Part shown: positions 1 through 64,000 of the stretch, piece by piece
How positions within the stretch are numbered: the stretch's first letter is position 1
How the letters are laid out: the number at the start of each line of letters is the position of its first letter
DNA from: Myxacorys californica WJT36-NPBG1
GTDB taxonomy: Bacteria > Cyanobacteriota > Cyanobacteriia > Leptolyngbyales > Leptolyngbyaceae
Assembly: GCA_019359315.1 (NCBI GenBank)
Contig: JAHHHO010000002.1
Coordinates: 62,001-126,000 of the forward strand
Length of the DNA stretch: 64,000 nucleotides
Direction of reading: 5' to 3'
Translations under genes and position numbers: made by a program
The notes under the pieces: model-generated
Told to the model about the DNA's origin: nothing
What the model saw: the letters and a program-made list of their open reading frames with translations, nothing else
Databases searched by the model: none

Positions 1-794
1 GCGATCGCGATCCCTTGTTTGAAGGCGGCGCACCGGAACCCTTGCCCAAATATTTATCGAAACTGCTGCACACGATCCAATCGTTTCAGGGTGATAGCTT
101 AGCCGTTGGATTGGTATTTGATGGGGATGCCGATCGCATTGGTGCAGTCGATGGAAAAGGTAATTTCCTTAGCTCTCAAATTCTAATTCCAATATTGATC
201 GAACATCTATCTAGAAAGGGCTACAGTGGCGAAGTGGTGAAGACTGTAAGCGGTTCAGATTTGATCCCCAAAGTCGCAGCTTTGCATAATCTTCCGGTGT
301 TTGAGACGCCTATTGGGTATAAGTACATTGCCGATCGCATGTTAGAAGCCAAGGTCTTGCTTGGTGGTGAGGAATCGGGTGGGATCGGTTACGGACACCA
401 CATTCCAGAGCGCGATGCCCTGTTAGCCGCGCTATATGTGTTAGAAACAGTAGTTCAAACTGAACTGGATTTAGGCGATTTGTACCGCCAGATTCAGCAG
501 AAAGTAGGATTTGATGCAGCGTACGATCGCATCGATCTCCCCCTTGCCAGCATGGAAGTCCGCGCCAAACTTCTAGAGCAACTGCAAACCAAACCGATTC
601 AAGAGATTGCAGGACGTGCTGTTACCAATTGTCAAACAGATGACGGTTACAAATTCCGTCTAGCAGACCAAAGCTGGTTGCTGATTCGCTTTAGCGGCAC
701 TGAGCCTGTATTGCGGCTCTACTGCGAAGCTGACACGCTAGAACAAGTTCATGCAACGTTGAATTGGGCAAAGGAGTGGGCCAACTCCATTTGA
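1..794 (+). CDS. phosphoglucomutase/phosphomannomutase, C-terminal part (5' end outside window)
   Basis: Alpha-D-phosphohexomutase family enzyme that interconverts hexose 1- and 6-phosphates in the cytosol. The reading frame is already open at base 3, before the first possible start (TTG at 15), so the gene begins upstream of the window. Visible family motifs are the metal-binding loop DGDADR (about 120-137), the sugar-binding GEESGG segment (about 370-388) and the C-terminal phosphate-binding RFSGTEP (about 688-708). The active-site serine domain lies outside. manC lies 3.3 kb away, so a role in GDP-mannose supply is possible, but glucose versus mannose specificity cannot be decided. Confidence 0.9.
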   Translation, partial: DRDPLFEGGAPEPLPKYLSKLLHTIQSFQGDSLAVGLVFDGDADRIGAVDGKGNFLSSQILIPILIEHLSRKGYSGEVVKTVSGSDLIPKVAALHNLPVFETPIGYKYIADRMLEAKVLLGGEESGGIGYGHHIPERDALLAALYVLETVVQTELDLGDLYRQIQQKVGFDAAYDRIDLPLASMEVRAKLLEQLQTKPIQEIAGRAVTNCQTDDGYKFRLADQSWLLIRFSGTEPVLRLYCEADTLEQVHATLNWAKEWANSI

Positions 795-1058
795 GACTTG
801 CCTTGTGGGGTCCGGCTAACCTACATGTTGTACGTTTTGGTCATGCAGCTGTTTTAATTTGGTTGTTCAACGTTGAAGTTAGTAGCGTAGTTGCATTTAC
901 TAAATTGCTGGGTTAGCCACTTCATAAGCGTTTCTATTTACTACAGTGCCATTCCTCCTAAAAGTGAGTTTTATCAACGTCTTCAACGAGACAAGGCGTT
1001 TGCGATTCTCATTGTTTCCTTCTTCCCTATGGGTTGGGGAACTTTCAACGCTTTTGAG

Positions 1059-1553
1059 ATGAAGCCATTGAAGCTTAACTATTATCTGGATGAGATCATC
1101 GAAGAGAACCAGGAAGTATTTGGAGATGAGTTAGCAGCAGATTGGGTGATCACTGAACTTAGGACTGCCTTGAGGCGAACGCGCCAAGCTTATCCTGGGA
1201 TTGAAAATCGAATTGGTGCACTAGAAAAATGCTATTTCGAGATTGAACAGAGATTAATCGAAGTCTTGTTAGAGCAGCAGGACGAAAATGCGAGTGAACT
1301 GGTCAGCAGGTTAATTCCTGGAGAGCGATCGCTGACTCCACACTTTGAGTTTGATGTTGAAAAGACATTGACCTTGGTTTCCACATCCCTGGTTAAGCAA
1401 GGAGCAAAAATGCTTCGCAAAGTTAATTCAAAGACAGCATTCTTAAGCGATCGCGATGCTGACTGGTATCGAGGGTGGTTTGAGGAGTGGCGTAATTTAT
1501 ATCTTGCAGCCGCGAGGCGAGGAGAAGAAATTGTTGTTGGAGCTACTGGATGA
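1059..1553 (+). CDS. hypothetical protein, 164 aa
   Basis: I do not recognise the family. The frame is open from a TTG at 891, but the first 56 codons look unlike a normal N-terminus, so I prefer ATG 1059, which begins the acidic, helix-rich part; ATG 1029 is an alternative. The product is mostly amphipathic helix, with a cluster of W, Y and R residues near the C-terminus and no signal peptide or membrane segment. No strong ribosome binding site supports any start. It stands alone between the phosphomutase gene and the convergent pentapeptide gene. Confidence 0.55.
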   Translation: MKPLKLNYYLDEIIEENQEVFGDELAADWVITELRTALRRTRQAYPGIENRIGALEKCYFEIEQRLIEVLLEQQDENASELVSRLIPGERSLTPHFEFDVEKTLTLVSTSLVKQGAKMLRKVNSKTAFLSDRDADWYRGWFEEWRNLYLAAARRGEEIVVGATG

Positions 1554-1622
1554 AGAAAGCTAACATAGCCTTTGATGTGGGTAAGCATGCTTCACTTGAT
1601 TGCTCTCATCGCTTCTGCAAAT

Positions 1623-2186
1623 CTAATCACGACAGCCTAAACTTTCACGCGTATCAACGCCAGTCACAGGATTCGTGCCCGAAGCGCGATCGCACAGTTG
1701 TTTCACCGTGTATCGATCGACGAGTGCATCGGTAAAATCTGCGCCCGTAATCTCTGTTCCATCTAAAATGCTATTCGTTAGCGTCGCGCCCGTAAAATTG
1801 GCATTGGTCAAATTCGCTTTGTAGAGCGTCACGCGATCGACCAAGGCATCTTCTAAATTTGCGCCCGCTAAATTGGCTTGTAGAAGATTTCCTTTCGTCA
1901 GCATCGAACTTTTAAGATTGGCTCCCTCGAAATTGGTTTCCCGCGCTTCGACCGCTACAAAGGTATAGCCTTCCAAATTTTGGTTGGAGAAATCTTGCCC
2001 CTCAATCTGAGCATGGGAATAATTTTTCATCTCCTGAGCCACGACCGGAGTAGCGCTGAGCAAAATCCAAAGCCAAGCCAGCAGGACAAGGACGACAACC
2101 CGCAATATCAGCGGAATCGTTATCCAGCCTAACAGCCGAGAGGGGATTGATTTAAATGGTTCTAGCGGGATCACTATCATGATCAT
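1623..2186 (-). CDS. exported pentapeptide-repeat protein, 187 aa
   Basis: The N-terminus carries a long hydrophobic segment (about residues 20-45) ending at a VVAQ-type signal peptidase site. It is followed by about 100 residues of A(N/D)LXX pentapeptide repeats ([26 protein letters not shown]) that should form a right-handed beta-helix. The tail has two cysteines. Cyanobacterial proteins of this shape are typically in the thylakoid lumen or periplasm; a biochemical role is not known. The ATG follows directly on the TAG stop of the LCP gene, so the two are probably cotranscribed; a second ATG two codons in is equally possible. Confidence 0.85.
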
Positions 2187-3578
2187 CTAAGGTTTAGCAT
2201 TCACTTTTTGCTGCTTGAGCCAATCATCACCGACTCGAATCGTTAAATCAGAATCGAGATCGCCGGTTGAAGCAGCTTCAACTGATCCAAAGCCTAACGC
2301 CGCTTGCAGCGCTTTGGCGGCTCGCAAATCACCTCTTTGAACAATCACCTGAGTCTTCTGCTGCCCATCATCCCAATCCTCTGTCACATAAGCATTGTTG
2401 TAGCCTAGGCTCGATAGATATTGAACAAATTGATTTGCCGACTCTGGATCAGTAGAGGCATTCTGAACTGCAATTTTGATGTTGGTACTGGGAAGCTCAG
2501 AGACGCTATTGCTATTGATTGAGGAGGTGTTGAAATACTCCTGCACAATGCGATCGCGCCCTTGAGGGTCCATAATCCAGTAGCTGGATTGAAATTCATC
2601 CGGGGCGCTAAAACGACCCGGCAGCATCACCATTTTAAAGTCATTCTTGTCTAACTTCAGCCCCAAACTAACCAATGACAGCATTTCCTCGATGCTAAGG
2701 TTCGTGTCGATGTACTTCTGCATCATGCCAATCAAACTCGGAACGCGAGGTAGAACCAACGGGCTGGTTAACTTCTCTCTTAACGCTTTAATTAAGGCTT
2801 GCTGGCGTTGAACTCGACCAATATCGCCATTATTGTCATGGCGGAATCGCGCAAACTGCTCTGCCTGATCCCCGTTTAGCGTTTGCCAACCTGGAGCCAG
2901 ATCAATTTTCAGCTTTTGGGTGTTGTCAACGTAGTGCATTCGTTCAGGTACGTAGACCTGAACTCCGCCCAACAAATTCACTAGCTCACGAAAGGCACCG
3001 GTGCTAACCCGCAAGTAGCGATCGATCTCCATTCCGTTGAGCGTTTGACTGACTGCTTCTCGCGCTAAAATCGGGCCGCCGCTTGCATTAGCCTGATTAA
3101 TTTTAGTGATGCCAATTCCTGGAACCTCAACTTGAGTATCTCTCGGAACCGAGAGCAAGTTCACAGCCTTATCGATTGGATCAACGTGGAGTACCAGCAT
3201 CGTATCGCTGCGCCCGGAGAACATCGCGTCTGACCCCTCTGGAGCATCAGGAACACGATCGATGCCCATTACTAAAATATTGACCGGACGGGAGACACGA
3301 TACTGAAAGCCGCTACTCCAAAGGTCGCCGAACAGCTTTTGCCCTTCTGAAGGAGCCACAGCCCCCGGAATAGGAGCAATAAGGGCAAGTGCCGTTCCTA
3401 TGGTTGCTGAGGCGGCAGCGGTCATGAAAAACGCGAATGCCCAAATCAAAGAACGAGAAGAGCGGCGGGGAGGAACCGGAATCGAAATATCTGAAGGATG
3501 GGAACGGGTTCCCAATGAACTGGCTAAATCTGGCTGCTTCAGCGTGGATGGATTCTTCAACTGCTTCACTCCCTTCAC
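2187..3578 (-). CDS. LytR-CpsA-Psr (LCP) family cell-envelope transferase, 463 aa
   Basis: LCP proteins move lipid-linked glycopolymers onto peptidoglycan at the outer face of the plasma membrane. The sequence shows a cytoplasmic proline/serine-rich tail, one membrane anchor (about residues 45-70), then the LCP domain with SDTM, the SVPRDT motif and the conserved KINQANA segment, whose acidic and arginine residues bind the lipid pyrophosphate. Further on are the RFRHDNNGDIGR-type arginines and a C-terminal LytR_C domain (about 365-450). The start is GTG. It is upstream of, and touching, the pentapeptide gene. The acceptor polymer is unknown. Confidence 0.9.
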   Translation of the reverse strand: MKGVKQLKNPSTLKQPDLASSLGTRSHPSDISIPVPPRRSSRSLIWAFAFFMTAAASATIGTALALIAPIPGAVAPSEGQKLFGDLWSSGFQYRVSRPVNILVMGIDRVPDAPEGSDAMFSGRSDTMLVLHVDPIDKAVNLLSVPRDTQVEVPGIGITKINQANASGGPILAREAVSQTLNGMEIDRYLRVSTGAFRELVNLLGGVQVYVPERMHYVDNTQKLKIDLAPGWQTLNGDQAEQFARFRHDNNGDIGRVQRQQALIKALREKLTSPLVLPRVPSLIGMMQKYIDTNLSIEEMLSLVSLGLKLDKNDFKMVMLPGRFSAPDEFQSSYWIMDPQGRDRIVQEYFNTSSINSNSVSELPSTNIKIAVQNASTDPESANQFVQYLSSLGYNNAYVTEDWDDGQQKTQVIVQRGDLRAAKALQAALGFGSVEAASTGDLDSDLTIRVGDDWLKQQKVNAKP

Positions 3579-4116
3579 CTTATCTCAAACGCTTGTCTAG
3601 CTACGATATCCACGAATGCAACCCGTCTTTTGCTGTAATAGTAACGGATCAGTTTTTCATTCTGGGTCACCTACAAGACGTAATTTACTTGCTTTTGCCT
3701 AATTTGGATACCCCAAGCCAACGGATGCGCCCCGATACCCCTAGTGTTTACTCGACTAAAACTTACTACATTCGGTAGAACTGTGCGAATTCTGCTGTAT
3801 GGAGTTTCTCTGATCACGAGTTGCGGTAGAGTGCTCCCAAACTAAATTTATGCAAGGGTTTAATTAATGCTTCTATTCCATTTCACAAAGTTTCGGATCC
3901 ATTTCACAAAGTTTCGGAAAGATAGGATTGGTGAAGAAAAGGGAACTAGTGGAAAGAGCCAATAGACATTAGGCTTGGAGCCAATGAACATTGGGTTAAA
4001 TGAGCAGGGAGGCGTCCAACTTGTTTCTGACCAAGTGTTTTTGGCTTAACCTATTCCTGTTAGTTCTTCTACCCTCAATCCTGCCCTGATTGGCTGCAAA
4101 GTCGCATACATTTATC
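3579..4116. other. 538-nt gap between LCP gene and manC, with a 21-nt tandem repeat
   Basis: Divergent promoter region for the LCP gene (minus) and manC (plus). It contains no convincing ORF. A perfect 21-nt tandem duplication lies at 3877-3897 and 3898-3918 (core TTTCACAAAGTTTCGGA), followed at about 3955-3997 by two imperfect copies of a GAGCCAAT..ACATT..GG unit. Confidence 0.6.
3877..3918. repeat. 21-nt perfect tandem repeat, two copies
   Basis: Unit TCCATTTCACAAAGTTTCGGA is present twice without spacer, 200 nt upstream of manC. It could be a duplicated operator or simply a slippage duplication; nothing in the sequence decides this. Confidence 0.8.
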
Positions 4117-5184
4117 ATGACGCAATCTCTCGTGCCTGTTATTCTCGCGGGTGGTAAAGGTGAGCGGTTTTGGCCGCTTAGCCGTAAACATCGTCCAAAG
4201 CAATTTTTAAGTTTAGATGGAAGTGGTCGTAGCCTTTTGCAGGCAACAGCTGAGCGATTGCTCAATGTTGCTGGTGGATGGGAGCATTTGTTTGTTGTCA
4301 CGGCGTCTCATTTAGAAGAAGGAGTGCGATCGCAGCTTCCCCAATTGCCCGCTCAAAATCTATTGGTCGAACCAGAAGGGCGAGACACCGCTCCAGCGGT
4401 AGCTTGGAGTACATTAGAGGTCGCGAAACGTTATGGTGAATCGGCATTGACTGGATTTTTTCCAGCCGACCACTGGATTGATAATCAGGCCGCGTTTGAG
4501 CAGACGTTAGAGGCCGCGTCAGACGTAGCACGTCAAGCCGATGCGATCGTGACGTTGGGAATCACGCCCACCCATGCGGCGACTGGCTACGGCTATATCG
4601 AACAGGGCGAGAAGTTGGGGTTATTTGGTGCATCTTCGTACCCTGCTTACCGCGTTGATCGCTTTACTGAAAAGCCCGATCGCGAGACTGCCGAGGCGTT
4701 CTTAAAGAGCGGCCGGTTTAGCTGGAATGGCGGCATGTTCGTCTTCCGAGCCGAGGTCGCGCTGAAGGAGTTACGCCACCATGCTCCAGACATTCTTTTA
4801 CCGTTAGAAGAACGGGGGATCGAAGCTTATTCAACCATTCCGAAGAAGAGTATTGATTATGCTCTGATGGAAAAAACAAACTGCGCTTATGTATTACCCG
4901 TGACCTTCGGGTGGGACGATCTGGGAGATTGGGCAGCGATAGAGCGACTGCTTAAGAGCGAGAATCTCAATGTGGAATTGGCGCATCATGTTGGTTTAGA
5001 TACGCGAGGAGCGCTGTTTTACGCGACCAATGAAGACGATCTATTCGTCACAATTGGCCTTGAAGATACTGTGATTGTACGAGACGGCAAAGTCACCTTG
5101 ATTGTTAAGAAAGACCGGACGCAAGACATCAAAGATGTGCTGCGATCGCTTCAGTCTCACCCTGAATATGAGGATTTGCTATAG
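4117..5184 (+). CDS. manC: mannose-1-phosphate guanylyltransferase, 355 aa
   Basis: Forms GDP-mannose from mannose-1-phosphate and GTP, the donor for mannose- and fucose-containing glycans. The N-terminus has the nucleotidyltransferase signature LAGGKGERFWPLSR followed by PKQFL; FPADHWI and the sugar-binding FTEKPD motif are also present. The length fits the single-domain guanylyltransferase without the isomerase domain found in bifunctional enzymes. An in-frame TTG at 4090 exists, but ATG 4117 places the PVILAGG strand at the usual distance from the N-terminus. A strong convergent terminator follows. Confidence 0.9.
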   Translation: MTQSLVPVILAGGKGERFWPLSRKHRPKQFLSLDGSGRSLLQATAERLLNVAGGWEHLFVVTASHLEEGVRSQLPQLPAQNLLVEPEGRDTAPAVAWSTLEVAKRYGESALTGFFPADHWIDNQAAFEQTLEAASDVARQADAIVTLGITPTHAATGYGYIEQGEKLGLFGASSYPAYRVDRFTEKPDRETAEAFLKSGRFSWNGGMFVFRAEVALKELRHHAPDILLPLEERGIEAYSTIPKKSIDYALMEKTNCAYVLPVTFGWDDLGDWAAIERLLKSENLNVELAHHVGLDTRGALFYATNEDDLFVTIGLEDTVIVRDGKVTLIVKKDRTQDIKDVLRSLQSHPEYEDLL

Positions 5185-5207
5185 ATTTAACGGTAGACAT
5201 TAGATCG

Positions 5208-5250
5208 AAGGCTGGACGGATCAGACCTAATCCGTCCAGCCTTTGCATTT
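5208..5250. terminator. bidirectional terminator between manC and lptC
   Basis: A perfect 14-bp stem (5208-5221 with 5230-5243) encloses an 8-nt loop. It is followed on the plus strand by a T-rich stretch and preceded by A residues for the minus direction. It sits between the convergent ends of manC and lptC. Confidence 0.85.
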
Positions 5251-5287
5251 GCTAAAAAATCCGTTGCCAATTTTGCCAATTAGTACG

Positions 5288-5389
5288 ACGGGTGAAAGAA
5301 GCTTATTGCTTCGTCTGCGGTACGATCTGAAGTTCGACACGGGTGAAAGAAGCTTATTGCTTCGTCTGCGGTACGATCTGAAGTTCGAC
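5288..5389. repeat. 51-nt exact tandem duplication covering the lptC 3' end
   Basis: Bases 5288-5338 and 5339-5389 are identical. The lptC stop codon (5354-5356) lies inside the inner copy, so the outer copy repeats the last codons, the stop and a few following bases. The protein is unchanged because translation ends at the first stop. A weak GAAGC/GCTTC hairpin is carried by each copy. Confidence 0.9.
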
Positions 5390-6568
5390 TCTGCCGCTAC
5401 TGTCTCCACTGACTGCCACTTGCTGATCGTCTAATTTACCGCTTGCCTTCGGTCCAGCAATGCTAAACGGCGGATTCTGCTGGTTATAGTTCACATTTCC
5501 GTTGGCTTCAAACTGTTGAGTCCCAAGAAACCAAGTGACTTGGTTAGCCGTTAGCTGAGATTGGTTTTTTTCGCCGATCCCGCGAACATTGCCATCGAGT
5601 CGAGCGACATTTTGCGCCAAATCTAAATTGCCTGCATTGGCGGTGATCGTGGTTTGTTGCACCGGATTGACGATCGTGACGGGCTGATTGGTGCTTAGGG
5701 TTTCGGTATCAATATTCCAGGTTAACAAGTTACCACTGATATTGAGATTTGAGGCTTTGATGGCGATTTTGGCATTGTCACGAAGGTTGACGGTTTTTGT
5801 TTTGAGGTCAACATCACTTGCGTTTGCACTGCCTACATCGGTGATCACTTTATTCTGATAGCGCTCTACCTGAATCGGGCGATCGCCCACCACCTTTTCT
5901 TGTTTGGTATCCCAAATGAGATGCTCAGTTTGCAGTTTCATTTGCGGATCTTTCACCGTGGCGACAATCTGCCCTGAGATATCGACTTTGTTCTCACGGG
6001 TTAAAAAGCGCCCTTGTTTTGCGGCAATCTGCATCTGTTTGTGATTGCCCGTGAACTTGTTGCGAATAAACATCACATTCTCGGTCGGACGCCATTCGAT
6101 TTCATTGCCCTTAAAGACCGATCCATCTTTGACATCGGTTGCGGTGATCTCGCCTTTCAGCACGACCGATTTGCCGTCTTGCTGAATCTCGCTCTTTTGA
6201 GCGTCAATTTTGTAAATCGGTTTACCGTCTTGATAGAGTTCACCCTTGGGCTCCACCACGATCGCGTTTCGCTTATCCTCACTGTAGGTGGCTTGTTTTG
6301 CCTTCACCTTCCACCACAGTTGCCCTTTTTCGTCGGCTTCCTGGAGGGTGACATTGTTAAAGGTGAGATTGCTATCAAACTTTTGGGCTTCTTGCGCATC
6401 TTGAGCCAGCTTTTCAGCTGACTGGTTGCGTTTAGAACAGGCTCCAGCTCCAACCAAGAGTGGGATGAGAAGGAGGGTTAGGGCAATTCTGGTGGGGGCG
6501 ATCGCTTTGCAGTTGCGCTTCGCGCTAATCGTACGGCTCAAGTTGCAGTCCTCAATCGATAACAACAC
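5354..6568 (-). CDS. lptC: LPS export periplasmic protein LptC, 404 aa
   Basis: Membrane-anchored bridge component of the Lpt machine that carries lipopolysaccharide from the plasma membrane to the outer membrane. The N-terminus has a hydrophobic stretch ending in GAGAC, a lipobox-like site, at about residue 44. The rest is a long beta-rich region with OstA/LptA-like strand repeats (about 75-395), as in the roughly 380-residue cyanobacterial LptC proteins. It is last in a metG-NYN-lptC run on the minus strand, with a 97-nt gap from the NYN gene. The 3' end is tandemly duplicated. Confidence 0.85.
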   Translation of the reverse strand: MLLSIEDCNLSRTISAKRNCKAIAPTRIALTLLLIPLLVGAGACSKRNQSAEKLAQDAQEAQKFDSNLTFNNVTLQEADEKGQLWWKVKAKQATYSEDKRNAIVVEPKGELYQDGKPIYKIDAQKSEIQQDGKSVVLKGEITATDVKDGSVFKGNEIEWRPTENVMFIRNKFTGNHKQMQIAAKQGRFLTRENKVDISGQIVATVKDPQMKLQTEHLIWDTKQEKVVGDRPIQVERYQNKVITDVGSANASDVDLKTKTVNLRDNAKIAIKASNLNISGNLLTWNIDTETLSTNQPVTIVNPVQQTTITANAGNLDLAQNVARLDGNVRGIGEKNQSQLTANQVTWFLGTQQFEANGNVNYNQQNPPFSIAGPKASGKLDDQQVAVSGDSSGRVELQIVPQTKQ

Positions 6569-6665
6569 TCACAAAAATAGTAGAACTCAAAATAATGGGG
6601 CAGATTCCTCTACTCTTCTACTGTAGACGGAATGACTGCCCCAAAAGATCCCGTGTAACGTGGCG

Positions 6666-7382
6666 CTACAGTCCATGCTCCTCGGCTGAATCGTCCATCA
6701 GACTAATTCCAGAGAGCGGACGGTAGGTATAGCTGCGAGCCGTTTTTTGAATGTCTTCTTTGATACCGTCAAGGTCAATATAGCGATCGGCAACATTGAT
6801 TAAACTATCGCTGGTCATCGATCGCAGGCTGACTACCTCAACCCGGACTCCCCGATAGCTCACCGCATTCACAGCGTAGGCCAAGTCACCATCTCCGCTG
6901 ACTAGAACAGCCGTATCGTAAGAGCCAACCAGCGACATCATATCAACTGCAATCTCAACATCCAGATTTGCTTTTTTCGAGCCGTCTGGCAGTTGAACTA
7001 GATCTTTAGAAATGACTCGGTAGCCATTGCGTCGCATCCACAGTAAAAAGCCTTGCTGTTTCTCATTCGTGCGATCGACGCCCGTGTAAAAGAACGATCG
7101 CAGCAATCGAGATCCAGAGGTGAGGCGCACGAGCAGTTTGGTGTAATCGATTTCGATGCCAAGCTGCAATGCTGCATAGAACAAGTTTGAGCCATCAATA
7201 AAAATGGCAACTCTGCCCCGATTTTCAAGAACTTGCTCTGGCGAAAATACGGTCTCTGGCTCGTGATTTAAAGGATTCAACACAGGTGCTATACCTCGAT
7301 TTTTATGAATGTTATTGATGCGAAATCTGCAAATTTGACTATTTTGTTGTCTTGTTCTGTGATCTTCAAGATGAGGGAGCAT
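6666..7382 (-). CDS. LabA/DUF88 (NYN-domain) protein, 238 aa
   Basis: The NYN domain is a PIN-like fold often associated with RNA cleavage or RNA binding; the cyanobacterial relative LabA affects clock output. Seen here: a first strand with FIDGSNLF (aspartate of the metal site), an internal AVDMMS region and the VLVSGDGDLAYA loop with paired aspartates, then VVSLRS and VADRYIDL. The ATG at 7382 overlaps the metG stop by 17 nt and gives a 55-residue lead-in that may be partly untranslated; an internal GTG before LNPLN is an alternative. Substrate unknown. Confidence 0.85.
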   Translation of the reverse strand: MLPHLEDHRTRQQNSQICRFRINNIHKNRGIAPVLNPLNHEPETVFSPEQVLENRGRVAIFIDGSNLFYAALQLGIEIDYTKLLVRLTSGSRLLRSFFYTGVDRTNEKQQGFLLWMRRNGYRVISKDLVQLPDGSKKANLDVEIAVDMMSLVGSYDTAVLVSGDGDLAYAVNAVSYRGVRVEVVSLRSMTSDSLINVADRYIDLDGIKEDIQKTARSYTYRPLSGISLMDDSAEEHGL

Positions 7383-8988
7383 CTTGAAGTTCTAGCTTCT
7401 GAAACACAGGCTGAGGATCATCAAGCGGTTGACCCGCCTGAAGCAGTCCCCAAGTTTTGTGATGAGCAAAGGTGGTTGCATCGTCGATTGAATTGACGTT
7501 GGTTGAATTGGCATTGTTGAAGTCAATGGCATACCCCAACTGTTGGTAAATCGCCGTACTAACCTTTGGAACAATGGGTGATAGAAGATACGCTGCTAAG
7601 CGCACCGATTCTAGAACCACATAGAGTACTTGCTCGACGGCGGCTTGGTTGCCCTGTTTATAGAGCGTCCAAGGCGCTTGCTCGTCAATGTACTTATTTC
7701 CCATCCGCACAAGAGTGAGGATTTCGGTGCAGGCAACGCTGAAGGCGAGAGCGTCGTAAGCCCCAATCACGCGATCGCACAGTTTAACTCCAGTTGCCTT
7801 CAGTGGATTCCCTACTGAAATGCTATCACTGGATACATTAGGAACTTCACCGCCGCAATATTTATGCGCCATTCGCAACGTTCTGTTGAGTAAGTTCCCC
7901 AAATCATTGGCAAGGTCAGCGTTGAGAATATTCACAAATCGAGCTTCGTCAAAGACGCCATCTCGCCCAAACTCAATTTCTTTGAGGAAATAGTAACGAA
8001 CGGCGTCGGAGCCATAGCGCTCGACCAACGCGATCGGATCAATCACATTTCCCATGCTCTTGCCCATTTTGACGCCATCACGGACGAGAAAGCCATGACC
8101 AAAGATGCGATCGGGCAACGGCAAGTCTGCTGACATTAGCATGGCGGGCCAATACACCGCATGAAATCTCAGAATGTCTTTGCCAATGAGATGGGTGTTG
8201 ATGGGATACCACCGAGACAGAGCATTGGCTAAGGTTGGAGCTTGATCAGGTTCGAGGAGGGCGGTGATGTAACCGAGCAGCGCATCAAACCAAACATAAA
8301 TCGTGTGATTAGGATTGACCGGAACAGGAAATCCCCAATCGACGTTGATGCGGGAGATCGAAAAATCCCGCAAGCCTTGATTCACAAAGTTTAGAACTTC
8401 ATTGCGGCGGCTCTCTGGCAAGATAAACTCAGGACGCTCTTGGTAGAGCTTTTCCAAGCGTTCTTGGTAGTTTGACAGCCGAAAGAAATAGTTTTCTTCG
8501 TCGCGCCATTCTGCTCGTTTGTTGACGTGAATCGCGCAGTAGTGATCCTCTAGCAGTTCGCGTTCTTCTTTAAATTCTTCGCAAGAAACGCAGTACCAGC
8601 CTTTTTGCTGATTGATGTAGATGTCGCCGCGATCCCAAACACGCCCGAAAAATTCTTTGACAATGGCCTCGTGCCGTTCGTCTGTCGTGCGGATAAAGCG
8701 ATCGTAGCGAATGTCTAACCGTTCCCAGAGCGCTTTAAAGCCTTCAACGATCTGATCGCAGTGTTCCTTGGGGGTGCGTCCAAGACTTTCTGCCGTGCGC
8801 TGAATTTTCTGACCGTGTTCATCGCTGCCCGTGACAAACAGCGTCGGCGTCCCTCTCAACCGATTAAACCGCGCGATCGCATCTGCCGCAATGGTTGGAT
8901 AAGCACTTCCAATATGAGGCAAATCGTTCACATAGTAGAGGGGCGTCGTAATTGTAAATGGGGTGTTTTCGAGAGCTTCAGAAGTCAT
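7366..8988 (-). CDS. metG: methionyl-tRNA synthetase, 540 aa
   Basis: Charges tRNA-Met with methionine in the cytosol. The class I signatures are clear: LPHIGSAYPT at residues 23-32 (HIGH variant) and KMGKS near residue 300 (KMSKS variant). It has a CVSCEEF half of the zinc knuckle region and an anticodon-binding helical domain with WTLYK. At 540 residues it ends without the C-terminal EMAPII-like tRNA-binding domain, which is common in cyanobacteria. The downstream NYN gene overlaps it by 17 nt, suggesting translational coupling. Confidence 0.95.
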   Translation of the reverse strand: MTSEALENTPFTITTPLYYVNDLPHIGSAYPTIAADAIARFNRLRGTPTLFVTGSDEHGQKIQRTAESLGRTPKEHCDQIVEGFKALWERLDIRYDRFIRTTDERHEAIVKEFFGRVWDRGDIYINQQKGWYCVSCEEFKEERELLEDHYCAIHVNKRAEWRDEENYFFRLSNYQERLEKLYQERPEFILPESRRNEVLNFVNQGLRDFSISRINVDWGFPVPVNPNHTIYVWFDALLGYITALLEPDQAPTLANALSRWYPINTHLIGKDILRFHAVYWPAMLMSADLPLPDRIFGHGFLVRDGVKMGKSMGNVIDPIALVERYGSDAVRYYFLKEIEFGRDGVFDEARFVNILNADLANDLGNLLNRTLRMAHKYCGGEVPNVSSDSISVGNPLKATGVKLCDRVIGAYDALAFSVACTEILTLVRMGNKYIDEQAPWTLYKQGNQAAVEQVLYVVLESVRLAAYLLSPIVPKVSTAIYQQLGYAIDFNNANSTNVNSIDDATTFAHHKTWGLLQAGQPLDDPQPVFQKLELQDAPSS

Positions 8989-9472
8989 AGATAAATTTAA
9001 ATAACCCCAATGTTATGAAACCTCATAGACGGGGCACATCGTTTATAAACACAGACACGAGGTGAAAGGGTTCACTAATTAAGATATACCTTCTAAGAGA
9101 TATAGAACCGTACTTCTAAAATCATCCTTTAGTAGCCTCACTCATTTTAACTACCTCTGCTATACAGTTCTGATCGAGAACCTTAAATTTTAAGAAAGGT
9201 ATAGGCTTGGAAACCTTACTTCAAGCGACTGGGGTTTTAGCAACATCTAGTAATAAGGCCTTAACATATCCGGGAGTTTTGATTAGCCTATGACTATGAT
9301 TAGAATGATTGTGATTAGAATTTCTTCTGAGTCCAATATTGAAACTCGATTTCTACAGAAAAATCAGTTTTTTAGTGCCTAACCTGTACCTTAAGAAGCT
9401 TGTTACGCTCGGTAAAGTACTGTTAACAAGTGAAAGTACATTTTTAGTATTCAACTGTTTGGATTGGAGTTC
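8989..9472. other. 484-nt intergenic region, no gene seen
   Basis: Divergent promoter space between metG and the acyltransferase gene. It is AT-rich with scattered TATA-like hexamers and a GATTAGAAT direct repeat near 9298-9321. I see no ORF, tRNA or hairpin that stands out. Confidence 0.5.
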
Positions 9473-10198
9473 ATGCCTTTTGACCGTCCGCTTCAGGTGT
9501 CGCGATTACTGTTAACCGCGATCGGGACTCGCTTATATACTCACTATGGCGATCGTGTGCCGCGCCAAGGCTCGGTTTTGGTGGTGAGCAATCACCGCAG
9601 CTTTTTAGACGCGCCGCTCCTGATGGCAGCCCTGAACCGTCCGATTCGATTTGCCTGCCACCACTACATGGGTCAGGTGCCGATCATGCGAGAAGTGGTG
9701 ACTGAGCTGGGCGGCTGCTTTCCGCTTGAAAGTTTAGAGCATCGCCAGCAGAGTTTTTTTGAACAGGCGATCACGTTACTCAAAACGCAGCAAGTCGTGG
9801 GCTTGTTTCCAGAAGGAACACCGCCGATGATTCACAGCCCAGAGCGGACTGAAGTAGGTCGGTTTCATCGCGGGTTTGCCCATTTAGCGCTAAGAGCGCC
9901 CGTCCCAGATCTGGCCATTTTGCCGGTTGCGATCGCGTCTCAAGCCGAAACCAGCAACTCCGCTGTTCCTCTGCGATTACTTAGTTTGTTTGATCCCTCC
10001 GAACCCTTGTTTGCTCAAGATGGCTGGCATCCGATGATTTTGTACCAACGGGTGAATCTTTTGATTGGGCGTCCCATTTGGGTTACTCCGGCGCAGCGAG
10101 AGAAGTATCAGGGCAAACACGCTAAGTCAATGGTTAAAGACTTCAGCGATCGCTGTCATGCTGAAATCAGTGATCTGCTCCGCCAAGGGTGTTACTAA
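9473..10198 (+). CDS. PlsC-type lysophospholipid/glycerolipid acyltransferase, 241 aa
   Basis: Membrane-associated acyltransferase of the LPLAT family, moving an acyl chain onto a lipid hydroxyl. The catalytic NHX4D motif is NHRSFLD (about residues 40-46) and the acceptor-binding FPEGTP motif follows about 75 residues later. ATG 9473 is chosen over an in-frame TTG at 9464 because GGAG sits just upstream. An alpha/beta hydrolase gene follows after 90 nt on the same strand; this pairing resembles the two domains fused in plant phytyl ester synthases, so an unusual acceptor such as diacylglycerol or phytol is possible. Confidence 0.85.
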   Translation: MPFDRPLQVSRLLLTAIGTRLYTHYGDRVPRQGSVLVVSNHRSFLDAPLLMAALNRPIRFACHHYMGQVPIMREVVTELGGCFPLESLEHRQQSFFEQAITLLKTQQVVGLFPEGTPPMIHSPERTEVGRFHRGFAHLALRAPVPDLAILPVAIASQAETSNSAVPLRLLSLFDPSEPLFAQDGWHPMILYQRVNLLIGRPIWVTPAQREKYQGKHAKSMVKDFSDRCHAEISDLLRQGCY

Positions 10199-10288
10199 TG
10201 AACAGGAGTAGGGCTTAGGGAACCTTAAATTTGAGCAGCCCTGTTTCGATGTACACGTTGTAACTCTGCACCTCATTTTCTCTGCATC

Positions 10289-11089
10289 ATGCGTCCCACC
10301 CCCCCTTGTTTCATCACCCCCAAAGTTCTCAGACCCGAACTTCCTCTGTTTGTGTTTTTGCCCGGAATGGACGGTACAGGTCAGCTACTGCGGGCGCAGA
10401 CTACTGGGTTGGAAGCTCGATTTGATGTCCGGTGTTTGGCGATTCCGCCGACTGACCTGACGAGTTGGGAGCAATTGGCAAAGCAGGTCATCCGATTGGT
10501 TGAAGCCGAGGTTGCAGATTATTCAGAACGTCCAATTTATCTATGCGGCGAGTCGTTTGGTGGCTGCTTGGCGATGAAGGTTGCTGTGCTTGCGCCTCAG
10601 CTATTTCGCCGCCTAATTCTAGTTAATCCAGCCTCTTCGTTTGGTCGTAGACCGTGGATTTCATGGGGAGCGCAGATCAGTCGCCATTTGCCAGAACTTG
10701 CCTATCAAGTCTCATCGGTGACATTTTTGCCTTTATTAGCCTCGTTTGGGCGGATTGCCGAGGAAGATCGTCAAGCGTTAGTGGAAGCGGTGCGATCGGT
10801 GCCGCAGAAAACGTCGATTTGGCGGATGAGGCTGCTGTCGCGGTTTAAGGTTCCTGTGGAGGAGTTGCAGGCGTTGGATCTGCCAACATTAATTTTGGCG
10901 AGTACTAAAGATAAGTTACTGCCGTCTTTAACAGAGGCATATCGGCTGAAGCCAGCGTTTCAGGATGCCCGAGTCGTAGCATTGCCCGAGAGCGGACATG
11001 CCTGCTTGCTGGAGAAAAATGTGAATTTACTTGAGATTTTGCAAACGAGTGGATTTTTAGAGACGAAAAGTCAATTGCCGGTGTCGTAG
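10289..11089 (+). CDS. alpha/beta hydrolase, 266 aa
   Basis: Serine hydrolase fold. The oxyanion region FLPGMDGTG (about residues 23-31), nucleophile elbow CGESFGG (Ser near 92), acidic residue in STKDKLLPS and terminal SGHACLLE histidine make a complete triad in the right order. No signal peptide, so probably cytosolic or peripheral to a membrane. It follows the PlsC-type gene in the same direction and converges on the carboxypeptidase gene with only 37 nt between. Substrate not determinable; an esterase or thioesterase acting with the acyltransferase is an inference. Confidence 0.85.
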   Translation: MRPTPPCFITPKVLRPELPLFVFLPGMDGTGQLLRAQTTGLEARFDVRCLAIPPTDLTSWEQLAKQVIRLVEAEVADYSERPIYLCGESFGGCLAMKVAVLAPQLFRRLILVNPASSFGRRPWISWGAQISRHLPELAYQVSSVTFLPLLASFGRIAEEDRQALVEAVRSVPQKTSIWRMRLLSRFKVPVEELQALDLPTLILASTKDKLLPSLTEAYRLKPAFQDARVVALPESGHACLLEKNVNLLEILQTSGFLETKSQLPVS

Positions 11090-11126
11090 GGGCACGGCGT
11101 GCCATACCTCTATAAGGATCTGTCGC

Positions 11127-12422
11127 TTAGCCACCGTACACGATTTCGTTGCGAACCGTTGCTCCTAATGTCGATCGTCGCGCCTTTACCCACGCACTCG
11201 GTTGAACCATGTCTGCCGACGATTTGCCCCAGTACTGCTGCAAGGTTTGCAGTAGAATATCCTGCTGTTTTCGCAGTGCGGTGATTTCGGTTCCGCGATT
11301 GATGATGGCGAACTGGACTAATCCGCGATCGCGCGTGGGCAACACGCCTGCTAAAGCGCTCACTTCATTCAGCGTTCCGGTCTTCACCACCGATTGTTCT
11401 GGCATGAACCGCTCTTCTAACGTTGTGCCAATTCCTTCTAGACCCGCTACCGGAAACAAATCGCCCAAGGTGAGATCGCTGGAGTGAATGGAGCGATCAA
11501 TCGCCGCAAACAACGCACACGCGGCGTGAGCCGACAATCGATTGTCCATGCTTAAACCGGAGCCGTTGACAAACTGAATCTCGTCGGCACCCAGCCCAGA
11601 TGCGTCTGCCGCTTTTTGCATCATGACTTGAACTCCGCCCATCGTCTCGGTCAGCAGTTGCGACATTTCATTATTGCTGTGGACGTTCATGTATTTGAGT
11701 AAATCCGTTAACGGAAGCGACCGATGGCGCATCAGTACCGTTTGGTTTGGAGGAGGAGACGTAACTCGAACTGATCCTGCGATCGCCACTGTCGGACGTG
11801 GTGTTTTGGCTGGCAAAACCGCAAATTCTGCTTCGATTTCGTCATCCCATTGTTGAGAATTCAAACTTTTTTTCAAGTCATTGCCCGACGTAACAGGATT
11901 GGGGTCGAAGTTCATCATGAATCGTCCTGTGATGATCAGGTCTCCCGTGATTCGAGTGATGCCAATTTTGTTGAGAGCATTCCCGAGCGCGATCGCGTCT
12001 TCCCACACAAACAAGGGGTCGCCCTTTCCTTCAATCACCAAGTCTCCCTGCAATTCTCCGTTCTGGATCTGCCCCGTTGCCAAGATGGGCGTTTCAAACT
12101 GGTACGCGGCTCCCCAGGTCTCAAGTGCTGCTAACGACGTTGCGATTTTGGTCAGCGACGCGGCAGGCATCGCCGTCATCCCTTGATTGCTCGCTAGCAG
12201 CGTTGCGCCCGACTGAATCCAAATACCCTGAGACGATGCCTCTAATCCTTGGCTCGCAAGTTGCTTAAGATACTGCTGCATGACCGCATCAGTTGAAGCA
12301 TCCGTTGAGGGCACAAGTTGCCAATCGAGGTGAGTTGCCGTTTGCCATGGATCGAGCGACGGCGGCAAGCCTGCCATTTTTAGCCATGCAGACACCAAGC
12401 CCGCACTAAACAATTCCAGCAA
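11127..12422 (-). CDS. dacB: D-alanyl-D-alanine carboxypeptidase/endopeptidase, PBP4 (S13) family, 431 aa
   Basis: Trims peptidoglycan stem peptides in the periplasm. All three penicillin-binding signatures are present: SLTK (Ser 89 and Lys 92 from the start chosen), SNN in HSNNEMSQLL, and KTG in VVKTGTLNEVSA. The region between SxxK and SxN carries the family-typical inserted domain. The frame opens with a TTG at 12440, but AGGAG lies 7 nt upstream of a second TTG at 12422, which I take as the start. The N-terminal segment is only mildly hydrophobic, so the export signal is weak or atypical. Divergent from the complex-C assembly gene. Confidence 0.85.
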   Translation of the reverse strand: MLELFSAGLVSAWLKMAGLPPSLDPWQTATHLDWQLVPSTDASTDAVMQQYLKQLASQGLEASSQGIWIQSGATLLASNQGMTAMPAASLTKIATSLAALETWGAAYQFETPILATGQIQNGELQGDLVIEGKGDPLFVWEDAIALGNALNKIGITRITGDLIITGRFMMNFDPNPVTSGNDLKKSLNSQQWDDEIEAEFAVLPAKTPRPTVAIAGSVRVTSPPPNQTVLMRHRSLPLTDLLKYMNVHSNNEMSQLLTETMGGVQVMMQKAADASGLGADEIQFVNGSGLSMDNRLSAHAACALFAAIDRSIHSSDLTLGDLFPVAGLEGIGTTLEERFMPEQSVVKTGTLNEVSALAGVLPTRDRGLVQFAIINRGTEITALRKQQDILLQTLQQYWGKSSADMVQPSAWVKARRSTLGATVRNEIVYGG

Positions 12423-12479
12423 GTCAGCACTCCTGATCAAGGTGTAGGGTATAGAGTGTAGCGTACGGAAACGAGGGCA

Positions 12480-13133
12480 ATGGCGAAGGCTGATCCCAAT
12501 CGAATTTTGCGACGGATGCCGATCGCGGTGGGCATGTTAGGCGGAATTTTACTGTTGACGAATCGGGTGTTGACCCCGACCTTGACAGATTCTCAAGCAC
12601 GAGTGGATGCCCTCGGCGTTATTTTAAGCGCGGTGTTGATCTTAACAGGATTGCTGTGGCAGCAGGTGCAAGCTAGAACGCCTGACAGTGTGCAGCTTGT
12701 GGGAGAAGAAGGATTTGAACTCGCTCCAGACTTGCCCGATGACGTAAAAGCAGAACTTGCTTGGGCATCGCATATTTTGTTAACCAACACGGTGACAAAA
12801 TCGCTCATTGTTTGGTATCGCGGTCAGGTTCTGTTGCGGCGTGGTGTTTTAGCGCCAACGTCAGAAGTCAAACCTGGAGCGATTCTACAACGAGTGCTGG
12901 ATAAGAAGAAACCCATCTATCTCGTTGCGCTCAGTGTCTATCCGGGACGCATTGAGTTTGATTACCTACCCGAAAATACTCAAGGTGTAATCTGTCAGCC
13001 GATCGGGTCAGATGGCGTTTTGATTTTAGGAGCCAATGCTCCGCGCAGTTACACCAAACAAGATGAAAATTGGGTTGCCGCGATCGCAGAGAAACTCGAC
13101 TATGCCCTCTCGCGCGTCAACTCCCAGAACTGA
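12480..13133 (+). CDS. cofactor assembly of complex C subunit B (CCB-type), 217 aa
   Basis: CCB proteins help attach haem c(i) to cytochrome b6 in the thylakoid membrane. Two N-terminal membrane segments (about residues 13-30 and 45-62) are followed by a soluble GAF-like domain with the conserved KSLIVWYRG and LRRG pieces and a C-terminal YTKQDENWVAAIAEKL helix. This layout is that of cyanobacterial CCB2/CCB4 homologues. It is divergent from dacB, with 57 nt between the chosen starts, and is followed by a DUF456 gene after 60 nt. Identity rests on overall resemblance rather than a catalytic motif. Confidence 0.75.
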   Translation: MAKADPNRILRRMPIAVGMLGGILLLTNRVLTPTLTDSQARVDALGVILSAVLILTGLLWQQVQARTPDSVQLVGEEGFELAPDLPDDVKAELAWASHILLTNTVTKSLIVWYRGQVLLRRGVLAPTSEVKPGAILQRVLDKKKPIYLVALSVYPGRIEFDYLPENTQGVICQPIGSDGVLILGANAPRSYTKQDENWVAAIAEKLDYALSRVNSQN

Positions 13134-13193
13134 TAATCCTCTGACTGACAAATCACGCTACCTTAGTCATAGTTCTAGAAAAGTCGCGATGCC

Positions 13194-13718
13194 ATGATTG
13201 CTTTGTACTGGTTCTTAGTTGCTGTGATGGTCGTCGGAATTATTGGCGCGATCGTGCCGGGCATTCCAGGCATTAGTCTCATTTTGGCAGCCGTTGTCAT
13301 TTGGGGCTTTGTCAAAGGATTTGCAGCGGTTAGCGTGGCGTTGCCTGTTGCGATCGCGGTTTTCGTGGTCAGTTTAGGCGTCGATTTTCTGGCCACTTAT
13401 TGGGGAGCCAAAAAAGCAGGTGCAAGCAATTGGGGGCAAGTCGGCGCGATCATTGGATTCATTCTCGGCTTTCTTGGCTTCTTACCGACGATTCCCATTG
13501 GTGGCCCAATTGGGGTGATTGTTGGAATTTTATTAGGCCCGCTCCTCGGTGCAATCATCGGAGAATTTCTGTATCGCAGAGACTTGACGATTGCAATTAA
13601 AGCAGGAATGGGAATCGTCGTTGGCTCTGTATTGGGGAACTTGCTGCAAGGCATCTTTGCGATCGCGACGGTCGGCATCTTTCTCTACACGACCTTTTCA
13701 GCCGCAACAGGCAGTTAA
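13194..13718 (+). CDS. DUF456 family membrane protein, 174 aa
   Basis: Very hydrophobic protein with about four to five membrane segments and glycine-rich GxxxG-like runs (GAIVPGIPG at residues 19-27, then GGPIGVIVGILLGPLLG), the pattern of the DUF456 family. Function unknown. It follows the complex-C assembly gene in the same direction. Its stop codon overlaps the convergent hicA stop by 4 nt. Confidence 0.85.
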   Translation: MIALYWFLVAVMVVGIIGAIVPGIPGISLILAAVVIWGFVKGFAAVSVALPVAIAVFVVSLGVDFLATYWGAKKAGASNWGQVGAIIGFILGFLGFLPTIPIGGPIGVIVGILLGPLLGAIIGEFLYRRDLTIAIKAGMGIVVGSVLGNLLQGIFAIATVGIFLYTTFSAATGS

Positions 13719-13924
13719 CCCAAATCATCTTCAGTCAACCCGGCATCTTTCATGATGCTTTTCAACGTTCCTTTCGGAAGATCACGATTGCCATGCACGG
13801 GAATTGAAAGAATGGCATCAACGTCCTCTTTAACGTAAATGTGATGGCTACCAGTGACGCGCTTTAGCTCCCAGCCCTGATTTTCAACAATCTTGCAAAG
13901 CATTTTGCCTGAAATCGTTCTCAC
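13715..13924 (-). CDS. hicA: HicA-type mRNA interferase toxin, 69 aa
   Basis: Small double-stranded-RNA-binding-fold toxin that cleaves mRNA when not held by HicB. Family features: K..KIVENQGWEL, then GSHHIYV with the catalytic histidine, PVHGNRDLPKGTL and the closing LKSIMKDAGL helix. It follows hicB with a 4-nt ATGA overlap, so translation is coupled. The order here is antitoxin first, toxin second. Confidence 0.9.
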   Translation of the reverse strand: MRTISGKMLCKIVENQGWELKRVTGSHHIYVKEDVDAILSIPVHGNRDLPKGTLKSIMKDAGLTEDDLG

Positions 13925-14121
13925 AAGGATAACTCGACCACCTGCTTTTCTGGTTCAAGCTCTTCCCGCTCACTGGCAACTTCCAGCCAGCCTTGAATTG
14001 CATCTTGCAACATTTCTAACAAGTGTTCGTAGCTGTCGCCCCAAGTGTGGCATCCAGGGAGAGCAGGTACAGAGCCACACCAAACGTCGTCTTCCTGCCA
14101 AACGATTGCCTTGATTTTCAC
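13921..14121 (-). CDS. hicB: HicB-like antitoxin, 66 aa
   Basis: Partner of HicA. The partial RNase-H-like HicB fold is visible: W..DDVWCGSVPALPGCHTWGD followed by a helix with L.EML.DAI.GWLEVA. It lacks the C-terminal DNA-binding domain of longer HicB proteins, so autoregulation would need a different mode. It overlaps the toxin gene by 4 nt; argC ends 52 nt upstream. Confidence 0.88.
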   Translation of the reverse strand: MKIKAIVWQEDDVWCGSVPALPGCHTWGDSYEHLLEMLQDAIQGWLEVASEREELEPEKQVVELSL

Positions 14122-14172
14122 AATTAAGCTCCTCTATACAAGGCTATTTCCTAACTCTAAAGCATTGTTTTG

Positions 14173-15162
14173 CTACCAATTGAATAATCCTAAGGTTTCG
14201 TCAACATTCAGCATGATGTTGAGATTTTGAATTGCGGCTCCTGATGCACCTTTTCCTAAGTTATCCAGGCGAGCGACGAGGAGCGCTTCTTGAGTTGCAT
14301 CATTGGCAAAGACAACAATCTGCACGACGTTAGTTCCGATCATGGCCGTTGCGTCTAAAAATGCCCCGTCCCGCAGCACAGAGGAATCCTGAAAGGGAAC
14401 AACTTGGATGAACTGTTCTCCTTGGTAATAGTCTGTGATCGCCTGGTGAATCTCTTGCCCTGACGGCGGATGATCTAACGTCCAAAGCGGCAGCGGCACT
14501 TGAACCAACATTCCCTGCTCAAAATCTCCCACAGAAGGCACAAATAGCGGCGGCGTGGCTAAGCCGGAATAATGCTGCATTTCTTTGACGTGCTTGTGCC
14601 CAAACTGCGTTCCATAAATGCCGTAGGGATAGGCCGACCCCTTAGAACGTTGCGCTTCATCTTGCTGAGCATGAAACGTGTCGTACTGCTTGATCAGACT
14701 TTTGCCGCCACCAGAGTAGCCTGACACTGCATTGATCGTCACGGGAAAGCGATCGATCAGCAGTCCACTCGCAATCAACGGACGAATGCAGCTCAAAAAT
14801 CCCGTCGGATAACAGCCTGGAACGCTGACAAATTGGGCATTCGCGACTTTCTCGCGCTGTCCTGGATTCAGTTCAGGAAAACCATAGACCCAGCCCTCGG
14901 CGGTTCGGTGAGCAGTACTTGCATCCAAAATTTTCACAGTTGGGTTGCTGACAAAGCTCACCGCCTCACGTGCAGCCTCATCTGGCAAGCAGAGAATGGC
15001 AACATCAACGGCATTGATCAGTTCTGCTCGCGCCGTTGCATCTTTGCGGTGAGATGGGTCTAGGCTGACTAGCTCGATATCGTCTCGTTGATTTAGCCGA
15101 GCGCGAATTTGTAAGCCTGTCGTTCCTGCTTCTCCATCAATGAAAACCTTGGGTTTAGTCAT
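14173..15162 (-). CDS. argC: N-acetyl-gamma-glutamyl-phosphate reductase, 329 aa
   Basis: Third step of arginine synthesis, NADPH-dependent reduction of N-acetylglutamyl phosphate. The N-terminal VFIDGEAGTTGLQI is the dinucleotide-binding start of the short (type 2) AGPR form, the catalytic cysteine is in SVPGCYPTGF, and NAVSGYSGGGKS is typical. The length of about 330 fits type 2 (type 1 is around 350). Monocistronic as far as visible. Confidence 0.93.
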   Translation of the reverse strand: MTKPKVFIDGEAGTTGLQIRARLNQRDDIELVSLDPSHRKDATARAELINAVDVAILCLPDEAAREAVSFVSNPTVKILDASTAHRTAEGWVYGFPELNPGQREKVANAQFVSVPGCYPTGFLSCIRPLIASGLLIDRFPVTINAVSGYSGGGKSLIKQYDTFHAQQDEAQRSKGSAYPYGIYGTQFGHKHVKEMQHYSGLATPPLFVPSVGDFEQGMLVQVPLPLWTLDHPPSGQEIHQAITDYYQGEQFIQVVPFQDSSVLRDGAFLDATAMIGTNVVQIVVFANDATQEALLVARLDNLGKGASGAAIQNLNIMLNVDETLGLFNW

Positions 15163-15342
15163 CTTGCGGGGGATGCCTTCAGTGGTGCAAACGCTTGAAT
15201 GTGCAAACGTTTAGAGCAGTCGAGCTACTCTAGAACTTCTCGATTTTACAGCATTGGTTGACTGCGATCGGGCAAGTAGGATACTGCCATTTTTTGAACG
15301 ACCTGGTAGACCTAACGATATCCACTGTTATTTATTAATAAT

Positions 15343-15822
15343 TTAGTGGCGATCGCGCTTCAAATCGTAAATCACTTTTTCAGCGCACCAGTCGATAGAA
15401 CGCTCTGGATGATGCAGTTTTGTTTGAGTTAACAAGCGATCGGCGACCTTTTGATCGTCATGCACGAGGGTCAGGAGCTTGCGTTGTAGCGGTCGGCTTG
15501 CCTGAGCAAAACGAACGGCAGAAGGCTGGAATGACTGAGACTTATTTTTAACGTGAGACGATTGAGCGGCTTTGACACCTACCACAGCTACCCCTGCTGC
15601 AACAGCAATAGCAACCAAGGGCATATCGAGATTCCCCGATTCTGAGTCATCTAATGTAGGACGAGATTGGGTTAACTGCATCGACGTATGACCCATTTGT
15701 GTATTGCTCATCTGTGACAGTTGAGTGGGCAACCCCTGAGTCGCAAACACACCCCCCACGATGGCTGCAGCCCAAAGTGATGCCGTGGTGATCGATTTTT
15801 GAAGGGAAGACAGGTGACTCAT
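15343..15822 (-). CDS. hypothetical exported/membrane protein, 159 aa
   Basis: Not recognised. Residues about 10-30 form a hydrophobic export signal; a second hydrophobic segment (about 68-83, LVAIAVAAGVAVVGV) is a probable membrane anchor. The C-terminal half is basic and helical and ends with WCAEKVIYDLKRDRH. The start ATG 15822 is the only good one. A neighbour on the same strand (15921-16298) also has one membrane segment. Confidence 0.65.
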   Translation of the reverse strand: MSHLSSLQKSITTASLWAAAIVGGVFATQGLPTQLSQMSNTQMGHTSMQLTQSRPTLDDSESGNLDMPLVAIAVAAGVAVVGVKAAQSSHVKNKSQSFQPSAVRFAQASRPLQRKLLTLVHDDQKVADRLLTQTKLHHPERSIDWCAEKVIYDLKRDRH

Positions 15823-15920
15823 TGTAATGAATAGAATTCAAAGAATTTTTATCTTTATTCTGAACAGAAGTTATGACAGCAAGATGTCAACGCTATGCCC
15901 GTTTGATTCATCCCTAATCC

Positions 15921-16298
15921 CTACTTTACTGACTGGCGAATTAATCGCTTCACTTGCGATCGCGACACTCCTAATTCTTGCGCGATCGCGGCTTCAAGCT
16001 GCTCATCATCGCTTACCGGAAATTCAAATTTTAGCGTTTTCAGCGATGAACCTATCGTGTTTACTACGACAGTCGAGCGCTGTTTCTCCTGATTCACGCT
16101 CACGTTGATCGATTCCACTCTAACCGTCGGCGATGGAGACGCAGTAAGCTGCACTGCTTTCTTTGTGGGGTACGCTCGGCTCAGTGCCCAGTCGAGTCCC
16201 ACCCCACTCGCTGCCCACGTTACGAAGCCAAGGGCAGGAAGTAGCCAAAACGCCGACTTCAATAGGCGCAAACTGTAAAACGCGAACCGTTGGCGCAT
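15921..16298 (-). CDS. hypothetical single-pass membrane protein, 125 aa
   Basis: Not recognised. One membrane segment (about residues 13-32 from ATG 16298), then a soluble part with a beta strand rich in valine and a basic helix (ELGVSRSQVKRLIRQ) that resembles a short helix-turn-helix. The frame extends to a TTG at 16343, but the ATG gives a normal membrane-protein N-terminus. It is divergent from the response regulator gene. Confidence 0.6.
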   Translation of the reverse strand: MRQRFAFYSLRLLKSAFWLLPALGFVTWAASGVGLDWALSRAYPTKKAVQLTASPSPTVRVESINVSVNQEKQRSTVVVNTIGSSLKTLKFEFPVSDDEQLEAAIAQELGVSRSQVKRLIRQSVK

Positions 16299-16425
16299 GA
16301 ATTGAGTGCAATTAGCTTTGTTAATCCCCTTAGAAATTCTCAAAGCAGAGTCTTACGATCGCAGGACTTCCACGGGAGTTCCACTTAGGATGAAAGGCAA
16401 AGACTATATTAAAGATTAAAGCAAC

Positions 16426-17103
16426 ATGCTAATTTTACTGGCTGAAGACGACCCAGCGCAATTAGAACCTCTCCGCACTGCCCTCTCAAAAGCGGGACAC
16501 ACGGTAGATGCGGTTGAGGACGGTGAGACAGCGCAATGGCTGCTGACTGACAAATCCTATGACTTGCTGATTTTAGATTGGATGCTGCCCCATGTTAGCG
16601 GAGTGACGCTCTGCCGCCAGTATCGACAGGCAGGTAAAACGGCTCCGGTTCTGATGTTGACCGCAAAAGATACCACTGTTGATAAGGTGACAGGGTTAGA
16701 TGCCGGGGCCGATGACTATCTCGTTAAACCGATCGATGTCGTCGAGCTACTAGCACGAGTCCGGGCGTTGGGGCGACGCTCCCCGCTTTGGCAAGGAGAC
16801 ACGCTCAGACTCAGCAATCTACAACTAGATCTAACCAACCTGATCATTGAGCGCCATCACAAAACGGTTCAACTGTCGGGGCGCGAGTTTCAACTGATGG
16901 AATATTTGCTGCGTCATCCGCGCCAAGTCCTCTCCCATGAGCAAATTGAGAAAGCTCTGTGGGGATGGGGCAGCGAACCTGAAAGCAATGCAGTCACAAC
17001 ACTGGTGCGACGGTTAAGACAACGACTGGAAGTGGTCGATGCTAAAGACTGGCTAGAAACTGTGTATGGCATTGGCTATCGTCTCAGTAGCCCAGAGGCA
17101 TAA
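16426..17103 (+). CDS. OmpR/PhoB-family response regulator, RppA/ManR-like, 225 aa
   Basis: DNA-binding regulator of a two-component system. The receiver domain has the acidic pair EDD (7-9), phosphoacceptor Asp 51 in LDWMLP, and Lys 101 in LVKPID; the C-terminal winged helix spans about 130-222 with the recognition-helix region NAVTTLVRRLRQRL. Its cognate kinase is most likely the RppB/ManS-type gene at 20496, placed on the far side of mntCAB. That setting points to control of manganese uptake, as ManR does in other cyanobacteria; the RppA/NrsR group is the alternative assignment. Confidence 0.85.
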   Translation: MLILLAEDDPAQLEPLRTALSKAGHTVDAVEDGETAQWLLTDKSYDLLILDWMLPHVSGVTLCRQYRQAGKTAPVLMLTAKDTTVDKVTGLDAGADDYLVKPIDVVELLARVRALGRRSPLWQGDTLRLSNLQLDLTNLIIERHHKTVQLSGREFQLMEYLLRHPRQVLSHEQIEKALWGWGSEPESNAVTTLVRRLRQRLEVVDAKDWLETVYGIGYRLSSPEA

Positions 17104-17302
17104 ACGAGTCCTTCTGAGCCGCGATCGCTTGTCCCTCAAAGGTCAAAACCGGAAGAACGCTTACTTCACACCTCTTGCTAATACCAAGTTAAACAATGCC
17201 TACTATGGATGAGGTCAATTGCTTTGAGGGTGTCGGATACCCATCCTAATCGCAGGACTACGTTCGATGGGTCAATCTTCGACCATAGTGGCTTAATTTC
17301 CT

Positions 17303-17470
17303 GGATTGACGAGTCGATGGACTGCATTGGCTAGGGAAGATACTGAATTGACGAGTCGATGGACTGCATTGGCTAGGGAAGATACTGAATTGACGAGTCG
17401 ATGGACTGCATTGGCTAGGGAAGATACTGAATTGACGAGTCGATAGAACGAATTGCTTAGGGAAGATACC
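17303..17470. repeat. 42-nt tandem repeat, four copies
   Basis: Units start at 17303, 17345, 17387 and 17429. The second and third are identical, the first differs by one base, and the fourth is diverged in its second half. Core GACGAGTCGATGGACTGCAT. The array lies in the 570-nt gap between the response regulator stop and mntC. Period 42 keeps the minus-strand frames open, but I see no other sign of coding. Confidence 0.9.
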
Positions 17471-17681
17471 CAATCGAGGGATGGATGAATTGAACGGACA
17501 GGACGATTAGCATTGCCGGAGCCTCCCAAGAAGTGCTTCCCTACTCTTGCTTTCCCCCATTCGAGAGATCTTCTGGAGCATTTGTCACAACGATTGATTG
17601 ATTTGGTATAAGTATTTTCATAATGTTTTCATTTTTATGCAGCTATGCTAATTTTTGGAAAGTGAAAGAATCGTGAAAAAT

Positions 17682-18677
17682 ATGGAGAGGAAGTTTAGCC
17701 ATACCCAGCAGTCCGCCGTCACGCAAGGCTCCTGCACCGTGTTATTGGGGTTGTTGCTCGGACTCTGGTTGGGCGGATGTACTTCCCAAACTGCACCCCC
17801 TCAGCAGAACGCAGCCGCCAACTCTCAATCGCCTAGGAGTCCAGCCCAGCAACAGAAAAAAGTGATTTTGACGACCTTTACTGTGCTGGCAGACATGGTT
17901 CGGAATGTGGCTGGTGATAGGGCGATCGTTGAATCTTTGACTAAACCAGGCGCTGAAATTCACGACTATGAGCCGACTCCCAGCGATTTGGCAAAAGCAC
18001 AAGATGTCGATTTGATTCTGGATAACGGATTAGGGCTAGAGCGTTGGGCAGAACGATTTTATGGCAATGTTAAGGATGTGCCGCACGTCACTCTCACAGC
18101 AGGCATTCAACTGATATCGATCGCAGAAGGAGCGTACCAGAGCCAACCCAATCCCCATGCCTGGATGTCGCCTCAGAATGCGTTGATCTACGTGGAAAAT
18201 ATTCGCAAAGCCTTGGTTGAGCTAGATCCTAAAAATGCGGCAACTTACAACGCCAATGCCTCAGCTTACAGCGACCAAATCAAGGCAATCGACCAAACCC
18301 TGCGAAAAAACCTGGCGGTGCTGCCAGAGAACAACCGCTATATGGTTACGTGTGAGGGCGCATTTTCCTATCTGACCCGTGATTATGGCATGAAAGAGCT
18401 TTACCTATGGGCAGTGAACTCAGACCAGGAAGGAACCCCGAAACAAGTTAGCCAAGTGGTGGATGCGGTGAAAGCTAATCAGATTCCGGTCGTATTTTGC
18501 GAAAGCACGGTCAACAACGGCGCTCAAAAGCAGGTTGCCAGTGAAACAAATGCGAAGTTTGGGGGGATCTTTTATGTGGACTCCTTATCAGACATGAATG
18601 GGGATGCGCCCACCTATTTGAAACTGTTGGAATATAACGTGACCACGCTGATAAATGGGCTACAAGGCAAGTCGTGA
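17682..18677 (+). CDS. mntC: manganese-binding lipoprotein MntC, 331 aa
   Basis: Periplasmic Mn2+-binding component of the MntCAB ABC importer, which feeds photosystem II. A signal segment ends in a lipobox-like GGC at about residue 32. The four ligands known for cyanobacterial MntC are all present: His 94 (AEIHDYEP), His 159 (NPHAWMSP), Glu 225 (CEGAF) and Asp 300 (YVDSLS); the redox cysteine pair is Cys 224 and Cys 273 (FCEST). GTG 17673, with GGAAAG upstream, is an alternative start. First gene of mntC-mntA-mntB. Confidence 0.92.
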
Positions 18678-18696
18678 TGATGGCAGGAAAGAAAAA

Positions 18697-19443
18697 ATGA
18701 AATCGATCAGCATCGACGTTGAAAATCTCACGGTTGCCTACAATGGCAAAGTTGCGCTGCATGAAGCAACGGTGCAGCTTTCCTCTAGCTCTATTAGCGG
18801 ATTAGTCGGCATGAACGGCAGCGGTAAATCAACCCTGTTCAAAGCCATTATGGGGTTTATTACACCGCGATCGGGGAGGGTGCTAATTAATGGACTGCCA
18901 GTTCGTCATGTGCAAAAGCAAAGCCTGATTGCCTATGTACCCCAGTCGGAAGAAGTCGATTGGAATTTTCCAGTAAGCGTGTCGGATGTGGTAATGATGG
19001 GGCGCTACGGGTATATGAATCTGCTACGGATTCCCCGGACTCGCGATCGCCGCATTGTTGCCGAAAGTCTAGCGCGAGTTCAAATGACCGAATTCAAAGA
19101 TCGGCAAATCGGTGAACTCTCAGGCGGTCAGAAAAAACGGGCGTTCTTGGCACGGGCATTGGCGCAGCAGGGCAAGATTTTGTTGTTAGATGAGCCGTTC
19201 ACTGGAGTCGATGTCAAAACTGAAAAGGCAATGGTTGACTTGCTCATTGAACTGCGCGATCAGGGACATACGATTTTGATCTCGACCCATGACCTGGCTT
19301 CGATCGAAACCTTTTGTGATCAGGTCGTGTTAGTCAATAAAACGATTTTGGCGTACGGTTCTACAGCAGACGTGTTTACAGAAGAGAACCTAACGCGCAC
19401 GTTTGGTGGGGTGATGCCGCATCAGCTGAGAAAACAGAACTAG
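18697..19443 (+). CDS. mntA: manganese ABC transporter ATPase MntA, 248 aa
   Basis: Cytoplasmic ATPase of the Mn importer. Walker [11 protein letters not shown]-loop in [10 protein letters not shown], signature [15 protein letters not shown], Walker [12 protein letters not shown] and the switch histidine in STHDL are all in order. The frame runs from 18655, but ATG 18697, with GGAAAGAA in front, gives the standard N-terminus and sits 19 nt after the mntC stop. Confidence 0.93.
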
Positions 19444-19454
19444 GAAATCAAGTT

Positions 19455-20321
19455 ATGGATATGCAATCCGTCTGGCAGTGGTTTGTTGCCCCATTGCAGT
19501 ATGAGTTCATGGTGAAGGCTGTGGTTGTCAGCGCAATGGTAGGGCTAGTTTGTGCCGTGTTGTCTTGCTATATGACGCTCAAAGGTTGGGCGCTGATGGG
19601 CGATGCCGTCTCTCATGCCGTTATGCCCGGAGTGGTGCTTGCCTATATTCTTAACATCCCATTTGCGATCGGTGCATTTGTGTTTGGCTTGAGTTCTGTG
19701 CTAGCGATCGGCTTTATCAAGTCTAAAACCCGTATTAAAGAAGACACGGTAATTGGGCTAGTGTTTACAGGATTCTTTGCACTGGGATTAGTCTTAGTTT
19801 CTAAAAGTCCAAGTAACATCGACTTACAGCACATTTTGTTTGGCAACGTATTAGGAATTCCCGATCGTGACATTGTTCAAACTGCAATCGTTAGCTTAAT
19901 TACACTGGCAATCATTCTAGTGTTGAGAAAGGATCTATTGCTGTTTTGTTTTGATCCCACTCATGCCCGATCGATTGGACTCAATGTTACCGCTCTGAAT
20001 TACACGTTTCTAACGCTGCTGTCATTGACGATCGTAGCGGCTTTGCAAACCGTCGGCATTATTCTAGTTGTGGCAATGCTGGTGACACCCGGAGCCGTTG
20101 GCTACTTGCTCAGCGATCGCTTTGACCATATGACCTGGATTGCGATCGCCTCTGGGGTGTTCTCAAGCGTAGTGGGCACCTATATCAGCTATCACATCGA
20201 TGGCTCAACAGGCGGATGTATTGTGGTGCTACAAACCTTGTTATTTGTGATTGCGATGATTTTTGCACCCAAACACGGATTGCTAGTGAGATCTAGCAAG
20301 CGATTAAACGAATCCCCGTGA
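19455..20321 (+). CDS. mntB: manganese ABC transporter permease MntB, 288 aa
   Basis: Integral membrane subunit of the ABC-3 family. Eight or so hydrophobic helices are visible, with GWALMGDAVSHAVMPGV near residues 45-62 and the cytoplasmic coupling region DPTHARSIGLN (about 170-180). It starts 11 nt after mntA. Confidence 0.92.
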   Translation: MDMQSVWQWFVAPLQYEFMVKAVVVSAMVGLVCAVLSCYMTLKGWALMGDAVSHAVMPGVVLAYILNIPFAIGAFVFGLSSVLAIGFIKSKTRIKEDTVIGLVFTGFFALGLVLVSKSPSNIDLQHILFGNVLGIPDRDIVQTAIVSLITLAIILVLRKDLLLFCFDPTHARSIGLNVTALNYTFLTLLSLTIVAALQTVGIILVVAMLVTPGAVGYLLSDRFDHMTWIAIASGVFSSVVGTYISYHIDGSTGGCIVVLQTLLFVIAMIFAPKHGLLVRSSKRLNESP

Positions 20322-20495
20322 TTCAGCAGTTCAGCCCAATTATATTTCAACCCATTATTTAAGAGGTAAGGAACCAACCACGCCGCACCTCCTATCAAGG
20401 TTGACCAGAGCGATAAGCTGTAGTTAGCAAAATTTAGCCAGGGGGGCAAAACCTAAACTAGAGACAAGATAACCTCCCAGGTATGATCAAACTCT

Positions 20496-21785
20496 ATGTT
20501 CGATCGCAGTCGTCGGAATTTGGCCTACTGGTTTGCCCTATCGATGGGCAGCATTCTCGTTGTCTTTGCTGGAATTGGCTATTATCTCATCGTCCAAGAG
20601 CAGTTGAGCAGTTTAGATGAAACGCTGTATAAACGCACATTAGCGATCGCGATGGGACGTAACCAAGGAGACGCTCAATGGAACCCGCAAGATCTCCCGT
20701 TTCTCAAGAATCAACCCGCTCTAAGCGGTGAGGTTGCTTATATTCGCTGGTACAACGCTCAAGGACAATTGGTGAAATTTACGGGGACGCCAGGCACCCC
20801 GCGTCCGGCTCTGTTTCAGGGATATCAGACCTTTACCTCAAGGCCCAACGGTTCTCAAAACGAATGGTTGAGAGCCTTGACGCTGCCGATTCGCCAAAAT
20901 GCTCGACTAGTGGGCTATCTTCAGGTGGCAACCTCTCTGACTCCACTGCGACGGAGCTTAAATCAAACCCGATTTTTTCTGATTTTTGGGGTTCCAGCGG
21001 CGTTTGCTACGATCGGGGCGACTGGATGGTTTCTCGGTGGATTGGCACTGCAACCCACCCGCCGATCGTATGACCAGCTTCAGCGATTCACCGCCGACGC
21101 ATCTCATGAATTGCGTGCCCCGATCGCAGCCGTGTTAAGCAATGCCCAAGTCGGACTGATGCCTCCCCAAGATCCGCAGGAGCAACAGTTTCGACTAGAA
21201 CAAATTGTTGACATTACAAAATCGATGAGTACGCTGGTGAGCAATCTGCTTTTTCTGGCACGCCATGACGGTCTTGACCCCGATCGACTGACTACGATTG
21301 ATTTGGTTGAACTCCTGCGATCGCGCGGAGCTTCGCGAGGCGAATCGCTGCTCTCTGACTTAGCGCTGCAAGCGATCGAACGATCGCTCCATCTGGTAGC
21401 TCAGCTGCCCGAACACCCAATTTATCTCAATGCCGATGCCGAATTGCTCAAGCAAGCGATCGTCAATTTGCTCAGCAACGCGCTCAAATACACGCCTGCC
21501 GGAGGCACGATTTATCTGCGGGGGTTGACTCAAGCGGGACAAGCTGTGATTCAGGTTGAAGACACGGGAATCGGAATTCCTGCCGCCGACTTGCCCCATA
21601 TTTTTGAGCGCTTTTACAGAGTTGATGTCGCGCGATCGCGGCAGACGGGAGGCTTTGGGCTGGGGTTAGCGATCGCCCACCAAATTATCCAAGCTCATCG
21701 AGGACGCATTAGTGTAACCAGCGTGGTCGGGCAAGGCTCCACGTTTCAAATTGAACTTCCGCTAAAGCCTAAAGCTAGAAGGTGA
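20496..21785 (+). CDS. sensor histidine kinase, RppB/ManS-like, 429 aa
   Basis: Membrane sensor kinase. Two membrane segments (about 12-32 and 160-182) enclose a periplasmic sensor of roughly 125 residues; the H-box is DASHELRAP with phospho-His 204, followed by N-box [11 protein letters not shown]1 DTGIGIP, F-box FERFYR and G2 [10 protein letters not shown]. The opening [20 protein letters not shown] and the H-box context are typical of RppB-type kinases. It lies 174 nt after mntB while its likely response regulator is 3.4 kb upstream, so the pair brackets the Mn transporter. Ligand not shown by sequence; Mn2+ is inferred from context. Confidence 0.88.
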
Positions 21786-21935
21786 CATTTCTTTGTCACA
21801 ATTGCTTGTCACACTAAATATATCTTCCTTACAGCCTGGCTACGGAAGACAGATCAGCAACGGATCAGCATTGCAGTGGGTGAGGATTATATCGGTGATG
21901 TTATGTCAACGCTTCAGTCATTTCAAGGATAAACG

Positions 21936-23225
21936 GTGATCAGATCTGCATCCAAACGATTCAAACAACGTTTACGTCTGAGCTTACAGATTGCCCTAGC
22001 GACCACCTTTGTTTCTCTCTCAACTGCTTGTGTCAGTGCTTCTAATCGAGTTGCAGAAGGAATTTCTCCCATTGCAAACGCAGAGGCTCAAGAGAGCAGC
22101 GGGGCAGATGCAACGGTTCAAGCTTTGGTCAAGTTAGGCCCACGGGTAGCGGGGACACCAGCTAACGAAAAAGCCAGTCAATACCTGATCGAGGAGTATC
22201 GCAAAGCAGGCTATCAAACCCAAGTCCAACCCTTTACTTACGCTAAGTTCCAAGATTTGGGATCGAGCGTGACTGTGGGCGGAACAAGGTTTGAAGGACA
22301 GGCGCTTAACGGCTCGATTGCAGGTAAATTGACCGCTCCGTTAGTCGCCATTCCCAATGCCGGGCGACCCGCAGATTTTGCCAATCAGCCCGTCAAAGGT
22401 CGCCTTGCGATCGTACGACGCGGCGAAATTCCATTTACTCAGAAAGCCGAGAATGCGGCTAAAGCAGGCGCAGTTGGCTTAATTGTTGTCAACAACGAAG
22501 CAGGAACGCTGCGCGGAACCCTGACGGGTACTCCGACCATTCCAGTGGTGTCGCTCTCAAGAGAGCAGGGCAATGATTTAATCGATCGCGCTCAAGCTAC
22601 ACCCACAACCGTAAATCTAACGGTCAATGCAGAACGGCGCACCGTCACCGGACGCAACATCATTGCCTATCTTGATGGCGTGACTCAACCGCAGGTACTA
22701 GTCGGAGGACACTACGATTCCGTAGCCGGTTCGCCTGGAGCCAATGATAATGCCTCTGGAACAGCCGTTGTTCTCGCAATGGCGCGTCGGATGGCAAATA
22801 TGCCCCAAGCTCGTCAAGCGTGGTTTGTCGCGTTTGATGGTGAGGAAGATGGACTGCGAGGATCACGGGCTTTTGTGGAAGCGGCTCAGCCTCAGTTTCT
22901 ATCAGGACTCAAGGCAATGCTCAATTTTGATATGGTTGGCGTTAATGAGCAACTTCAGCTGGGAGGTTCGCCGTCACTGACTGCGATTAGCGCTGCTCAA
23001 ATTCCAGGCAGCACCAAATCTAAATCTTCAATCCCACAGTCGGTCGTGAATGGAGGCAGCGATCATGCATCCTTTGCTGCGAAAAATGTGCCAGTTCTAT
23101 TCTTCTACCGGGGCAGTGACCCGAACTACCACACACCAAACGACAAAGTAATAGACTCAAAATTGCTGACTGAGACAACGCAAACAGCAACAGATATTGT
23201 GCAGCAGATTCTCAAGTTAGATTAA
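21936..23225 (+). CDS. M28-family aminopeptidase with PA domain, exported, 429 aa
   Basis: Zinc-dependent exopeptidase. The export signal ends at LSTAC (about residue 32), a lipobox-like site. A protease-associated (PA) domain spans about 95-210. The M28 core has the zinc ligands in GGHYDSV, GANDNASG, DGEEDGLRG, NFDMVG and HTPNDKV. The start is GTG, with AAGGA upstream. The following gene is another exported protease. Specificity is unknown; relatives release amino acids from peptides in the periplasm or medium. Confidence 0.9.
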   Translation: MIRSASKRFKQRLRLSLQIALATTFVSLSTACVSASNRVAEGISPIANAEAQESSGADATVQALVKLGPRVAGTPANEKASQYLIEEYRKAGYQTQVQPFTYAKFQDLGSSVTVGGTRFEGQALNGSIAGKLTAPLVAIPNAGRPADFANQPVKGRLAIVRRGEIPFTQKAENAAKAGAVGLIVVNNEAGTLRGTLTGTPTIPVVSLSREQGNDLIDRAQATPTTVNLTVNAERRTVTGRNIIAYLDGVTQPQVLVGGHYDSVAGSPGANDNASGTAVVLAMARRMANMPQARQAWFVAFDGEEDGLRGSRAFVEAAQPQFLSGLKAMLNFDMVGVNEQLQLGGSPSLTAISAAQIPGSTKSKSSIPQSVVNGGSDHASFAAKNVPVLFFYRGSDPNYHTPNDKVIDSKLLTETTQTATDIVQQILKLD

Positions 23226-23399
23226 GCGTTAGCAACGTTTGAGAATCCCATTTTGCTCAAAGATCTTGCATCTATCAACCGCATCAAAATCTTAATAGTT
23301 TGTGCAACATGCTTATGAACGCTAGTTACACAAATAGAATTACGTCAGCAATGGCAGTGAATATTAGTCTGCTTCAATTCACGTTATTGAACTACACCA

Positions 23400-24221
23400 A
23401 TGTCTAATCATTTCCTGAAAAAGTCGTTTGCTTCTCTCTCTTTGGTTTCTGTCGGGGCAGTCAGTGCTTTGGTCGGGGCGAACTTAACACCAATTCAGCT
23501 TCAGCCTCAGCTCGCGTTTAGCGCTGAACGCGATGTAAGAATCGCTCAAGTTCCTGCCGTTAGCGTTGGGCAAACTGATGATAATTTCATTTCTGCTGCC
23601 GTTGAAAAAACCGGAGCCGCCGTGGTGCGAATCAACTCTTCGCGCAGTCGCTCCAGCAATTTGAGGCAAGGGAGCGTTCAAGGCACAGGGTCAGGATTTA
23701 TTACCCGGTCAGATGGCTTGGTTATGACTAACGCTCATGTCGTGGAGGGCGCAGATCGAGTCACTGTCACGTTGAAAGATGGACGTGAATTTACAGGGCA
23801 AGTCCTTGGAGCCGATCGCCGAACCGATGTCGCGATCGTCAAAATTGGAGCGACCAATTTACCGACAGTCAGTTTAGGCAACTCTGACCAAGCCAAGCCA
23901 GGAGAATGGGCGATCGCGATTGGCAACCCGCTAGGACTTGATAATACGGTCACGGTTGGCATCATTAGTGCCACCGATCGCTCAGGTAGCGCGATCGGGG
24001 CGAATCGGCGAGTTAACTATATTCAAACTGATGCCGCCATTAACCCAGGTAATTCTGGCGGACCGTTGCTCAATCAGCGCGGACAAGTTGTTGGCATCAA
24101 TACAGCGATTCTGCGAGGCGCACAAGGCTTAGGGTTTGCTATTCCGATCAATCGCGCTCAGGAAGTTGCCGCCCAGTTGATGGCTCAAGCAAGCTCTGCT
24201 TCGGTCTTTGGAAATCAATAA
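23400..24221 (+). CDS. HtrA/Deg-like serine protease without PDZ domain, 273 aa
   Basis: Trypsin-fold periplasmic protease. After a signal segment (about 8-27) come catalytic His 113 (TNAHVVEG), Asp 143 (TDVAIVKI) and Ser 219 (NPGNSGGP), plus the activation-loop glycine motif GLGFAIPI. The protein stops 20 residues after that motif, whereas HhoA/HhoB/HtrA proteins of cyanobacteria continue with a PDZ domain of roughly 90 residues. No PDZ-like sequence is visible in the following kilobase in any frame I checked, so this is either a natural short form or an old truncation. Confidence 0.88.
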
Positions 24222-24401
24222 ACTTTTTGCGGATTGCTGACGCGACGAATTAGCGCACGCTGCCTTAACTGCCTTGATAAGTATTGTCGATGGCAACACT
24301 AACAGGACGTGAGTTCGACGAGCTTTTTCACTTCGTTGACAGCGGCTTCTATCCTCTAAATCTCCCAGAATGGGGAACTTCAAGCCAAAACTCCCGGTTC
24401 A

Positions 24402-24425
24402 AAGTCCCCCAATTTTGGGGGACTT
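24402..24425. repeat. GGGGGACTT-type inverted repeat
   Basis: An 11-bp perfect stem with a 2-nt centre, followed by a partial second AGGGGG. It lies 180 nt after the Deg-like stop and has no T-tract, so a repeat element is more likely than an efficient terminator. Confidence 0.6.
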
Positions 24426-24507
24426 AGGGGGCTTCCCGAATTTATAATCGGAGCGAACTACTTCTGTCGAACTGACGTTAACAGGGGTAAACGGTAGCGT
24501 GCGGTTC

Positions 24508-24534
24508 CTTCGGAGTTGCGCCTTGCGCTAATCG
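24508..24534 (+). repeat. interspersed 27-nt element, copy 1
   Basis: Begins CTTCGGAGTTGCGCCTTGCG and ends CTAATCG. A second copy with two mismatches is at 29511-29537, and a related 23-nt stretch is inside lptC at 6509-6531. Origin unknown. Confidence 0.6.
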
Positions 24535-24822
24535 CATCAGCAACACCAAACTAAATCGGAACAGCAAAATAATCTTTGATCCAAACACCAACTCATAAAA
24601 TCCGCATTTTCTAAGGCTGCATCCAGAACAGATGATCCTATACAAATAGAACGCAACACAACGGAATTTCTATGAACCGCGATCCTTCGGAGCTTGGCTC
24701 TGCCAATCGCGTAATAAATAGCAATAAATAATTGTCTAACAATTTAGCGAAATAGATAAATTCAATACATTTTTTTCTCACATTAGATCTTACTGTTGCA
24801 ACAACAAATCAATAGTCAGCCT

Positions 24823-24940
24823 CTAGGGTTCCGACTCAATCTATCCAAATTTGAGTGACTGGTCCGAGAGAGGCAAGCTAGTTAGAAGTTTTGCAACAAA
24901 GCTTACTTACAGCTACACGGCGGGACAAAAGCCCGGGAGG
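24823..24940 (+). promoter_or_regulatory. guanidine-I riboswitch (ykkC-yxkD class) aptamer
   Basis: The three conserved blocks of the ykkC class are present in order: CTAGGGTTCCG (24823-24833), ACTGGTCCGAGAGA (24858-24871) and ACACGGCGGGACAAAAGCCC followed by GGGAG (24915-24939). The first two blocks are joined by a hairpin with ACTCAA/TTTGAGT arms, the second and third by a variable helix, as in the family. The class senses free guanidinium and usually turns genes on. Downstream lies a NitT/TauT-type ABC importer of the sort placed under this riboswitch in other cyanobacteria. Confidence 0.92.
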
Positions 24941-24987
24941 AATGAGAAACCTAGTAGACAAAGGTTCCTCATGACTTCTGGGTTTTT
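24932..24987 (+). terminator. riboswitch expression platform: terminator competing with the aptamer
   Basis: CCCGGGAG (24932-24939), the conserved 3' strand of the aptamer, can instead pair with CTTCTGGG (24975-24982) including G-U pairs. Inside this, an 11-bp near-perfect stem (arms ATGAGAAACCT and AGGTTCCTCAT) encloses a 9-nt loop, and TTTTT (24983-24987) follows. Aptamer folding and this terminator are mutually exclusive, so ligand binding should prevent termination. Confidence 0.85.
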
Positions 24988-25016
24988 GTTGTTTAAAGCT
25001 GTTTGTGAGTGTTGAG

Positions 25017-25163
25017 ATGAGCAAACCTGTTTTAGGTGTTTCGCTTTCGGTTCTAAACTCGGTTGAGTTGAATAAAGAGAGCCTGACGGTGATGAATTCT
25101 ATAGCAAGAGTCCGACAAAAAGTGCATCGAGACACAAGTTGCCTGGACTTTATTCTGTAGTGC
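25017..25163 (+). CDS. possible 48-codon leader ORF
   Basis: An open frame starting with ATG 30 nt after the riboswitch T-tract and ending about 130 nt before the binding-protein gene. No clear ribosome binding site and no recognised family; it could be chance. Included because it is the only ORF in the unusually long leader between terminator and operon. Confidence 0.2.
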
Positions 25164-25296
25164 CTGTAACAGTTGCGATCGCATATTGTCTGTTACACCC
25201 AGTAAATGATCAGGCAGTACATCCCCTTTCTCAGCCACAACCGCTTCCGATTCTAGCCGTCCGTCACTCATTCCGCATTCTGGTAAAGACAATTTT

Positions 25297-26340
25297 ATGA
25301 GACGATCCTTCATTACTAGCGTTGCTCTTTTTCTGGTTGGGTTAACGCTAACCGTCAGTTGCGCTAATCCTGCCTCTACAATTAAAACCAATACTGGGCA
25401 AGGCTCCACTGATGGCGGCGCGGCGGGTCGTGCTCGGTTAGGCTATAGCGCGTGGCCCGGTTGGTTTCCCTGGAAAGTGGCTGAAGATCAGAAGTTTTTT
25501 GCGGCCAACAACGTTCCAGTCGAACTCAAGTGGTTTGATGGTTATCTAGAGTCGATTAATACGCTGACGGCTCAACAGATTGACGCAAATAGCCAAACCT
25601 TGAATGACACGGTTAGTTCACTAGCGGGCGGAGCCGATCAAGTGGTGGTGCTGGTCAACGACAATTCTACAGGAAATGACAAAATCATCGTCCGTGAAGG
25701 AATTAATACGATCGCCGATTTGAAAGGGAAGAAAGTGGCGGCAGAAGAAGGCGCAGTCGATCATTTCCTGCTGCTCCTGGGACTGAAAAAAGAAGGAATG
25801 TCACCGAGTGATATTCAATTTGTGCCGCTAGAAACTGGAAAAGCGGCTGCCGCATTTGTGGGAGGGCAAGTTGATGCAGTTGCGGTGTTTGCGCCCTTCA
25901 CAACACAAGCGCTCAAGCGTCCGGGTAGTAAAGAACTCTTTAGCTCTAAAGACTTTCCAGGAGCGATTCCAGATCACCTCGTTGTCTCCCGCAAGTTTCT
26001 CAACGAGCATCCCGATCGGATTCAGTCGATGGTGAATTCGTGGTTTGCCACGCTGGACTACATTCAAAAGAACTCGACCCAAGCGATCGACATCATGGCA
26101 AAGCGGGCAGGGGTTACCGTCGCCGAATACCAAGACTACGCCAAAGGCACGAAGATTTTTACGCTTGAGGAAAATCTGAAAGCCTTTCAGCCAGGAAACG
26201 ATATGAGTTCGTTGTCTTACGCGGCAGCTCAAATGGCAGACTTTCTACAAGAAGTCGGACTCGCGAAACAAAAGCCTGATCTGAGCAAAATGTTCGACGA
26301 TCGCTTTGTCAAAGCTTATGCAGCTAAGGCAAAGACCTAA
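25297..26340 (+). CDS. ABC transporter substrate-binding lipoprotein, NitT/TauT (SsuA/ThiY-like), probable guanidine importer, 347 aa
   Basis: Periplasmic binding component. A signal segment ends in the lipobox TVSC (Cys about 23). The mature part is a type II binding protein with LGYSAWPGWFPW near the ligand pocket, GKKVAAEEGAVDHFLL and DAVAVFAPFT. This tryptophan- and acid-rich opening suits a small cation. Location behind a guanidine-I riboswitch, followed by permease and ATPase genes, matches the arrangement of the guanidine-uptake operon of Synechocystis (sll1080-sll1082, from memory). Ligand is inferred from the riboswitch, not from the protein alone. Confidence 0.88.
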   Translation: MRRSFITSVALFLVGLTLTVSCANPASTIKTNTGQGSTDGGAAGRARLGYSAWPGWFPWKVAEDQKFFAANNVPVELKWFDGYLESINTLTAQQIDANSQTLNDTVSSLAGGADQVVVLVNDNSTGNDKIIVREGINTIADLKGKKVAAEEGAVDHFLLLLGLKKEGMSPSDIQFVPLETGKAAAAFVGGQVDAVAVFAPFTTQALKRPGSKELFSSKDFPGAIPDHLVVSRKFLNEHPDRIQSMVNSWFATLDYIQKNSTQAIDIMAKRAGVTVAEYQDYAKGTKIFTLEENLKAFQPGNDMSSLSYAAAQMADFLQEVGLAKQKPDLSKMFDDRFVKAYAAKAKT

Positions 26341-26399
26341 CGCTTGATCTTTCCTTGCGTCAGCCTTGTCGCAAGTCATCCTTCACCCCTCGTCTTTCC

Positions 26400-27236
26400 A
26401 TGAGCCATACCGAACCCGTCGACCGGTCTACAAAATCTCTCGGTTCAACTGTTTTCTGGCGACTTGCCGAAGATATTCCCAGACCTCTCCAAACGGGGTT
26501 GATGATTGCCTCAATCGCGGTGCCGTTGCTCTTGTGGTGGTTGCTCACCACGTTTGGCAGCATTGATCCGACGTTTCTCCCGTCGCCTGCCAACGTGATT
26601 ACGGCGTTTGGTAGGTTGTGGAGTACAGGCGAACTGCTGCAAGATACCGTAGCGAGTCTGTGGCGGGTTGGGGTTGGCTTTTTCATGGCTGTCTTGTGCT
26701 CTATTCCTGTTGGGGTGTTGATGGGTAGTTTTGCCAGCATTCGTGCCCTTTTGGAGCCGTTGTTTGGCTTGGTTCGCTATATGCCTGCGCCTGCGTTTAT
26801 TCCGCTCCTCATTCTCTATTTAGGCATTGGCGAAGAACCGAAAATTACCCTAATTTTTATTGGTGTTTTCTTTTTCAACTCCCTGATGGTGATGGATACG
26901 GTTAAATTTGTGCCGAAAGATTTAATCGAGGCGACTTACACCTTAGGAGGAAACCGACTGCAAACCTTGCTCCAGGTAATTTTTCCTCATGTGCTTCCTG
27001 GCATTCTCGATGCCAGTCGGATCAACTTAGCAGCGGCGTGGCAGTTAGTCATTGTGTCTGAGCTAATTGCAGCAACAGAAGGCTTAGGGCGACGAATCAG
27101 CGTGGCGGGTCGCTTTCTCAGAACAGATGAGATTTTTGTGGGTCTGATTGTAATTGGAGTGATCGGCTTAATATTCGATTTGTTCTTTCAGTATTTGCTG
27201 CGGGTGAGTTGCCGTTGGGCGGCCCAAAAGCGCTAA
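26400..27236 (+). CDS. ABC transporter permease, NitT/TauT family, 278 aa
   Basis: Membrane subunit of the riboswitch-controlled importer. About six membrane helices; the coupling-helix region reads EATYTLGGNRLQTLLQVIFP, the EAA-type loop that contacts the ATPase. The frame opens with TTG 26355, but ATG 26400 gives the usual short cytoplasmic tail. It begins 59 nt after the binding-protein gene. Confidence 0.9.
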   Translation: MSHTEPVDRSTKSLGSTVFWRLAEDIPRPLQTGLMIASIAVPLLLWWLLTTFGSIDPTFLPSPANVITAFGRLWSTGELLQDTVASLWRVGVGFFMAVLCSIPVGVLMGSFASIRALLEPLFGLVRYMPAPAFIPLLILYLGIGEEPKITLIFIGVFFFNSLMVMDTVKFVPKDLIEATYTLGGNRLQTLLQVIFPHVLPGILDASRINLAAAWQLVIVSELIAATEGLGRRISVAGRFLRTDEIFVGLIVIGVIGLIFDLFFQYLLRVSCRWAAQKR

Positions 27237-27301
27237 CGTTACTCGTTCTCACTTGACTGATGTAACGCTATTCAGATGTACTGCTATCCAAGGTTTAACC
27301 T

Positions 27302-28075
27302 ATGTTTCTAGAGATCAACAATCTGCACAAGCATTTCAATACTAAAACCGGAAATCTCGTGGTTCTGAAAGACATCAACATGGAGATTCAGCGCGGGGAG
27401 TTTATCTGTGCAGTGGGTGCGTCGGGGTCAGGTAAGTCTACGCTGTTGCGGCAAATTGCGGGGCTAGACCAACCCACGAGCGGAGAAGTTAAGGTTGATG
27501 GCGAAGTGATAACTGGACCTGGACCCGATCGCGGCATGGTATTTCAGCATTACACGCTGTTTCCGTGGATGACGGTGCAGCAGAATACTGAGTTTGGACT
27601 AAAGCTGCAACGACTGTCGAAAAAAGAGCGGCGTGAGAAAGCCAGCACCTACTTAGAAGTGGTGGGTCTCTCTAAGTTTGCGAAGTCGTTGCCGAGTGAG
27701 TTATCTGGCGGGATGAAACAACGGGTTGCGATCGCGCGTGCCTTAGCCTCCGAACCGAAGGTACTGCTGCTAGATGAACCGTTTGGCGCGTTGGATGTTC
27801 ATACTAAGGAATTGATGCATCAGTTCATGCTCGAACTGTGGGAACGCACGCATCTCACGGTGTTCATGATTACCCACGATGTCGAAGAAGCGGTTTTCCT
27901 CTCGAATCGCATCTATGCGTTGGGCGCTCGTCCGGGTACGGTGCGGCGAGAGATGTCGATTAAGTTACCAGAGCGCACTCAGCATGTTAAACGCAACTCT
28001 ACATTTCATGATTACCGAGATGAACTGATGGAGATAATGCGAGGACACGGACAAGAAGCGTTAATTGCGGCTTAG
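27302..28075 (+). CDS. ABC transporter ATPase, NitT/TauT family, 257 aa
   Basis: ATPase of the importer. Walker A GASGSGKST, Q-loop VFQHYTLFPW, signature LSGGMKQRVAIARAL, Walker B LLLDEPFGALD and the switch histidine in MITHDVEEA are intact. It starts 65 nt after the permease and is the last gene of the operon: no ureohydrolase (GdmH/SpeB-like), HypA/HypB-like or urea carboxylase gene follows. Confidence 0.92.
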   Translation: MFLEINNLHKHFNTKTGNLVVLKDINMEIQRGEFICAVGASGSGKSTLLRQIAGLDQPTSGEVKVDGEVITGPGPDRGMVFQHYTLFPWMTVQQNTEFGLKLQRLSKKERREKASTYLEVVGLSKFAKSLPSELSGGMKQRVAIARALASEPKVLLLDEPFGALDVHTKELMHQFMLELWERTHLTVFMITHDVEEAVFLSNRIYALGARPGTVRREMSIKLPERTQHVKRNSTFHDYRDELMEIMRGHGQEALIAA

Positions 28076-28888
28076 AAAGATGAGTTACGGATGAGACAGA
28101 TTGCTAAGGAACCGCGATTGCGGCAATGGAAGTGTTATGGCTTAAATTGCCGTTGTCGTTGCACTCCTTGCTTGCTGCTCTGCTCATCCAGCGCTGTGAT
28201 GTTCTTACGCATAGGATCTGTCGCCTAGCAATTTCTAAGTGGGTATGACCTGCTCTCATGCAAGTCATTAGCAAATTTGCAGTTGATGTTAGGAGCGCAG
28301 AATCCGCAGATTTCTTGTATCGCCTGAATGAAGGTGCGCTGGTTTAGTCAGTATTTGCGCTGAAAAAATTACAAAAACAAGTCCATTAAGAACAGATCAA
28401 TGTTGATTTGTTCTTGATCAACATTGATCAAGAACAAATCAACATTGATCAAGAACAGATTAATGTACTTCGATAACATAAATAAAAGCATCAGTTCTTA
28501 CCGAATAAACATAGGTTATTAATGCATGTTGTTTCGTTCTTAGTGCGGGTTGTTTTGTTCTTAGTGCGATCACATTAAGAACAAATGGAGGTTGATCAAG
28601 AACAAAACCTGCGATTAACGCCACGGCATAACTTCGCAGGAGCCGAGTGAAGTGAGTTAGAAGGATCTATAGTCCAGTTGCCTTGATATAGAAATGCTTT
28701 ATCTTGTCAATTCGGACAAAATGAAGCTGTAGCTACTACTTTGGCATTTTTGAGAGAAAAGCTGATTATGCCGTTCTATAGCGTCGATCACACGTTGTGA
28801 CAGTGTTTCGAGAAGCCTCAGTGGTCGTTTGAGACTACGTTACCTTGGTGGAGATATTGTAATCTGCCGCAATCAGTAGTCCTAAGTT
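28076..28888. other. 813-nt gap with AAGAACA-type repeats, no convincing gene
   Basis: Holds a cluster of direct and inverted AAGAACA/TGTTCTT repeats from 28388 to 28606. A 44-codon cysteine-rich open frame at 28091-28225 was seen but has no support. No RNA gene recognised. Confidence 0.5.
28388..28606. repeat. cluster of AAGAACA direct and inverted repeats with a 21-bp perfect hairpin
   Basis: A 21-bp perfect inverted repeat (28395-28415 with 28430-28450) encloses a 14-nt loop that is itself nearly palindromic (GATCAA..TTGATC). AAGAACA recurs at 28388, 28430, 28451, 28577 and 28599 on the plus strand and as GTTCTT near 28409, 28536 and 28557; GTTGTTT(C/T)GTTCTTAGTGCG is a direct repeat at about 28529 and 28550. 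AT-rich. Possible binding-site array or miniature mobile element. Confidence 0.7.
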
Positions 28889-29398
28889 ATGGAAGTTCGA
28901 GCCGAGAAACCAGAAGATGTAGAAGCTGTTCGCAGAGTCAATGTTGCGGCATTTGGGCGAGAGAGTGAGGCGAAGCTAGTCGATCAGTTGCGAGATGTTG
29001 CCTCTACGTTTTCCTTCGTTGCTGTTGAATCCGAGCAAATTGTTGGACACGTTTTCTTTAGTCCAGTTGCGATCGCAGGGGAATGTGCTGACGATTTACT
29101 TGTTTTGGGACTCGCACCAGTAGCAGTGCTACCCGGCTATCAGCGACAAGGAATTGGGACATTGCTGATTCGGCATGGTTTGGCAGAGTGTGCCCGGCTA
29201 GGATGCAAAGCCGTTGTTGTGCTGGGGTATCCAGAATACTATCCGCGATTTGGGTTTACTCCGGCTAAGGAGAAGGGATTAGGATGTGAGTACGCAGTGC
29301 CAGATGATGTGTTTATGGTGTTGGAGTTGGAAAGCGGTGCATTGCAGGGTTGTGTTGGAACGGTAAAATATCGGTCGGAGTTCAACCAACTTGAGTAG
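28889..29398 (+). CDS. GNAT-family N-acetyltransferase (YhbS-like), 169 aa
   Basis: Acetyl-CoA-dependent acyltransferase fold. The A motif for CoA pyrophosphate binding is VLPGYQRQGIGTLLIRHGL (about 84-102), preceded by the strand FVAVESEQIVGHVFFSPV and followed by VVLGYPEYYPRFGF, which is characteristic of the YhbS group. Acceptor not predictable. Isolated gene. Confidence 0.88.
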   Translation: MEVRAEKPEDVEAVRRVNVAAFGRESEAKLVDQLRDVASTFSFVAVESEQIVGHVFFSPVAIAGECADDLLVLGLAPVAVLPGYQRQGIGTLLIRHGLAECARLGCKAVVVLGYPEYYPRFGFTPAKEKGLGCEYAVPDDVFMVLELESGALQGCVGTVKYRSEFNQLE

Positions 29399-29510
29399 TG
29401 CGCTAGAGCCGTTATTTGAATGAATCAGCAATTTGGAGCTTTGAGAGTGAACTTGCCTGACTATTCCTGCGATCGCTCTACCGATGAAAATTTGCTGAAT
29501 TTTGTGGTTT

Positions 29511-29537
29511 CTTCGGAGTTGCACTTTGCGCTAATCG
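29511..29537 (+). repeat. interspersed 27-nt element, copy 2
   Basis: Two mismatches to the copy at 24508-24534; located between the GNAT gene and rnhA, close to the latter's promoter region. Confidence 0.55.
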
Positions 29538-29625
29538 TTGGCAAATCATTGCTACCTGCCTTGATTAGTAAGCCTTATGACCAGCAACCGTGATAGGCTA
29601 AGCCCCGGCTTTACGTCCATATATT

Positions 29626-30429
29626 ATGACAGCACGAACTATTCAATCGATTTACACTGATGGTGCATGTTCTGGCAATCCAGGCCCAGGTGGCTGGGGA
29701 ACTGTGGTTTACTTTACCGATGGCTCTGTTCAAGAATTAGGTGGGGCGGAGCGAGAAACCACCAACAACCGAATGGAAATGCAAGCCGCGATCGCAGCCC
29801 TGCAATTCCTGGCCGAGTCTGAACAAACCGAGCCAATAATTCTTTACACCGATAGCGAATACGTCAAGAACGGTATCACCAAATGGATTGGCGGCTGGAA
29901 AAAGAAAGGATGGAAGACATCCACTGGAAAACCTGTGCTGAATCAGGAATTATGGGAGAAGCTAGACCAACTCAATTCCCGTCAAGTTGAGTGGCGCTAC
30001 GTTCGAGGACATTCGGGCGATGTCGGAAACGAGCGATGCGACGCGATCGCTCGTGCCTTCTCTTTAGGTAGAATGCCCGAATTAAAAACCGTCGATTCTT
30101 ATAAACAGGGTTCTATTGTAGATATGGCTGATACTCAACTCTCCCAAACGGTTCCTTTAGAAGACGGCAAGTCCAGCGACATTTCAGAAAACATTCCCCG
30201 CGAAGTCCGAGTTGCTAACCTCCGCAACTTAGTGGATATGCTGCACATGGCAGAAGAAATCGCGGCTAAAGGCTATTTGATCACGAGTTCCGAACTTGCG
30301 GATTTGATGGACATCAACGCGAGTGCGGTTACGAGTCGGGGCGATAACTGGGTGTGGCGCAATTGGGTCGTATCGAGAGTGCGTAGAGAAGGAAATCAGA
30401 TTTTGTGGCAATTAGAACGAGTCGATTAA
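29626..30429 (+). CDS. rnhA: ribonuclease HI with C-terminal extension, 267 aa
   Basis: Degrades the RNA strand of RNA-DNA hybrids. Catalytic Asp 12 (YTDGACSG), Glu 51 (NNRMEMQAA), Asp 76 (LYTDSEYV), His 129 (RGHSGD) and Asp 139 (NERCDAIA) are all present within the first 150 residues. A further 110 residues follow, including a linker and a helical domain (about 190-265, with [16 protein letters not shown] and [13 protein letters not shown]) that looks like a small nucleic-acid-binding or winged-helix unit seen in several cyanobacterial RNases HI. A hairpin at 30451-30488 probably terminates it. Confidence 0.93.
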
Positions 30430-30450
30430 ATTCTCAATCTTACCCATTCA

Positions 30451-30492
30451 AAACGGTAGAGACGTGCCGTAGCGCGCTTCTACCGTTTGCTA
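30451..30492. terminator. hairpin between rnhA and the convergent ChaB-like gene
   Basis: A 10-bp perfect stem (30451-30460 with 30479-30488) with an 18-nt loop lies 22 nt after the rnhA stop; a T-rich run follows after a few bases. It could serve both convergent genes. Confidence 0.55.
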
Positions 30493-30551
30493 TGCTCTTT
30501 ACTCATCGGGGTCGATGATAGTGGCTCAAGAATTTGTGCAATCGCTAACTC

Positions 30552-30992
30552 TTAGCTTGCGCTTCCCCCTACACCAGAATTGATAGTTCTATCGTCCGCT
30601 CCAGACTTGCGATGCCAGCTTCCATCGTCGCTCCGAACAAATCCTCCTTTTACGCTGTTCCAAGCCATCTGCATAGCAGCTTCACGGCTCAAACCATCGT
30701 TCTGACCGTTCTTGAACGCTGCCATAAACACTTGATCAGAACCATCCATGAGCTTATCGGTAATTTCAGAAGGCAATTTGTCTGCGCCTTCCTCATCTAC
30801 GTCGTCGCGCTTTGCTGCTTGCACGTCTGCTGAGGTCTGGGGCTTCGCTAAATCAGCTTGATCAACTTCATCGCCTTGTTTGTTTACAAGCTCTAGCTGT
30901 TTTTCATTGGCGTCAAGCTGAGGATTGGCATTTACCAGTTCATCCCCTTTCTCTTGTTGGCTACTAACATCAATGTTTGGATCAGATGGCAT
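30552..30992 (-). CDS. ChaB-domain protein, 146 aa
   Basis: The first 75 residues are acidic, low-complexity and probably disordered. Residues about 77-130 resemble ChaB (LPSEI.D.L..GSDQVFMAAFKN, then EAAMQMAWNSVKGGFVR), a small domain first named from the E. coli cation-transport regulator but also found in stress-related proteins. The C-terminus is a short glycine/serine tail. Molecular function unknown. Confidence 0.75.
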   Translation of the reverse strand: MPSDPNIDVSSQQEKGDELVNANPQLDANEKQLELVNKQGDEVDQADLAKPQTSADVQAAKRDDVDEEGADKLPSEITDKLMDGSDQVFMAAFKNGQNDGLSREAAMQMAWNSVKGGFVRSDDGSWHRKSGADDRTINSGVGGSAS

Positions 30993-31096
30993 AATTAATA
31001 ACTCCTAAAAATTTTTAACTGAGAACAGCATAATCAGGAGCAAGTTACTAGCCATCTTGCCTAAAGTAGGATTGATTCTCTACCTTCGTGTAGAGA

Positions 31097-32554
31097 TCAA
31101 ATTTCAGCCAAAATACCACCCGATCGAGGCGGCAAACTGAGTGTTAAGCGATCGTCGGCCCATTCCATTGATACAGGGCCATAAAGGATTTTATTCGGTC
31201 GAGACTTTAACTCTATTTTCGAAACATCTAGATGGGCTTTTACCTCAGATGTACCAATGTTAACGGCGACTATAATCTCTTCAGCGTCAAGCCGTCGCGC
31301 AAACACGTAGGTTGTTCCTTCAGCATACAAAACTCTATAGTCTCCTGTTCGCAAAGCAGGATGAGCATGACGCAGCGCAATTAATTGTCGATGGCACTCA
31401 TAAATCTCATAATCCCAATTTGTTTCTAGGGGAAAGCCACGCCGCGAATCTGGATCGATCGCGCCAGGTAATCCAACTTCATCGCCGTAGTAGATGCTGG
31501 GCGCACCTGGAAAGGTGAGAAGTAAAAGAGTAGAGAGTTCAACACTAGCGCGATCGCCATCTGCGATCGTCGCTAAGCGGGCTGTGTCATGACTTGCTAG
31601 TAGATTCAGTTGCGTTAGCTGAATTTCCCAAGGATACAGGTTGAGCAACTCTTGAATTTTAGAAGCATATTCTGCGGCAAACAGGGGCGGGTAGGGCTGA
31701 TAATCACGGCTTTGAACCTGTTCCATGACTACGCGATCGCCAGCTGCAAATGCGATCGTTGGTCCTGCAAACAGATAATTCATCACCCCATCAAACTGCG
31801 TCCCGTCAAGCCATTCTCGCGAGTCGTGCCACACTTCGCCTACGATATAGGCGTCAGGATTGATTGCCTTGACGCGATCGCGAAACTCCTGCCAAAATCC
31901 CGGCGTTTTCACCTCAAATGGCACATCCAACCGCCAACCATCAATGCCTAATTTAATCCAATACTCAGCAATCTCCATGATGTACTCTCGCACTTCAGGA
32001 TTGTCGTGATTGAACACAGGCAACGCTCGATTGTCTGCCCAACCTTCGTAGTTTGCAGGGTACTCCCCGTTGTAAGGATTAACAGGAAATTGGTGGATTC
32101 TAAACCAATCGACCCAAGGCGAATGAGGACCGTTTTCCAGCACATCGTGAAAGAAGAAAAAGCCACGACTCGAATGATTGAACACGCCATCGAGGACAAC
32201 TTTGATATCGCGCTGATGGGCGGCTGCTAACAGGTCTTTAAATGCTTCATTCCCGCCTAATAGCGGATCGACTGTGTAATAGTCGTGGGTGTGGTATCGG
32301 TGGTTACTTGCCGACTGAAAAATCGGGGTGAAATAAATCGCTGTAATTCCTAAGTCTTGAAGGTAGTCAAGCTTTTCAATCACACCCCAAAGGTCGCCGC
32401 CTTTATAGCCTTGTAGAGTTGGCATCGCGTGCCAATCTTCCCAACGGGCAGCTTCGAGCAATCGCTTATGAGGTTCTTGGCTCCGAGCAAAGCGATCGGG
32501 GAAAATTTGATAGAAGACGGCGTGCTTGACCCAATCCGGTGTTTGAATATGCAT
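31097..32554 (-). CDS. GH13 alpha-amylase/neopullulanase-like glycoside hydrolase, 485 aa
   Basis: Acts on alpha-1,4 and perhaps alpha-1,6 glucans, probably in glycogen or maltodextrin breakdown in the cytosol (no signal peptide). GH13 regions: DGVFNHSSRG, nucleophile Asp in GWRLDVPFEV, acid/base Glu in YIVGEVWH, and the HD pair in LLASHDTARL. The opening HAVFYQIFPDRF is typical of the cyclomaltodextrinase/neopullulanase group, but the usual N-terminal beta domain of that group is absent. Confidence 0.9.
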   Translation of the reverse strand: MHIQTPDWVKHAVFYQIFPDRFARSQEPHKRLLEAARWEDWHAMPTLQGYKGGDLWGVIEKLDYLQDLGITAIYFTPIFQSASNHRYHTHDYYTVDPLLGGNEAFKDLLAAAHQRDIKVVLDGVFNHSSRGFFFFHDVLENGPHSPWVDWFRIHQFPVNPYNGEYPANYEGWADNRALPVFNHDNPEVREYIMEIAEYWIKLGIDGWRLDVPFEVKTPGFWQEFRDRVKAINPDAYIVGEVWHDSREWLDGTQFDGVMNYLFAGPTIAFAAGDRVVMEQVQSRDYQPYPPLFAAEYASKIQELLNLYPWEIQLTQLNLLASHDTARLATIADGDRASVELSTLLLLTFPGAPSIYYGDEVGLPGAIDPDSRRGFPLETNWDYEIYECHRQLIALRHAHPALRTGDYRVLYAEGTTYVFARRLDAEEIIVAVNIGTSEVKAHLDVSKIELKSRPNKILYGPVSMEWADDRLTLSLPPRSGGILAEI

Positions 32555-32851
32555 AACTACTTTCTGTACCTTCCTTGCCTACGGTACTGATCCCCACCGC
32601 GATCGCAGTCTAACTCTCGATAGAAAAGTATTTTAGATAGTTAAGTTTTTACCGTCTCAAGACAGATTGTGTTCAAACCCAGATTTGTTTAGCTTTGTAT
32701 TATTCTACAAAAGCGCAAAAGCGTAGCATATAATACAGATATATACGTTCATCTTCAGTAAGCACGCGCTGAACGAGACGGAAGTAAGGAGTTCTCCTGA
32801 AGGAACGCGCCTCACAACCTAACCCACGCTACTTTTCTCCCAGAGGCGACT
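32555..32851. other. 297-nt divergent promoter region
   Basis: Between the amylase and DUF4278 genes. A TATAAT hexamer near 32728-32734 faces the DUF4278 gene; no convincing -35 partner at normal spacing was found. Confidence 0.35.
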
Positions 32852-33286
32852 ATGAAGCTAATTTATCGCGGTTCTACCTACGAATACGACCCGACCCAAC
32901 CCAGGCGCACAGACAGCGATCGATTCGAGAACGTTCGAGAGCCGTTCACCCTAACCTATCGTGGAAGCGTTTACCGGCTCGATCCCCATCAGCAGCCCGC
33001 TCCAGCTACTTATCAACCTCGCTCAGCCTACCAGTTAACCTACCGAGGCAGCACTTACCAAGTGCAGCCAAACGGAGAGCGGACGACAGCGACACGCCCG
33101 ATTAAACCAACTAAAAGTGTTAAAACGCCGCTCACGGTGTCTGCGATCGCTTTATCTAGGAATCTATCAAGGGTTCACCAGGCTAACCTAGAGCGCAATC
33201 TGCAACGCCGCATTCAAAGCGCCCAAGAGAAAGGGGATAATGCGCTGTTAGCTTTGCTAGAAGCGGAGCAACGTCAGCTTGTCTAA
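32852..33286 (+). CDS. DUF4278 protein with three repeats, 144 aa
   Basis: Three copies of the short DUF4278 strand motif (YRGSTYEYDP, YRGSVYRLDP, YRGSTYQVQP) occupy the first 75 residues, separated by proline-rich linkers. A basic helical tail with NLERNLQRRIQ follows. The family is found mainly in cyanobacteria and has no known function. A strong terminator follows, so this is a one-gene transcript. Confidence 0.88.
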   Translation: MKLIYRGSTYEYDPTQPRRTDSDRFENVREPFTLTYRGSVYRLDPHQQPAPATYQPRSAYQLTYRGSTYQVQPNGERTTATRPIKPTKSVKTPLTVSAIALSRNLSRVHQANLERNLQRRIQSAQEKGDNALLALLEAEQRQLV

Positions 33287-33310
33287 GGTTTTAAAAAATC
33301 CATACACTCT

Positions 33311-33341
33311 AAGGGACGTTCGACTGAACGTCCCTTTTTTT
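33311..33341 (+). terminator. intrinsic terminator after the DUF4278 gene
   Basis: An 11-bp perfect stem (33311-33321 with 33326-33336), 4-nt loop, directly followed by a run of T. Confidence 0.93.
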
Positions 33342-33438
33342 AGTTGAAGTTGGTGCTGATTCGTTCACACAATTGGTTGACAAGACTTAGAGTGATTAGA
33401 GTGAAAGGAATTGAAGTTGCGCTTCAAAGGAACGACCC

Positions 33439-34125
33439 ATGAGCCTAACTGCAAAAGAATTTGCAGATCTTCTGCCTGATGCTACTCACCTTGAAAGCGA
33501 CGAGCCAGAAATGGAATCATCTGTGCATTACGCCCAACTGGCGTTACTTGTGGCGTGTCTAGAGTTTCTCTGGCAAGATCGCTCAGACTTCTTTATTGGT
33601 GCAAACCTTACCGTTTACTTTAGTCGCCAACAACTCCGAAATCGAGAGTTTCGAGGACCTGACTTCTTCTTGGTCAAATCCACTGAACGACGCCATCGAA
33701 ACTCGTGGGTCGTGTGGGAAGAAGACGGTAAATATCCCAATATCATCATTGAGCTACTGTCACCGACAACAGAAGACACTGACCGTACACTGAAGAAATT
33801 GCTTTATCAAGACCGTTTCCGTACCCCGGAATATTTCTGGTTCTCGCCCACTACGCTTGAGTTCGTAGGATTGCGCTTAGATGGGCATGAATATCAAGAA
33901 ATTCCACTGGATGAGAAGGGTTGGCGCTGGAGTGAAGAACTTCAACTGTTTCTGGGGGTGAAAAATAATCAACTCCGCTACTTCGCTCCAAATGGAAGTC
34001 TAGTTCCAACACCAGACGAATCAGCAAATCAAGCACGACAACGCGCAGAGGAAGAACGACAACGCGCAGATCGATTCGCTGAACGGCTACGATCGCTGGG
34101 CATCAACCCTGACGAAATCGCCTAA
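33439..34125 (+). CDS. Uma2-family (DUF820) putative endonuclease, 228 aa
   Basis: Restriction-endonuclease-like fold family greatly expanded in cyanobacteria. The catalytic pieces appear as GPDFFLV (Asp), then NIIIELLSPTTEDTD (Glu), followed by KKLLYQ with the lysine. The C-terminal 40 residues are an E/R/Q-rich coiled coil (QARQRAEEERQRAD), often attached to this family. The stop overlaps the convergent photolyase stop by 4 nt. Biological role unknown. Confidence 0.85.
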   Translation: MSLTAKEFADLLPDATHLESDEPEMESSVHYAQLALLVACLEFLWQDRSDFFIGANLTVYFSRQQLRNREFRGPDFFLVKSTERRHRNSWVVWEEDGKYPNIIIELLSPTTEDTDRTLKKLLYQDRFRTPEYFWFSPTTLEFVGLRLDGHEYQEIPLDEKGWRWSEELQLFLGVKNNQLRYFAPNGSLVPTPDESANQARQRAEEERQRADRFAERLRSLGINPDEIA

Positions 34126-35573
34126 GCTCCGCCTTCCGAACCCGTTGCTTGTTTTTGCTGCTGATACATCTCTTTGAATTTGCGCTGTTGCACGGCGTGA
34201 TCGATGATTGGTTTTGGATAGCCTGCGCGATCGCGCTCATTTTGATCAATTTTTCCAGAAATCAAGTTCTCCGTTTCAACCTGCCGCAATTCGGGTAGCC
34301 ATTCCCGTATATATTCACCATCCGGGTCGAATTTCTTCGCTTGGCTCGCCGGATTGAAAATTCGCAAGGGTTTTGGGTCCATGCCGCTCGATGTACTCCA
34401 CTGCCAGCCACCATTATTGGCTGACACATCGCCATCATAGAGCCGTTGCATAAAATATTTCTCACCCAAGCGGTAATCGACGACCAGATCTTTAGTCAGA
34501 AAGCTGGCAACAATCATGCGGCACCGATTGTGCATCCAGGCGGTTTCATTCATCTGACGCATTGCTGCATCCACGATCGGGTATCCAGTTTTTCCCTCGC
34601 ACCAGGCTTGGAAGTATTTCTCGTTGTTCTCCCACGGGAAAGTTTTTAATACTTCTCGGTACGCGCCTTCCTCTAATTCTGGGAAAAAATACAGTGCGTG
34701 TTGATAGAATTCTCGCCACGCGATCTCCTGACGCCACACGCGGATATTTTCTTTTGTTTCGTCGCTGCGGCTTTGTTTCGCGGCATCGACCGTCGCCGCC
34801 CAAACTGTGCGGACGCCGATCACACCAAATTTGAGGGCAGCGCTCAAAAGAGAGGTTCCAGGCTGAGCGGGATAATTGCGCTGGTCTCGGTACTCCGCGA
34901 TCGCTTGAGAACAAAATTCGTCTAATCGCTCTTGTGCTGCCTGTTCTCCGGGAGCAAGCATGAGGGGATTGTCCCAACCAAAGCCCAGTTCTTTAGCCGT
35001 GGGCAGTGCAATTATCCCTACTGTTTTTGCCGCTTCTAGTTCGCGCTCCGATAATCCTTCTATCTGCGCTAAATCGGGAACGGGTTCCGCTTTCGGTTTG
35101 CTACTCCAATTTTTCCAAAACGGTGAATACACCGTGTAGGGCGAACCGGAACCCGACTGAATCTCTTCGGGCGAGTGAAGCAGTTGATCCCAGCAGGTTT
35201 TAACGTCAATTTTGGCGGCGTTGAGGGCAGAGATCACGGCGCGATCGCGCTCGTGAGCATAGGGCTCAACATCCCAATTGAAAAACACGGTTTTTGCACC
35301 TAACGCCGTTGCTAGTGCAGGGATAGCTTGACGCGGATCGGCGTTGAGAATCAGCAGTTGACCGCCGACTTGGGCATAGCGCTCTTGTAGCGATCGCACG
35401 CTGCCAATCATATAGGTCACGCGGGCAGGCGCAACATCATCGCGATTCAGAATGCCTGGATCAAGGCAAAACACACTGACGACTTTGGGGCTGCGCTGTC
35501 GCGCCATTGCTAGCCCAAGATTGTCTGAAATTCGCAGATCGCGGCGATGCCAAAACAAAACTAAATCAGACAT
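34122..35573 (-). CDS. phrA: deoxyribodipyrimidine photolyase, class I, 483 aa
   Basis: Light-driven repair of cyclobutane pyrimidine dimers. The N-terminal antenna-binding domain begins LVLFWHRRDLRISDN; the C-terminal FAD domain has WRQEIAWREFY, NETAWMHNRCRMIVASFL (FAD and electron-transfer tryptophan region) and the very conserved WQWSTSSGMDPKP segment with FNP. The length fits cyanobacterial CPD photolyases that use the 8-HDF antenna. Cryptochrome is less likely because the repair-type motifs are complete. Confidence 0.93.
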   Translation of the reverse strand: MSDLVLFWHRRDLRISDNLGLAMARQRSPKVVSVFCLDPGILNRDDVAPARVTYMIGSVRSLQERYAQVGGQLLILNADPRQAIPALATALGAKTVFFNWDVEPYAHERDRAVISALNAAKIDVKTCWDQLLHSPEEIQSGSGSPYTVYSPFWKNWSSKPKAEPVPDLAQIEGLSERELEAAKTVGIIALPTAKELGFGWDNPLMLAPGEQAAQERLDEFCSQAIAEYRDQRNYPAQPGTSLLSAALKFGVIGVRTVWAATVDAAKQSRSDETKENIRVWRQEIAWREFYQHALYFFPELEEGAYREVLKTFPWENNEKYFQAWCEGKTGYPIVDAAMRQMNETAWMHNRCRMIVASFLTKDLVVDYRLGEKYFMQRLYDGDVSANNGGWQWSTSSGMDPKPLRIFNPASQAKKFDPDGEYIREWLPELRQVETENLISGKIDQNERDRAGYPKPIIDHAVQQRKFKEMYQQQKQATGSEGGA

Positions 35574-35636
35574 ACTAGGCTAGAGATCATAGGGCGAGCA
35601 GTTCCTTTACCCTAGCAAATTCTGCTTTGTTGACAT

Positions 35637-36194
35637 CTACGAACTGCCTAATAAGATTGGACGTGCCAGCATAAAGCTCGAAATCGATTTCGAGTCGATC
35701 AAATCGCCTGCATAGATTGCTTTCTCGACTTCTTGGGGCGTCATCAACACAGTCTGAATATCTTCGTCCTCGTCCTGTTCTGGCGGATGCTCCAAAAGCT
35801 GCAAATCCTGAGCTAGAAAGGCATAAATCACCTCGTCAGAATAGCCTGGAGCCAAGAAAAACTCTCCCAACTTTTGCCACTGGTTGCCCCGATATCCGGT
35901 TTCTTCTTCGATCTCGCGTTGGATGGTTTCTAGGGGGTTCTCGCCTATTTCCACAGTTCCAGCGGGAAACTCTAGTAATCGTCCTTGCACGAGAAAGCGG
36001 TATTGATTGACCAAAACAAGCTTGCCCTCAGAGGTGACTGGAATCACCAATGCGCCGCCGGGATGACGAATACATTCCCAGTCGCCCTCAGATTGATTGG
36101 GCAAACGGAGTCGATTGACTTCAAAGTCGAATTTGCGCCCTTTGTAGGTGAGGCGGTGTTCGAGGAGTTGGGGTGGTTCTGAACCCAAGGGCAT
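35637..36194 (-). CDS. NUDIX hydrolase, ADP-ribose pyrophosphatase-like, 185 aa
   Basis: Cleaves nucleoside diphosphates linked to another group. The Nudix box G-x5-E-x7-REIEEETGY is intact (about residues 79-101, PAGTVEIGENPL then REIEEETGY). The FFLAPGYSDE segment after it is characteristic of the ADP-ribose pyrophosphatase group. It starts 5 nt after the folK stop, so the two form an operon. Confidence 0.88.
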   Translation of the reverse strand: MPLGSEPPQLLEHRLTYKGRKFDFEVNRLRLPNQSEGDWECIRHPGGALVIPVTSEGKLVLVNQYRFLVQGRLLEFPAGTVEIGENPLETIQREIEEETGYRGNQWQKLGEFFLAPGYSDEVIYAFLAQDLQLLEHPPEQDEDEDIQTVLMTPQEVEKAIYAGDLIDSKSISSFMLARPILLGSS

Positions 36195-36199
36195 TAGAT

Positions 36200-36718
36200 T
36201 TAGGGAGTGGGTGTCGGGAATCGTTGAACGTCGGAGGTGTCGATCGCGCCTGCCAATTCTAAAATTGAGCGCTGCGATCGCGGCTCAATCCAGTTGGGGG
36301 CAATCTCGGCAAGGGGAACGAGGACAAACGCCCGTTCATTCATCCGAGGATGGGGAACCTGCAAATCAGGAGTTTGCAGAATCACATCATCAAATAAGAG
36401 TAGGTCTAAGTCAAGGGTACGTGCGCCCCAACGTTCGCGGCGTTCGCGACCAAATTCAGTTTCAATCGTGAAGAGTGCGGCAAGTAAGGCGTGAGGAGTG
36501 AGCGTTGTTTGAAGCAAGGCACAGCCGTTGAGATAGTCGGGCTGGGGCGGCCCAATGGGTTTGGTTTTGTACCACTGCGATCGCGCCTCCACTCGGATTC
36601 CTGATGTTTGGTTCAATGCTTCTAAAGCAGATTCTAAAATGGTGTAAGAATCGCCTAAATTGCTACCAAGGGCGATCAGCGCCTGACTCAATGGTGGAGA
36701 AACTGCGCGTTGTGCCAT
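36200..36718 (-). CDS. folK: 2-amino-4-hydroxy-6-hydroxymethyldihydropteridine pyrophosphokinase, 172 aa
   Basis: Transfers pyrophosphate from ATP to the pterin in folate synthesis. Clear HPPK motifs: ALIALGSNLGD at the N-terminus, YLNGCALLQT, FGRERRERWGARTLDLDLLLF with the Mg-binding Asp pair, and VPHPRMNERAFVLVPLAEIAP. A cytosolic, single-domain form not fused to folP. Confidence 0.95.
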   Translation of the reverse strand: MAQRAVSPPLSQALIALGSNLGDSYTILESALEALNQTSGIRVEARSQWYKTKPIGPPQPDYLNGCALLQTTLTPHALLAALFTIETEFGRERRERWGARTLDLDLLLFDDVILQTPDLQVPHPRMNERAFVLVPLAEIAPNWIEPRSQRSILELAGAIDTSDVQRFPTPTP

Positions 36719-36769
36719 AGCTTCGGAAATATTTTATAGTCAACTTAATCTGCATTCTGGGAGAGCGCA

Positions 36770-37327
36770 ATGGGAAATACAACATTCACGGTCACCGATG
36801 AAGAACTGATGCTCATGAGTTCTAAAAACCCGGAATTGCGATTTGAGCAAAATGCAGATGGGACAATTGTTGCAATGGCTCCAACAGGCGGAATTTCAAG
36901 CAATCGAGAAGCAAAAGCAGGTGCTTACCTGCTGATTTGGGTTGAAGATCACGATTTAGGAGATGTCTTCAGTTCAAGTGGTGGCTTTCGGCTGGCAAAT
37001 GGGGCGCTTCGTTCCCCCGATGCTGCGTTTGTTGCCAAGGGGCGACTCGCTGACAATTGGGATGAGGAAGAAGATAAGTTCATTCCATTAGCACCTGACT
37101 TTGTAATTGAGATCCGCTCTAAATCTGATTCCCTCGAAGTCTTGCAAGAAAAGATGCAAGAGTATATCGAAAATGGCGTTCGGTTGGGATGGCTAGTCGA
37201 TCGTCAGCATCGTTGTGCCTATGCTTATCGTGTCGATCGCTCGATTACTCAATACCCTGCTGATGCGATGTTGAGCGGCGAAGATGTGGTTCCAGGGTTT
37301 ACGATCGCATTAAAGAAGCTGCTTTAA
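36770..37327 (+). CDS. Uma2-family (DUF820) putative endonuclease, 185 aa
   Basis: Second Uma2 protein of the window, without a coiled-coil tail. Visible pieces: SPDAAFV (catalytic Asp), PDFVIEIRSKSDSL (Glu) and KMQEYIENGVRLGWLVD. It ends 5 nt before the cysteine desulfurase start in the same direction, so cotranscription is likely, though a functional link is not obvious. Confidence 0.85.
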   Translation: MGNTTFTVTDEELMLMSSKNPELRFEQNADGTIVAMAPTGGISSNREAKAGAYLLIWVEDHDLGDVFSSSGGFRLANGALRSPDAAFVAKGRLADNWDEEEDKFIPLAPDFVIEIRSKSDSLEVLQEKMQEYIENGVRLGWLVDRQHRCAYAYRVDRSITQYPADAMLSGEDVVPGFTIALKKLL

Positions 37328-37332
37328 CGAAT

Positions 37333-38484
37333 ATGGATCGCCCGATTTATCTCGATTGTCATGCCACTACGCCCGCTGACGATCGCGTTCTAGCCGCGAT
37401 GTTGCCCTACTTCACAACATATTTTGGCAATGCCTCTAGTGTAGGTCACGCATACGGATGGGAAGCTGAAGCCGCGATCGCACAGGCACGAGAGATTTTA
37501 GCTGCTGCCATTGGTGCAACTCCAGAAGAAATTATCTTCACTAGCGGTGCAACGGAAGCAAATAATTTAGCAATCAAAGGGGTTGCAGAATCGTATTTCA
37601 GTCGAGGAAGACACATCATCACGCTGCAAACAGAACATAACGCTGTTCTTGATCCGTGTCGCTATTTAGCATCGCTTGGGTTTGAAATTACCTTTCTGCC
37701 AGTTCAAGCTGATGGGTTGATTGATTTAGATACGCTAGAAAAAGCTTTGCGAGACGACACCATTCTAGTTTCTGCCATGGCAGCGAATAACGAAATTGGA
37801 GTGTTGCAGCCGCTTGCAGAGATTGGAGCGTTGTGCCGCGATCGCAATGTTCTCTTTCACACAGATGCCGCGCAAGCGATCGGTAAAATTCCGCTCGACG
37901 TGGAAGCGATGAAGATCGATCTGATGTCGCTTACGGCTCACAAAGTTTATGGGTCGAAAGGGATTGGAGCGTTGTACGTGCGTCGCAGAAATCCACGTGT
38001 GCAGATCGCTCCCCAGTTCCACGGCGGCGGGCAAGAACGAGGACTACGAGCCGGAACGCTCTCTACTCCGCTCATTGTTGGATTGGGTAAAGCGGTTGAA
38101 ATTGCGCTGAAAGAGATGTCAGCAGAATCAGCGCGAATTCAAGGATTGCGCGATCGCATGTGGCAAACTCTTCAATCGGTAGAAGGCATTCATCTTAACG
38201 GTCATTCGACTCAACGATTGCCCGGCAATCTTAATGTGAGTGTTGAAGGTGTGGATGGGCAAGCATTGTTATTAGCATTGCAGCCAGTGATTGCAGTGTC
38301 ATCTGGTTCTGCATGTACGTCAGCAAAGATTGCACCATCCCACGTATTACAAGCACTGGGATTACCAGATGTGTTGGCGTATGCATCGCTGCGATTTGGA
38401 ATTGGCCGATTTAATACTGAAGAAGAGTGCGATCGCGCTGCCCACTGCGTCATTGATGTGGTTCAGTCTCTCCGCGATCGATAA
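37333..38484 (+). CDS. cysteine desulfurase, NifS/IscS type, 383 aa
   Basis: PLP enzyme taking sulfur from cysteine for Fe-S clusters and thio-cofactors. Lys 204 in TAHKVYGSKG binds PLP; the sulfur-carrying Cys 328 lies in SSGSACTSAK, the short loop of the NifS-like group. FTSGATEANN and HTDAAQAIG complete the PLP site. No scaffold (iscU, nifU) gene is next to it. It could be named iscS or nifS; the sequence does not decide. Confidence 0.93.
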   Translation: MDRPIYLDCHATTPADDRVLAAMLPYFTTYFGNASSVGHAYGWEAEAAIAQAREILAAAIGATPEEIIFTSGATEANNLAIKGVAESYFSRGRHIITLQTEHNAVLDPCRYLASLGFEITFLPVQADGLIDLDTLEKALRDDTILVSAMAANNEIGVLQPLAEIGALCRDRNVLFHTDAAQAIGKIPLDVEAMKIDLMSLTAHKVYGSKGIGALYVRRRNPRVQIAPQFHGGGQERGLRAGTLSTPLIVGLGKAVEIALKEMSAESARIQGLRDRMWQTLQSVEGIHLNGHSTQRLPGNLNVSVEGVDGQALLLALQPVIAVSSGSACTSAKIAPSHVLQALGLPDVLAYASLRFGIGRFNTEEECDRAAHCVIDVVQSLRDR

Positions 38485-38507
38485 TTACCGTCCATCTCAA
38501 CGCAGTA

Positions 38508-38720
38508 CTAAGCTGCGACCTCAACATAGGCGGATGAGGTCGTAGGTTGTGGAATTTCTAAACCCTCCAACTTCAAACCATCAAGGTGGAACGCCATCGC
38601 TTCATGCATATTCTGTTCGACTTCTTCACGGGTTGCCCCAGTCGAGACACACCCAAGGAGGTCAGGAGAATAAGCAGAATATCCAGTTTCTGTTTTCTCA
38701 ATGATGATAAGGTACTGCAT
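38508..38720 (-). CDS. hicB: HicB-like antitoxin, 70 aa
   Basis: HicB fold with YSAYSPDLLGCVSTGATREEVEQNMHEAM in outline, the standard partial RNase-H-like core, lacking a C-terminal DNA-binding domain. The ATG overlaps the TAA of the upstream hicA reading frame (TAATG), so coupling is expected. Its partner toxin gene carries a frameshift, leaving this antitoxin apparently orphaned. Confidence 0.9.
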   Translation of the reverse strand: MQYLIIIEKTETGYSAYSPDLLGCVSTGATREEVEQNMHEAMAFHLDGLKLEGLEIPQPTTSSAYVEVAA

Positions 38721-38906
38721 TATTTCAAACCCGCTTGCTTCAAGATGCTATCCAACGTTCCTGGAGCTAAATTATCACCTGGTTTTCCGGGTACAGTCAC
38801 TAGACCTGGCTTGTCTAGGATATTTGCATTGACGGTGACTACCTCGTGTCCGAGCCAAATACCAACCCTCTTGCTCAATCAGTTTGATGACGTCCCTCAC
38901 CTTCAT
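38720..38906 (-). pseudogene. hicA: hicA toxin gene with one-base frameshift
   Basis: From ATG (38904-38906 on the minus strand) the frame reads MKVRDVIKLIEQEGWYLART and RGSHRQCKYPRQ, a good HicA start with the catalytic-histidine motif GSH. It then goes out of frame near 38808-38812 and stops early. In the next frame the sequence continues PGLVTVPGKPGDNLAPGTL and DSILKQAGLK, exactly the HicA C-terminal half, ending at TAA overlapping the hicB start. One extra base explains the break. A sequencing error is possible. Confidence 0.85.
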
Positions 38907-39336
38907 CTCTTAAGCTTAGGGGAGGACAGAGACTTGTCAACGCAAGCCCTCGTAGGTCATGGTTTGTAGTGCGTCTGAGCAAATGCCTTTGTCGAGATTC
39001 AAATGCATGTATCAAGATCACGCGATCGCGAATCGAGTTTTGCGTTTCCCTAACTCGATTCGCTCAATTCCACATCGAGTTTGCACAAAATTTTCCTTGA
39101 TACAGCATCGCGTTATTGAGTTCGTGGCATCGCTTTCTTAGAAACAGCATCGCGTTATCGAGTTCACGCAAAAATTTTCTTGATACAGCATCGCGTTATC
39201 GAGTTTTGCGATCGCACTTCTCAATACAGCATCGCGTTATCGAGTTTGCAACATTGCTTCCTTGATACAGCATCCCGATACTCGATAACAAGCTTATGCA
39301 GAGCTTACAGAGCGATCGTTCCTTTATACGAAATTC
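38907..39336. other. 430-nt repeat-bearing intergenic region
   Basis: Between the hicAB remnant and the ABC exporter gene. Most of it is taken up by the 41-42-nt periodic array described separately. No ORF of note. Confidence 0.6.
39016..39287. repeat. regular 41-42-nt repeat array, about seven units
   Basis: Core ACAGCATCGCGTTATCGAGT (within a 24-nt conserved block) begins its block at 39099, 39141, 39182, 39223 and 39264, that is with steps of 42, 41, 41 and 41 nt. Between blocks lie 17-18 nt of variable sequence. Two degenerate upstream units keep only ATCGAGTT, at 39032 and 39074, still in register. The last unit is diverged. Spacers are too short for CRISPR and no cas gene is near. Confidence 0.88.
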
Positions 39337-41091
39337 CTATTCCGTCAACACCTCTTCTAATTTGTTTTGCTCCCACAGCGATCGATACAATCCTGGTTCT
39401 GCCAACAACTCGCTGTGAGTCCCGATTTGCACAATTCGACCTTGATCCATCACAAAAATTCGATCGGTCATTGCCGCCGCCGAAAGCTGATGCGAAATAA
39501 ACACAACCGTTTTTCGCATCGTTCCTTCTGACAAATTCTTAAGGATTTGCGTAGCGGTTTGATTGTCCACACTCGACAGGGCATCATCCAAAATCAAAAT
39601 CGGGCTGTCAACAAGTAAAGCTCTCGCTAATGCCGTTCGTTGGCGCTGCCCGCCCGAAAGCGTAATGCCACGCTCTCCCACAATCGTGTCATAGTGGTGC
39701 GGAAAGTTCAAAATCTCGCTGTGAATTTGAGCTGTCTTTGCCGCATATTCAACATCACTTTGATCCGCAAACGGTTGACCGTAGCGGATATTATTTTGAA
39801 TAGTGGTGCTAAACAGAAAACTTTCTTGAGGAACGTAAGCGATCGCGCCTCTCAAATCTTCTAATCGCAGTTGGGTAATGTCATAGCTATCCACAAACAG
39901 TTCACCCGGAGCAATATCCAACAATCGGGGTAATGCATTCGCCAACGTCGATTTTCCTGATCCAATTGGGCCGACGATCGCAATTGTTTCTCCAGGCAAA
40001 ATCGTAAAATTGAGATGATCTAACGCAGGTGTCTCCGCTTTCGGATATCGGAATGTTAAATCTTGGGCGGTCAGCTTTCCCTTCACTTGGTCGATCGCTA
40101 ACGGAATTGCATTCGGAGCATCCTGAATCTCAGGTTCAACACCCAAAATTGCCTCAATTCGGTCAATACTGACTTCGCCCCGTTGGTACGCTGTAATTGT
40201 AAATCCAAGCAACGCCGTCGGAAACGCTAGACGCTCCACAAAAATCAATAGCGCGATGAAACTTCCAACTGTAATTTCGCCCCGGGCGATCGCGCCCCCG
40301 CCAAACCACAGCAAAATCAACGCACTGCCGTAGCCCATCGCCGTCAAGATTGGAAACAACAAATTGCGAGTCAGCGCTAATCTGAGATTTGCCTTCAGCA
40401 GTCCGCGATTCACCTCTCCAAACGCTCGCCTTTCATTCTCCTCCTGAGCGTAAATCTTAATCAGCGCCATCCCGCTCATGTCTTCTTGAATCAATTCACT
40501 CAACCCTGAAAGCTCTTCTTGCACATTCAACTGCTGCGATCGCAGACGATGACTAAAAAGATTCACCAGAATCAACATGAACGGATACACTGAAAGCGCC
40601 AAAAGACTGAGCTTCGCATCAATCAAAAACATGGCAGGCAACGTCAGAGCATAGGCAAAAAAAGTATTTGCCAAACTCAAAACGGCAAAGCCAACCAACC
40701 GCCGAATATTTTCTACATCGCTCGTGGCGCGACTAATCAAGTCTCCCACCGCATTTGCTGCAAAATAAGCGGGTTCCTGCCTCAGCAAATGATTAAAAAT
40801 CTTTTGTTTAAGATCAAACTCAACCTGACGCCCAACCCCAAACAACAGCACGCGAGACGCCATGCGGACAAACCACATCACCGTCGCTAACACCAAAATC
40901 AGGACGACATAAGACAGAATTTGATCAAAGCGGAAGGTAATGCCCAACGTATCGATCGCGCTTTTGATCTGAAGCGGAATATAAATGCCGATCCCGTTAA
41001 CAATTAAAAGTGCAGCAATACCCGCGGTGGTTGACCGCCAATGGGGACGAAGGTAGTTCCCTAATTTTCTTAGTCGTGATGCTCGCGCCAT
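39337..41091 (-). CDS. ABC exporter (MsbA/lipid-type half transporter), 584 aa
   Basis: Fused membrane and ATPase domains. Six membrane helices lie in residues about 15-310; the ATPase domain has Walker A GPIGSGKST, signature LSGGQRQRTALARALL, Walker B ILILDDALSSVD and the H-loop FISHQLS. The layout is of homodimeric exporters such as MsbA or YheI-type multidrug pumps. Substrate not predictable; the neighbouring envelope genes leave lipid or polysaccharide export open. Confidence 0.92.
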   Translation of the reverse strand: MARASRLRKLGNYLRPHWRSTTAGIAALLIVNGIGIYIPLQIKSAIDTLGITFRFDQILSYVVLILVLATVMWFVRMASRVLLFGVGRQVEFDLKQKIFNHLLRQEPAYFAANAVGDLISRATSDVENIRRLVGFAVLSLANTFFAYALTLPAMFLIDAKLSLLALSVYPFMLILVNLFSHRLRSQQLNVQEELSGLSELIQEDMSGMALIKIYAQEENERRAFGEVNRGLLKANLRLALTRNLLFPILTAMGYGSALILLWFGGGAIARGEITVGSFIALLIFVERLAFPTALLGFTITAYQRGEVSIDRIEAILGVEPEIQDAPNAIPLAIDQVKGKLTAQDLTFRYPKAETPALDHLNFTILPGETIAIVGPIGSGKSTLANALPRLLDIAPGELFVDSYDITQLRLEDLRGAIAYVPQESFLFSTTIQNNIRYGQPFADQSDVEYAAKTAQIHSEILNFPHHYDTIVGERGITLSGGQRQRTALARALLVDSPILILDDALSSVDNQTATQILKNLSEGTMRKTVVFISHQLSAAAMTDRIFVMDQGRIVQIGTHSELLAEPGLYRSLWEQNKLEEVLTE

Positions 41092-41221
41092 AGTCAGCCG
41101 TCAGTCATGGATCGGAAACCCTCTCATCGTAACGCTAATCCTCAAAACACTAATCCTGAAAGCACGATCGCGACGAAAAGATGGGCTTCGTCGCGATCGC
41201 GCCTATTCTAGAGAATCTGAG

Positions 41222-41257
41222 TCTTATTCGAGAGACCTTTCTTATTCGAGAGACCTT
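41222..41257. repeat. 18-nt perfect tandem repeat at the 3' end of the DUF218 gene
   Basis: TCTTATTCGAGAGACCTT at 41222-41239 and 41240-41257. The inner copy touches the stop codon (41256-41258, minus strand) of the DUF218 gene, so the duplication sits immediately after the coding end. Confidence 0.85.
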
Positions 41258-42440
41258 AAAGTGCCCTCACTGGTCGAATCCATCCCCTCAAAAAGTAATA
41301 GATTGAAGTAAGGTACTCGTTAATGACTTTAGAACTCAATTCAAGGGCGTCCACACTCGGCAAAATATCCGATAGTTGGATGTTTCGTAAATCTCCTCCC
41401 TGAACTCGATTTCGGAGTGCCTCTCCACTAGGAACCGTGTAGAAGTCTGTCGGTCGAGGCAGCACAGAGAACGCTCCCTCCCGTTGATTAGCAAATTCTT
41501 GTCTAAACGTTAGCGCCGCACGCGGCATCTGCAATGCAGACGTAACCACTGTAATCTGTCCGTTGTAGTTAACGTTATTGCGCTGAAGCAGATTCCGCAC
41601 ATTCACCGCGCTGTCGTGAACCGTTGGGCTGTTCGGATCTTCTAAGATGTTGGCAACTCCCCGCCCTCGCAAAAACGTTGCTGCATCTCTCGCTTCAGAA
41701 ACACTTTCTCGGCTTTCGCCAGCTCTGACATTACGCCCCGGTCGAGATCCAGCACTAACGACCACACGGCCGCCTTGCTCCCGCGCCAATTCTGCGGCAT
41801 AGATCAACCGATTTCCGCGCTCGGTTAGCTGAATTGGCTGGTCAATGAGCAAATTATACGCACTTGCTGAGATGGGTGTAGGTGGCGGAATCAGCCCAGG
41901 ATTTGTATTTCTCGCACGCGTTGTGCCTGGGGCTGGTAGTCCGGGTCTAAGCTGCAATCGAGTCGTATCTTGCGCTAACACCACAATCACACGCTCCGCT
42001 CCGCCAAGTGCCGCCTCTGGAACCAACTGAATATCTTGAATCGCTTCTGCTTCTGCACGTTGCGCCAAAAAATACGACACCGCAGGCAAACTCAGGATCA
42101 GCAGAACCGGAACGGCGACCCGAAGCAAAATGACTCCGGTAGACGACAAAGCTTTGCCGCGAATCAAATCTGAAAGGGCAATGAGCAGTAAAATCAGCAG
42201 CAATCCCAGGGGCGTAAACGGAACCGAAATCACGCGCCAAATATCTCCAGCGACTCCTTGAGCCGGCGACCCTTGAAAAAACGTGTATACGGCAACTCCA
42301 AGTAATAGAAAAAGCACCAGTCCGCCGAGAAATACTCTGGGAAGCAACCGCAGCAAGACATACCAGGCAAAGATTCCAACTACCACCCACAATAGAACCT
42401 GGGTTAGCAGCACGAATACATCGGTTACTAATAAAACCAT
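41256..42440 (-). CDS. DUF218 (YdcF/SanA-like) membrane protein, 394 aa
   Basis: Three to four hydrophobic segments fill residues 1-130. The soluble DUF218 domain follows (about 150-350) with VIVVLAQD at its first strand, VVVSAGSRPG, the SEARDAATFL helix, TVHDSAVNVRNLL and TVVTSALQMPRA, the conserved order of the YdcF family. The first strand normally reads GxG after the leading residues; here it is AQDTTRL, so the site may be altered. Such proteins are linked to envelope integrity. A GTGTGAGGA stretch lies 29 nt upstream of the ATG. Confidence 0.8.
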   Translation of the reverse strand: MVLLVTDVFVLLTQVLLWVVVGIFAWYVLLRLLPRVFLGGLVLFLLLGVAVYTFFQGSPAQGVAGDIWRVISVPFTPLGLLLILLLIALSDLIRGKALSSTGVILLRVAVPVLLILSLPAVSYFLAQRAEAEAIQDIQLVPEAALGGAERVIVVLAQDTTRLQLRPGLPAPGTTRARNTNPGLIPPPTPISASAYNLLIDQPIQLTERGNRLIYAAELAREQGGRVVVSAGSRPGRNVRAGESRESVSEARDAATFLRGRGVANILEDPNSPTVHDSAVNVRNLLQRNNVNYNGQITVVTSALQMPRAALTFRQEFANQREGAFSVLPRPTDFYTVPSGEALRNRVQGGDLRNIQLSDILPSVDALELSSKVINEYLTSIYYFLRGWIRPVRAL

Positions 42441-43037
42441 GCTGTAATTCCTTGCGTTGCGGTAAACATCCTCACACCCCGTGCAAATTTAACCATCTAT
42501 AACCTACAGCCAGCAATCTACTTTGATTAAGACAACTAGAACAGACCCTAGTTTGACTTATCGGATAGAGGCGCAAATTAGCAACGTAAAGGGCTTTCAA
42601 GACTAGGATTGTACCGAAGATTGTTGATACATACGCTCTTTTTTTGCAATAAACGTCTATTTTTTCTGAAACTAGATTTCAGAACGCAAAATTTTAGGTA
42701 AATCCTTCCTTCCGTTGCATTTAAAATGACTGAGAATTCAGGCAGAATACAAAACTGTGATACTCAGCCGGAACATCATGTTCTGAACCGCGATTTGCCC
42801 AAAGCTCAACTTTAGAAGAAACCGTACATCAGGAGATAAATGGATGGAAGTTATTTTGGCAGGGATTGCGTTTTCAGTCATCTTCTTTCTATTGGGTCGC
42901 GATCTATTGCAAGGGGGAAAGAAGAAATAAGAGGTTGATAGACATTATTAAGTAAGAATTAATTAAGTGAGATTGATTCCTGACTGTCGTAGCCAAGAAT
43001 GAAAGGGAAATAGAAGTAGTGTTGGGGGAATAGCGAC
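42441..43037. other. 597-nt gap before galE, containing one small ORF
   Basis: Divergent promoter region. Apart from the 28-codon ORF at 42844-42930 nothing coding is visible; the part between 42600 and 42780 is AT-rich with promoter-like hexamers. Confidence 0.5.
42844..42930 (+). CDS. small single-pass membrane protein, 28 aa
   Basis: ATG preceded at 8 nt by AGGAG, then a hydrophobic helix (residues 2-18, EVILAGIAFSVIFFLLG) followed by a charged end with GRD and KKK and a TAA stop. This is the architecture of the tiny subunits of photosystem, cytochrome b6f and NDH complexes (PetL, PetN, Psb30 and similar), but the sequence is not one I can match. The good ribosome binding site and the clean hydrophobic segment make a real gene likely. 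It lies 107 nt upstream of galE in the same direction. Confidence 0.6.
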   Translation: MEVILAGIAFSVIFFLLGRDLLQGGKKK

Positions 43038-44036
43038 GTGCAATCAGAAAAATTGACCGTTTTAGTCACTGGAGGAGCCGGATACATTGGCTCTCATGCC
43101 GTATTAGCATTGCAGCAAGCTGGCTTTGAAGTTGTTGTGCTTGACAATTTGGTGTATGGACACCGCGACATTGTAGAGAATGTTTTGAAGGTTGAGCTAG
43201 TTGAAGGGGATACCAGCGATCGCGCTCTGCTCGACAGCTTATTTGCCTCGCGATCGTTCGCAGCCGTTATGCACTTTGCCGCCTACGCTTATGTTGGTGA
43301 GTCTGTCACTGCTCCTGATAAGTACTACCGTAACAATGTGATTGGAACGCTCACCCTCCTAGAAGCAATGGTGGCAGCGTCCATCAAAACCTTTGTGTTC
43401 TCCTCAACCTGCGCGACCTACGGCGTTCCCAATCAAGTTCCGATTCCAGAAGACCATCCCCAAAACCCGATCAATCCCTACGGCGCAACAAAACTGATGG
43501 TGGAGCGGATCTTGGCAGATTTTGATCCCGCTTATAGTTTCAAGTCCGTTAGCTTTCGGTATTTCAATGCCGCAGGTGCTGACCCAGAAGGCAGACTGGG
43601 AGAAGACCACAATCCAGAAACTCACCTGATTCCGTTGGTGTTGTTAACGGCACTGGGTCAGCAAGATGCAATCTCAATTTTTGGTACAGACTATCCAACA
43701 CCTGATGGCACTTGTATTCGAGACTACATCCATGTAACAGACTTAGCCCAAGCGCACGTCCTTGGTCTGAAGTACCTGCTTAATGGAGGCGATTCTCAAA
43801 CATTTAATCTAGGAAATGGCAACGGCTTTTCAGTCCGCGAAGTGATTGATACGGCGCGTCAAGTCACCGGGAAGCCTATTCCTGCTGTAGAGCGCGATCG
43901 TCGTCCTGGTGATCCTCCGGCTCTAGTTGGCAGTGCGGAAAAAGCTCAAACTGTTTTGGGATGGTCTCCTCAGTACGCCGATTTAACTCAGATTCTGACG
44001 CACGCTTGGCAGTGGCATCAGAAACGACATCAATAA
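43038..44036 (+). CDS. galE: UDP-glucose 4-epimerase, 332 aa
   Basis: Interconverts UDP-glucose and UDP-galactose for galactolipids and polysaccharides. NAD-binding TGGAGYIGSH at residues 11-20, active-site SST (122-124), and Tyr 148/Lys 152 in PYGATKLMVE of the short-chain dehydrogenase type. The C-terminal RRPGDPPALVGSAEKA is family-typical. The start is GTG. The transcript ends at a 34-nt palindrome. Confidence 0.95.
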   Translation: MQSEKLTVLVTGGAGYIGSHAVLALQQAGFEVVVLDNLVYGHRDIVENVLKVELVEGDTSDRALLDSLFASRSFAAVMHFAAYAYVGESVTAPDKYYRNNVIGTLTLLEAMVAASIKTFVFSSTCATYGVPNQVPIPEDHPQNPINPYGATKLMVERILADFDPAYSFKSVSFRYFNAAGADPEGRLGEDHNPETHLIPLVLLTALGQQDAISIFGTDYPTPDGTCIRDYIHVTDLAQAHVLGLKYLLNGGDSQTFNLGNGNGFSVREVIDTARQVTGKPIPAVERDRRPGDPPALVGSAEKAQTVLGWSPQYADLTQILTHAWQWHQKRHQ

Positions 44037-44055
44037 TGCAACGACATAATATAGC

Positions 44056-44089
44056 GCCATTTGATCTTGAGATCTCAAGATCAAATGGC
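44056..44089. terminator. 34-nt perfect palindrome between galE and a TPR gene
   Basis: Perfectly self-complementary from 44056 to 44089 (arms GCCATTTGATCTTGA, centre GATC). It begins 20 nt after the galE stop and covers the stop codon (44081-44083) of the convergent TPR gene. A T-rich stretch is short on both sides, so efficiency as a terminator is uncertain. Confidence 0.6.
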
Positions 44090-44917
44090 TTTGGGCTGAA
44101 TTTCTCTATGAACTAGCTCGCGAAAGCGTTGGTCGCTCCGCAAAGGTTGCAAGGCTGCGTCAGTGCTTGCGACACGGCGGTAGACCGAGGGAGAGATTTG
44201 AATTGCCCGCTTGACACTCTCTAATGCTTCTTCCAGCTTGTCTTGCCGCACAAAACAGCAGGCTCTTCCATACCATGTGCTAGGACTTCGCGAATTGATC
44301 TTGAGCGAGTTTTCAAAGCTGGTAGAGGCTTCGGAGCAGCGGTTTAGCCTCGTTAACATCACGCCTCGATATGTCCAAATATAGTCAGAATTTGGTTTAA
44401 TTGTGAGCGCCCGATCGATATTTGTCAGAGCAGCAACATAGTTGTGAAGGCAAGACAGCGCGATCGCACGGTTATACCAAGCTTTGTAACTGTCGGGTTT
44501 AAGTGAGAGTACCTGATCAAAGCTGACGATCGCGGCGGGGTAGCGTCCTAACCTTAACAGCGTCTTACCTTGATTTTGCCAGCCTCGATAATCGTCCGGA
44601 TCGAGCTTGAGCGATTGGTTGAAACTTGTGAGCGCGTCTTCATATTGACACAGCATCCCGAGCGAAATGCCGCGCCCCTGCCAAGCTAAACTGCTTCGGG
44701 GACAGAGGGCGATCACCCGCTCAAACGTGACGATCGCCTCCTCATACCGTCCTAGTTTTTCTAGCCCATAGCCGTGACACAGAAGCGCATCTGGATGATT
44801 GGGGTTGGCGTCTAGAGCCTGCTCGCACTTAGCATAGTGTCTGCCATAGCTACTGAGCAGCGATAGCGATCGCCCTGCACCTTTGTAGCGAGCTTGAATA
44901 TCATCCCAAGGAACCAT
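44081..44917 (-). CDS. TPR protein, 278 aa
   Basis: About seven tetratricopeptide repeats (AYxxxG..L.LGRYEEAI..F..AL.L.P pattern) make up residues 30-250, with no enzymatic domain and no signal peptide. It ends with a short segment (LQPLRSDQRFRELV) also found at the end of its neighbour. The gene lies 15 nt after the paralogous TPR gene, so the pair is an operon that arose by duplication and diverged. Probably a protein-protein scaffold; partner unknown. Confidence 0.88.
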   Translation of the reverse strand: MVPWDDIQARYKGAGRSLSLLSSYGRHYAKCEQALDANPNHPDALLCHGYGLEKLGRYEEAIVTFERVIALCPRSSLAWQGRGISLGMLCQYEDALTSFNQSLKLDPDDYRGWQNQGKTLLRLGRYPAAIVSFDQVLSLKPDSYKAWYNRAIALSCLHNYVAALTNIDRALTIKPNSDYIWTYRGVMLTRLNRCSEASTSFENSLKINSRSPSTWYGRACCFVRQDKLEEALESVKRAIQISPSVYRRVASTDAALQPLRSDQRFRELVHREIQPKAI

Positions 44918-44932
44918 AGTCGTAGGCAGCGC

Positions 44933-45784
44933 TTAGGTCTCTCGTGGCGCTCGGAAGGACAGGAGCGAGAGAAACCGCTGATCTCGCCGCAGAGGTTCAA
45001 AGTCACCATTATTCTGCGCGATTTCTTGATATTCTTCGGGGCTAAGTTCAATCGCTTTCTGCAAATGCTCGAAGGCAAGGTCTAGATCACCCTGCACGGC
45101 GTAGCAGCAGGCTTTGTTGTACCATACGGTCGCCGCCTCAGGTCTTAAAGCTAGGGAGCGGTCGTAACTTTCTAACGCCTCCTCAATGCGCCCTAAGTGG
45201 TAGAGCGCGTTGCCGCGATTCGTCCAAGATTCTTCAAAGTCGGGTTTGAATTCTAGGGCTTTGTCGTAACTAGCGACAACTTTCTCAAGCTGACCGAGTT
45301 TTCGGAGGGCAAGCCCCCGACTGTACCATGCCCAATAGTAATCGGGCTTAAACTCGATTGCTCGGTCGTAGCTATTTATCGCTTCTTCGTAGCGCTCTAA
45401 ATTTCGCAACGAAATGCCTCGGTTGTACCATGCCCAGTGGTAGCTGGCACGAAATCGAATCGCTTGGTCGTAGCTGGCAACTGCTTCTTCGTAACGGTTG
45501 AGTTCGTCTAATGCGTTGCCTCGGTTGTTCCATGCTTCAGGAAAGCCGGGCTGGTATTCCAAAGCTTGGTCATAGCTTGCGATCGCGTCTTGAAAACGAC
45601 CTAAATGGTAAAGCGAATTGCCTCGGTTGTACCAAGCATCCGGGTAATCGGGCTTTAGATTAAGGGCAGCTTCATAACTGAGAATTGCAGTTGTGTAAGC
45701 TTTCGTCTTATTGAGATACAGTCCTTTTTGAAAGAAAAAGGTTGTTTCCACGTCTTGAACTTGGCTCATCGCCTGATTTGTCAT
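44933..45784 (-). CDS. TPR protein, 283 aa
   Basis: Seven very regular repeats with the NRG variant (AWYNRGNSLYHLGRF, AWNNRGNALDELNRY and so on), spanning about residues 20-255, then the terminal module FEPLRRDQRFLSLL shared with the downstream gene. The N-terminal 20 residues include VETTFFFQKGLYLN. Upstream gene of the TPR pair. Confidence 0.9.
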   Translation of the reverse strand: MTNQAMSQVQDVETTFFFQKGLYLNKTKAYTTAILSYEAALNLKPDYPDAWYNRGNSLYHLGRFQDAIASYDQALEYQPGFPEAWNNRGNALDELNRYEEAVASYDQAIRFRASYHWAWYNRGISLRNLERYEEAINSYDRAIEFKPDYYWAWYSRGLALRKLGQLEKVVASYDKALEFKPDFEESWTNRGNALYHLGRIEEALESYDRSLALRPEAATVWYNKACCYAVQGDLDLAFEHLQKAIELSPEEYQEIAQNNGDFEPLRRDQRFLSLLSFRAPRET

Positions 45785-45945
45785 CGCCTAGAGTGTCCTT
45801 GTTAAGGTTCCCAGTATGATGCACCAGGCAACAGACGTTGATAGGAAACTTTATAAGATTACATAAAGAAAAACGCTAAAGCTCGTAAAGGTTGAAGCCT
45901 ACGTTTTAATCCCATTCAACTTTATTTAATGTTAGAGGACAGCCA

Positions 45946-46686
45946 TTACAGAGAAGGAATTTCTTGAGTTTGGGCTTCAATGTCTAGGCTCATTGTCTTG
46001 TCTTTAATTCTGAGCGTGCAGAGCCTCAGAATCGTACCTTCTAGCGTGAAATAAGGCTGAGATATAACTTCTTCCATTTTCTGCATCATTGCGATCGTAA
46101 AGGGAAGGGTTAAGCCTTGATTAGGAGTGCAACAAAATGTTTCTAATAAAACAGGTTGGGTATCTGTACGAACGCACATCACAGCCGAGAAACTAACAGA
46201 ACGAACTTGCTGAGATTCATGGAGTTTTGCTCCTCCCGAAAAGCGCATTTTGTTATCACTTAGCAGCCGGATCGAAAAGGGCGGACACAGTTCAACAGTG
46301 ACGAACTTCTTATTTACCTCTAACTGAAAATGAGGGATTTTCTCTGTAACGTATTTTGAGTTAATAGCTTGAATTAGATCTGTTTCAGATAAAACTAAAT
46401 GAGTTCGAGTATTAACAGGTTCACTTAATCGAATCTGCCCTAAGAATAGGTTGAGTGGGTCAATCGAAACTTGATCTGACTCGACCTCTAATTCTTGAAT
46501 ATGGATGCCTTCTGTAGTTAAATCTTTGCCTTTTATAGATACTGAATCGGCTTGTCCTTGAAATGCTTGGATCAGGTTTGTTCTTACAGCTACACCAATC
46601 CGCTTCACGCTGTCTAATTGCTGGAGGATTACTTGCTTAATCACTTCAGCAATGGCTTGCTCTTCGAGTTGTGGTTTGTCCGACAT
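45946..46686 (-). CDS. DUF2993 (LmeA-like) protein, 246 aa
   Basis: DUF2993 proteins are found widely in cyanobacteria and actinobacteria; the mycobacterial member LmeA binds phospholipid. Seen: an N-terminal helix EEQAIAEVIKQVILQQL, then V.IKGKDLTTEGIHIQELEVESDQVSID in outline, and the ETDLIQAINS segment, the family's usual order. There is no clear signal peptide, unlike secreted relatives, so a cytosolic or peripheral membrane place is likely. Function unknown. Confidence 0.8.
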   Translation of the reverse strand: MSDKPQLEEQAIAEVIKQVILQQLDSVKRIGVAVRTNLIQAFQGQADSVSIKGKDLTTEGIHIQELEVESDQVSIDPLNLFLGQIRLSEPVNTRTHLVLSETDLIQAINSKYVTEKIPHFQLEVNKKFVTVELCPPFSIRLLSDNKMRFSGGAKLHESQQVRSVSFSAVMCVRTDTQPVLLETFCCTPNQGLTLPFTIAMMQKMEEVISQPYFTLEGTILRLCTLRIKDKTMSLDIEAQTQEIPSL

Positions 46687-46946
46687 GACACCAATGAATT
46701 TTAAAGATTTGAAAATATAGGTTTATAAAGTATGGCTGTTAACAATGTGACTTAATTTAGATGGAAACTGCCTCTACACTTTGAGAGATTGAGATTTCGA
46801 GCGACTGGACAACTTAATCTCTACCAATTTGAAGAAGAGGTCTTGATTGTAATGAAATAGATTGTTTAACACATTCATTGCTGTTGGGGGTTTGTCTTGC
46901 ATACTTCCGAAGCGTCGCTGCACTTTAACTAACGCAAAGAATTCGT

Positions 46947-47621
46947 ATGAGCTATCCTCAAGCCCCCTGGACACTCAAAGGTTTCGCCTATCAAACGGTG
47001 CATCTTATTGATATTGCCAAGGCATCTCCCTATGTTCCGATCGGGATAGAAATCGTTTCAGTTCTGCCTGGGAAGACGATTGGCGGAGTTTATCTTTCTC
47101 AATACAAAACTGGCTCAACATTGCTCTACAGCGAACTGATTGTAATTGCCGCGATCGTACGTCGGGGCGATAAGCTCGGAGCCTGGATTTCTCACATTTA
47201 TGTTGATCAAGCCGACTCCATTCAAGGCGGACGTGAAATTTGGAAGCTGCCGAAAGAGATGGCGGAGTTTGACTGGCAGGGAAATGAGCAGCGCGTTCTT
47301 GTCAAAGGCGAGCCGTCGGAGCCGGGAGGAGCAGATCGCGTTCTCTGCCGTTTCGCTGATAATGGGCGGTTAAACTTGTGGCGTCAGAGTGGCCAGGTTC
47401 TCACCTATAGCCAGCTAGAGTCTGACCTATTTTTATTTGAAGCGTCTGCGGCTGGCAATCTTGCGATCGTAAATTCTCGCTTGGATGTACCAAGTTCTAG
47501 TCCGTTTGCTCATCTCATCGATTCGCCGCCTTTGTTAACGGTCAAAGCGGAAGAATTAGAGGCAACTATAAAAGCGCCTAGTGTCGCTGGGCCTGGTACG
47601 AGGATTCTGGCAACCCGTTAG
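46947..47621 (+). CDS. acetoacetate decarboxylase-family protein, 224 aa
   Basis: The ADC fold is suggested by YSELIVIAAIVRRGD, followed by WISHIYVDQADSIQGGREIWKLPKE in outline, where the conserved GGRE(I/L)W.LPK(E/K) matches the family. The Schiff-base lysine of true acetoacetate decarboxylase cannot be assigned with certainty. Many cyanobacteria have such a protein with unknown substrate, so a decarboxylase activity is only a possibility. Divergent from the DUF2993 gene. Confidence 0.75.
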   Translation: MSYPQAPWTLKGFAYQTVHLIDIAKASPYVPIGIEIVSVLPGKTIGGVYLSQYKTGSTLLYSELIVIAAIVRRGDKLGAWISHIYVDQADSIQGGREIWKLPKEMAEFDWQGNEQRVLVKGEPSEPGGADRVLCRFADNGRLNLWRQSGQVLTYSQLESDLFLFEASAAGNLAIVNSRLDVPSSSPFAHLIDSPPLLTVKAEELEATIKAPSVAGPGTRILATR

Positions 47622-48044
47622 TCTTACCCAGCCAGCATTTTAGGATCTGACCCCATCAGAAGAATCTAGCGCCTGGTTATAATGGCGATCACATGAACGT
47701 AAGGAAGTATAGTAACGTTGGTTACAATAAGTCTGCCTAGACGTTTGCTGAAAGGGCAGCAACAATGCAGATCTACGGCGTGGGACGATAGGGGCTGTCA
47801 TTACCTTACTTAGGTGTCATTACCTTATTAGTCTGACGGCAAGATTCTACTGACTGTGCTTTGTGTTCTAGCTTGCAGCAGCGTCCGTAAGGGTGACTAT
47901 GCGGCTATCTCAGCCATTAGTAGACGAATTTCAGCGATTGCAAGGTAAGCTATCGGGTTGTAGGGCTTGCACTGTTTGGTGTGATCTCAATTCCTAATTG
48001 CTTTCAGGGTGTAGACAAATACTGGCTGTTAAACCAACTGACCT
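47622..48044. other. 423-nt gap with a 19-nt tandem repeat
   Basis: TGTCATTACCTTACTTAGG at 47796-47814 is repeated with slight change from 47815. A TATAAT hexamer near 47677 may be a promoter of the glycosyltransferase gene. A 30-odd-codon ORF starting at 47898 has no support. Long leader; no known riboswitch recognised. Confidence 0.45.
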
Positions 48045-49520
48045 ATGTGGGAGAATTCTTGGCAAGAAAGCGATTCCCTCGACGAACTGGAGTCGCGTAC
48101 GACGTGGAGCGAAGCTTGTGCGGCACTCGTCAGCGATTTGCCTGATGATGACCTAGATGAGCTAGATCCGCAGGTATTCCGAGGGTTTCGAGGGCGCAGG
48201 CGCAAAGCGGCAGCCGTTTTAGTCATGATTTGGGGCAGTACGATCGCGCTGCATCTCATTACATGGGGCTACTGGATTGTGTTGGGCTTGACAACCGTAA
48301 TGGGAATTCATGCCGTTCGACTGCTATTTGCCCGTCCGTCGGATCTTCCAGCGCCCTTGGTTGGGGATGATGACTGCCCAATGGTGTCGTTAATGGTTTC
48401 TGCCAAGAATGAAGAAGCGGTTGTTGGTAAGCTCGTTGAAATGATGTGCAGTTTAGACTACCCGTGCGATCGCTACGAGCTATGGGTAATCAACGACAAC
48501 AGCACTGACAAAACGGCAGCTTTGTTAGATCGCTTAGCCCAAGAGTATGCCCAGCTGAGAGTCTTCCATCGTCCTGCCAATGCGGTTGGCGGCAAGTCTG
48601 GCGCGCTCAATCAAGTTCTGCCGCTAACTCAAGGCGAAATCATTGTTGTCTTTGATGCAGATGCTCAAGTTGAACCAGACTTTCTGCGACGGGTTTTGCC
48701 TGTTTTCAGACGCGAGCACGTGGGCGCGGTGCAAGTCCGAAAAGCCATTATTCAAGCGGAGCCAAAGTTTCACTCCAAGGACACGAACAACTTTTGGGTT
48801 CGTGGGCAAATGGCAGAAATGGCGCTCGATGCCTTTATTCATCAGCAACGCTCTGCGATCGGCGGCTTAAGCGAACTTCGAGGCAATGGCCAGTTTGTCC
48901 GGCGCAAAGCACTGCAAGCCTGCGGTGGGTGGAATGAAGAGACGATCACGGACGATTTAGATCTAACCTTCCGGTTGCACCTCAATCGGTGGGATATCGA
49001 AGTTGTGACCATGCCACCTGTCTATGAAGAAGGGGTGACAACGGCATTAGCGCTTTGGCATCAACGGAATCGATGGGCAGAAGGCGGGTATCAGCGCTAT
49101 TTAGATTATTGGCGGCTCATTCTCAAAAACCGAATGGGAACTCGCAAATCGATTGATTTGTTTATGTTTTGGCTGATTCAGTATGCTGCGCCAACGGCAG
49201 CGTTACCGGATTTTCTAATGGCGATCACAAAGCATCGATTGATGTTGACTAGCCCAATCTCAGCGTTGGGTATCTTGCTGTTCTTGTTTAGCGCGGTAGG
49301 CGGATTGCGGCGGGTTCAACTGTTGGATCAAGATGCTGCTAAAAGGCGTGCTTTTCTCGGAGGGCTCGATTTTTCGCGGTTTGTAGCGCTACTGCAAGCA
49401 CTGCGGGGAACGATCTATATGATGCACTGGCTAGCGATCGTTGCCAGTGCTACAGTCCGTATGTCAATTCGTCCTAAACGGTTGAAGTGGGTGAAGACAG
49501 TTCATAGAGGAGACTCCTGA
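48045..49520 (+). CDS. GT2 glycosyltransferase, probable beta-monoglucosyldiacylglycerol synthase, 491 aa
   Basis: Family 2 membrane glycosyltransferase. An N-terminal acidic region and two membrane segments (about residues 60-100) precede the catalytic domain: VSAKNEEAVV, VINDNSTD, VFDADAQVEPD, then ITDDLDLTFRLHL and the QxxRW motif HQRNRWAEGG; membrane helices return near the C-terminus. This is the arrangement of the cyanobacterial enzyme that glucosylates diacylglycerol as the first step of galactolipid synthesis (Synechocystis sll1377). A cellulose-synthase-like activity is the main alternative. Confidence 0.75.
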   Translation: MWENSWQESDSLDELESRTTWSEACAALVSDLPDDDLDELDPQVFRGFRGRRRKAAAVLVMIWGSTIALHLITWGYWIVLGLTTVMGIHAVRLLFARPSDLPAPLVGDDDCPMVSLMVSAKNEEAVVGKLVEMMCSLDYPCDRYELWVINDNSTDKTAALLDRLAQEYAQLRVFHRPANAVGGKSGALNQVLPLTQGEIIVVFDADAQVEPDFLRRVLPVFRREHVGAVQVRKAIIQAEPKFHSKDTNNFWVRGQMAEMALDAFIHQQRSAIGGLSELRGNGQFVRRKALQACGGWNEETITDDLDLTFRLHLNRWDIEVVTMPPVYEEGVTTALALWHQRNRWAEGGYQRYLDYWRLILKNRMGTRKSIDLFMFWLIQYAAPTAALPDFLMAITKHRLMLTSPISALGILLFLFSAVGGLRRVQLLDQDAAKRRAFLGGLDFSRFVALLQALRGTIYMMHWLAIVASATVRMSIRPKRLKWVKTVHRGDS

Positions 49521-49719
49521 CTGGGATTAGACCTGGTAGCGGATGTATCGGATGAAGTTAGAACTATCAGTGCACTCGTTGCGCGCGAATGCTTCTTCTG
49601 AACGCATCTCTAAATACACTGCAAATACACTGCTACCGGATGCTTCCTAAAAATCTACTGTCTTAGAGATCTACTGTCAGTTGCTAAGCGGTCTCAAATC
49701 AATTTACGTCTTGCTAAAC

Positions 49720-50640
49720 TTAGCGTCCTAACCATTCTGTTACCAATTCGGGCTGCGCTTTCTGGGCAAACACCCGGACGGCGTGATAGTTGACCTTCTC
49801 CCGCAGCCGATACACCTGCTTGATTTGCAGTCCCAAACGTTGCGCGATCGCTTCTTGGGTTTTTCCCTGCAAATACAGGCGCAGCCATTCTGCTGCTTGA
49901 GGATCAACCTTCTCCTCTAAATACGCCTCGAAATGTTTGGAGATGGCGCTCCGTAGTTCTTTCTGCTCATCTTGAGCTTGCGCTTCCTGATAGTTTGCGA
50001 TCGCCTGACCATCAAGCAAACTTACCGAACCTTCGGCATCATCAGGCGCAATCTCTTCAGACACCAATCGAATAAAATCAGCTGCCGGAACTTGAGTCAT
50101 GCCCCCCCGCTGCGATCGCTTCTGGTAGTTGACAAACCGATACAGCAAAAGCGGTTGGTTGCGGATTGGACGCAGACTATATTCCTCTGTAGCAGTAAAA
50201 ACTAAAGCATTTCGGAGTCGAGGATCACGAGTACATTGGGCGATCCAAGCAACCTGTTCCTGCATGTACTTATCATTCTGCATCAAATCTTGAATGACTT
50301 CCTGAAGCACATCTACCACGGTGGAATGGCGATCGCGTGATAACGAAATCCAGGTACTAATCTTGCTCCGAACCACGAACAAACTGCTTAAGCGCTGGAT
50401 CAAATTTCGGTACGAGCGTTCGGGAGAGGCTTTTAAGTAGCGCTGAATCAAAATTCTATAGCGGTAGTCAATGGCTTGCTTCGCGATGTGGCGCTGCTCT
50501 GGTGTGAACTCGTTGAATCGCTCTGGTGCTTCTCCCAGCAACCACTTTAGAATGCTTTCTTGAGTGGCTTGACTCACGGAAGGCAAATCGGCTTCTAGCT
50601 GCGATCGCCAGGTGCTTGCAATATCCTCTAGTACTGTCAT
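49720..50640 (-). CDS. HetZ-related / sigma-region-4-like DNA-binding protein, 306 aa
   Basis: All-helical protein. The C-terminal region (about 255-300) has TQEAIAQRLGLQIKQVYRLREKV, a helix-turn-helix resembling sigma region 4, and the central part contains SRDRHSTVVDVLQEVIQDL and QVAWIAQCTRDPRLRNAL. This pattern recalls the HetZ-related proteins of cyanobacteria, which are regulators found also in strains that do not form heterocysts. The match is from memory of the family and not decisive. No neighbour suggests its targets. Confidence 0.5.
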   Translation of the reverse strand: MTVLEDIASTWRSQLEADLPSVSQATQESILKWLLGEAPERFNEFTPEQRHIAKQAIDYRYRILIQRYLKASPERSYRNLIQRLSSLFVVRSKISTWISLSRDRHSTVVDVLQEVIQDLMQNDKYMQEQVAWIAQCTRDPRLRNALVFTATEEYSLRPIRNQPLLLYRFVNYQKRSQRGGMTQVPAADFIRLVSEEIAPDDAEGSVSLLDGQAIANYQEAQAQDEQKELRSAISKHFEAYLEEKVDPQAAEWLRLYLQGKTQEAIAQRLGLQIKQVYRLREKVNYHAVRVFAQKAQPELVTEWLGR

Positions 50641-50840
50641 GGAGTTGCCGTCCTCACTGCCCTGATATACTCATTGCCCTGATATAGAGTTTGCCTCACA
50701 CCCTCAACTGAAATCACTTACCCGTACGGGTACTTCACGCAACCAAGGCAGTTGTTGGCTAGAGTTCCTCAGTATAAACCGTTTCTCTACGTTGATCGCT
50801 TAATGTGTTGATCGCTTAATTTGAGGTGAGTAAACCTCTG

Positions 50841-51104
50841 TTACAACGCATCTTTCTCGAGTGACGCCGCGATGCGCTCAAGGGTTTCTGCTAAGCGAAC
50901 CACATGTGTGATTACCGCTTCTTGATTGTCGGCCAACGTTTGAACAGCGTCAGTCAAGGCAAAAACTTGATATCCCTGTTGCTGCACCTGCTTTGTAAGT
51001 TCATCGAGTCGTTCTGAAAGTTGCTCAACAGTATCAGTCGCTGCAAGGACAGTTTCTGCAACCTGTTCAACAATGACACCAAGGCGCTCCGATTGCGATT
51101 CCAC
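50841..51104 (-). CDS. small coiled-coil protein, 87 aa
   Basis: Not recognised. Almost entirely heptad-like helix (VEQVAETVLAATDTVEQLSE and LVKQVQQQG-like segments, VRLAETLERIAASLEKD), suggesting a self-associating coiled coil. The start is GTG at 51102-51104, with AAGGGG upstream. The sequence GTGTGAGGAGT spans the start codon region and is complementary to the single-stranded motif of the Yfr1 small RNA. Confidence 0.65.
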   Translation of the reverse strand: MESQSERLGVIVEQVAETVLAATDTVEQLSERLDELTKQVQQQGYQVFALTDAVQTLADNQEAVITHVVRLAETLERIAASLEKDAL

Positions 51105-51372
51105 TCCTCACACCCCTTGTTTTGTATAGGACTTTGCTTTTAGCTGTCTACCTATTTATGCTTTATGTCTTCAAAAAATCGTCCGTTGTGAAGAGGGCAG
51201 AAAATCAACTTTATTAAAACTTCACATAAGCTTTATTCCGCTATTAGAGTAAAAAGTTTTGAGGAAGTGTTAGCAGAAACACTACTTAGTATTTACAGAA
51301 AATCTTATAGTTTTGCGTATAGCTACGGATACGAAACAAGTGTTTATACGGTTCTTAGGCGGGTTCTGAATC

Positions 51373-52050
51373 ATGACACAATTTGCTCTAGAGTCATCCA
51401 TACTCGAAACTCGCTTGACTGCGTCTGTCAAACATCAAGTTCCTCACGCTTCTGCTCATTCAGTCATTAAGCGAACTATCGATTTGTTTGGAAGCTTAAT
51501 TGGGCTATTGATTACAGCGCTCCTCTTCGTACCAATTGCGATCGCCATCAGGCTCGACAGTCCAGGTCCGATCCTTTATAGTCAAGAGCGTCACGGTTTG
51601 CTCGGTAAACCGTTCCGCATCTATAAGTTTCGCTCTATGGTTGAGGGGGCGGATTTGCTGAAATCTCAGATAGAGAACGAGGCAGAGGGATTAATCTTCA
51701 AGAATAAGCAGGATCCTCGCATTACAAAAGTTGGTCGGTTCCTTAGACGCACCAGTTTAGATGAATTGCCGCAGTTTTGGAATGTGATGCTGGGTGAGAT
51801 GAGCCTGGTTGGCACACGTCCACCTACTTCTGATGAAGTCTCTCAGTACAGTGACTATCATTGGCAACGTCTTAATGTCAAACCAGGGCTGACTGGCGAG
51901 TGGCAAGCGAATGGGCGTTCAACGATCAAAGATTTTGAAGACATTGTTCTCCTAGATCTGCGCTATCAGTCCATTTGGACACCCATGTACGATCTTTACT
52001 TAATCTTTAAAACCATCTACGTGATTTTTGCCAAGGACGGAGCATTCTAG
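51373..52050 (+). CDS. bacterial sugar transferase (initiating glycosyl-phosphate transferase), 225 aa
   Basis: Adds the first sugar phosphate to undecaprenyl phosphate for exopolysaccharide. Short form with one membrane helix (about 32-55) and a catalytic domain: SPGPILYSQERHG, the KFRSM motif, ITKVGRFLRRTSLDELPQFWNV in outline, MSLVGTRPP and KPGLTGEWQ. All conserved pieces of the WcaJ/PglC-type family are present. No polysaccharide cluster is next to it. Confidence 0.92.
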   Translation: MTQFALESSILETRLTASVKHQVPHASAHSVIKRTIDLFGSLIGLLITALLFVPIAIAIRLDSPGPILYSQERHGLLGKPFRIYKFRSMVEGADLLKSQIENEAEGLIFKNKQDPRITKVGRFLRRTSLDELPQFWNVMLGEMSLVGTRPPTSDEVSQYSDYHWQRLNVKPGLTGEWQANGRSTIKDFEDIVLLDLRYQSIWTPMYDLYLIFKTIYVIFAKDGAF

Positions 52051-52276
52051 ATCCTTATACAGGTTCCCTTCTGTAACTTCATCGGAGCGAGCCACTTTAG
52101 AAAGCAGCAATTTGTATTGATACTCCATTTCAGCTTCAGTGACCAAGTTTTAGTAGATCAGCTAGTGGCTCAGGTTATTCTGCAGTCCAGTTGTTCACAG
52201 ACCCACGAATTTCCTCCACTACTCTTTTACTAGCACCATCCTGATCTCCATCTAAGCTCATTGAGTTTACGGAGTA

Positions 52277-52693
52277 GTGTTATATAAATTGCTCCCTCCA
52301 GTCATAAAGCCTCAGCAATCTCCCAGAATCTGCCTTTCAGGACAAATCGCTCCGCTAGTAGCTTCAGCGATCGGGGCTGAGGAAATTGAAGGCTATTTCT
52401 ACCAGTCTTCTCTCAAATCGCCAAGCTTGGACGGAGGGGCGCATTCTAGAGATTTTTCTCTCCTCGGAGATGAATCTGAATCGTCTGAAGAATTCGTCAC
52501 TTTAAGTTTGGGTTTGCTTAATTTTAGTTCTTGTCCTGTGCTGATTGGGGAAGATGATACAGAACAGCGAGAAGTCACATTAGAGCACGACTGTTATACG
52601 CTTGGACGCAATTCTCAGAAGGCTAAGCCGATACTAAAGCCGCCTGAACCACTAGCACCGAGCAAGACGCGTGGTGCATTACATAGTTACTGA
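52277..52693 (+). CDS. hypothetical protein, doubtful, 138 aa
   Basis: An open frame starting with GTG and ending inside the 3' end of the convergent usp gene (71-nt overlap). Composition is plausible (acidic and serine-rich middle), but there is no recognised domain, and the last 25 residues are antisense to usp codons. It may be a chance frame. Confidence 0.3.
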   Translation: MLYKLLPPVIKPQQSPRICLSGQIAPLVASAIGAEEIEGYFYQSSLKSPSLDGGAHSRDFSLLGDESESSEEFVTLSLGLLNFSSCPVLIGEDDTEQREVTLEHDCYTLGRNSQKAKPILKPPEPLAPSKTRGALHSY

Positions 52694-53114
52694 CACTGCC
52701 AAGCAAAAGCTCTGTCAGCGCCGAGCGCCCTCGACGACCGATTACAATCAAGTCAGCGCTCCATTGTTTTGCAGTACTGCAAATCAGCTCACCCGGATCA
52801 CCAGTAGTTTGAGTAATGTGAGTCAGAACGTTTTCCGCCTCGGCTTTTAGGGAGTGCGATCGCAGCTTGTCATAGCCAGCCTGCTCTACCACAGCAAATT
52901 GCTGCATAGCTGATCGCATCAGCTCATCATGCTGAATAGGATAAATCCCATCGAAACTAGGATAAATTGGCATTGGATAGGCTTCATCCGTTGGGCTAAG
53001 CACATGTAAAAGCATCAACTCAGCTTGATTTGTTTTTGCTAGGTCAAGGGCTTTTTCAAAGATATGCCGACTGGACTCGCTGCTATCTAATGCGACTAAA
53101 ATCTTTTGAAACAT
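52623..53114 (-). CDS. universal stress protein, UspA family, 163 aa
   Basis: Nucleotide-binding alpha/beta stress protein. Starts KILVALDSSESS, has LLHVLSP, and the ATP-binding loop GRRGRSALTELLLGSVSNYV, that is G-2x-G-9x-G(S/T), is intact, placing it in the ATP-binding subgroup. A loop insertion around residues 50-70 is proline- and tyrosine-rich. Transcribed alone. Confidence 0.92.
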   Translation of the reverse strand: MFQKILVALDSSESSRHIFEKALDLAKTNQAELMLLHVLSPTDEAYPMPIYPSFDGIYPIQHDELMRSAMQQFAVVEQAGYDKLRSHSLKAEAENVLTHITQTTGDPGELICSTAKQWSADLIVIGRRGRSALTELLLGSVSNYVMHHASCSVLVVQAALVSA

Positions 53115-53508
53115 AGTCTGTTTCTCCCAATGTAGCTAGGAAGCTTATGAAGGAAAGTTTATGAAGCGTAATCTCTTCCTTTAAAGCTGAATTAATACAG
53201 CTAGAACGTAACAAATTTAGTACAAGGTACAGGTCTGTAACACGATCAGGTACAGCAGATAAGGCGTATGAAGATCCTTAGTGCTATTACACTTGATTCG
53301 TTAAGGATAGCTCTATCAATGCAACAGACACTCTTAATCTCCATACCTGAAGTATAGAAGAATTGCTATATAAATTGGAATGTCTTCTTTGTTCTTTACT
53401 GTTCTTCCTTACTAGTGTTTATAGAGACAAGTTTCTAACTTTCGCTAGATGAAATCTACTGCGAATGAATCCGAAACTTAATGTGTTAAAGGTTATTTTG
53501 ATTAAGTA
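53115..53508. other. 394-nt divergent promoter region, no gene seen
   Basis: Between usp (minus) and the PAP2 gene (plus). AT-rich with several TATA-like hexamers; nothing else stands out. Confidence 0.45.
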
Positions 53509-54222
53509 ATGTTAGAGGTTACTCGCCGCCTAAGTCGGTTGTTAATTCGATGGTGGCGACAGTTTGGGCTGCCTTTTGTTCCACTATTAACAACTGTTCG
53601 CTTGGCTGGGTTAGTATTAGCCGCGATCGCGTTATGGGTATTTGCAGAAATTGCGGAAGAGGTGCTTGAAAAAGAAACCTACGCCTTTGATGTCAATGTT
53701 TTGTTTGCCGTTCAACGCTTGCAGGAACCGTGGCTCAACCCGATCATGCTTGGGATCACAACGGTTGGCGATCCGGCGGTGTTAGTGTCCTTGTGCTTAT
53801 TTGTGAGCCTTTGGCTGTTAATACGGCGGCAGCGATCAGAAGCCATTACGATTGCGATCGCAGCCGTAGGCGCTCTGGGGCTAAACATGCTGCTGAAAAG
53901 TTTGTTCGAGCGCGATCGTCCTCAACTGTGGACCAGAACGGTAGATGTCCGCTACTACAGTTTTCCGAGTGGACACGCCATGCTTTCGATGGTGATTTGG
54001 GGTCTGTTTGGGTACTTGTTGGCCAGCCGATTTCCAAAATGGCGCAATCAAATTGTTATCGCAACTAGTGTTTTGATTCTATTAATTGGATTTAGTCGAT
54101 TATATTTCGGCGTGCACTGGCTAACAGATATTGTGGCGGGTTATGCAGCTGGTTTTGTGTGGCTTGTGGCGTGTCTTTTGAGCATGGAAATTCGCAAACG
54201 TGGTTTGCCTCAAGGCAATTAG
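53509..54222 (+). CDS. PAP2-family membrane phosphatase, 237 aa
   Basis: Lipid phosphatase fold with about five to six membrane helices. Three active-site motifs are complete: KSLFERDRP, SFPSGHAML and SRLYFGVHWLTDIVAG. The substrate could be phosphatidic acid or undecaprenyl pyrophosphate; not resolvable. Ends 7 nt from the convergent hemW. Confidence 0.92.
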   Translation: MLEVTRRLSRLLIRWWRQFGLPFVPLLTTVRLAGLVLAAIALWVFAEIAEEVLEKETYAFDVNVLFAVQRLQEPWLNPIMLGITTVGDPAVLVSLCLFVSLWLLIRRQRSEAITIAIAAVGALGLNMLLKSLFERDRPQLWTRTVDVRYYSFPSGHAMLSMVIWGLFGYLLASRFPKWRNQIVIATSVLILLIGFSRLYFGVHWLTDIVAGYAAGFVWLVACLLSMEIRKRGLPQGN

Positions 54223-54229
54223 CAGACCT

Positions 54230-55471
54230 TTAAGCATTATTTCCGCTCTGATCGAAGCGCTCAAATAGCTTGACTAGAACCACATTAGAGAACAAGAACC
54301 CTTCCGGATTTGCGAGTCTCAACTGCCCTACTTCAGGTAGGGTCGAACCTACAGGAAGCAGTGTATTGTCGGCTCCTACTAGCTCAACCCATCCCACCTG
54401 TTGATAAGGTTTTAAGCACTTCCAAACCTCGGCTATGCAAGCCTCTCCAAACTGTTGAGCTAGGTTTTGAAGATTCAATCCTTCTGCCAACCTCAAACCC
54501 ACCATTAATGTGTCTAAAAGCACATCAGAAGGGGTAACTTCAGCAATGCTGCCTAACGGAGAGGTCTGCTTGCCCTGTTGCTCTAACCAGGAATAGTACT
54601 CCCTAGTTTTACGGGGGCGAGCGGTGCGATCGCCATTAATGTAACTAGTTGCGCCCATGCCAAACCCATAGAATGAGTGGTTTTCCCAATACACTCGGTT
54701 ATGGCGGCATTGATAGTTCGGTTGAGCATAGTTTGAGATTTCGTAGTGCTCATATCCTGCTGCCGTCAAAACTTGATTGGCAGTGCGATACAGGTCTGCT
54801 GTGAGTTCATCCGATGGCAACGGCTTTTCGCCTGGGCTGTACTGTTTCCCAAAGGGCGTCGTTGGTTCGATCGTCAGGTCATAAGTAGAAAGATGCTGAG
54901 GCGATAGCGCGATCGCTTTGGTTAATGAATCTTGCCATTGCTCCAAAGTCTGATTGGGCAAGCCCGAAATTAGGTCTAAGCTGATGTTCTCCAGGTCTGC
55001 TTGTCGAATTAAATCGATTGAAGCATACACATCTTCTACCGTATGACTTCTACCGCAGGCTTTAAGCAACTCTGGCTGAAATGCTTGAACGCCTAGGCTG
55101 ACTCGATTCACGCCTGCGTTTCGATACCCTTTGATTTGAGATAAATTAAACGTTCCGGGATCAACTTCCATCGAGATTTCTGCCGTGCCAATTCCAAATT
55201 GCTGATCTAAGGCGTCTAAAATTTGGTTCAGTTGAGCAACTGAGAGTAGAGAAGGGGTTCCGCCACCAAAGAAAACCGTTTTAAGCCGCTCACCCAACGA
55301 CTCAGTGAGACGAATCTCTGAGCAGAGCGCCTCAACATAGTGCGCGATCGCGGCTGAGTTACTTCCGTTGCGCTGATCCCCGACCACCGAAATTGGAAAG
55401 TCGCAGTAAAAACACCGTCGGCGGCAAAACGGAATATGAACATAGGCTGAACTCGGACAAGTAAACTCCAT
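54230..55471 (-). CDS. hemW: radical SAM protein HemW (coproporphyrinogen III oxidase-like), 413 aa
   Basis: HemW proteins bind haem and a 4Fe-4S cluster and are thought to act as haem chaperones; most are not true HemN enzymes. Cluster cysteines are C16, C20 and C23 (CRRRCFYC), with FFGGGTPSLL after them and the HemN C-terminal domain. The short spacing after the third cysteine (CDF) with no fourth cysteine motif (HemN has CxxxCxxCxC) supports HemW. Cytosolic or membrane-associated. Confidence 0.9.
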   Translation of the reverse strand: MEFTCPSSAYVHIPFCRRRCFYCDFPISVVGDQRNGSNSAAIAHYVEALCSEIRLTESLGERLKTVFFGGGTPSLLSVAQLNQILDALDQQFGIGTAEISMEVDPGTFNLSQIKGYRNAGVNRVSLGVQAFQPELLKACGRSHTVEDVYASIDLIRQADLENISLDLISGLPNQTLEQWQDSLTKAIALSPQHLSTYDLTIEPTTPFGKQYSPGEKPLPSDELTADLYRTANQVLTAAGYEHYEISNYAQPNYQCRHNRVYWENHSFYGFGMGATSYINGDRTARPRKTREYYSWLEQQGKQTSPLGSIAEVTPSDVLLDTLMVGLRLAEGLNLQNLAQQFGEACIAEVWKCLKPYQQVGWVELVGADNTLLPVGSTLPEVGQLRLANPEGFLFSNVVLVKLFERFDQSGNNA

Positions 55472-55813
55472 TACTTCTTAAACCGTATTTGAATAATATT
55501 TATTACTTATTTTCAATGAACAATCTTCGATATTGGTTCTACAGAACCGATCCCCGTGTTTCTAGCTTAAAATTGCTTCGATTTGTATCATAAACAGCGA
55601 GAAGTTCTACGGTAAACCGTCCATCTGGCAAGGCATCGGCGGCGCAATTCGATTGATTCGTAGATATAATGATGCCAGGTCAAACTAATGACTAAGACTC
55701 ACGCAATTCTTCTTTTTTCTGTCATTATCCTGATTATTCTTGAGGGGCTTAGCGCGTTGTTTGACTGTGCTAATCGCAAGATCTAGCACACCCATCTCTC
55801 AACATTCATTCTT
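55472..55813. other. 342-nt gap with one 32-codon membrane-type ORF
   Basis: Between hemW (minus) and the PIN-TRAM gene (plus). The only coding candidate is the small ORF at 55688-55786. Confidence 0.45.
55688..55786 (+). CDS. possible small single-pass membrane protein, 32 aa
   Basis: ATG followed by a hydrophobic helix (AILLFSVIILIILEGL at about 6-21) and a short polar end. The upstream bases carry only a weak AGG at poor spacing, and there is no match I know. A chance ORF is about as likely as a gene. Confidence 0.3.
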   Translation: MTKTHAILLFSVIILIILEGLSALFDCANRKI

Positions 55814-56923
55814 ATGATTGATGCAGTCATCATTATTTCATTCATCCTAGCAGGCGCGGGAATTGGCTTTCACGGCATCGAAGCGCTGCCTGGAAATCTT
55901 CTTCAGCAAGCCACTGATCCGGTTGCCTTGCGAGTCGTGTTATCTGGTTTTGGATCGCTAATTGGGTTTGCCTTTGGCATTTCAGCGCAATCAGGATTTC
56001 GACGCTTAGAACGTCATATTCGAGAACTTCCAGCGGATGTGTTGCTGAGTCGTTCGGTTGGCTTGGTTGTGGGGTTGCTGGTGGCAAATTTGCTGTTAGC
56101 TCCGATTTTTCTACTGCCCGTCCCCCCAGAATTTTCCTTTATTAAGCCCCTCGCTGCCGTGTTGGGCAGTATTTTGTTTGCCGTCTCTGGTGTGTCGTTA
56201 GCAGATATCCACGGGCGATCGCTACTCCGCTTGATCAGTCCCAACAGCGTTGAAACGCTTCTTTTAGCTGAAGGCACGCTTAAATCTGCAACCACCAAAG
56301 TTCTCGACACAAGTTGCATTATCGATGGTCGCATCGCTCAATTGCTGGACACCGGGTTCCTAGAAGGGCAACTGCTTGTACCTCAGTTTGTGCTGCAAGA
56401 ACTACAGCAGGTTGCGGATGCGTCGAGCGATCAGAAGCGAGTCCGAGGACGCCGGGGATTAGACATTTTAAACGCCATTCGAGAAGCGTATCCTGAGCGC
56501 GTGGTGATTCATCCGGCGGATTACGACGATGTGCAAACTGTAGATGCAAAGCTAGTTCGACTCGTGCAAGACATTAACGGCACACTGCTGACAACCGATT
56601 ACAACCTCAATAAAGTCGCCACCGTTCAAAAAGTACCTGTTTTGAACGTGAACGATCTAACTCAAGCCATGCGACCGACATTCCTTCCGGGCGACAATAT
56701 TGACTTGAAGATTCTACGAGAAGGCAAAGAACCCGCTCAGGGCATTGGGTATCTCGAAGACGGCACAATGGTTGTGGTCGAAGAAGGGCGTCAGTTTGTG
56801 GGCGACGAGCTTCAGGTGACGGTGACGAGTTCGCTGCAAACGTCGGCGGGCCGGATGATTTTTGCGAAGCCGAAAGCCTCTGCGGTGAGCGCTAGAAGTG
56901 CAAGCTCCGAAGGGGTTGTCTAG
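55814..56923 (+). CDS. PIN/TRAM-domain membrane protein, 369 aa
   Basis: Four membrane segments (about residues 1-130), a PIN ribonuclease-like domain (about 160-295) with DTSCIIDGRI, the helix LQELQQVADASSDQKR and TTDYNLNKVA carrying the metal-binding acids, then a TRAM domain (about 300-350, EGKEPAQGIGYLEDGTMVVV). The same arrangement is seen in Bacillus YacL and is conserved in cyanobacteria. Substrate RNA unknown. Confidence 0.92.
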   Translation: MIDAVIIISFILAGAGIGFHGIEALPGNLLQQATDPVALRVVLSGFGSLIGFAFGISAQSGFRRLERHIRELPADVLLSRSVGLVVGLLVANLLLAPIFLLPVPPEFSFIKPLAAVLGSILFAVSGVSLADIHGRSLLRLISPNSVETLLLAEGTLKSATTKVLDTSCIIDGRIAQLLDTGFLEGQLLVPQFVLQELQQVADASSDQKRVRGRRGLDILNAIREAYPERVVIHPADYDDVQTVDAKLVRLVQDINGTLLTTDYNLNKVATVQKVPVLNVNDLTQAMRPTFLPGDNIDLKILREGKEPAQGIGYLEDGTMVVVEEGRQFVGDELQVTVTSSLQTSAGRMIFAKPKASAVSARSASSEGVV

Positions 56924-56949
56924 GTCTTACCTGCTCGACCTGCTCTCTT

Positions 56950-57132
56950 ATGCCTCGTCGATCGCGCGAAAAACACTGCTCTCTCTGCACTAAATCCGCT
57001 CCACTTCTATATCGTGTTCGGCACGATGAGTCAGGCGAGTGGAGTTTTGTCTGTCGTCAATGCTGGGATCACGTGAGTCGGAACAACCCGTTCTATGTAT
57101 ACGGTGGCACTTGGAAAGCTCAGAAACAGTGA
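56950..57132 (+). CDS. small zinc-ribbon-like protein, 60 aa
   Basis: Two CxxC pairs (CSLC near residue 10 and CRQC near 36) frame a tryptophan-containing strand, a typical small zinc ribbon. It follows the PIN-TRAM gene by 26 nt and precedes the YdeI-like gene by 6 nt, so it is probably cotranscribed. Conserved small protein of unknown role. Confidence 0.75.
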   Translation: MPRRSREKHCSLCTKSAPLLYRVRHDESGEWSFVCRQCWDHVSRNNPFYVYGGTWKAQKQ

Positions 57133-57138
57133 AGCCTG

Positions 57139-57723
57139 ATGCCAAAATTTGAGGATCAACTCGAAACGATTTACGCTAGCGATCGCACAGCATGGCGAGA
57201 ATGGTTAGAAAAGAATCACGCCATCTCGTCTGGTATATGGTTGGTCTATTACAAAGTTAAAAGCGGTAAACCGAGCGTTCGTTACAGTGAAGCCGTGAAA
57301 GAAGCTCTATGCTTTGGCTGGATCGATAGTAAAGTCAAATCCTTAAATGAAGACTGTTACATGCAGATTTTCACACCTCGCAAACCAAAAAGTGTGTGGT
57401 CAAAGTTAAATAAGCAATACGTTGAAGAACTGATTAGCCAAGGGCTAATGACAGAGGTAGGTCTTCAGAAAATTAATGCTGCTAAACAAGATGGTTCATG
57501 GACTACTCTAGATCAAATTGAAGCGTTGATCGTTCCAGTAGATTTGAAGCAAGCTTTAGAGGCAAACGAAGCAGCAAAGCGGAATTTTGAAGCGTTTAGT
57601 AACTCAATTAAGAAAAATATTCTCATCTGGATTGCTAGTGCCAAACGCTCTGAAACACGGTTGAAGCGAATTGAACAAACTATCAGTTCAGTCGCGCAGA
57701 ACCAAAATCCATTGGCACGCTAG
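57139..57723 (+). CDS. YdeI/OmpD-associated family protein, 194 aa
   Basis: Family features: W..WLEKNHA.S.GIWLVYYK, YSEAVKEALCFGWIDSK, and the FTPRKPKSVWSKLNKQYVE region, followed by a C-terminal helical part with ANEAAKRNFEAFS.SIKK. Such proteins have been linked to bacteriocin or peptide resistance in some bacteria, but the mechanism is unclear. Last of three codirectional genes. Confidence 0.88.
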   Translation: MPKFEDQLETIYASDRTAWREWLEKNHAISSGIWLVYYKVKSGKPSVRYSEAVKEALCFGWIDSKVKSLNEDCYMQIFTPRKPKSVWSKLNKQYVEELISQGLMTEVGLQKINAAKQDGSWTTLDQIEALIVPVDLKQALEANEAAKRNFEAFSNSIKKNILIWIASAKRSETRLKRIEQTISSVAQNQNPLAR

Positions 57724-57879
57724 AGATCGTAAGAATAGTTTCTAGCTCCGATACCAGAACCAATCAGAAAATCTTTCACTTTGTAGAGCATCTGCTTTTC
57801 CAAGTCTGAAACCTCTGGCAAGTCCTTTTGCCATTCCAAGAAAACGTGCGAAGGTAACAGCTAACAAATTTTTAGCCCA

Positions 57880-59130
57880 TCAAGATTCTTCTACCTGCAA
57901 AATCGTTTTCGAGACGAGACGAGTTTTCTTTTTATCTGCTTCAGAAAGATCTTCGCCTGACTGTAACCGAGTTGCATTAACTTGTAAAACGGTTGCTCCT
58001 CCTTGATCGCCCATTTGCAGTGCAGTTTTTGCCGCAGTTTGCAGCATTGTAGCGGCTCCAGCGCGATCGCCCTGCTGTAGTTTCGTCTCTGCAATCTGTG
58101 TCTGCCGATATTTTGCCAACGCTAGAATGTGTTGTTGCACTTCTGCATTGATCGCGGGTTGATAGAGTGCTGAAGCGGCTACTTCAACTGGAAAGCTCTC
58201 TGAAATCAAGCCTGTCTGCCCGGATGTGGGATCATCGTAGCGAATTTGGGCATGGGCGATCGTCGTCTTTCCTTCGGGCAATTGGTTCACATAAAGATTT
58301 GCCAAAATGACTCGCGGTGCATCGACCATCAGATCACCGAGACGCGCGATCGCTTGGTTCTCCTCTTGCTGAATCAGAAGCTCAATCGTGTCAGGGGCGA
58401 CTTGCGCGATCGGCTTCATTTCGGCTAGACGCACTCCCGACGCCAGCGTCACGGTTAAAAAGGCGTTCGTCAATCCCACGGCCTGAACTCGACTAAACAC
58501 CCGTCCAAATTCGGTCACAGCTTGTTCGGGAGCTTGAATATAAGACAGGGTTCCACCGCCTGCATCGGCAATCTTTTCTAGAACATCTTGATTCCAAGAA
58601 CTGCCAAATCCCAGGGAATTGAGCGTCAGATTATAGCCTGTTGCAACTTGAGCGAGTTTAAGACAGCGATCGTTGTCACCATGCTCATTCTCGCCATCAG
58701 TGAGGAGGAAGATCTGTGAGATGGCATCTTTTTTGCCCTTAGCAATTTCTTCAATTCCTAGCCGCAGTCCTTCATCGATCGCGGTTCCTCCCGATGCTTC
58801 TAGCGATTGAAGAGAAGAACGGATCGCCGCCGGATCGTCAACGATTTGATTGGGCAGCAGCACTTTCGCTTTGTGATTGAACGTCACAATCGAGATGCGA
58901 TCTCCGGGTGAGAGTCCCTCGATCAATCTTCCTGCTGCTTGCTTCACCGTTGCTAATGCCTTGCCGTCCATCGAACCGCTTTGGTCTAAAACTAGACAAA
59001 GATTCAGCGGTACGCTCCGCTCGGATGGTTCAGGAAGTGCAGAAATAGAGAACGCAACCTGCCGCTGACTGTTGGATTGAGCCGCATCGACTTGAGCATC
59101 GCTCAGGGCATACTTCAAGCTGACTTGCAT
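57880..59130 (-). CDS. VWA-domain protein, 416 aa
   Basis: A von Willebrand A domain covers about residues 43-215. The MIDAS residues are intact: D49, S51 and S53 (DQSGSM), the threonine in SGGTAID, and the aspartate in LLTDGENEHGD. A beta-sandwich-like region and a C-terminal helical tail (about 330-415, with repeated Q-rich helices) follow. No signal peptide, so it is cytosolic. Many cyanobacteria carry this form; ligand unknown. Confidence 0.88.
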   Translation of the reverse strand: MQVSLKYALSDAQVDAAQSNSQRQVAFSISALPEPSERSVPLNLCLVLDQSGSMDGKALATVKQAAGRLIEGLSPGDRISIVTFNHKAKVLLPNQIVDDPAAIRSSLQSLEASGGTAIDEGLRLGIEEIAKGKKDAISQIFLLTDGENEHGDNDRCLKLAQVATGYNLTLNSLGFGSSWNQDVLEKIADAGGGTLSYIQAPEQAVTEFGRVFSRVQAVGLTNAFLTVTLASGVRLAEMKPIAQVAPDTIELLIQQEENQAIARLGDLMVDAPRVILANLYVNQLPEGKTTIAHAQIRYDDPTSGQTGLISESFPVEVAASALYQPAINAEVQQHILALAKYRQTQIAETKLQQGDRAGAATMLQTAAKTALQMGDQGGATVLQVNATRLQSGEDLSEADKKKTRLVSKTILQVEES

Positions 59131-59337
59131 AGCGAGACTCCCGGATCAAGAGGGGTGTGAATTGACTGCGATCGTAGACCTTGAATCGCGAGTTAATAGC
59201 ATCTACACAGCAAATCTTCCTGGTTTCGCAAACTCGGGCAAACCCCGTCTCGGTTTCCCGCACCTCTGCCCATGTCTTTATTCCTTCTCTCACGCGCTAC
59301 CATAATGACAGCGCCATTGTTTCAGGCATCACTCGCT

Positions 59338-60027
59338 ATGGAATCACCGATTACGGCTGTTCAATCTTCTTTTTATGGAGAGTCTTACGTCCGCACCCCG
59401 CCGCCGGACATGCCCTCGCTCTTACTAAAAGAGCGGATTGTTTATTTAGGGCTACCTTTGTTTTCCTCTGACGATGTAAAACGCAGAGTCGGAATTGATG
59501 TCACTGAACTAATTATTGCTCAGTTGCTCTATCTCCAGTTTGATGATCCCGAAAAGCCTATCCGCTTTTACATCAACTCGACGGGTACGTCTTGGTACGA
59601 TGGCGACGCGATCGGCTTTGAAACCGAGGCGTTTGCTATTTGTGACACGATTCAGTACATCAAGCCTCCGGTGCATACCATCTGTATTGGTCAAGCAATG
59701 GGCACAGCAGCCTTGATCTTGTCGTCAGGAACAAAAGGGTTCCGGGCAAGTCTGCCTCACGCCACGATTGTTTTGAACCAACCGAGATCGGGAGCGCAAG
59801 GACAAGCGTCCGATATTCAGATTCGGGCAAAAGAGGTACTGGATAACAAGCGATCGCTCCTCGATATTCTGGCGAAAAACACCGGGCAGCCGATTGAGAA
59901 GCTAATGAAAGACACTGATCGCATGTTGTATATGACGCCCTACGATGCCAAAGACTACGGCATCATCGATCGCGTTGTAGAAAGCACCAAAGATCTTCCA
60001 CAAGTCCTTACCGCAGGCGCAAGCTGA
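59338..60027 (+). CDS. clpR: ClpR, inactive ClpP-like subunit, 229 aa
   Basis: ClpP fold lacking the catalytic centre. Where the active subunits have GLAASMGA and [10 protein letters not shown], this protein has [10 protein letters not shown] and [10 protein letters not shown], so both the nucleophile serine and the histidine are lost. It retains the core [10 protein letters not shown] start, YINSTG and the [23 protein letters not shown] end. The frame opens at TTG 59272 and has an ATG at 59305; I prefer ATG 59338, matching the usual MESPI start. It is followed by clpP3, with which it forms a mixed ring. Confidence 0.9.
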
Positions 60028-60082
60028 TCGGCACCAGCATTCTTCATTTCCTCACACTTCACATCCTACAGGAGCTACTCCC

Positions 60083-60682
60083 ATGCCTATTGGCGTTCCC
60101 AGCGTTCCTTACCGTCTTCCTGGTAGCACTTATGAACGCTGGATCGATATTTACACTCGTTTGAACCAAGAGCGAATTGTTTTCTTGGGTCAAGAAGTCA
60201 CGGACTCGCTGGCAAACTCAATCATTGCAGCGATGCTCTATCTCGATTCGGATGACAACACCAAGCCGATTTCAATCTACATCAACTCGCCAGGTGGTTC
60301 TGTGACCGCCGGTATGGCGATTTACGACACAATGCAGCATATCAAGTCGCCAGTTGTCACAATTTGCGTTGGTTTAGCTGCCTCAATGGGTGCATTTTTA
60401 TTGGCAGCAGGCGAAAAAGGAAAGCGATTTGCCTTGCCTCATGCTCGCATTATGATTCACCAACCCTTGGGGGGCACGGGTCGCAGACAAGCCAGCGATA
60501 TCGAGATCGAAGCTCGCGAGATTTTGCGAATTCGTCACCAGTTAAACGGGATCTTGGCAGACCGATCAGGTCAGCCCATTGAGAAAATTGAAAAAGATAC
60601 CGATCGTGACTACTTCTTGTCTGCTCAAGAAGCCAAAGAATATGGGCTGATTGATAAAGTGATTGAAACGGTCACTGATTAG
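60083..60682 (+). CDS. clpP3: ATP-dependent Clp protease proteolytic subunit ClpP3, 199 aa
   Basis: Active ClpP subunit: Ser 101 in GLAASMGA and His 126 in MIHQP, with the acidic member in the KDTDRD segment (172-176). It starts 55 nt after clpR with AGGAG in front of the ATG. In cyanobacteria ClpP3 and ClpR assemble together into a heptameric ring that works with ClpC. A 12-bp hairpin terminates the operon. Confidence 0.93.
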
Positions 60683-60810
60683 TCCGTTGCCGGTTAAGAA
60701 CTGCGGTTTTATCGCGTTTAGGACCGCTCAAGCAGTAATCTTTCAAGAATTTGCGGAGCGAATTGCTTGATCTACCCTCCATTTCACGACTAATTCACCA
60801 ATTTGTCTTA

Positions 60811-60850
60811 AAAGTGGCAGAATTCAGATAGTTCTGCCACTTTGTTTGTC
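60811..60850 (+). terminator. intrinsic terminator of clpR-clpP3
   Basis: A perfect 12-bp stem (60811-60822 with 60832-60843) with a 9-nt loop, then TTT and a T-rich stretch. It ends only 10 nt before the DnaJ-TPR start codon, so it is also a leader element for that gene. Confidence 0.85.
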
Positions 60851-60853
60851 TAA

Positions 60854-61513
60854 ATGAACATTGCGGATTCTTATCGACTTTTAGGGTTAAGGACGGGTGC
60901 CTCTTATGAAGAGATTAAAGCAGCCTACCGCCGACTTGTGAGACAACTTCATCCAGATGTTAACCCCAATAATGAGCGGGCAAAAGAGCGGTTCATTCGA
61001 GTGACAGAAGCCTATCGGTTTCTGCTTACCGTTGTCAATCAAGTAGAAGCCAATCGAGCAGAGCAGGTCACTGTCTCTGATGAAGCTGTACCTAACGCAA
61101 CGCACTCTAAACCAAAAACGCACTCTGAACCAGAAGTGACGGTGACGCGCAAGCCACCCACGCCCAAACCGAATCCGGTTCAGCAAAATCCTAATTTGTC
61201 GTTCACGGATCAATATCTCAAACAGAGTTCCTACGAGCAATTGCAGCAGTTGTTTAAGACCAAGCGGTTTCCCCGCGCGATCGCGTTGGTTGAAGGGTTA
61301 GCGCAGCGCCTCCCGGACGATTTGGAAGTTCGTCAATGGCAGGCAATTACCTATCAACGCTGGGGACATGATTTGATTCAAGCGCAGCAGTTTGAAAAAG
61401 CACGGGTGTATCTCAAAAAGGCGCTCCGCACTGATCCCCACAATCGTTCTCTCTGGGCAGAAGTTGAGCGAGACTTTCGTCGGCTTGAGCAGGGGATTTA
61501 TCACCGCCGATAG
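60854..61513 (+). CDS. DnaJ-domain protein with C-terminal TPR-like region, 219 aa
   Basis: J domain at residues 4-62 with the intact HPD tripeptide (RQLHPDVNPN), able to stimulate DnaK. A disordered linker rich in P, K and T (about 75-118) is followed by two or three TPR-like helices (about 125-215, with AIALVEGLAQRLPDDLEVRQ). There is no zinc-finger or client-binding DnaJ C-terminus, so this is a class III J protein. Client unknown. Confidence 0.88.
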   Translation: MNIADSYRLLGLRTGASYEEIKAAYRRLVRQLHPDVNPNNERAKERFIRVTEAYRFLLTVVNQVEANRAEQVTVSDEAVPNATHSKPKTHSEPEVTVTRKPPTPKPNPVQQNPNLSFTDQYLKQSSYEQLQQLFKTKRFPRAIALVEGLAQRLPDDLEVRQWQAITYQRWGHDLIQAQQFEKARVYLKKALRTDPHNRSLWAEVERDFRRLEQGIYHRR

Positions 61514-61832
61514 CGATCTCCGCCCAATGGCGGAGTTTCTCAGCCATCTAGCTAAGGAACTACCTCTAAGGGCGTGCGTTTCTGAAAGAGCTTCAGTATA
61601 ATGTGGATAACAGATAACCAGTAGCTCAGGGGTTACTGACGAACTTTTTATTACAGGCGCATTTAGTAGAGTGGTTTAGCTAGTAGCGGCGCTAGTGGCA
61701 AGTCTAATTATGAATTTGCGACGTTTGAATCTATGCAATTGAGTGCCGTTGAGTTAAATATCTCCATGTGTTCCTCACAAGACTGCTTAATACGAGTATG
61801 CTTATCCACTTAAAAGCTGCGGGGTTCTTTGA
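61514..61832. other. 319-nt intergenic region before the anti-sigma factor gene
   Basis: Holds the possible terminator above and a TATAAT hexamer near 61597. A TAGCTCAG string near 61622 looked like a tRNA D-arm but has no matching rest. No gene otherwise. Confidence 0.4.
61518..61540 (+). terminator. possible terminator after the DnaJ-TPR gene
   Basis: A 7-bp GC-rich stem (61518-61524 with 61529-61535) and a 4-nt loop, followed by TTTCT. It starts 4 nt after the stop codon. Confidence 0.55.
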
Positions 61833-62282
61833 GTGATTGCTATTTCCCCACGTCCGGCTGGGCGCAATTGGAACACGGTTAGTTTTCCGTCTACGCTTTA
61901 CCTCATTCCAATTCTTGACTTGCTGTTAACGAAAGTGCCGAGTCGATTGCAAGCTGAGGTTCGACTAGGTTTACAAGAAGCGTTGGTAAATGCAGCGAAG
62001 CATGGCAATAACTTAGATCCAGGTAAGAAAGTTTTGGTACAGTTTTCGGCGATCGCGAATGAGTATTGGTGGGTGATCTCCGACCAAGGAGACGGATTTG
62101 AGCCACCGGAAAGCGGTGAAGAAGCGATTGAAGATTATTTGCCTTGCGATGAAGGGGAATGCGGACGGGGACTGTTTATTCTACATCAAGTGTTTGACCG
62201 TGTGCAGTGGAATAACGAAGGAACAGAACTCAAGCTGTGTAAGCAAGTCCGGCATCTCTCGCGATTACCTCTAGTACTTTAG
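61833..62282 (+). CDS. anti-sigma regulatory factor (RsbW-like serine kinase), 149 aa
   Basis: GHKL-type ATPase domain: N-box with EALVNAAKHGNN (about 49-60), the G1 motif SDQGDGFEP and the GRGLFILHQVFD G2 region. Such proteins bind a sigma factor or phosphorylate an anti-anti-sigma protein. The start is GTG. There is an acidic insertion with two cysteines (LPCDEGECG) before G2, which might be redox active. No antagonist or sigma gene is adjacent. Confidence 0.85.
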   Translation: MIAISPRPAGRNWNTVSFPSTLYLIPILDLLLTKVPSRLQAEVRLGLQEALVNAAKHGNNLDPGKKVLVQFSAIANEYWWVISDQGDGFEPPESGEEAIEDYLPCDEGECGRGLFILHQVFDRVQWNNEGTELKLCKQVRHLSRLPLVL

Positions 62283-62450
62283 TACTAAACTGATTGGTCG
62301 TCAACCCATTTTGCGCTCGATTCGCTGGAACATTCGCTTTAGTCTACTCTTCAGTAGATCTGAATTCTGAGCGAGAAACGCCGCATCTCCTCAAAATTTT
62401 GCTATCTTGACAAGGCGGATTTACCTGATCCCGATGGGGAACGAAGTTTG

Positions 62451-62657
62451 ATGGAAACAAAGCGACTAGAGTTATTGTTATTAGCTGGGTGTTCGTGTCT
62501 TTTAACCTTGTTGTGCCAACCAATCTCTCAAGCCGTTGCGACACCAACAGCAAGCATCAATCCGGCGCTAGCGTCTACGCAACTGTATGGGAAGTCATGC
62601 CCTATTGAGTTTCAGCGCCAACAAATCGATGGAATGCGTCAGAGCCCGTCGCCCTAA
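62451..62657 (+). CDS. small exported hypothetical protein, 68 aa
   Basis: ATG with GAAC/GGGG-rich upstream bases. Residues 5-30 look like a signal peptide with an AVA-T site. The short mature part (about 38 residues) holds one cysteine and no known motif. Might be a small periplasmic peptide or a chance ORF. Confidence 0.45.
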   Translation: METKRLELLLLAGCSCLLTLLCQPISQAVATPTASINPALASTQLYGKSCPIEFQRQQIDGMRQSPSP

Positions 62658-62681
62658 TAAAGTTCTTACTTTTTAAAGTTC

Positions 62682-62978
62682 CTACTTTTGCTTTGCGCCA
62701 TGCGTTGGGCAGGGAGGAGCAGAAATAGAGCGATCGAGCCAACCGCAGGCTTGTTGCAGCCGAGAAAGAGCTTCTTCTGGCTGATCTTTAAGCAGTAGTA
62801 CCAACGCGGCAGCGGCTTGCTCTCGCGATCGCGCCTTGCGGTCAGACTTGAGACGATGCCAGTCGCGATCGCCAATACTTAACCGCTCGACTAGAGTTTG
62901 GGCGAGCTCTAACGTGTTGACCTCGGAGAGCTTATCGGTTGAAATTGCGGATTGGTGAAGCTTGAGAGCGTCTGACAT
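62682..62978 (-). CDS. DUF6439 family protein, 98 aa
   Basis: Small helical protein with the pattern LELAQTLVERL..GDRDWHRLKSDR, EQAAAALVLLLKD and EALSRLQQACGWLDRS, which I associate with a cyanobacterium-specific family (DUF6439). Cytosolic. Role unknown. Divergent from the coiled-coil gene. Confidence 0.7.
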   Translation of the reverse strand: MSDALKLHQSAISTDKLSEVNTLELAQTLVERLSIGDRDWHRLKSDRKARSREQAAAALVLLLKDQPEEALSRLQQACGWLDRSISAPPCPTHGAKQK

Positions 62979-63036
62979 AAGAGTGCTTGGGTAAAATAAA
63001 TCGGTCTACCGTTGTTTTTACCAATCTAACGCGGAA

Positions 63037-63444
63037 ATGCAGCCCTCTCACCCTTCTCAATCTGATCCGCCCACCTTTGAGCAATCTCTCGAAACCGTGG
63101 AGCGATCGCTAGACGATCTCAAACAGCGTCATGCGCAAGTTCTGCGGGATCAACAACAGCGATTGCGCTTACAAGAGCGACAGCAGGAGATCAACGCCAT
63201 CCTGCGACAGAGCAAATCTTCTGACCTTCAAGTAGAATTACGTAAAATCGAACAAGACCTCGACGCCCTAGAACTCGATCTCGAAAGTCGCCTGTTCTCG
63301 TGGTCTGGCTTGAAAGAAGTGTTCTGGCAGGCGATTCGGTTTGGTGGCGTTGGACTGGCGATCGGCTGGTGTCTCGCCTTCTGGACGATTAAAAGCCCCA
63401 AACCTCAACCTCTCAACCCGACCCCCCCATCCCTCATTCCTTAA
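63037..63444 (+). CDS. coiled-coil protein with C-terminal membrane anchor, 135 aa
   Basis: Residues about 15-85 are strongly coiled-coil (E/Q/R/L rich, with LRDQQQRLRLQERQQEINAI), then a single membrane segment (about 97-117) and a proline-rich tail. Not recognised beyond that; relatives occur in other cyanobacteria. It starts 58 nt from the divergent DUF6439 gene and ends 9 nt before asnS, so it is probably cotranscribed with asnS. Confidence 0.7.
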   Translation: MQPSHPSQSDPPTFEQSLETVERSLDDLKQRHAQVLRDQQQRLRLQERQQEINAILRQSKSSDLQVELRKIEQDLDALELDLESRLFSWSGLKEVFWQAIRFGGVGLAIGWCLAFWTIKSPKPQPLNPTPPSLIP

Positions 63445-63453
63445 CGTGTAGCT

Positions 63454-64000
63454 ATGGCTCGACGCATTGTAGAACTGCTCCGCACCGGACAACCTGACGA
63501 ATCAGTCACGATTCAAGGCTGGGTACGCACAAAACGCGAACAGAAAGGCTTCTCGTTTATCGAGGTGAACGACGGCTCCTCGATGGCAGGGCTACAAGTG
63601 GTGATCAATCAAGATGTGCCCCGATACGAGGAGACGATCAAGCGGCTCAGTACGGGCGCGTCGGTGGAGGTGTCAGGTGTCTTGGTTCCGTCGCTGGGCA
63701 AAGGGCAACGCATTGAGGTGAAAGCCGATTCGGTCAGTGTGTTCGGCGAAGCCGATCCTGAAACCTATCCGCTTCAGAAGAAACGACACTCGTTTGAGTT
63801 TTTGCGAGATATTGGGCATCTGCGATCGCGCACCAACACGCTGGGCGCAGTCTTTCGCGTCCGCAATGCTTGTGCAACAGCAATTCATCAATTCTTCCAG
63901 GAACGCGGCTTTCTCTGGGTTCACACCCCGATTTTGACGGCGAGTGACTGTGAAGGCGCAGGTGAAATGTTTGCCGTTACGAGCTTGGATCTGAAGCAGG
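63454..64000 (+). CDS. asnS: asparaginyl-tRNA synthetase, N-terminal part (runs past window end)
   Basis: Class IIb synthetase. The visible 182 residues hold the OB-fold anticodon-binding domain ([35 protein letters not shown] in parts, [11 protein letters not shown]) and the start of the catalytic domain with [18 protein letters not shown] and the [21 protein letters not shown] region, motif 1 and its extension. ATG 63454 lies 9 nt after the preceding stop. AsnRS rather than AspRS is indicated by the EGAGEMF stretch. The gene is cut by the window edge. Confidence 0.93.

Follow-up and report, generated by a model that had tools for sequence, protein, structure and literature searches.

A 28-codon gene lies between a DUF218 gene and galE

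The window analysed here is a stretch of 64,000 nucleotides from Myxacorys californica WJT36-NPBG1 (contig JAHHHO010000002.1). Between a gene for a DUF218 membrane protein on the minus strand (41256-42440) and galE on the plus strand (43038-44036), it carries a small gene at 42844-42930 on the plus strand. The product, MEVILAGIAFSVIFFLLGRDLLQGGKKK, comprises 28 residues followed by a stop codon and is predicted to be a membrane protein with a single helix. An AGGAG ribosome-binding site occupies positions 42831-42835 (+), 8 nt from the ATG at 42844. Coordinates, strand, length, stop codon and the position of the ribosome-binding site agree exactly with those given in the initial annotation of the locus. 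A second ATG at 42840, out of frame with the first, opens a frame of 32 codons, and conservation is found only in the frame that starts at 42844.

The DUF218 gene is divergent from the small gene and was identified by PF02698 (E = 1.2e-18). The N-terminal membrane region of its product resembles the septal protein FraI (NCBIfam, E = 3e-26, below the cut-off of the model). The downstream gene matches TIGR01179 with 461.9 bits, and we treat it as context outside the unit.

Short ORFs are common in this DNA, with 94 ORFs of 20 codons or more overlapping the 6 kb around the locus, as would be expected if the small frame were a chance ORF. However, it is the sole ORF of 20-60 amino acids on either strand of the window that combines a ribosome-binding motif with a strongly hydrophobic stretch. 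Run on 40 windows simulated with matching first-order composition, the search returned a mean of 0.05 such ORFs and a maximum of 1. Taken with the conservation and selection described below, this rarity makes a chance origin extremely improbable.

Conservation and selection in the window's own family

Families were given working labels, of which f1 (Leptolyngbyaceae, genus Myxacorys) is the window's own and f13 and f43 are two others; G and L numbers denote genomes and loci. A single-sequence search of 38 genomes placed the best relatives in f1, and the nearest relative with the ORF is Myxacorys almedinensis A, a member of the same genus. A seven-row profile gave matches at E<1e-10 in 12 of the 42 genomes of f1. 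The divergent DUF218 gene, a constant neighbour in f1, served as an anchor: it was found in 41 of the 42 genomes, and 38 upstream regions were readable, and three loci (L069, L096 and L097) in which the upstream region or the start could not be read were set aside. Twenty-four of these 38 genomes have the small ORF, oriented away from the DUF218 gene. The remaining 14 have no small ORF at this locus and gave no match elsewhere at E<=0.05. Counted by profile, 18 of the 42 f1 genomes gave no match to the small gene.

Among the 24 copies the start codon is ATG in 11, GTG in 12 and GTA in one (G002), and this last copy may be broken or may use another start. The frame of the G008 copy continues beyond an A run to 49 residues, which may reflect a homopolymer error. 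By a count made by eye, 19 of the 24 copies have GGAG or GAGG in the 22 nt that precede the start. The peptide begins with an acidic N-terminus and continues into a single helix, in which A6, I/V8 and F10 are conserved; a basic-acidic pair comes after it. The lysine-ended tail pointed out in the initial annotation holds for the window copy and does not extend to the family, as a C-terminal KKK is seen in 4 of the 12 closest copies, most of the others ending in a single K or R.

Over codons 2-22 of the 12 closest f1 copies, pN was 0.168 and pS was 0.637, a ratio of 0.26, and the variable sites at codon positions 1, 2 and 3 numbered 14, 6 and 19 of 21, respectively. By these measures, this part of the gene is under purifying selection. 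In an alignment of the intergenic region from 12 genomes, conservation is high inside the ORF and drops after the stop codon. A conserved frame in relatives, on which the reading as a gene had been made to depend, is found in 24 f1 genomes. The conserved frame, start and ribosome-binding site, together with purifying selection, are established by comparison of the copies, and on this comparative footing we regard the ORF as a true gene that codes for a protein.

We built a tree of the DUF218 N-terminal region from the 38 f1 genomes; it represents one gene and was midpoint-rooted. Carriers of the small ORF occur in both deep clades, which suggests that the ORF was present in the f1 ancestor and was later lost or diverged. 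The genomes without it fall mainly in one nine-genome clade, with G010, G015, G041, G011 and G054 scattered over the tree.

Conserved elements in the intergenic region

The intergenic alignment contains two conserved blocks. An element of the TCAGGCA...AAT type (42738-42755, +) aligns across most of the 12 closest genomes, about 90 bases 5' of the small gene, and is weak or absent in G008, G021 and G046. It is possibly a promoter or operator of the small gene. Scanning the window for this element with up to 3 mismatches returned nothing, because the window copy differs from it by more than that. The second block, TAGGATTGTACCGAA (42604-42618, minus strand), is nearly invariant in the 12 genomes and occurs as a single copy in the window, in an intergenic region that is otherwise variable. 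Since its minus strand reads TACAAT, which is -10 like, this block is probably the promoter of the DUF218 gene.

Relatives in two further families

Outside f1, a profile built from f1 copies only gave 13 matches at E<=0.02. Ten of them belong to one class of f13 ORFs, one is a copy in f43 and two are unrelated stretches; among the 13, L051 was judged by its 391-residue frame. With wider profiles that included f13 rows, an ORF of 23-26 residues was found in 28 genomes of the f13 roster of 63, for example MDLAIAAIVFGAIFVLFTRDVFEG. A Fur-family gene converges on it, tail to tail, in 26 of the 28 (25 by pattern and G146 by eye), and one of the two copies without this neighbour sits at a contig end. 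Membership of the neighbour in the FUR family was confirmed by Pfam, and presumably it resembles PerR/FurC. Wherever the patterns detected dnaN or rimM, these genes were upstream of the f13 ORF, and one example of each was confirmed by Pfam. The pN/pS ratio of the f13 ORF was 0.27 over 27 of the 28 copies, G146 being left out as a copy outside the pattern that was read by eye. The single f43 copy, MELILAAITFGLVFWAVMSQLSKG, adjoins gyrA and was included among the rows of the last profile.

The profiles of f1 (22 rows) and f13 (10 rows) scored 40.4 against each other. Permuted controls reached a maximum of 28.9 when the hydrophobic core columns were permuted and 14.9 when nearly all columns were permuted (150 controls each). 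The f1 and f13 sets are likely homologous by this comparison, a relationship that sequence alone cannot prove because the helix is so short. We also inspected the Fur-family gene of f1 itself. The pattern detected this gene in 27 of 30 loci, and no convergent ORF of the small family was present in these 27; three loci, including that of the window's own genome, were unread by the pattern, and seven of the 37 genomes with the gene yielded no locus. Separately, locus L183 (genome G189) has, in a frame at about 573 (+), a relative that is longer, at about 48 residues; its helix is similar and its tail is basic and rich in proline.

These arrangements bear on the possibility that translation of the small frame, as a leader peptide or upstream ORF, governs galE. 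In the window, galE follows about 100 nt downstream on the same strand, and it is the downstream gene in 14 of the 24 f1 copies. The other ten copies are not followed by galE (in one genus an opposite-strand sugar transferase takes its place), and f13 copies face the Fur-family gene instead. Moreover, it is the amino acids that are conserved, and Rfam detected no element at the small-gene locus. As the downstream gene is variable, with galE linked in no more than those 14 copies, we dropped the galE leader as a candidate and consider such a role very unlikely.

Wider distribution and resemblance to bioenergetic subunits and toxins

Among 388 genomes of the class, the f43 copy (G377) was the one match with E below 1e-3 that came from neither f1 nor f13. 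In 20 genomes of other groups, including f13, the DUF218 gene had no candidate ORF upstream, one of these 20 upstream stretches being shortened by a contig end. Viral contigs gave no match, and plasmids gave one only, at E=7.

Searches of Pfam, NCBIfam and the PDB with MEVILAGIAFSVIFFLLGRDLLQGGKKK as a single sequence returned no family match. Four relatives compared with Pfam and NCBIfam likewise gave none, apart from one chance NCBIfam row (E=0.076). A profile search of the PDB returned chance-level rows only, namely two PsaI chains (E=0.26 and 0.84) and a YajC chain (E=5.7). The initial description as a small single-helix membrane protein is supported, and none of the three databases offers a named counterpart.

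Subunits of the PsbT, PetN and PsaM type match the small protein in size and layout, and the initial annotation had suggested that it may be a new member of the small subunits of bioenergetic complexes. The f1 profile adds the weak PsaI match at E=0.26, and a photosynthetic or respiratory subunit that is confined to some lineages or evolves fast could look like this. Yet no bioenergetic gene adjoins the small ORF, and no match was found in 18 of 42 f1 genomes or in nearly all other cyanobacteria searched. So patchy a distribution speaks against a subunit common to all cyanobacteria, whether of a photosystem, the b6f complex or NDH, as far as sequence searches can tell. In addition, the genome encodes its own PsaI elsewhere (above cut-off) and a probable PetL, an ORF that scored 29.5 bits against a family cut-off of 30.1. 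The idea that the small protein replaces a missing PsaI or PetL was dropped, PsaI being present and the PetL-like ORF falling just below the cut-off. The assignment to a bioenergetic complex did not hold up in these comparisons, and we regard even a lineage-specific subunit as unlikely.

One helix followed by a basic tail is also a usual layout of type I toxin-like and stress peptides, and the small protein shares it. A hydrophobic peptide of this kind would act alone on the membrane. But genomes with the gene mostly have a single significant match, its position is stable and it has been retained for long, and the searches of viral contigs and plasmids returned nothing better than E=7. We therefore consider a toxin-like or stress peptide quite improbable.

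Comparison with known small proteins

PsbT, PetN, PetL, PsaM, PsaI and NdhP/NdhQ are of similar size and have a single helix; unlike them, the small protein has no Pfam or NCBIfam family match. One-helix accessory subunits or regulators are also known among bacterial peptides of the KdpF, CydX, AcrZ and MgtS type. The small protein likewise matches no family of these, and its flanking genes here are the DUF218 gene and galE.

The small-protein survey of Synechocystis (PMC5126843) provides a precedent for discovering such genes. Norf4, a 31-residue single-helix protein, is reported in that survey to vary hardly at all across 51 genomes that cover every morphological type, with a transcript that overlaps gap1 (PMC5126843). 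It resembles the small gene product in being tiny, cyanobacterial, missed by annotation and predicted to form one helix, whereas the family found here is patchy and lies at another location, a comparison of published distribution and gene position (PMC5126843). A model for the proposed mechanism is SbtC, a small helix protein that belongs to the SbtA/SbtB bicarbonate transporter complex and that a commentary describes as the product of an unannotated small ORF with a predicted helix and a patchy distribution that modulates a larger membrane protein (PMC13360264). SbtC is encoded upstream of sbtA, which the small ORF is not, and this comparison too is one of descriptions (PMC13360264). Such peptides can tune transporters or membrane complexes, as proposed for SbtC.

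Searches of the literature on small cyanobacterial proteins and on small membrane proteins of Leptolyngbya, with subscription papers mostly outside their scope, turned up no description of the family. Judged from their sequences, these 23-28-residue single-helix membrane proteins would form an undescribed family, new as a family and known as a kind of protein. With it, at least two cyanobacterial families gain a group of unannotated proteins that are under selection and fall short of the usual size limit of gene finders.

Proposed function

The likeliest reading, to which we assign a probability of about 0.6, is that the ORF is a real gene whose product serves a larger membrane protein as accessory subunit or regulator, with a stabilising or regulatory role and a single helix oriented N-out/C-in. 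The peptide would be translated from its own short mRNA and inserted through its single helix, its acidic N-terminus facing outwards and its basic C-terminus facing the cytoplasm. The basic flank of a membrane helix generally lies on the cytoplasmic side (the positive-inside rule), and the tail of the small protein is placed in the cytoplasm for this reason. Because the conserved residues lie inside a lone helix, docking on a larger membrane protein is suggested: A6, I/V8 and F10, together with the basic-acidic pair at 19-20, may pack against such a partner, which the peptide would stabilise or regulate as an accessory subunit.

In f1, the divergently encoded DUF218 envelope protein would be the first candidate partner, although the small ORF is not linked to DUF218 in f13. 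A more specific version of this idea makes the family a dedicated one-helix regulator of the FraI-like DUF218 protein that, in filamentous cyanobacteria, tunes the assembly of the envelope or of cell-cell junctions; the relative next to the Fur-family regulator in another family would then have been moved and re-wired. We hold this version to be a long shot.

Riboswitches elsewhere in the window

Two riboswitches were found at a distance from the small gene. A guanidine-I riboswitch at 24812-24941 (+) scored above the gathering score, and the ORFs 3' of it, at 25297-26340 and 26355-27236, resemble by eye a substrate-binding protein and a permease. A glutamine riboswitch of the glnA-leader family lies at 32744-32811 (+) and is followed, instead of by glnA, by an ORF of 144 residues (32852-33286) with repeated YRGS motifs.
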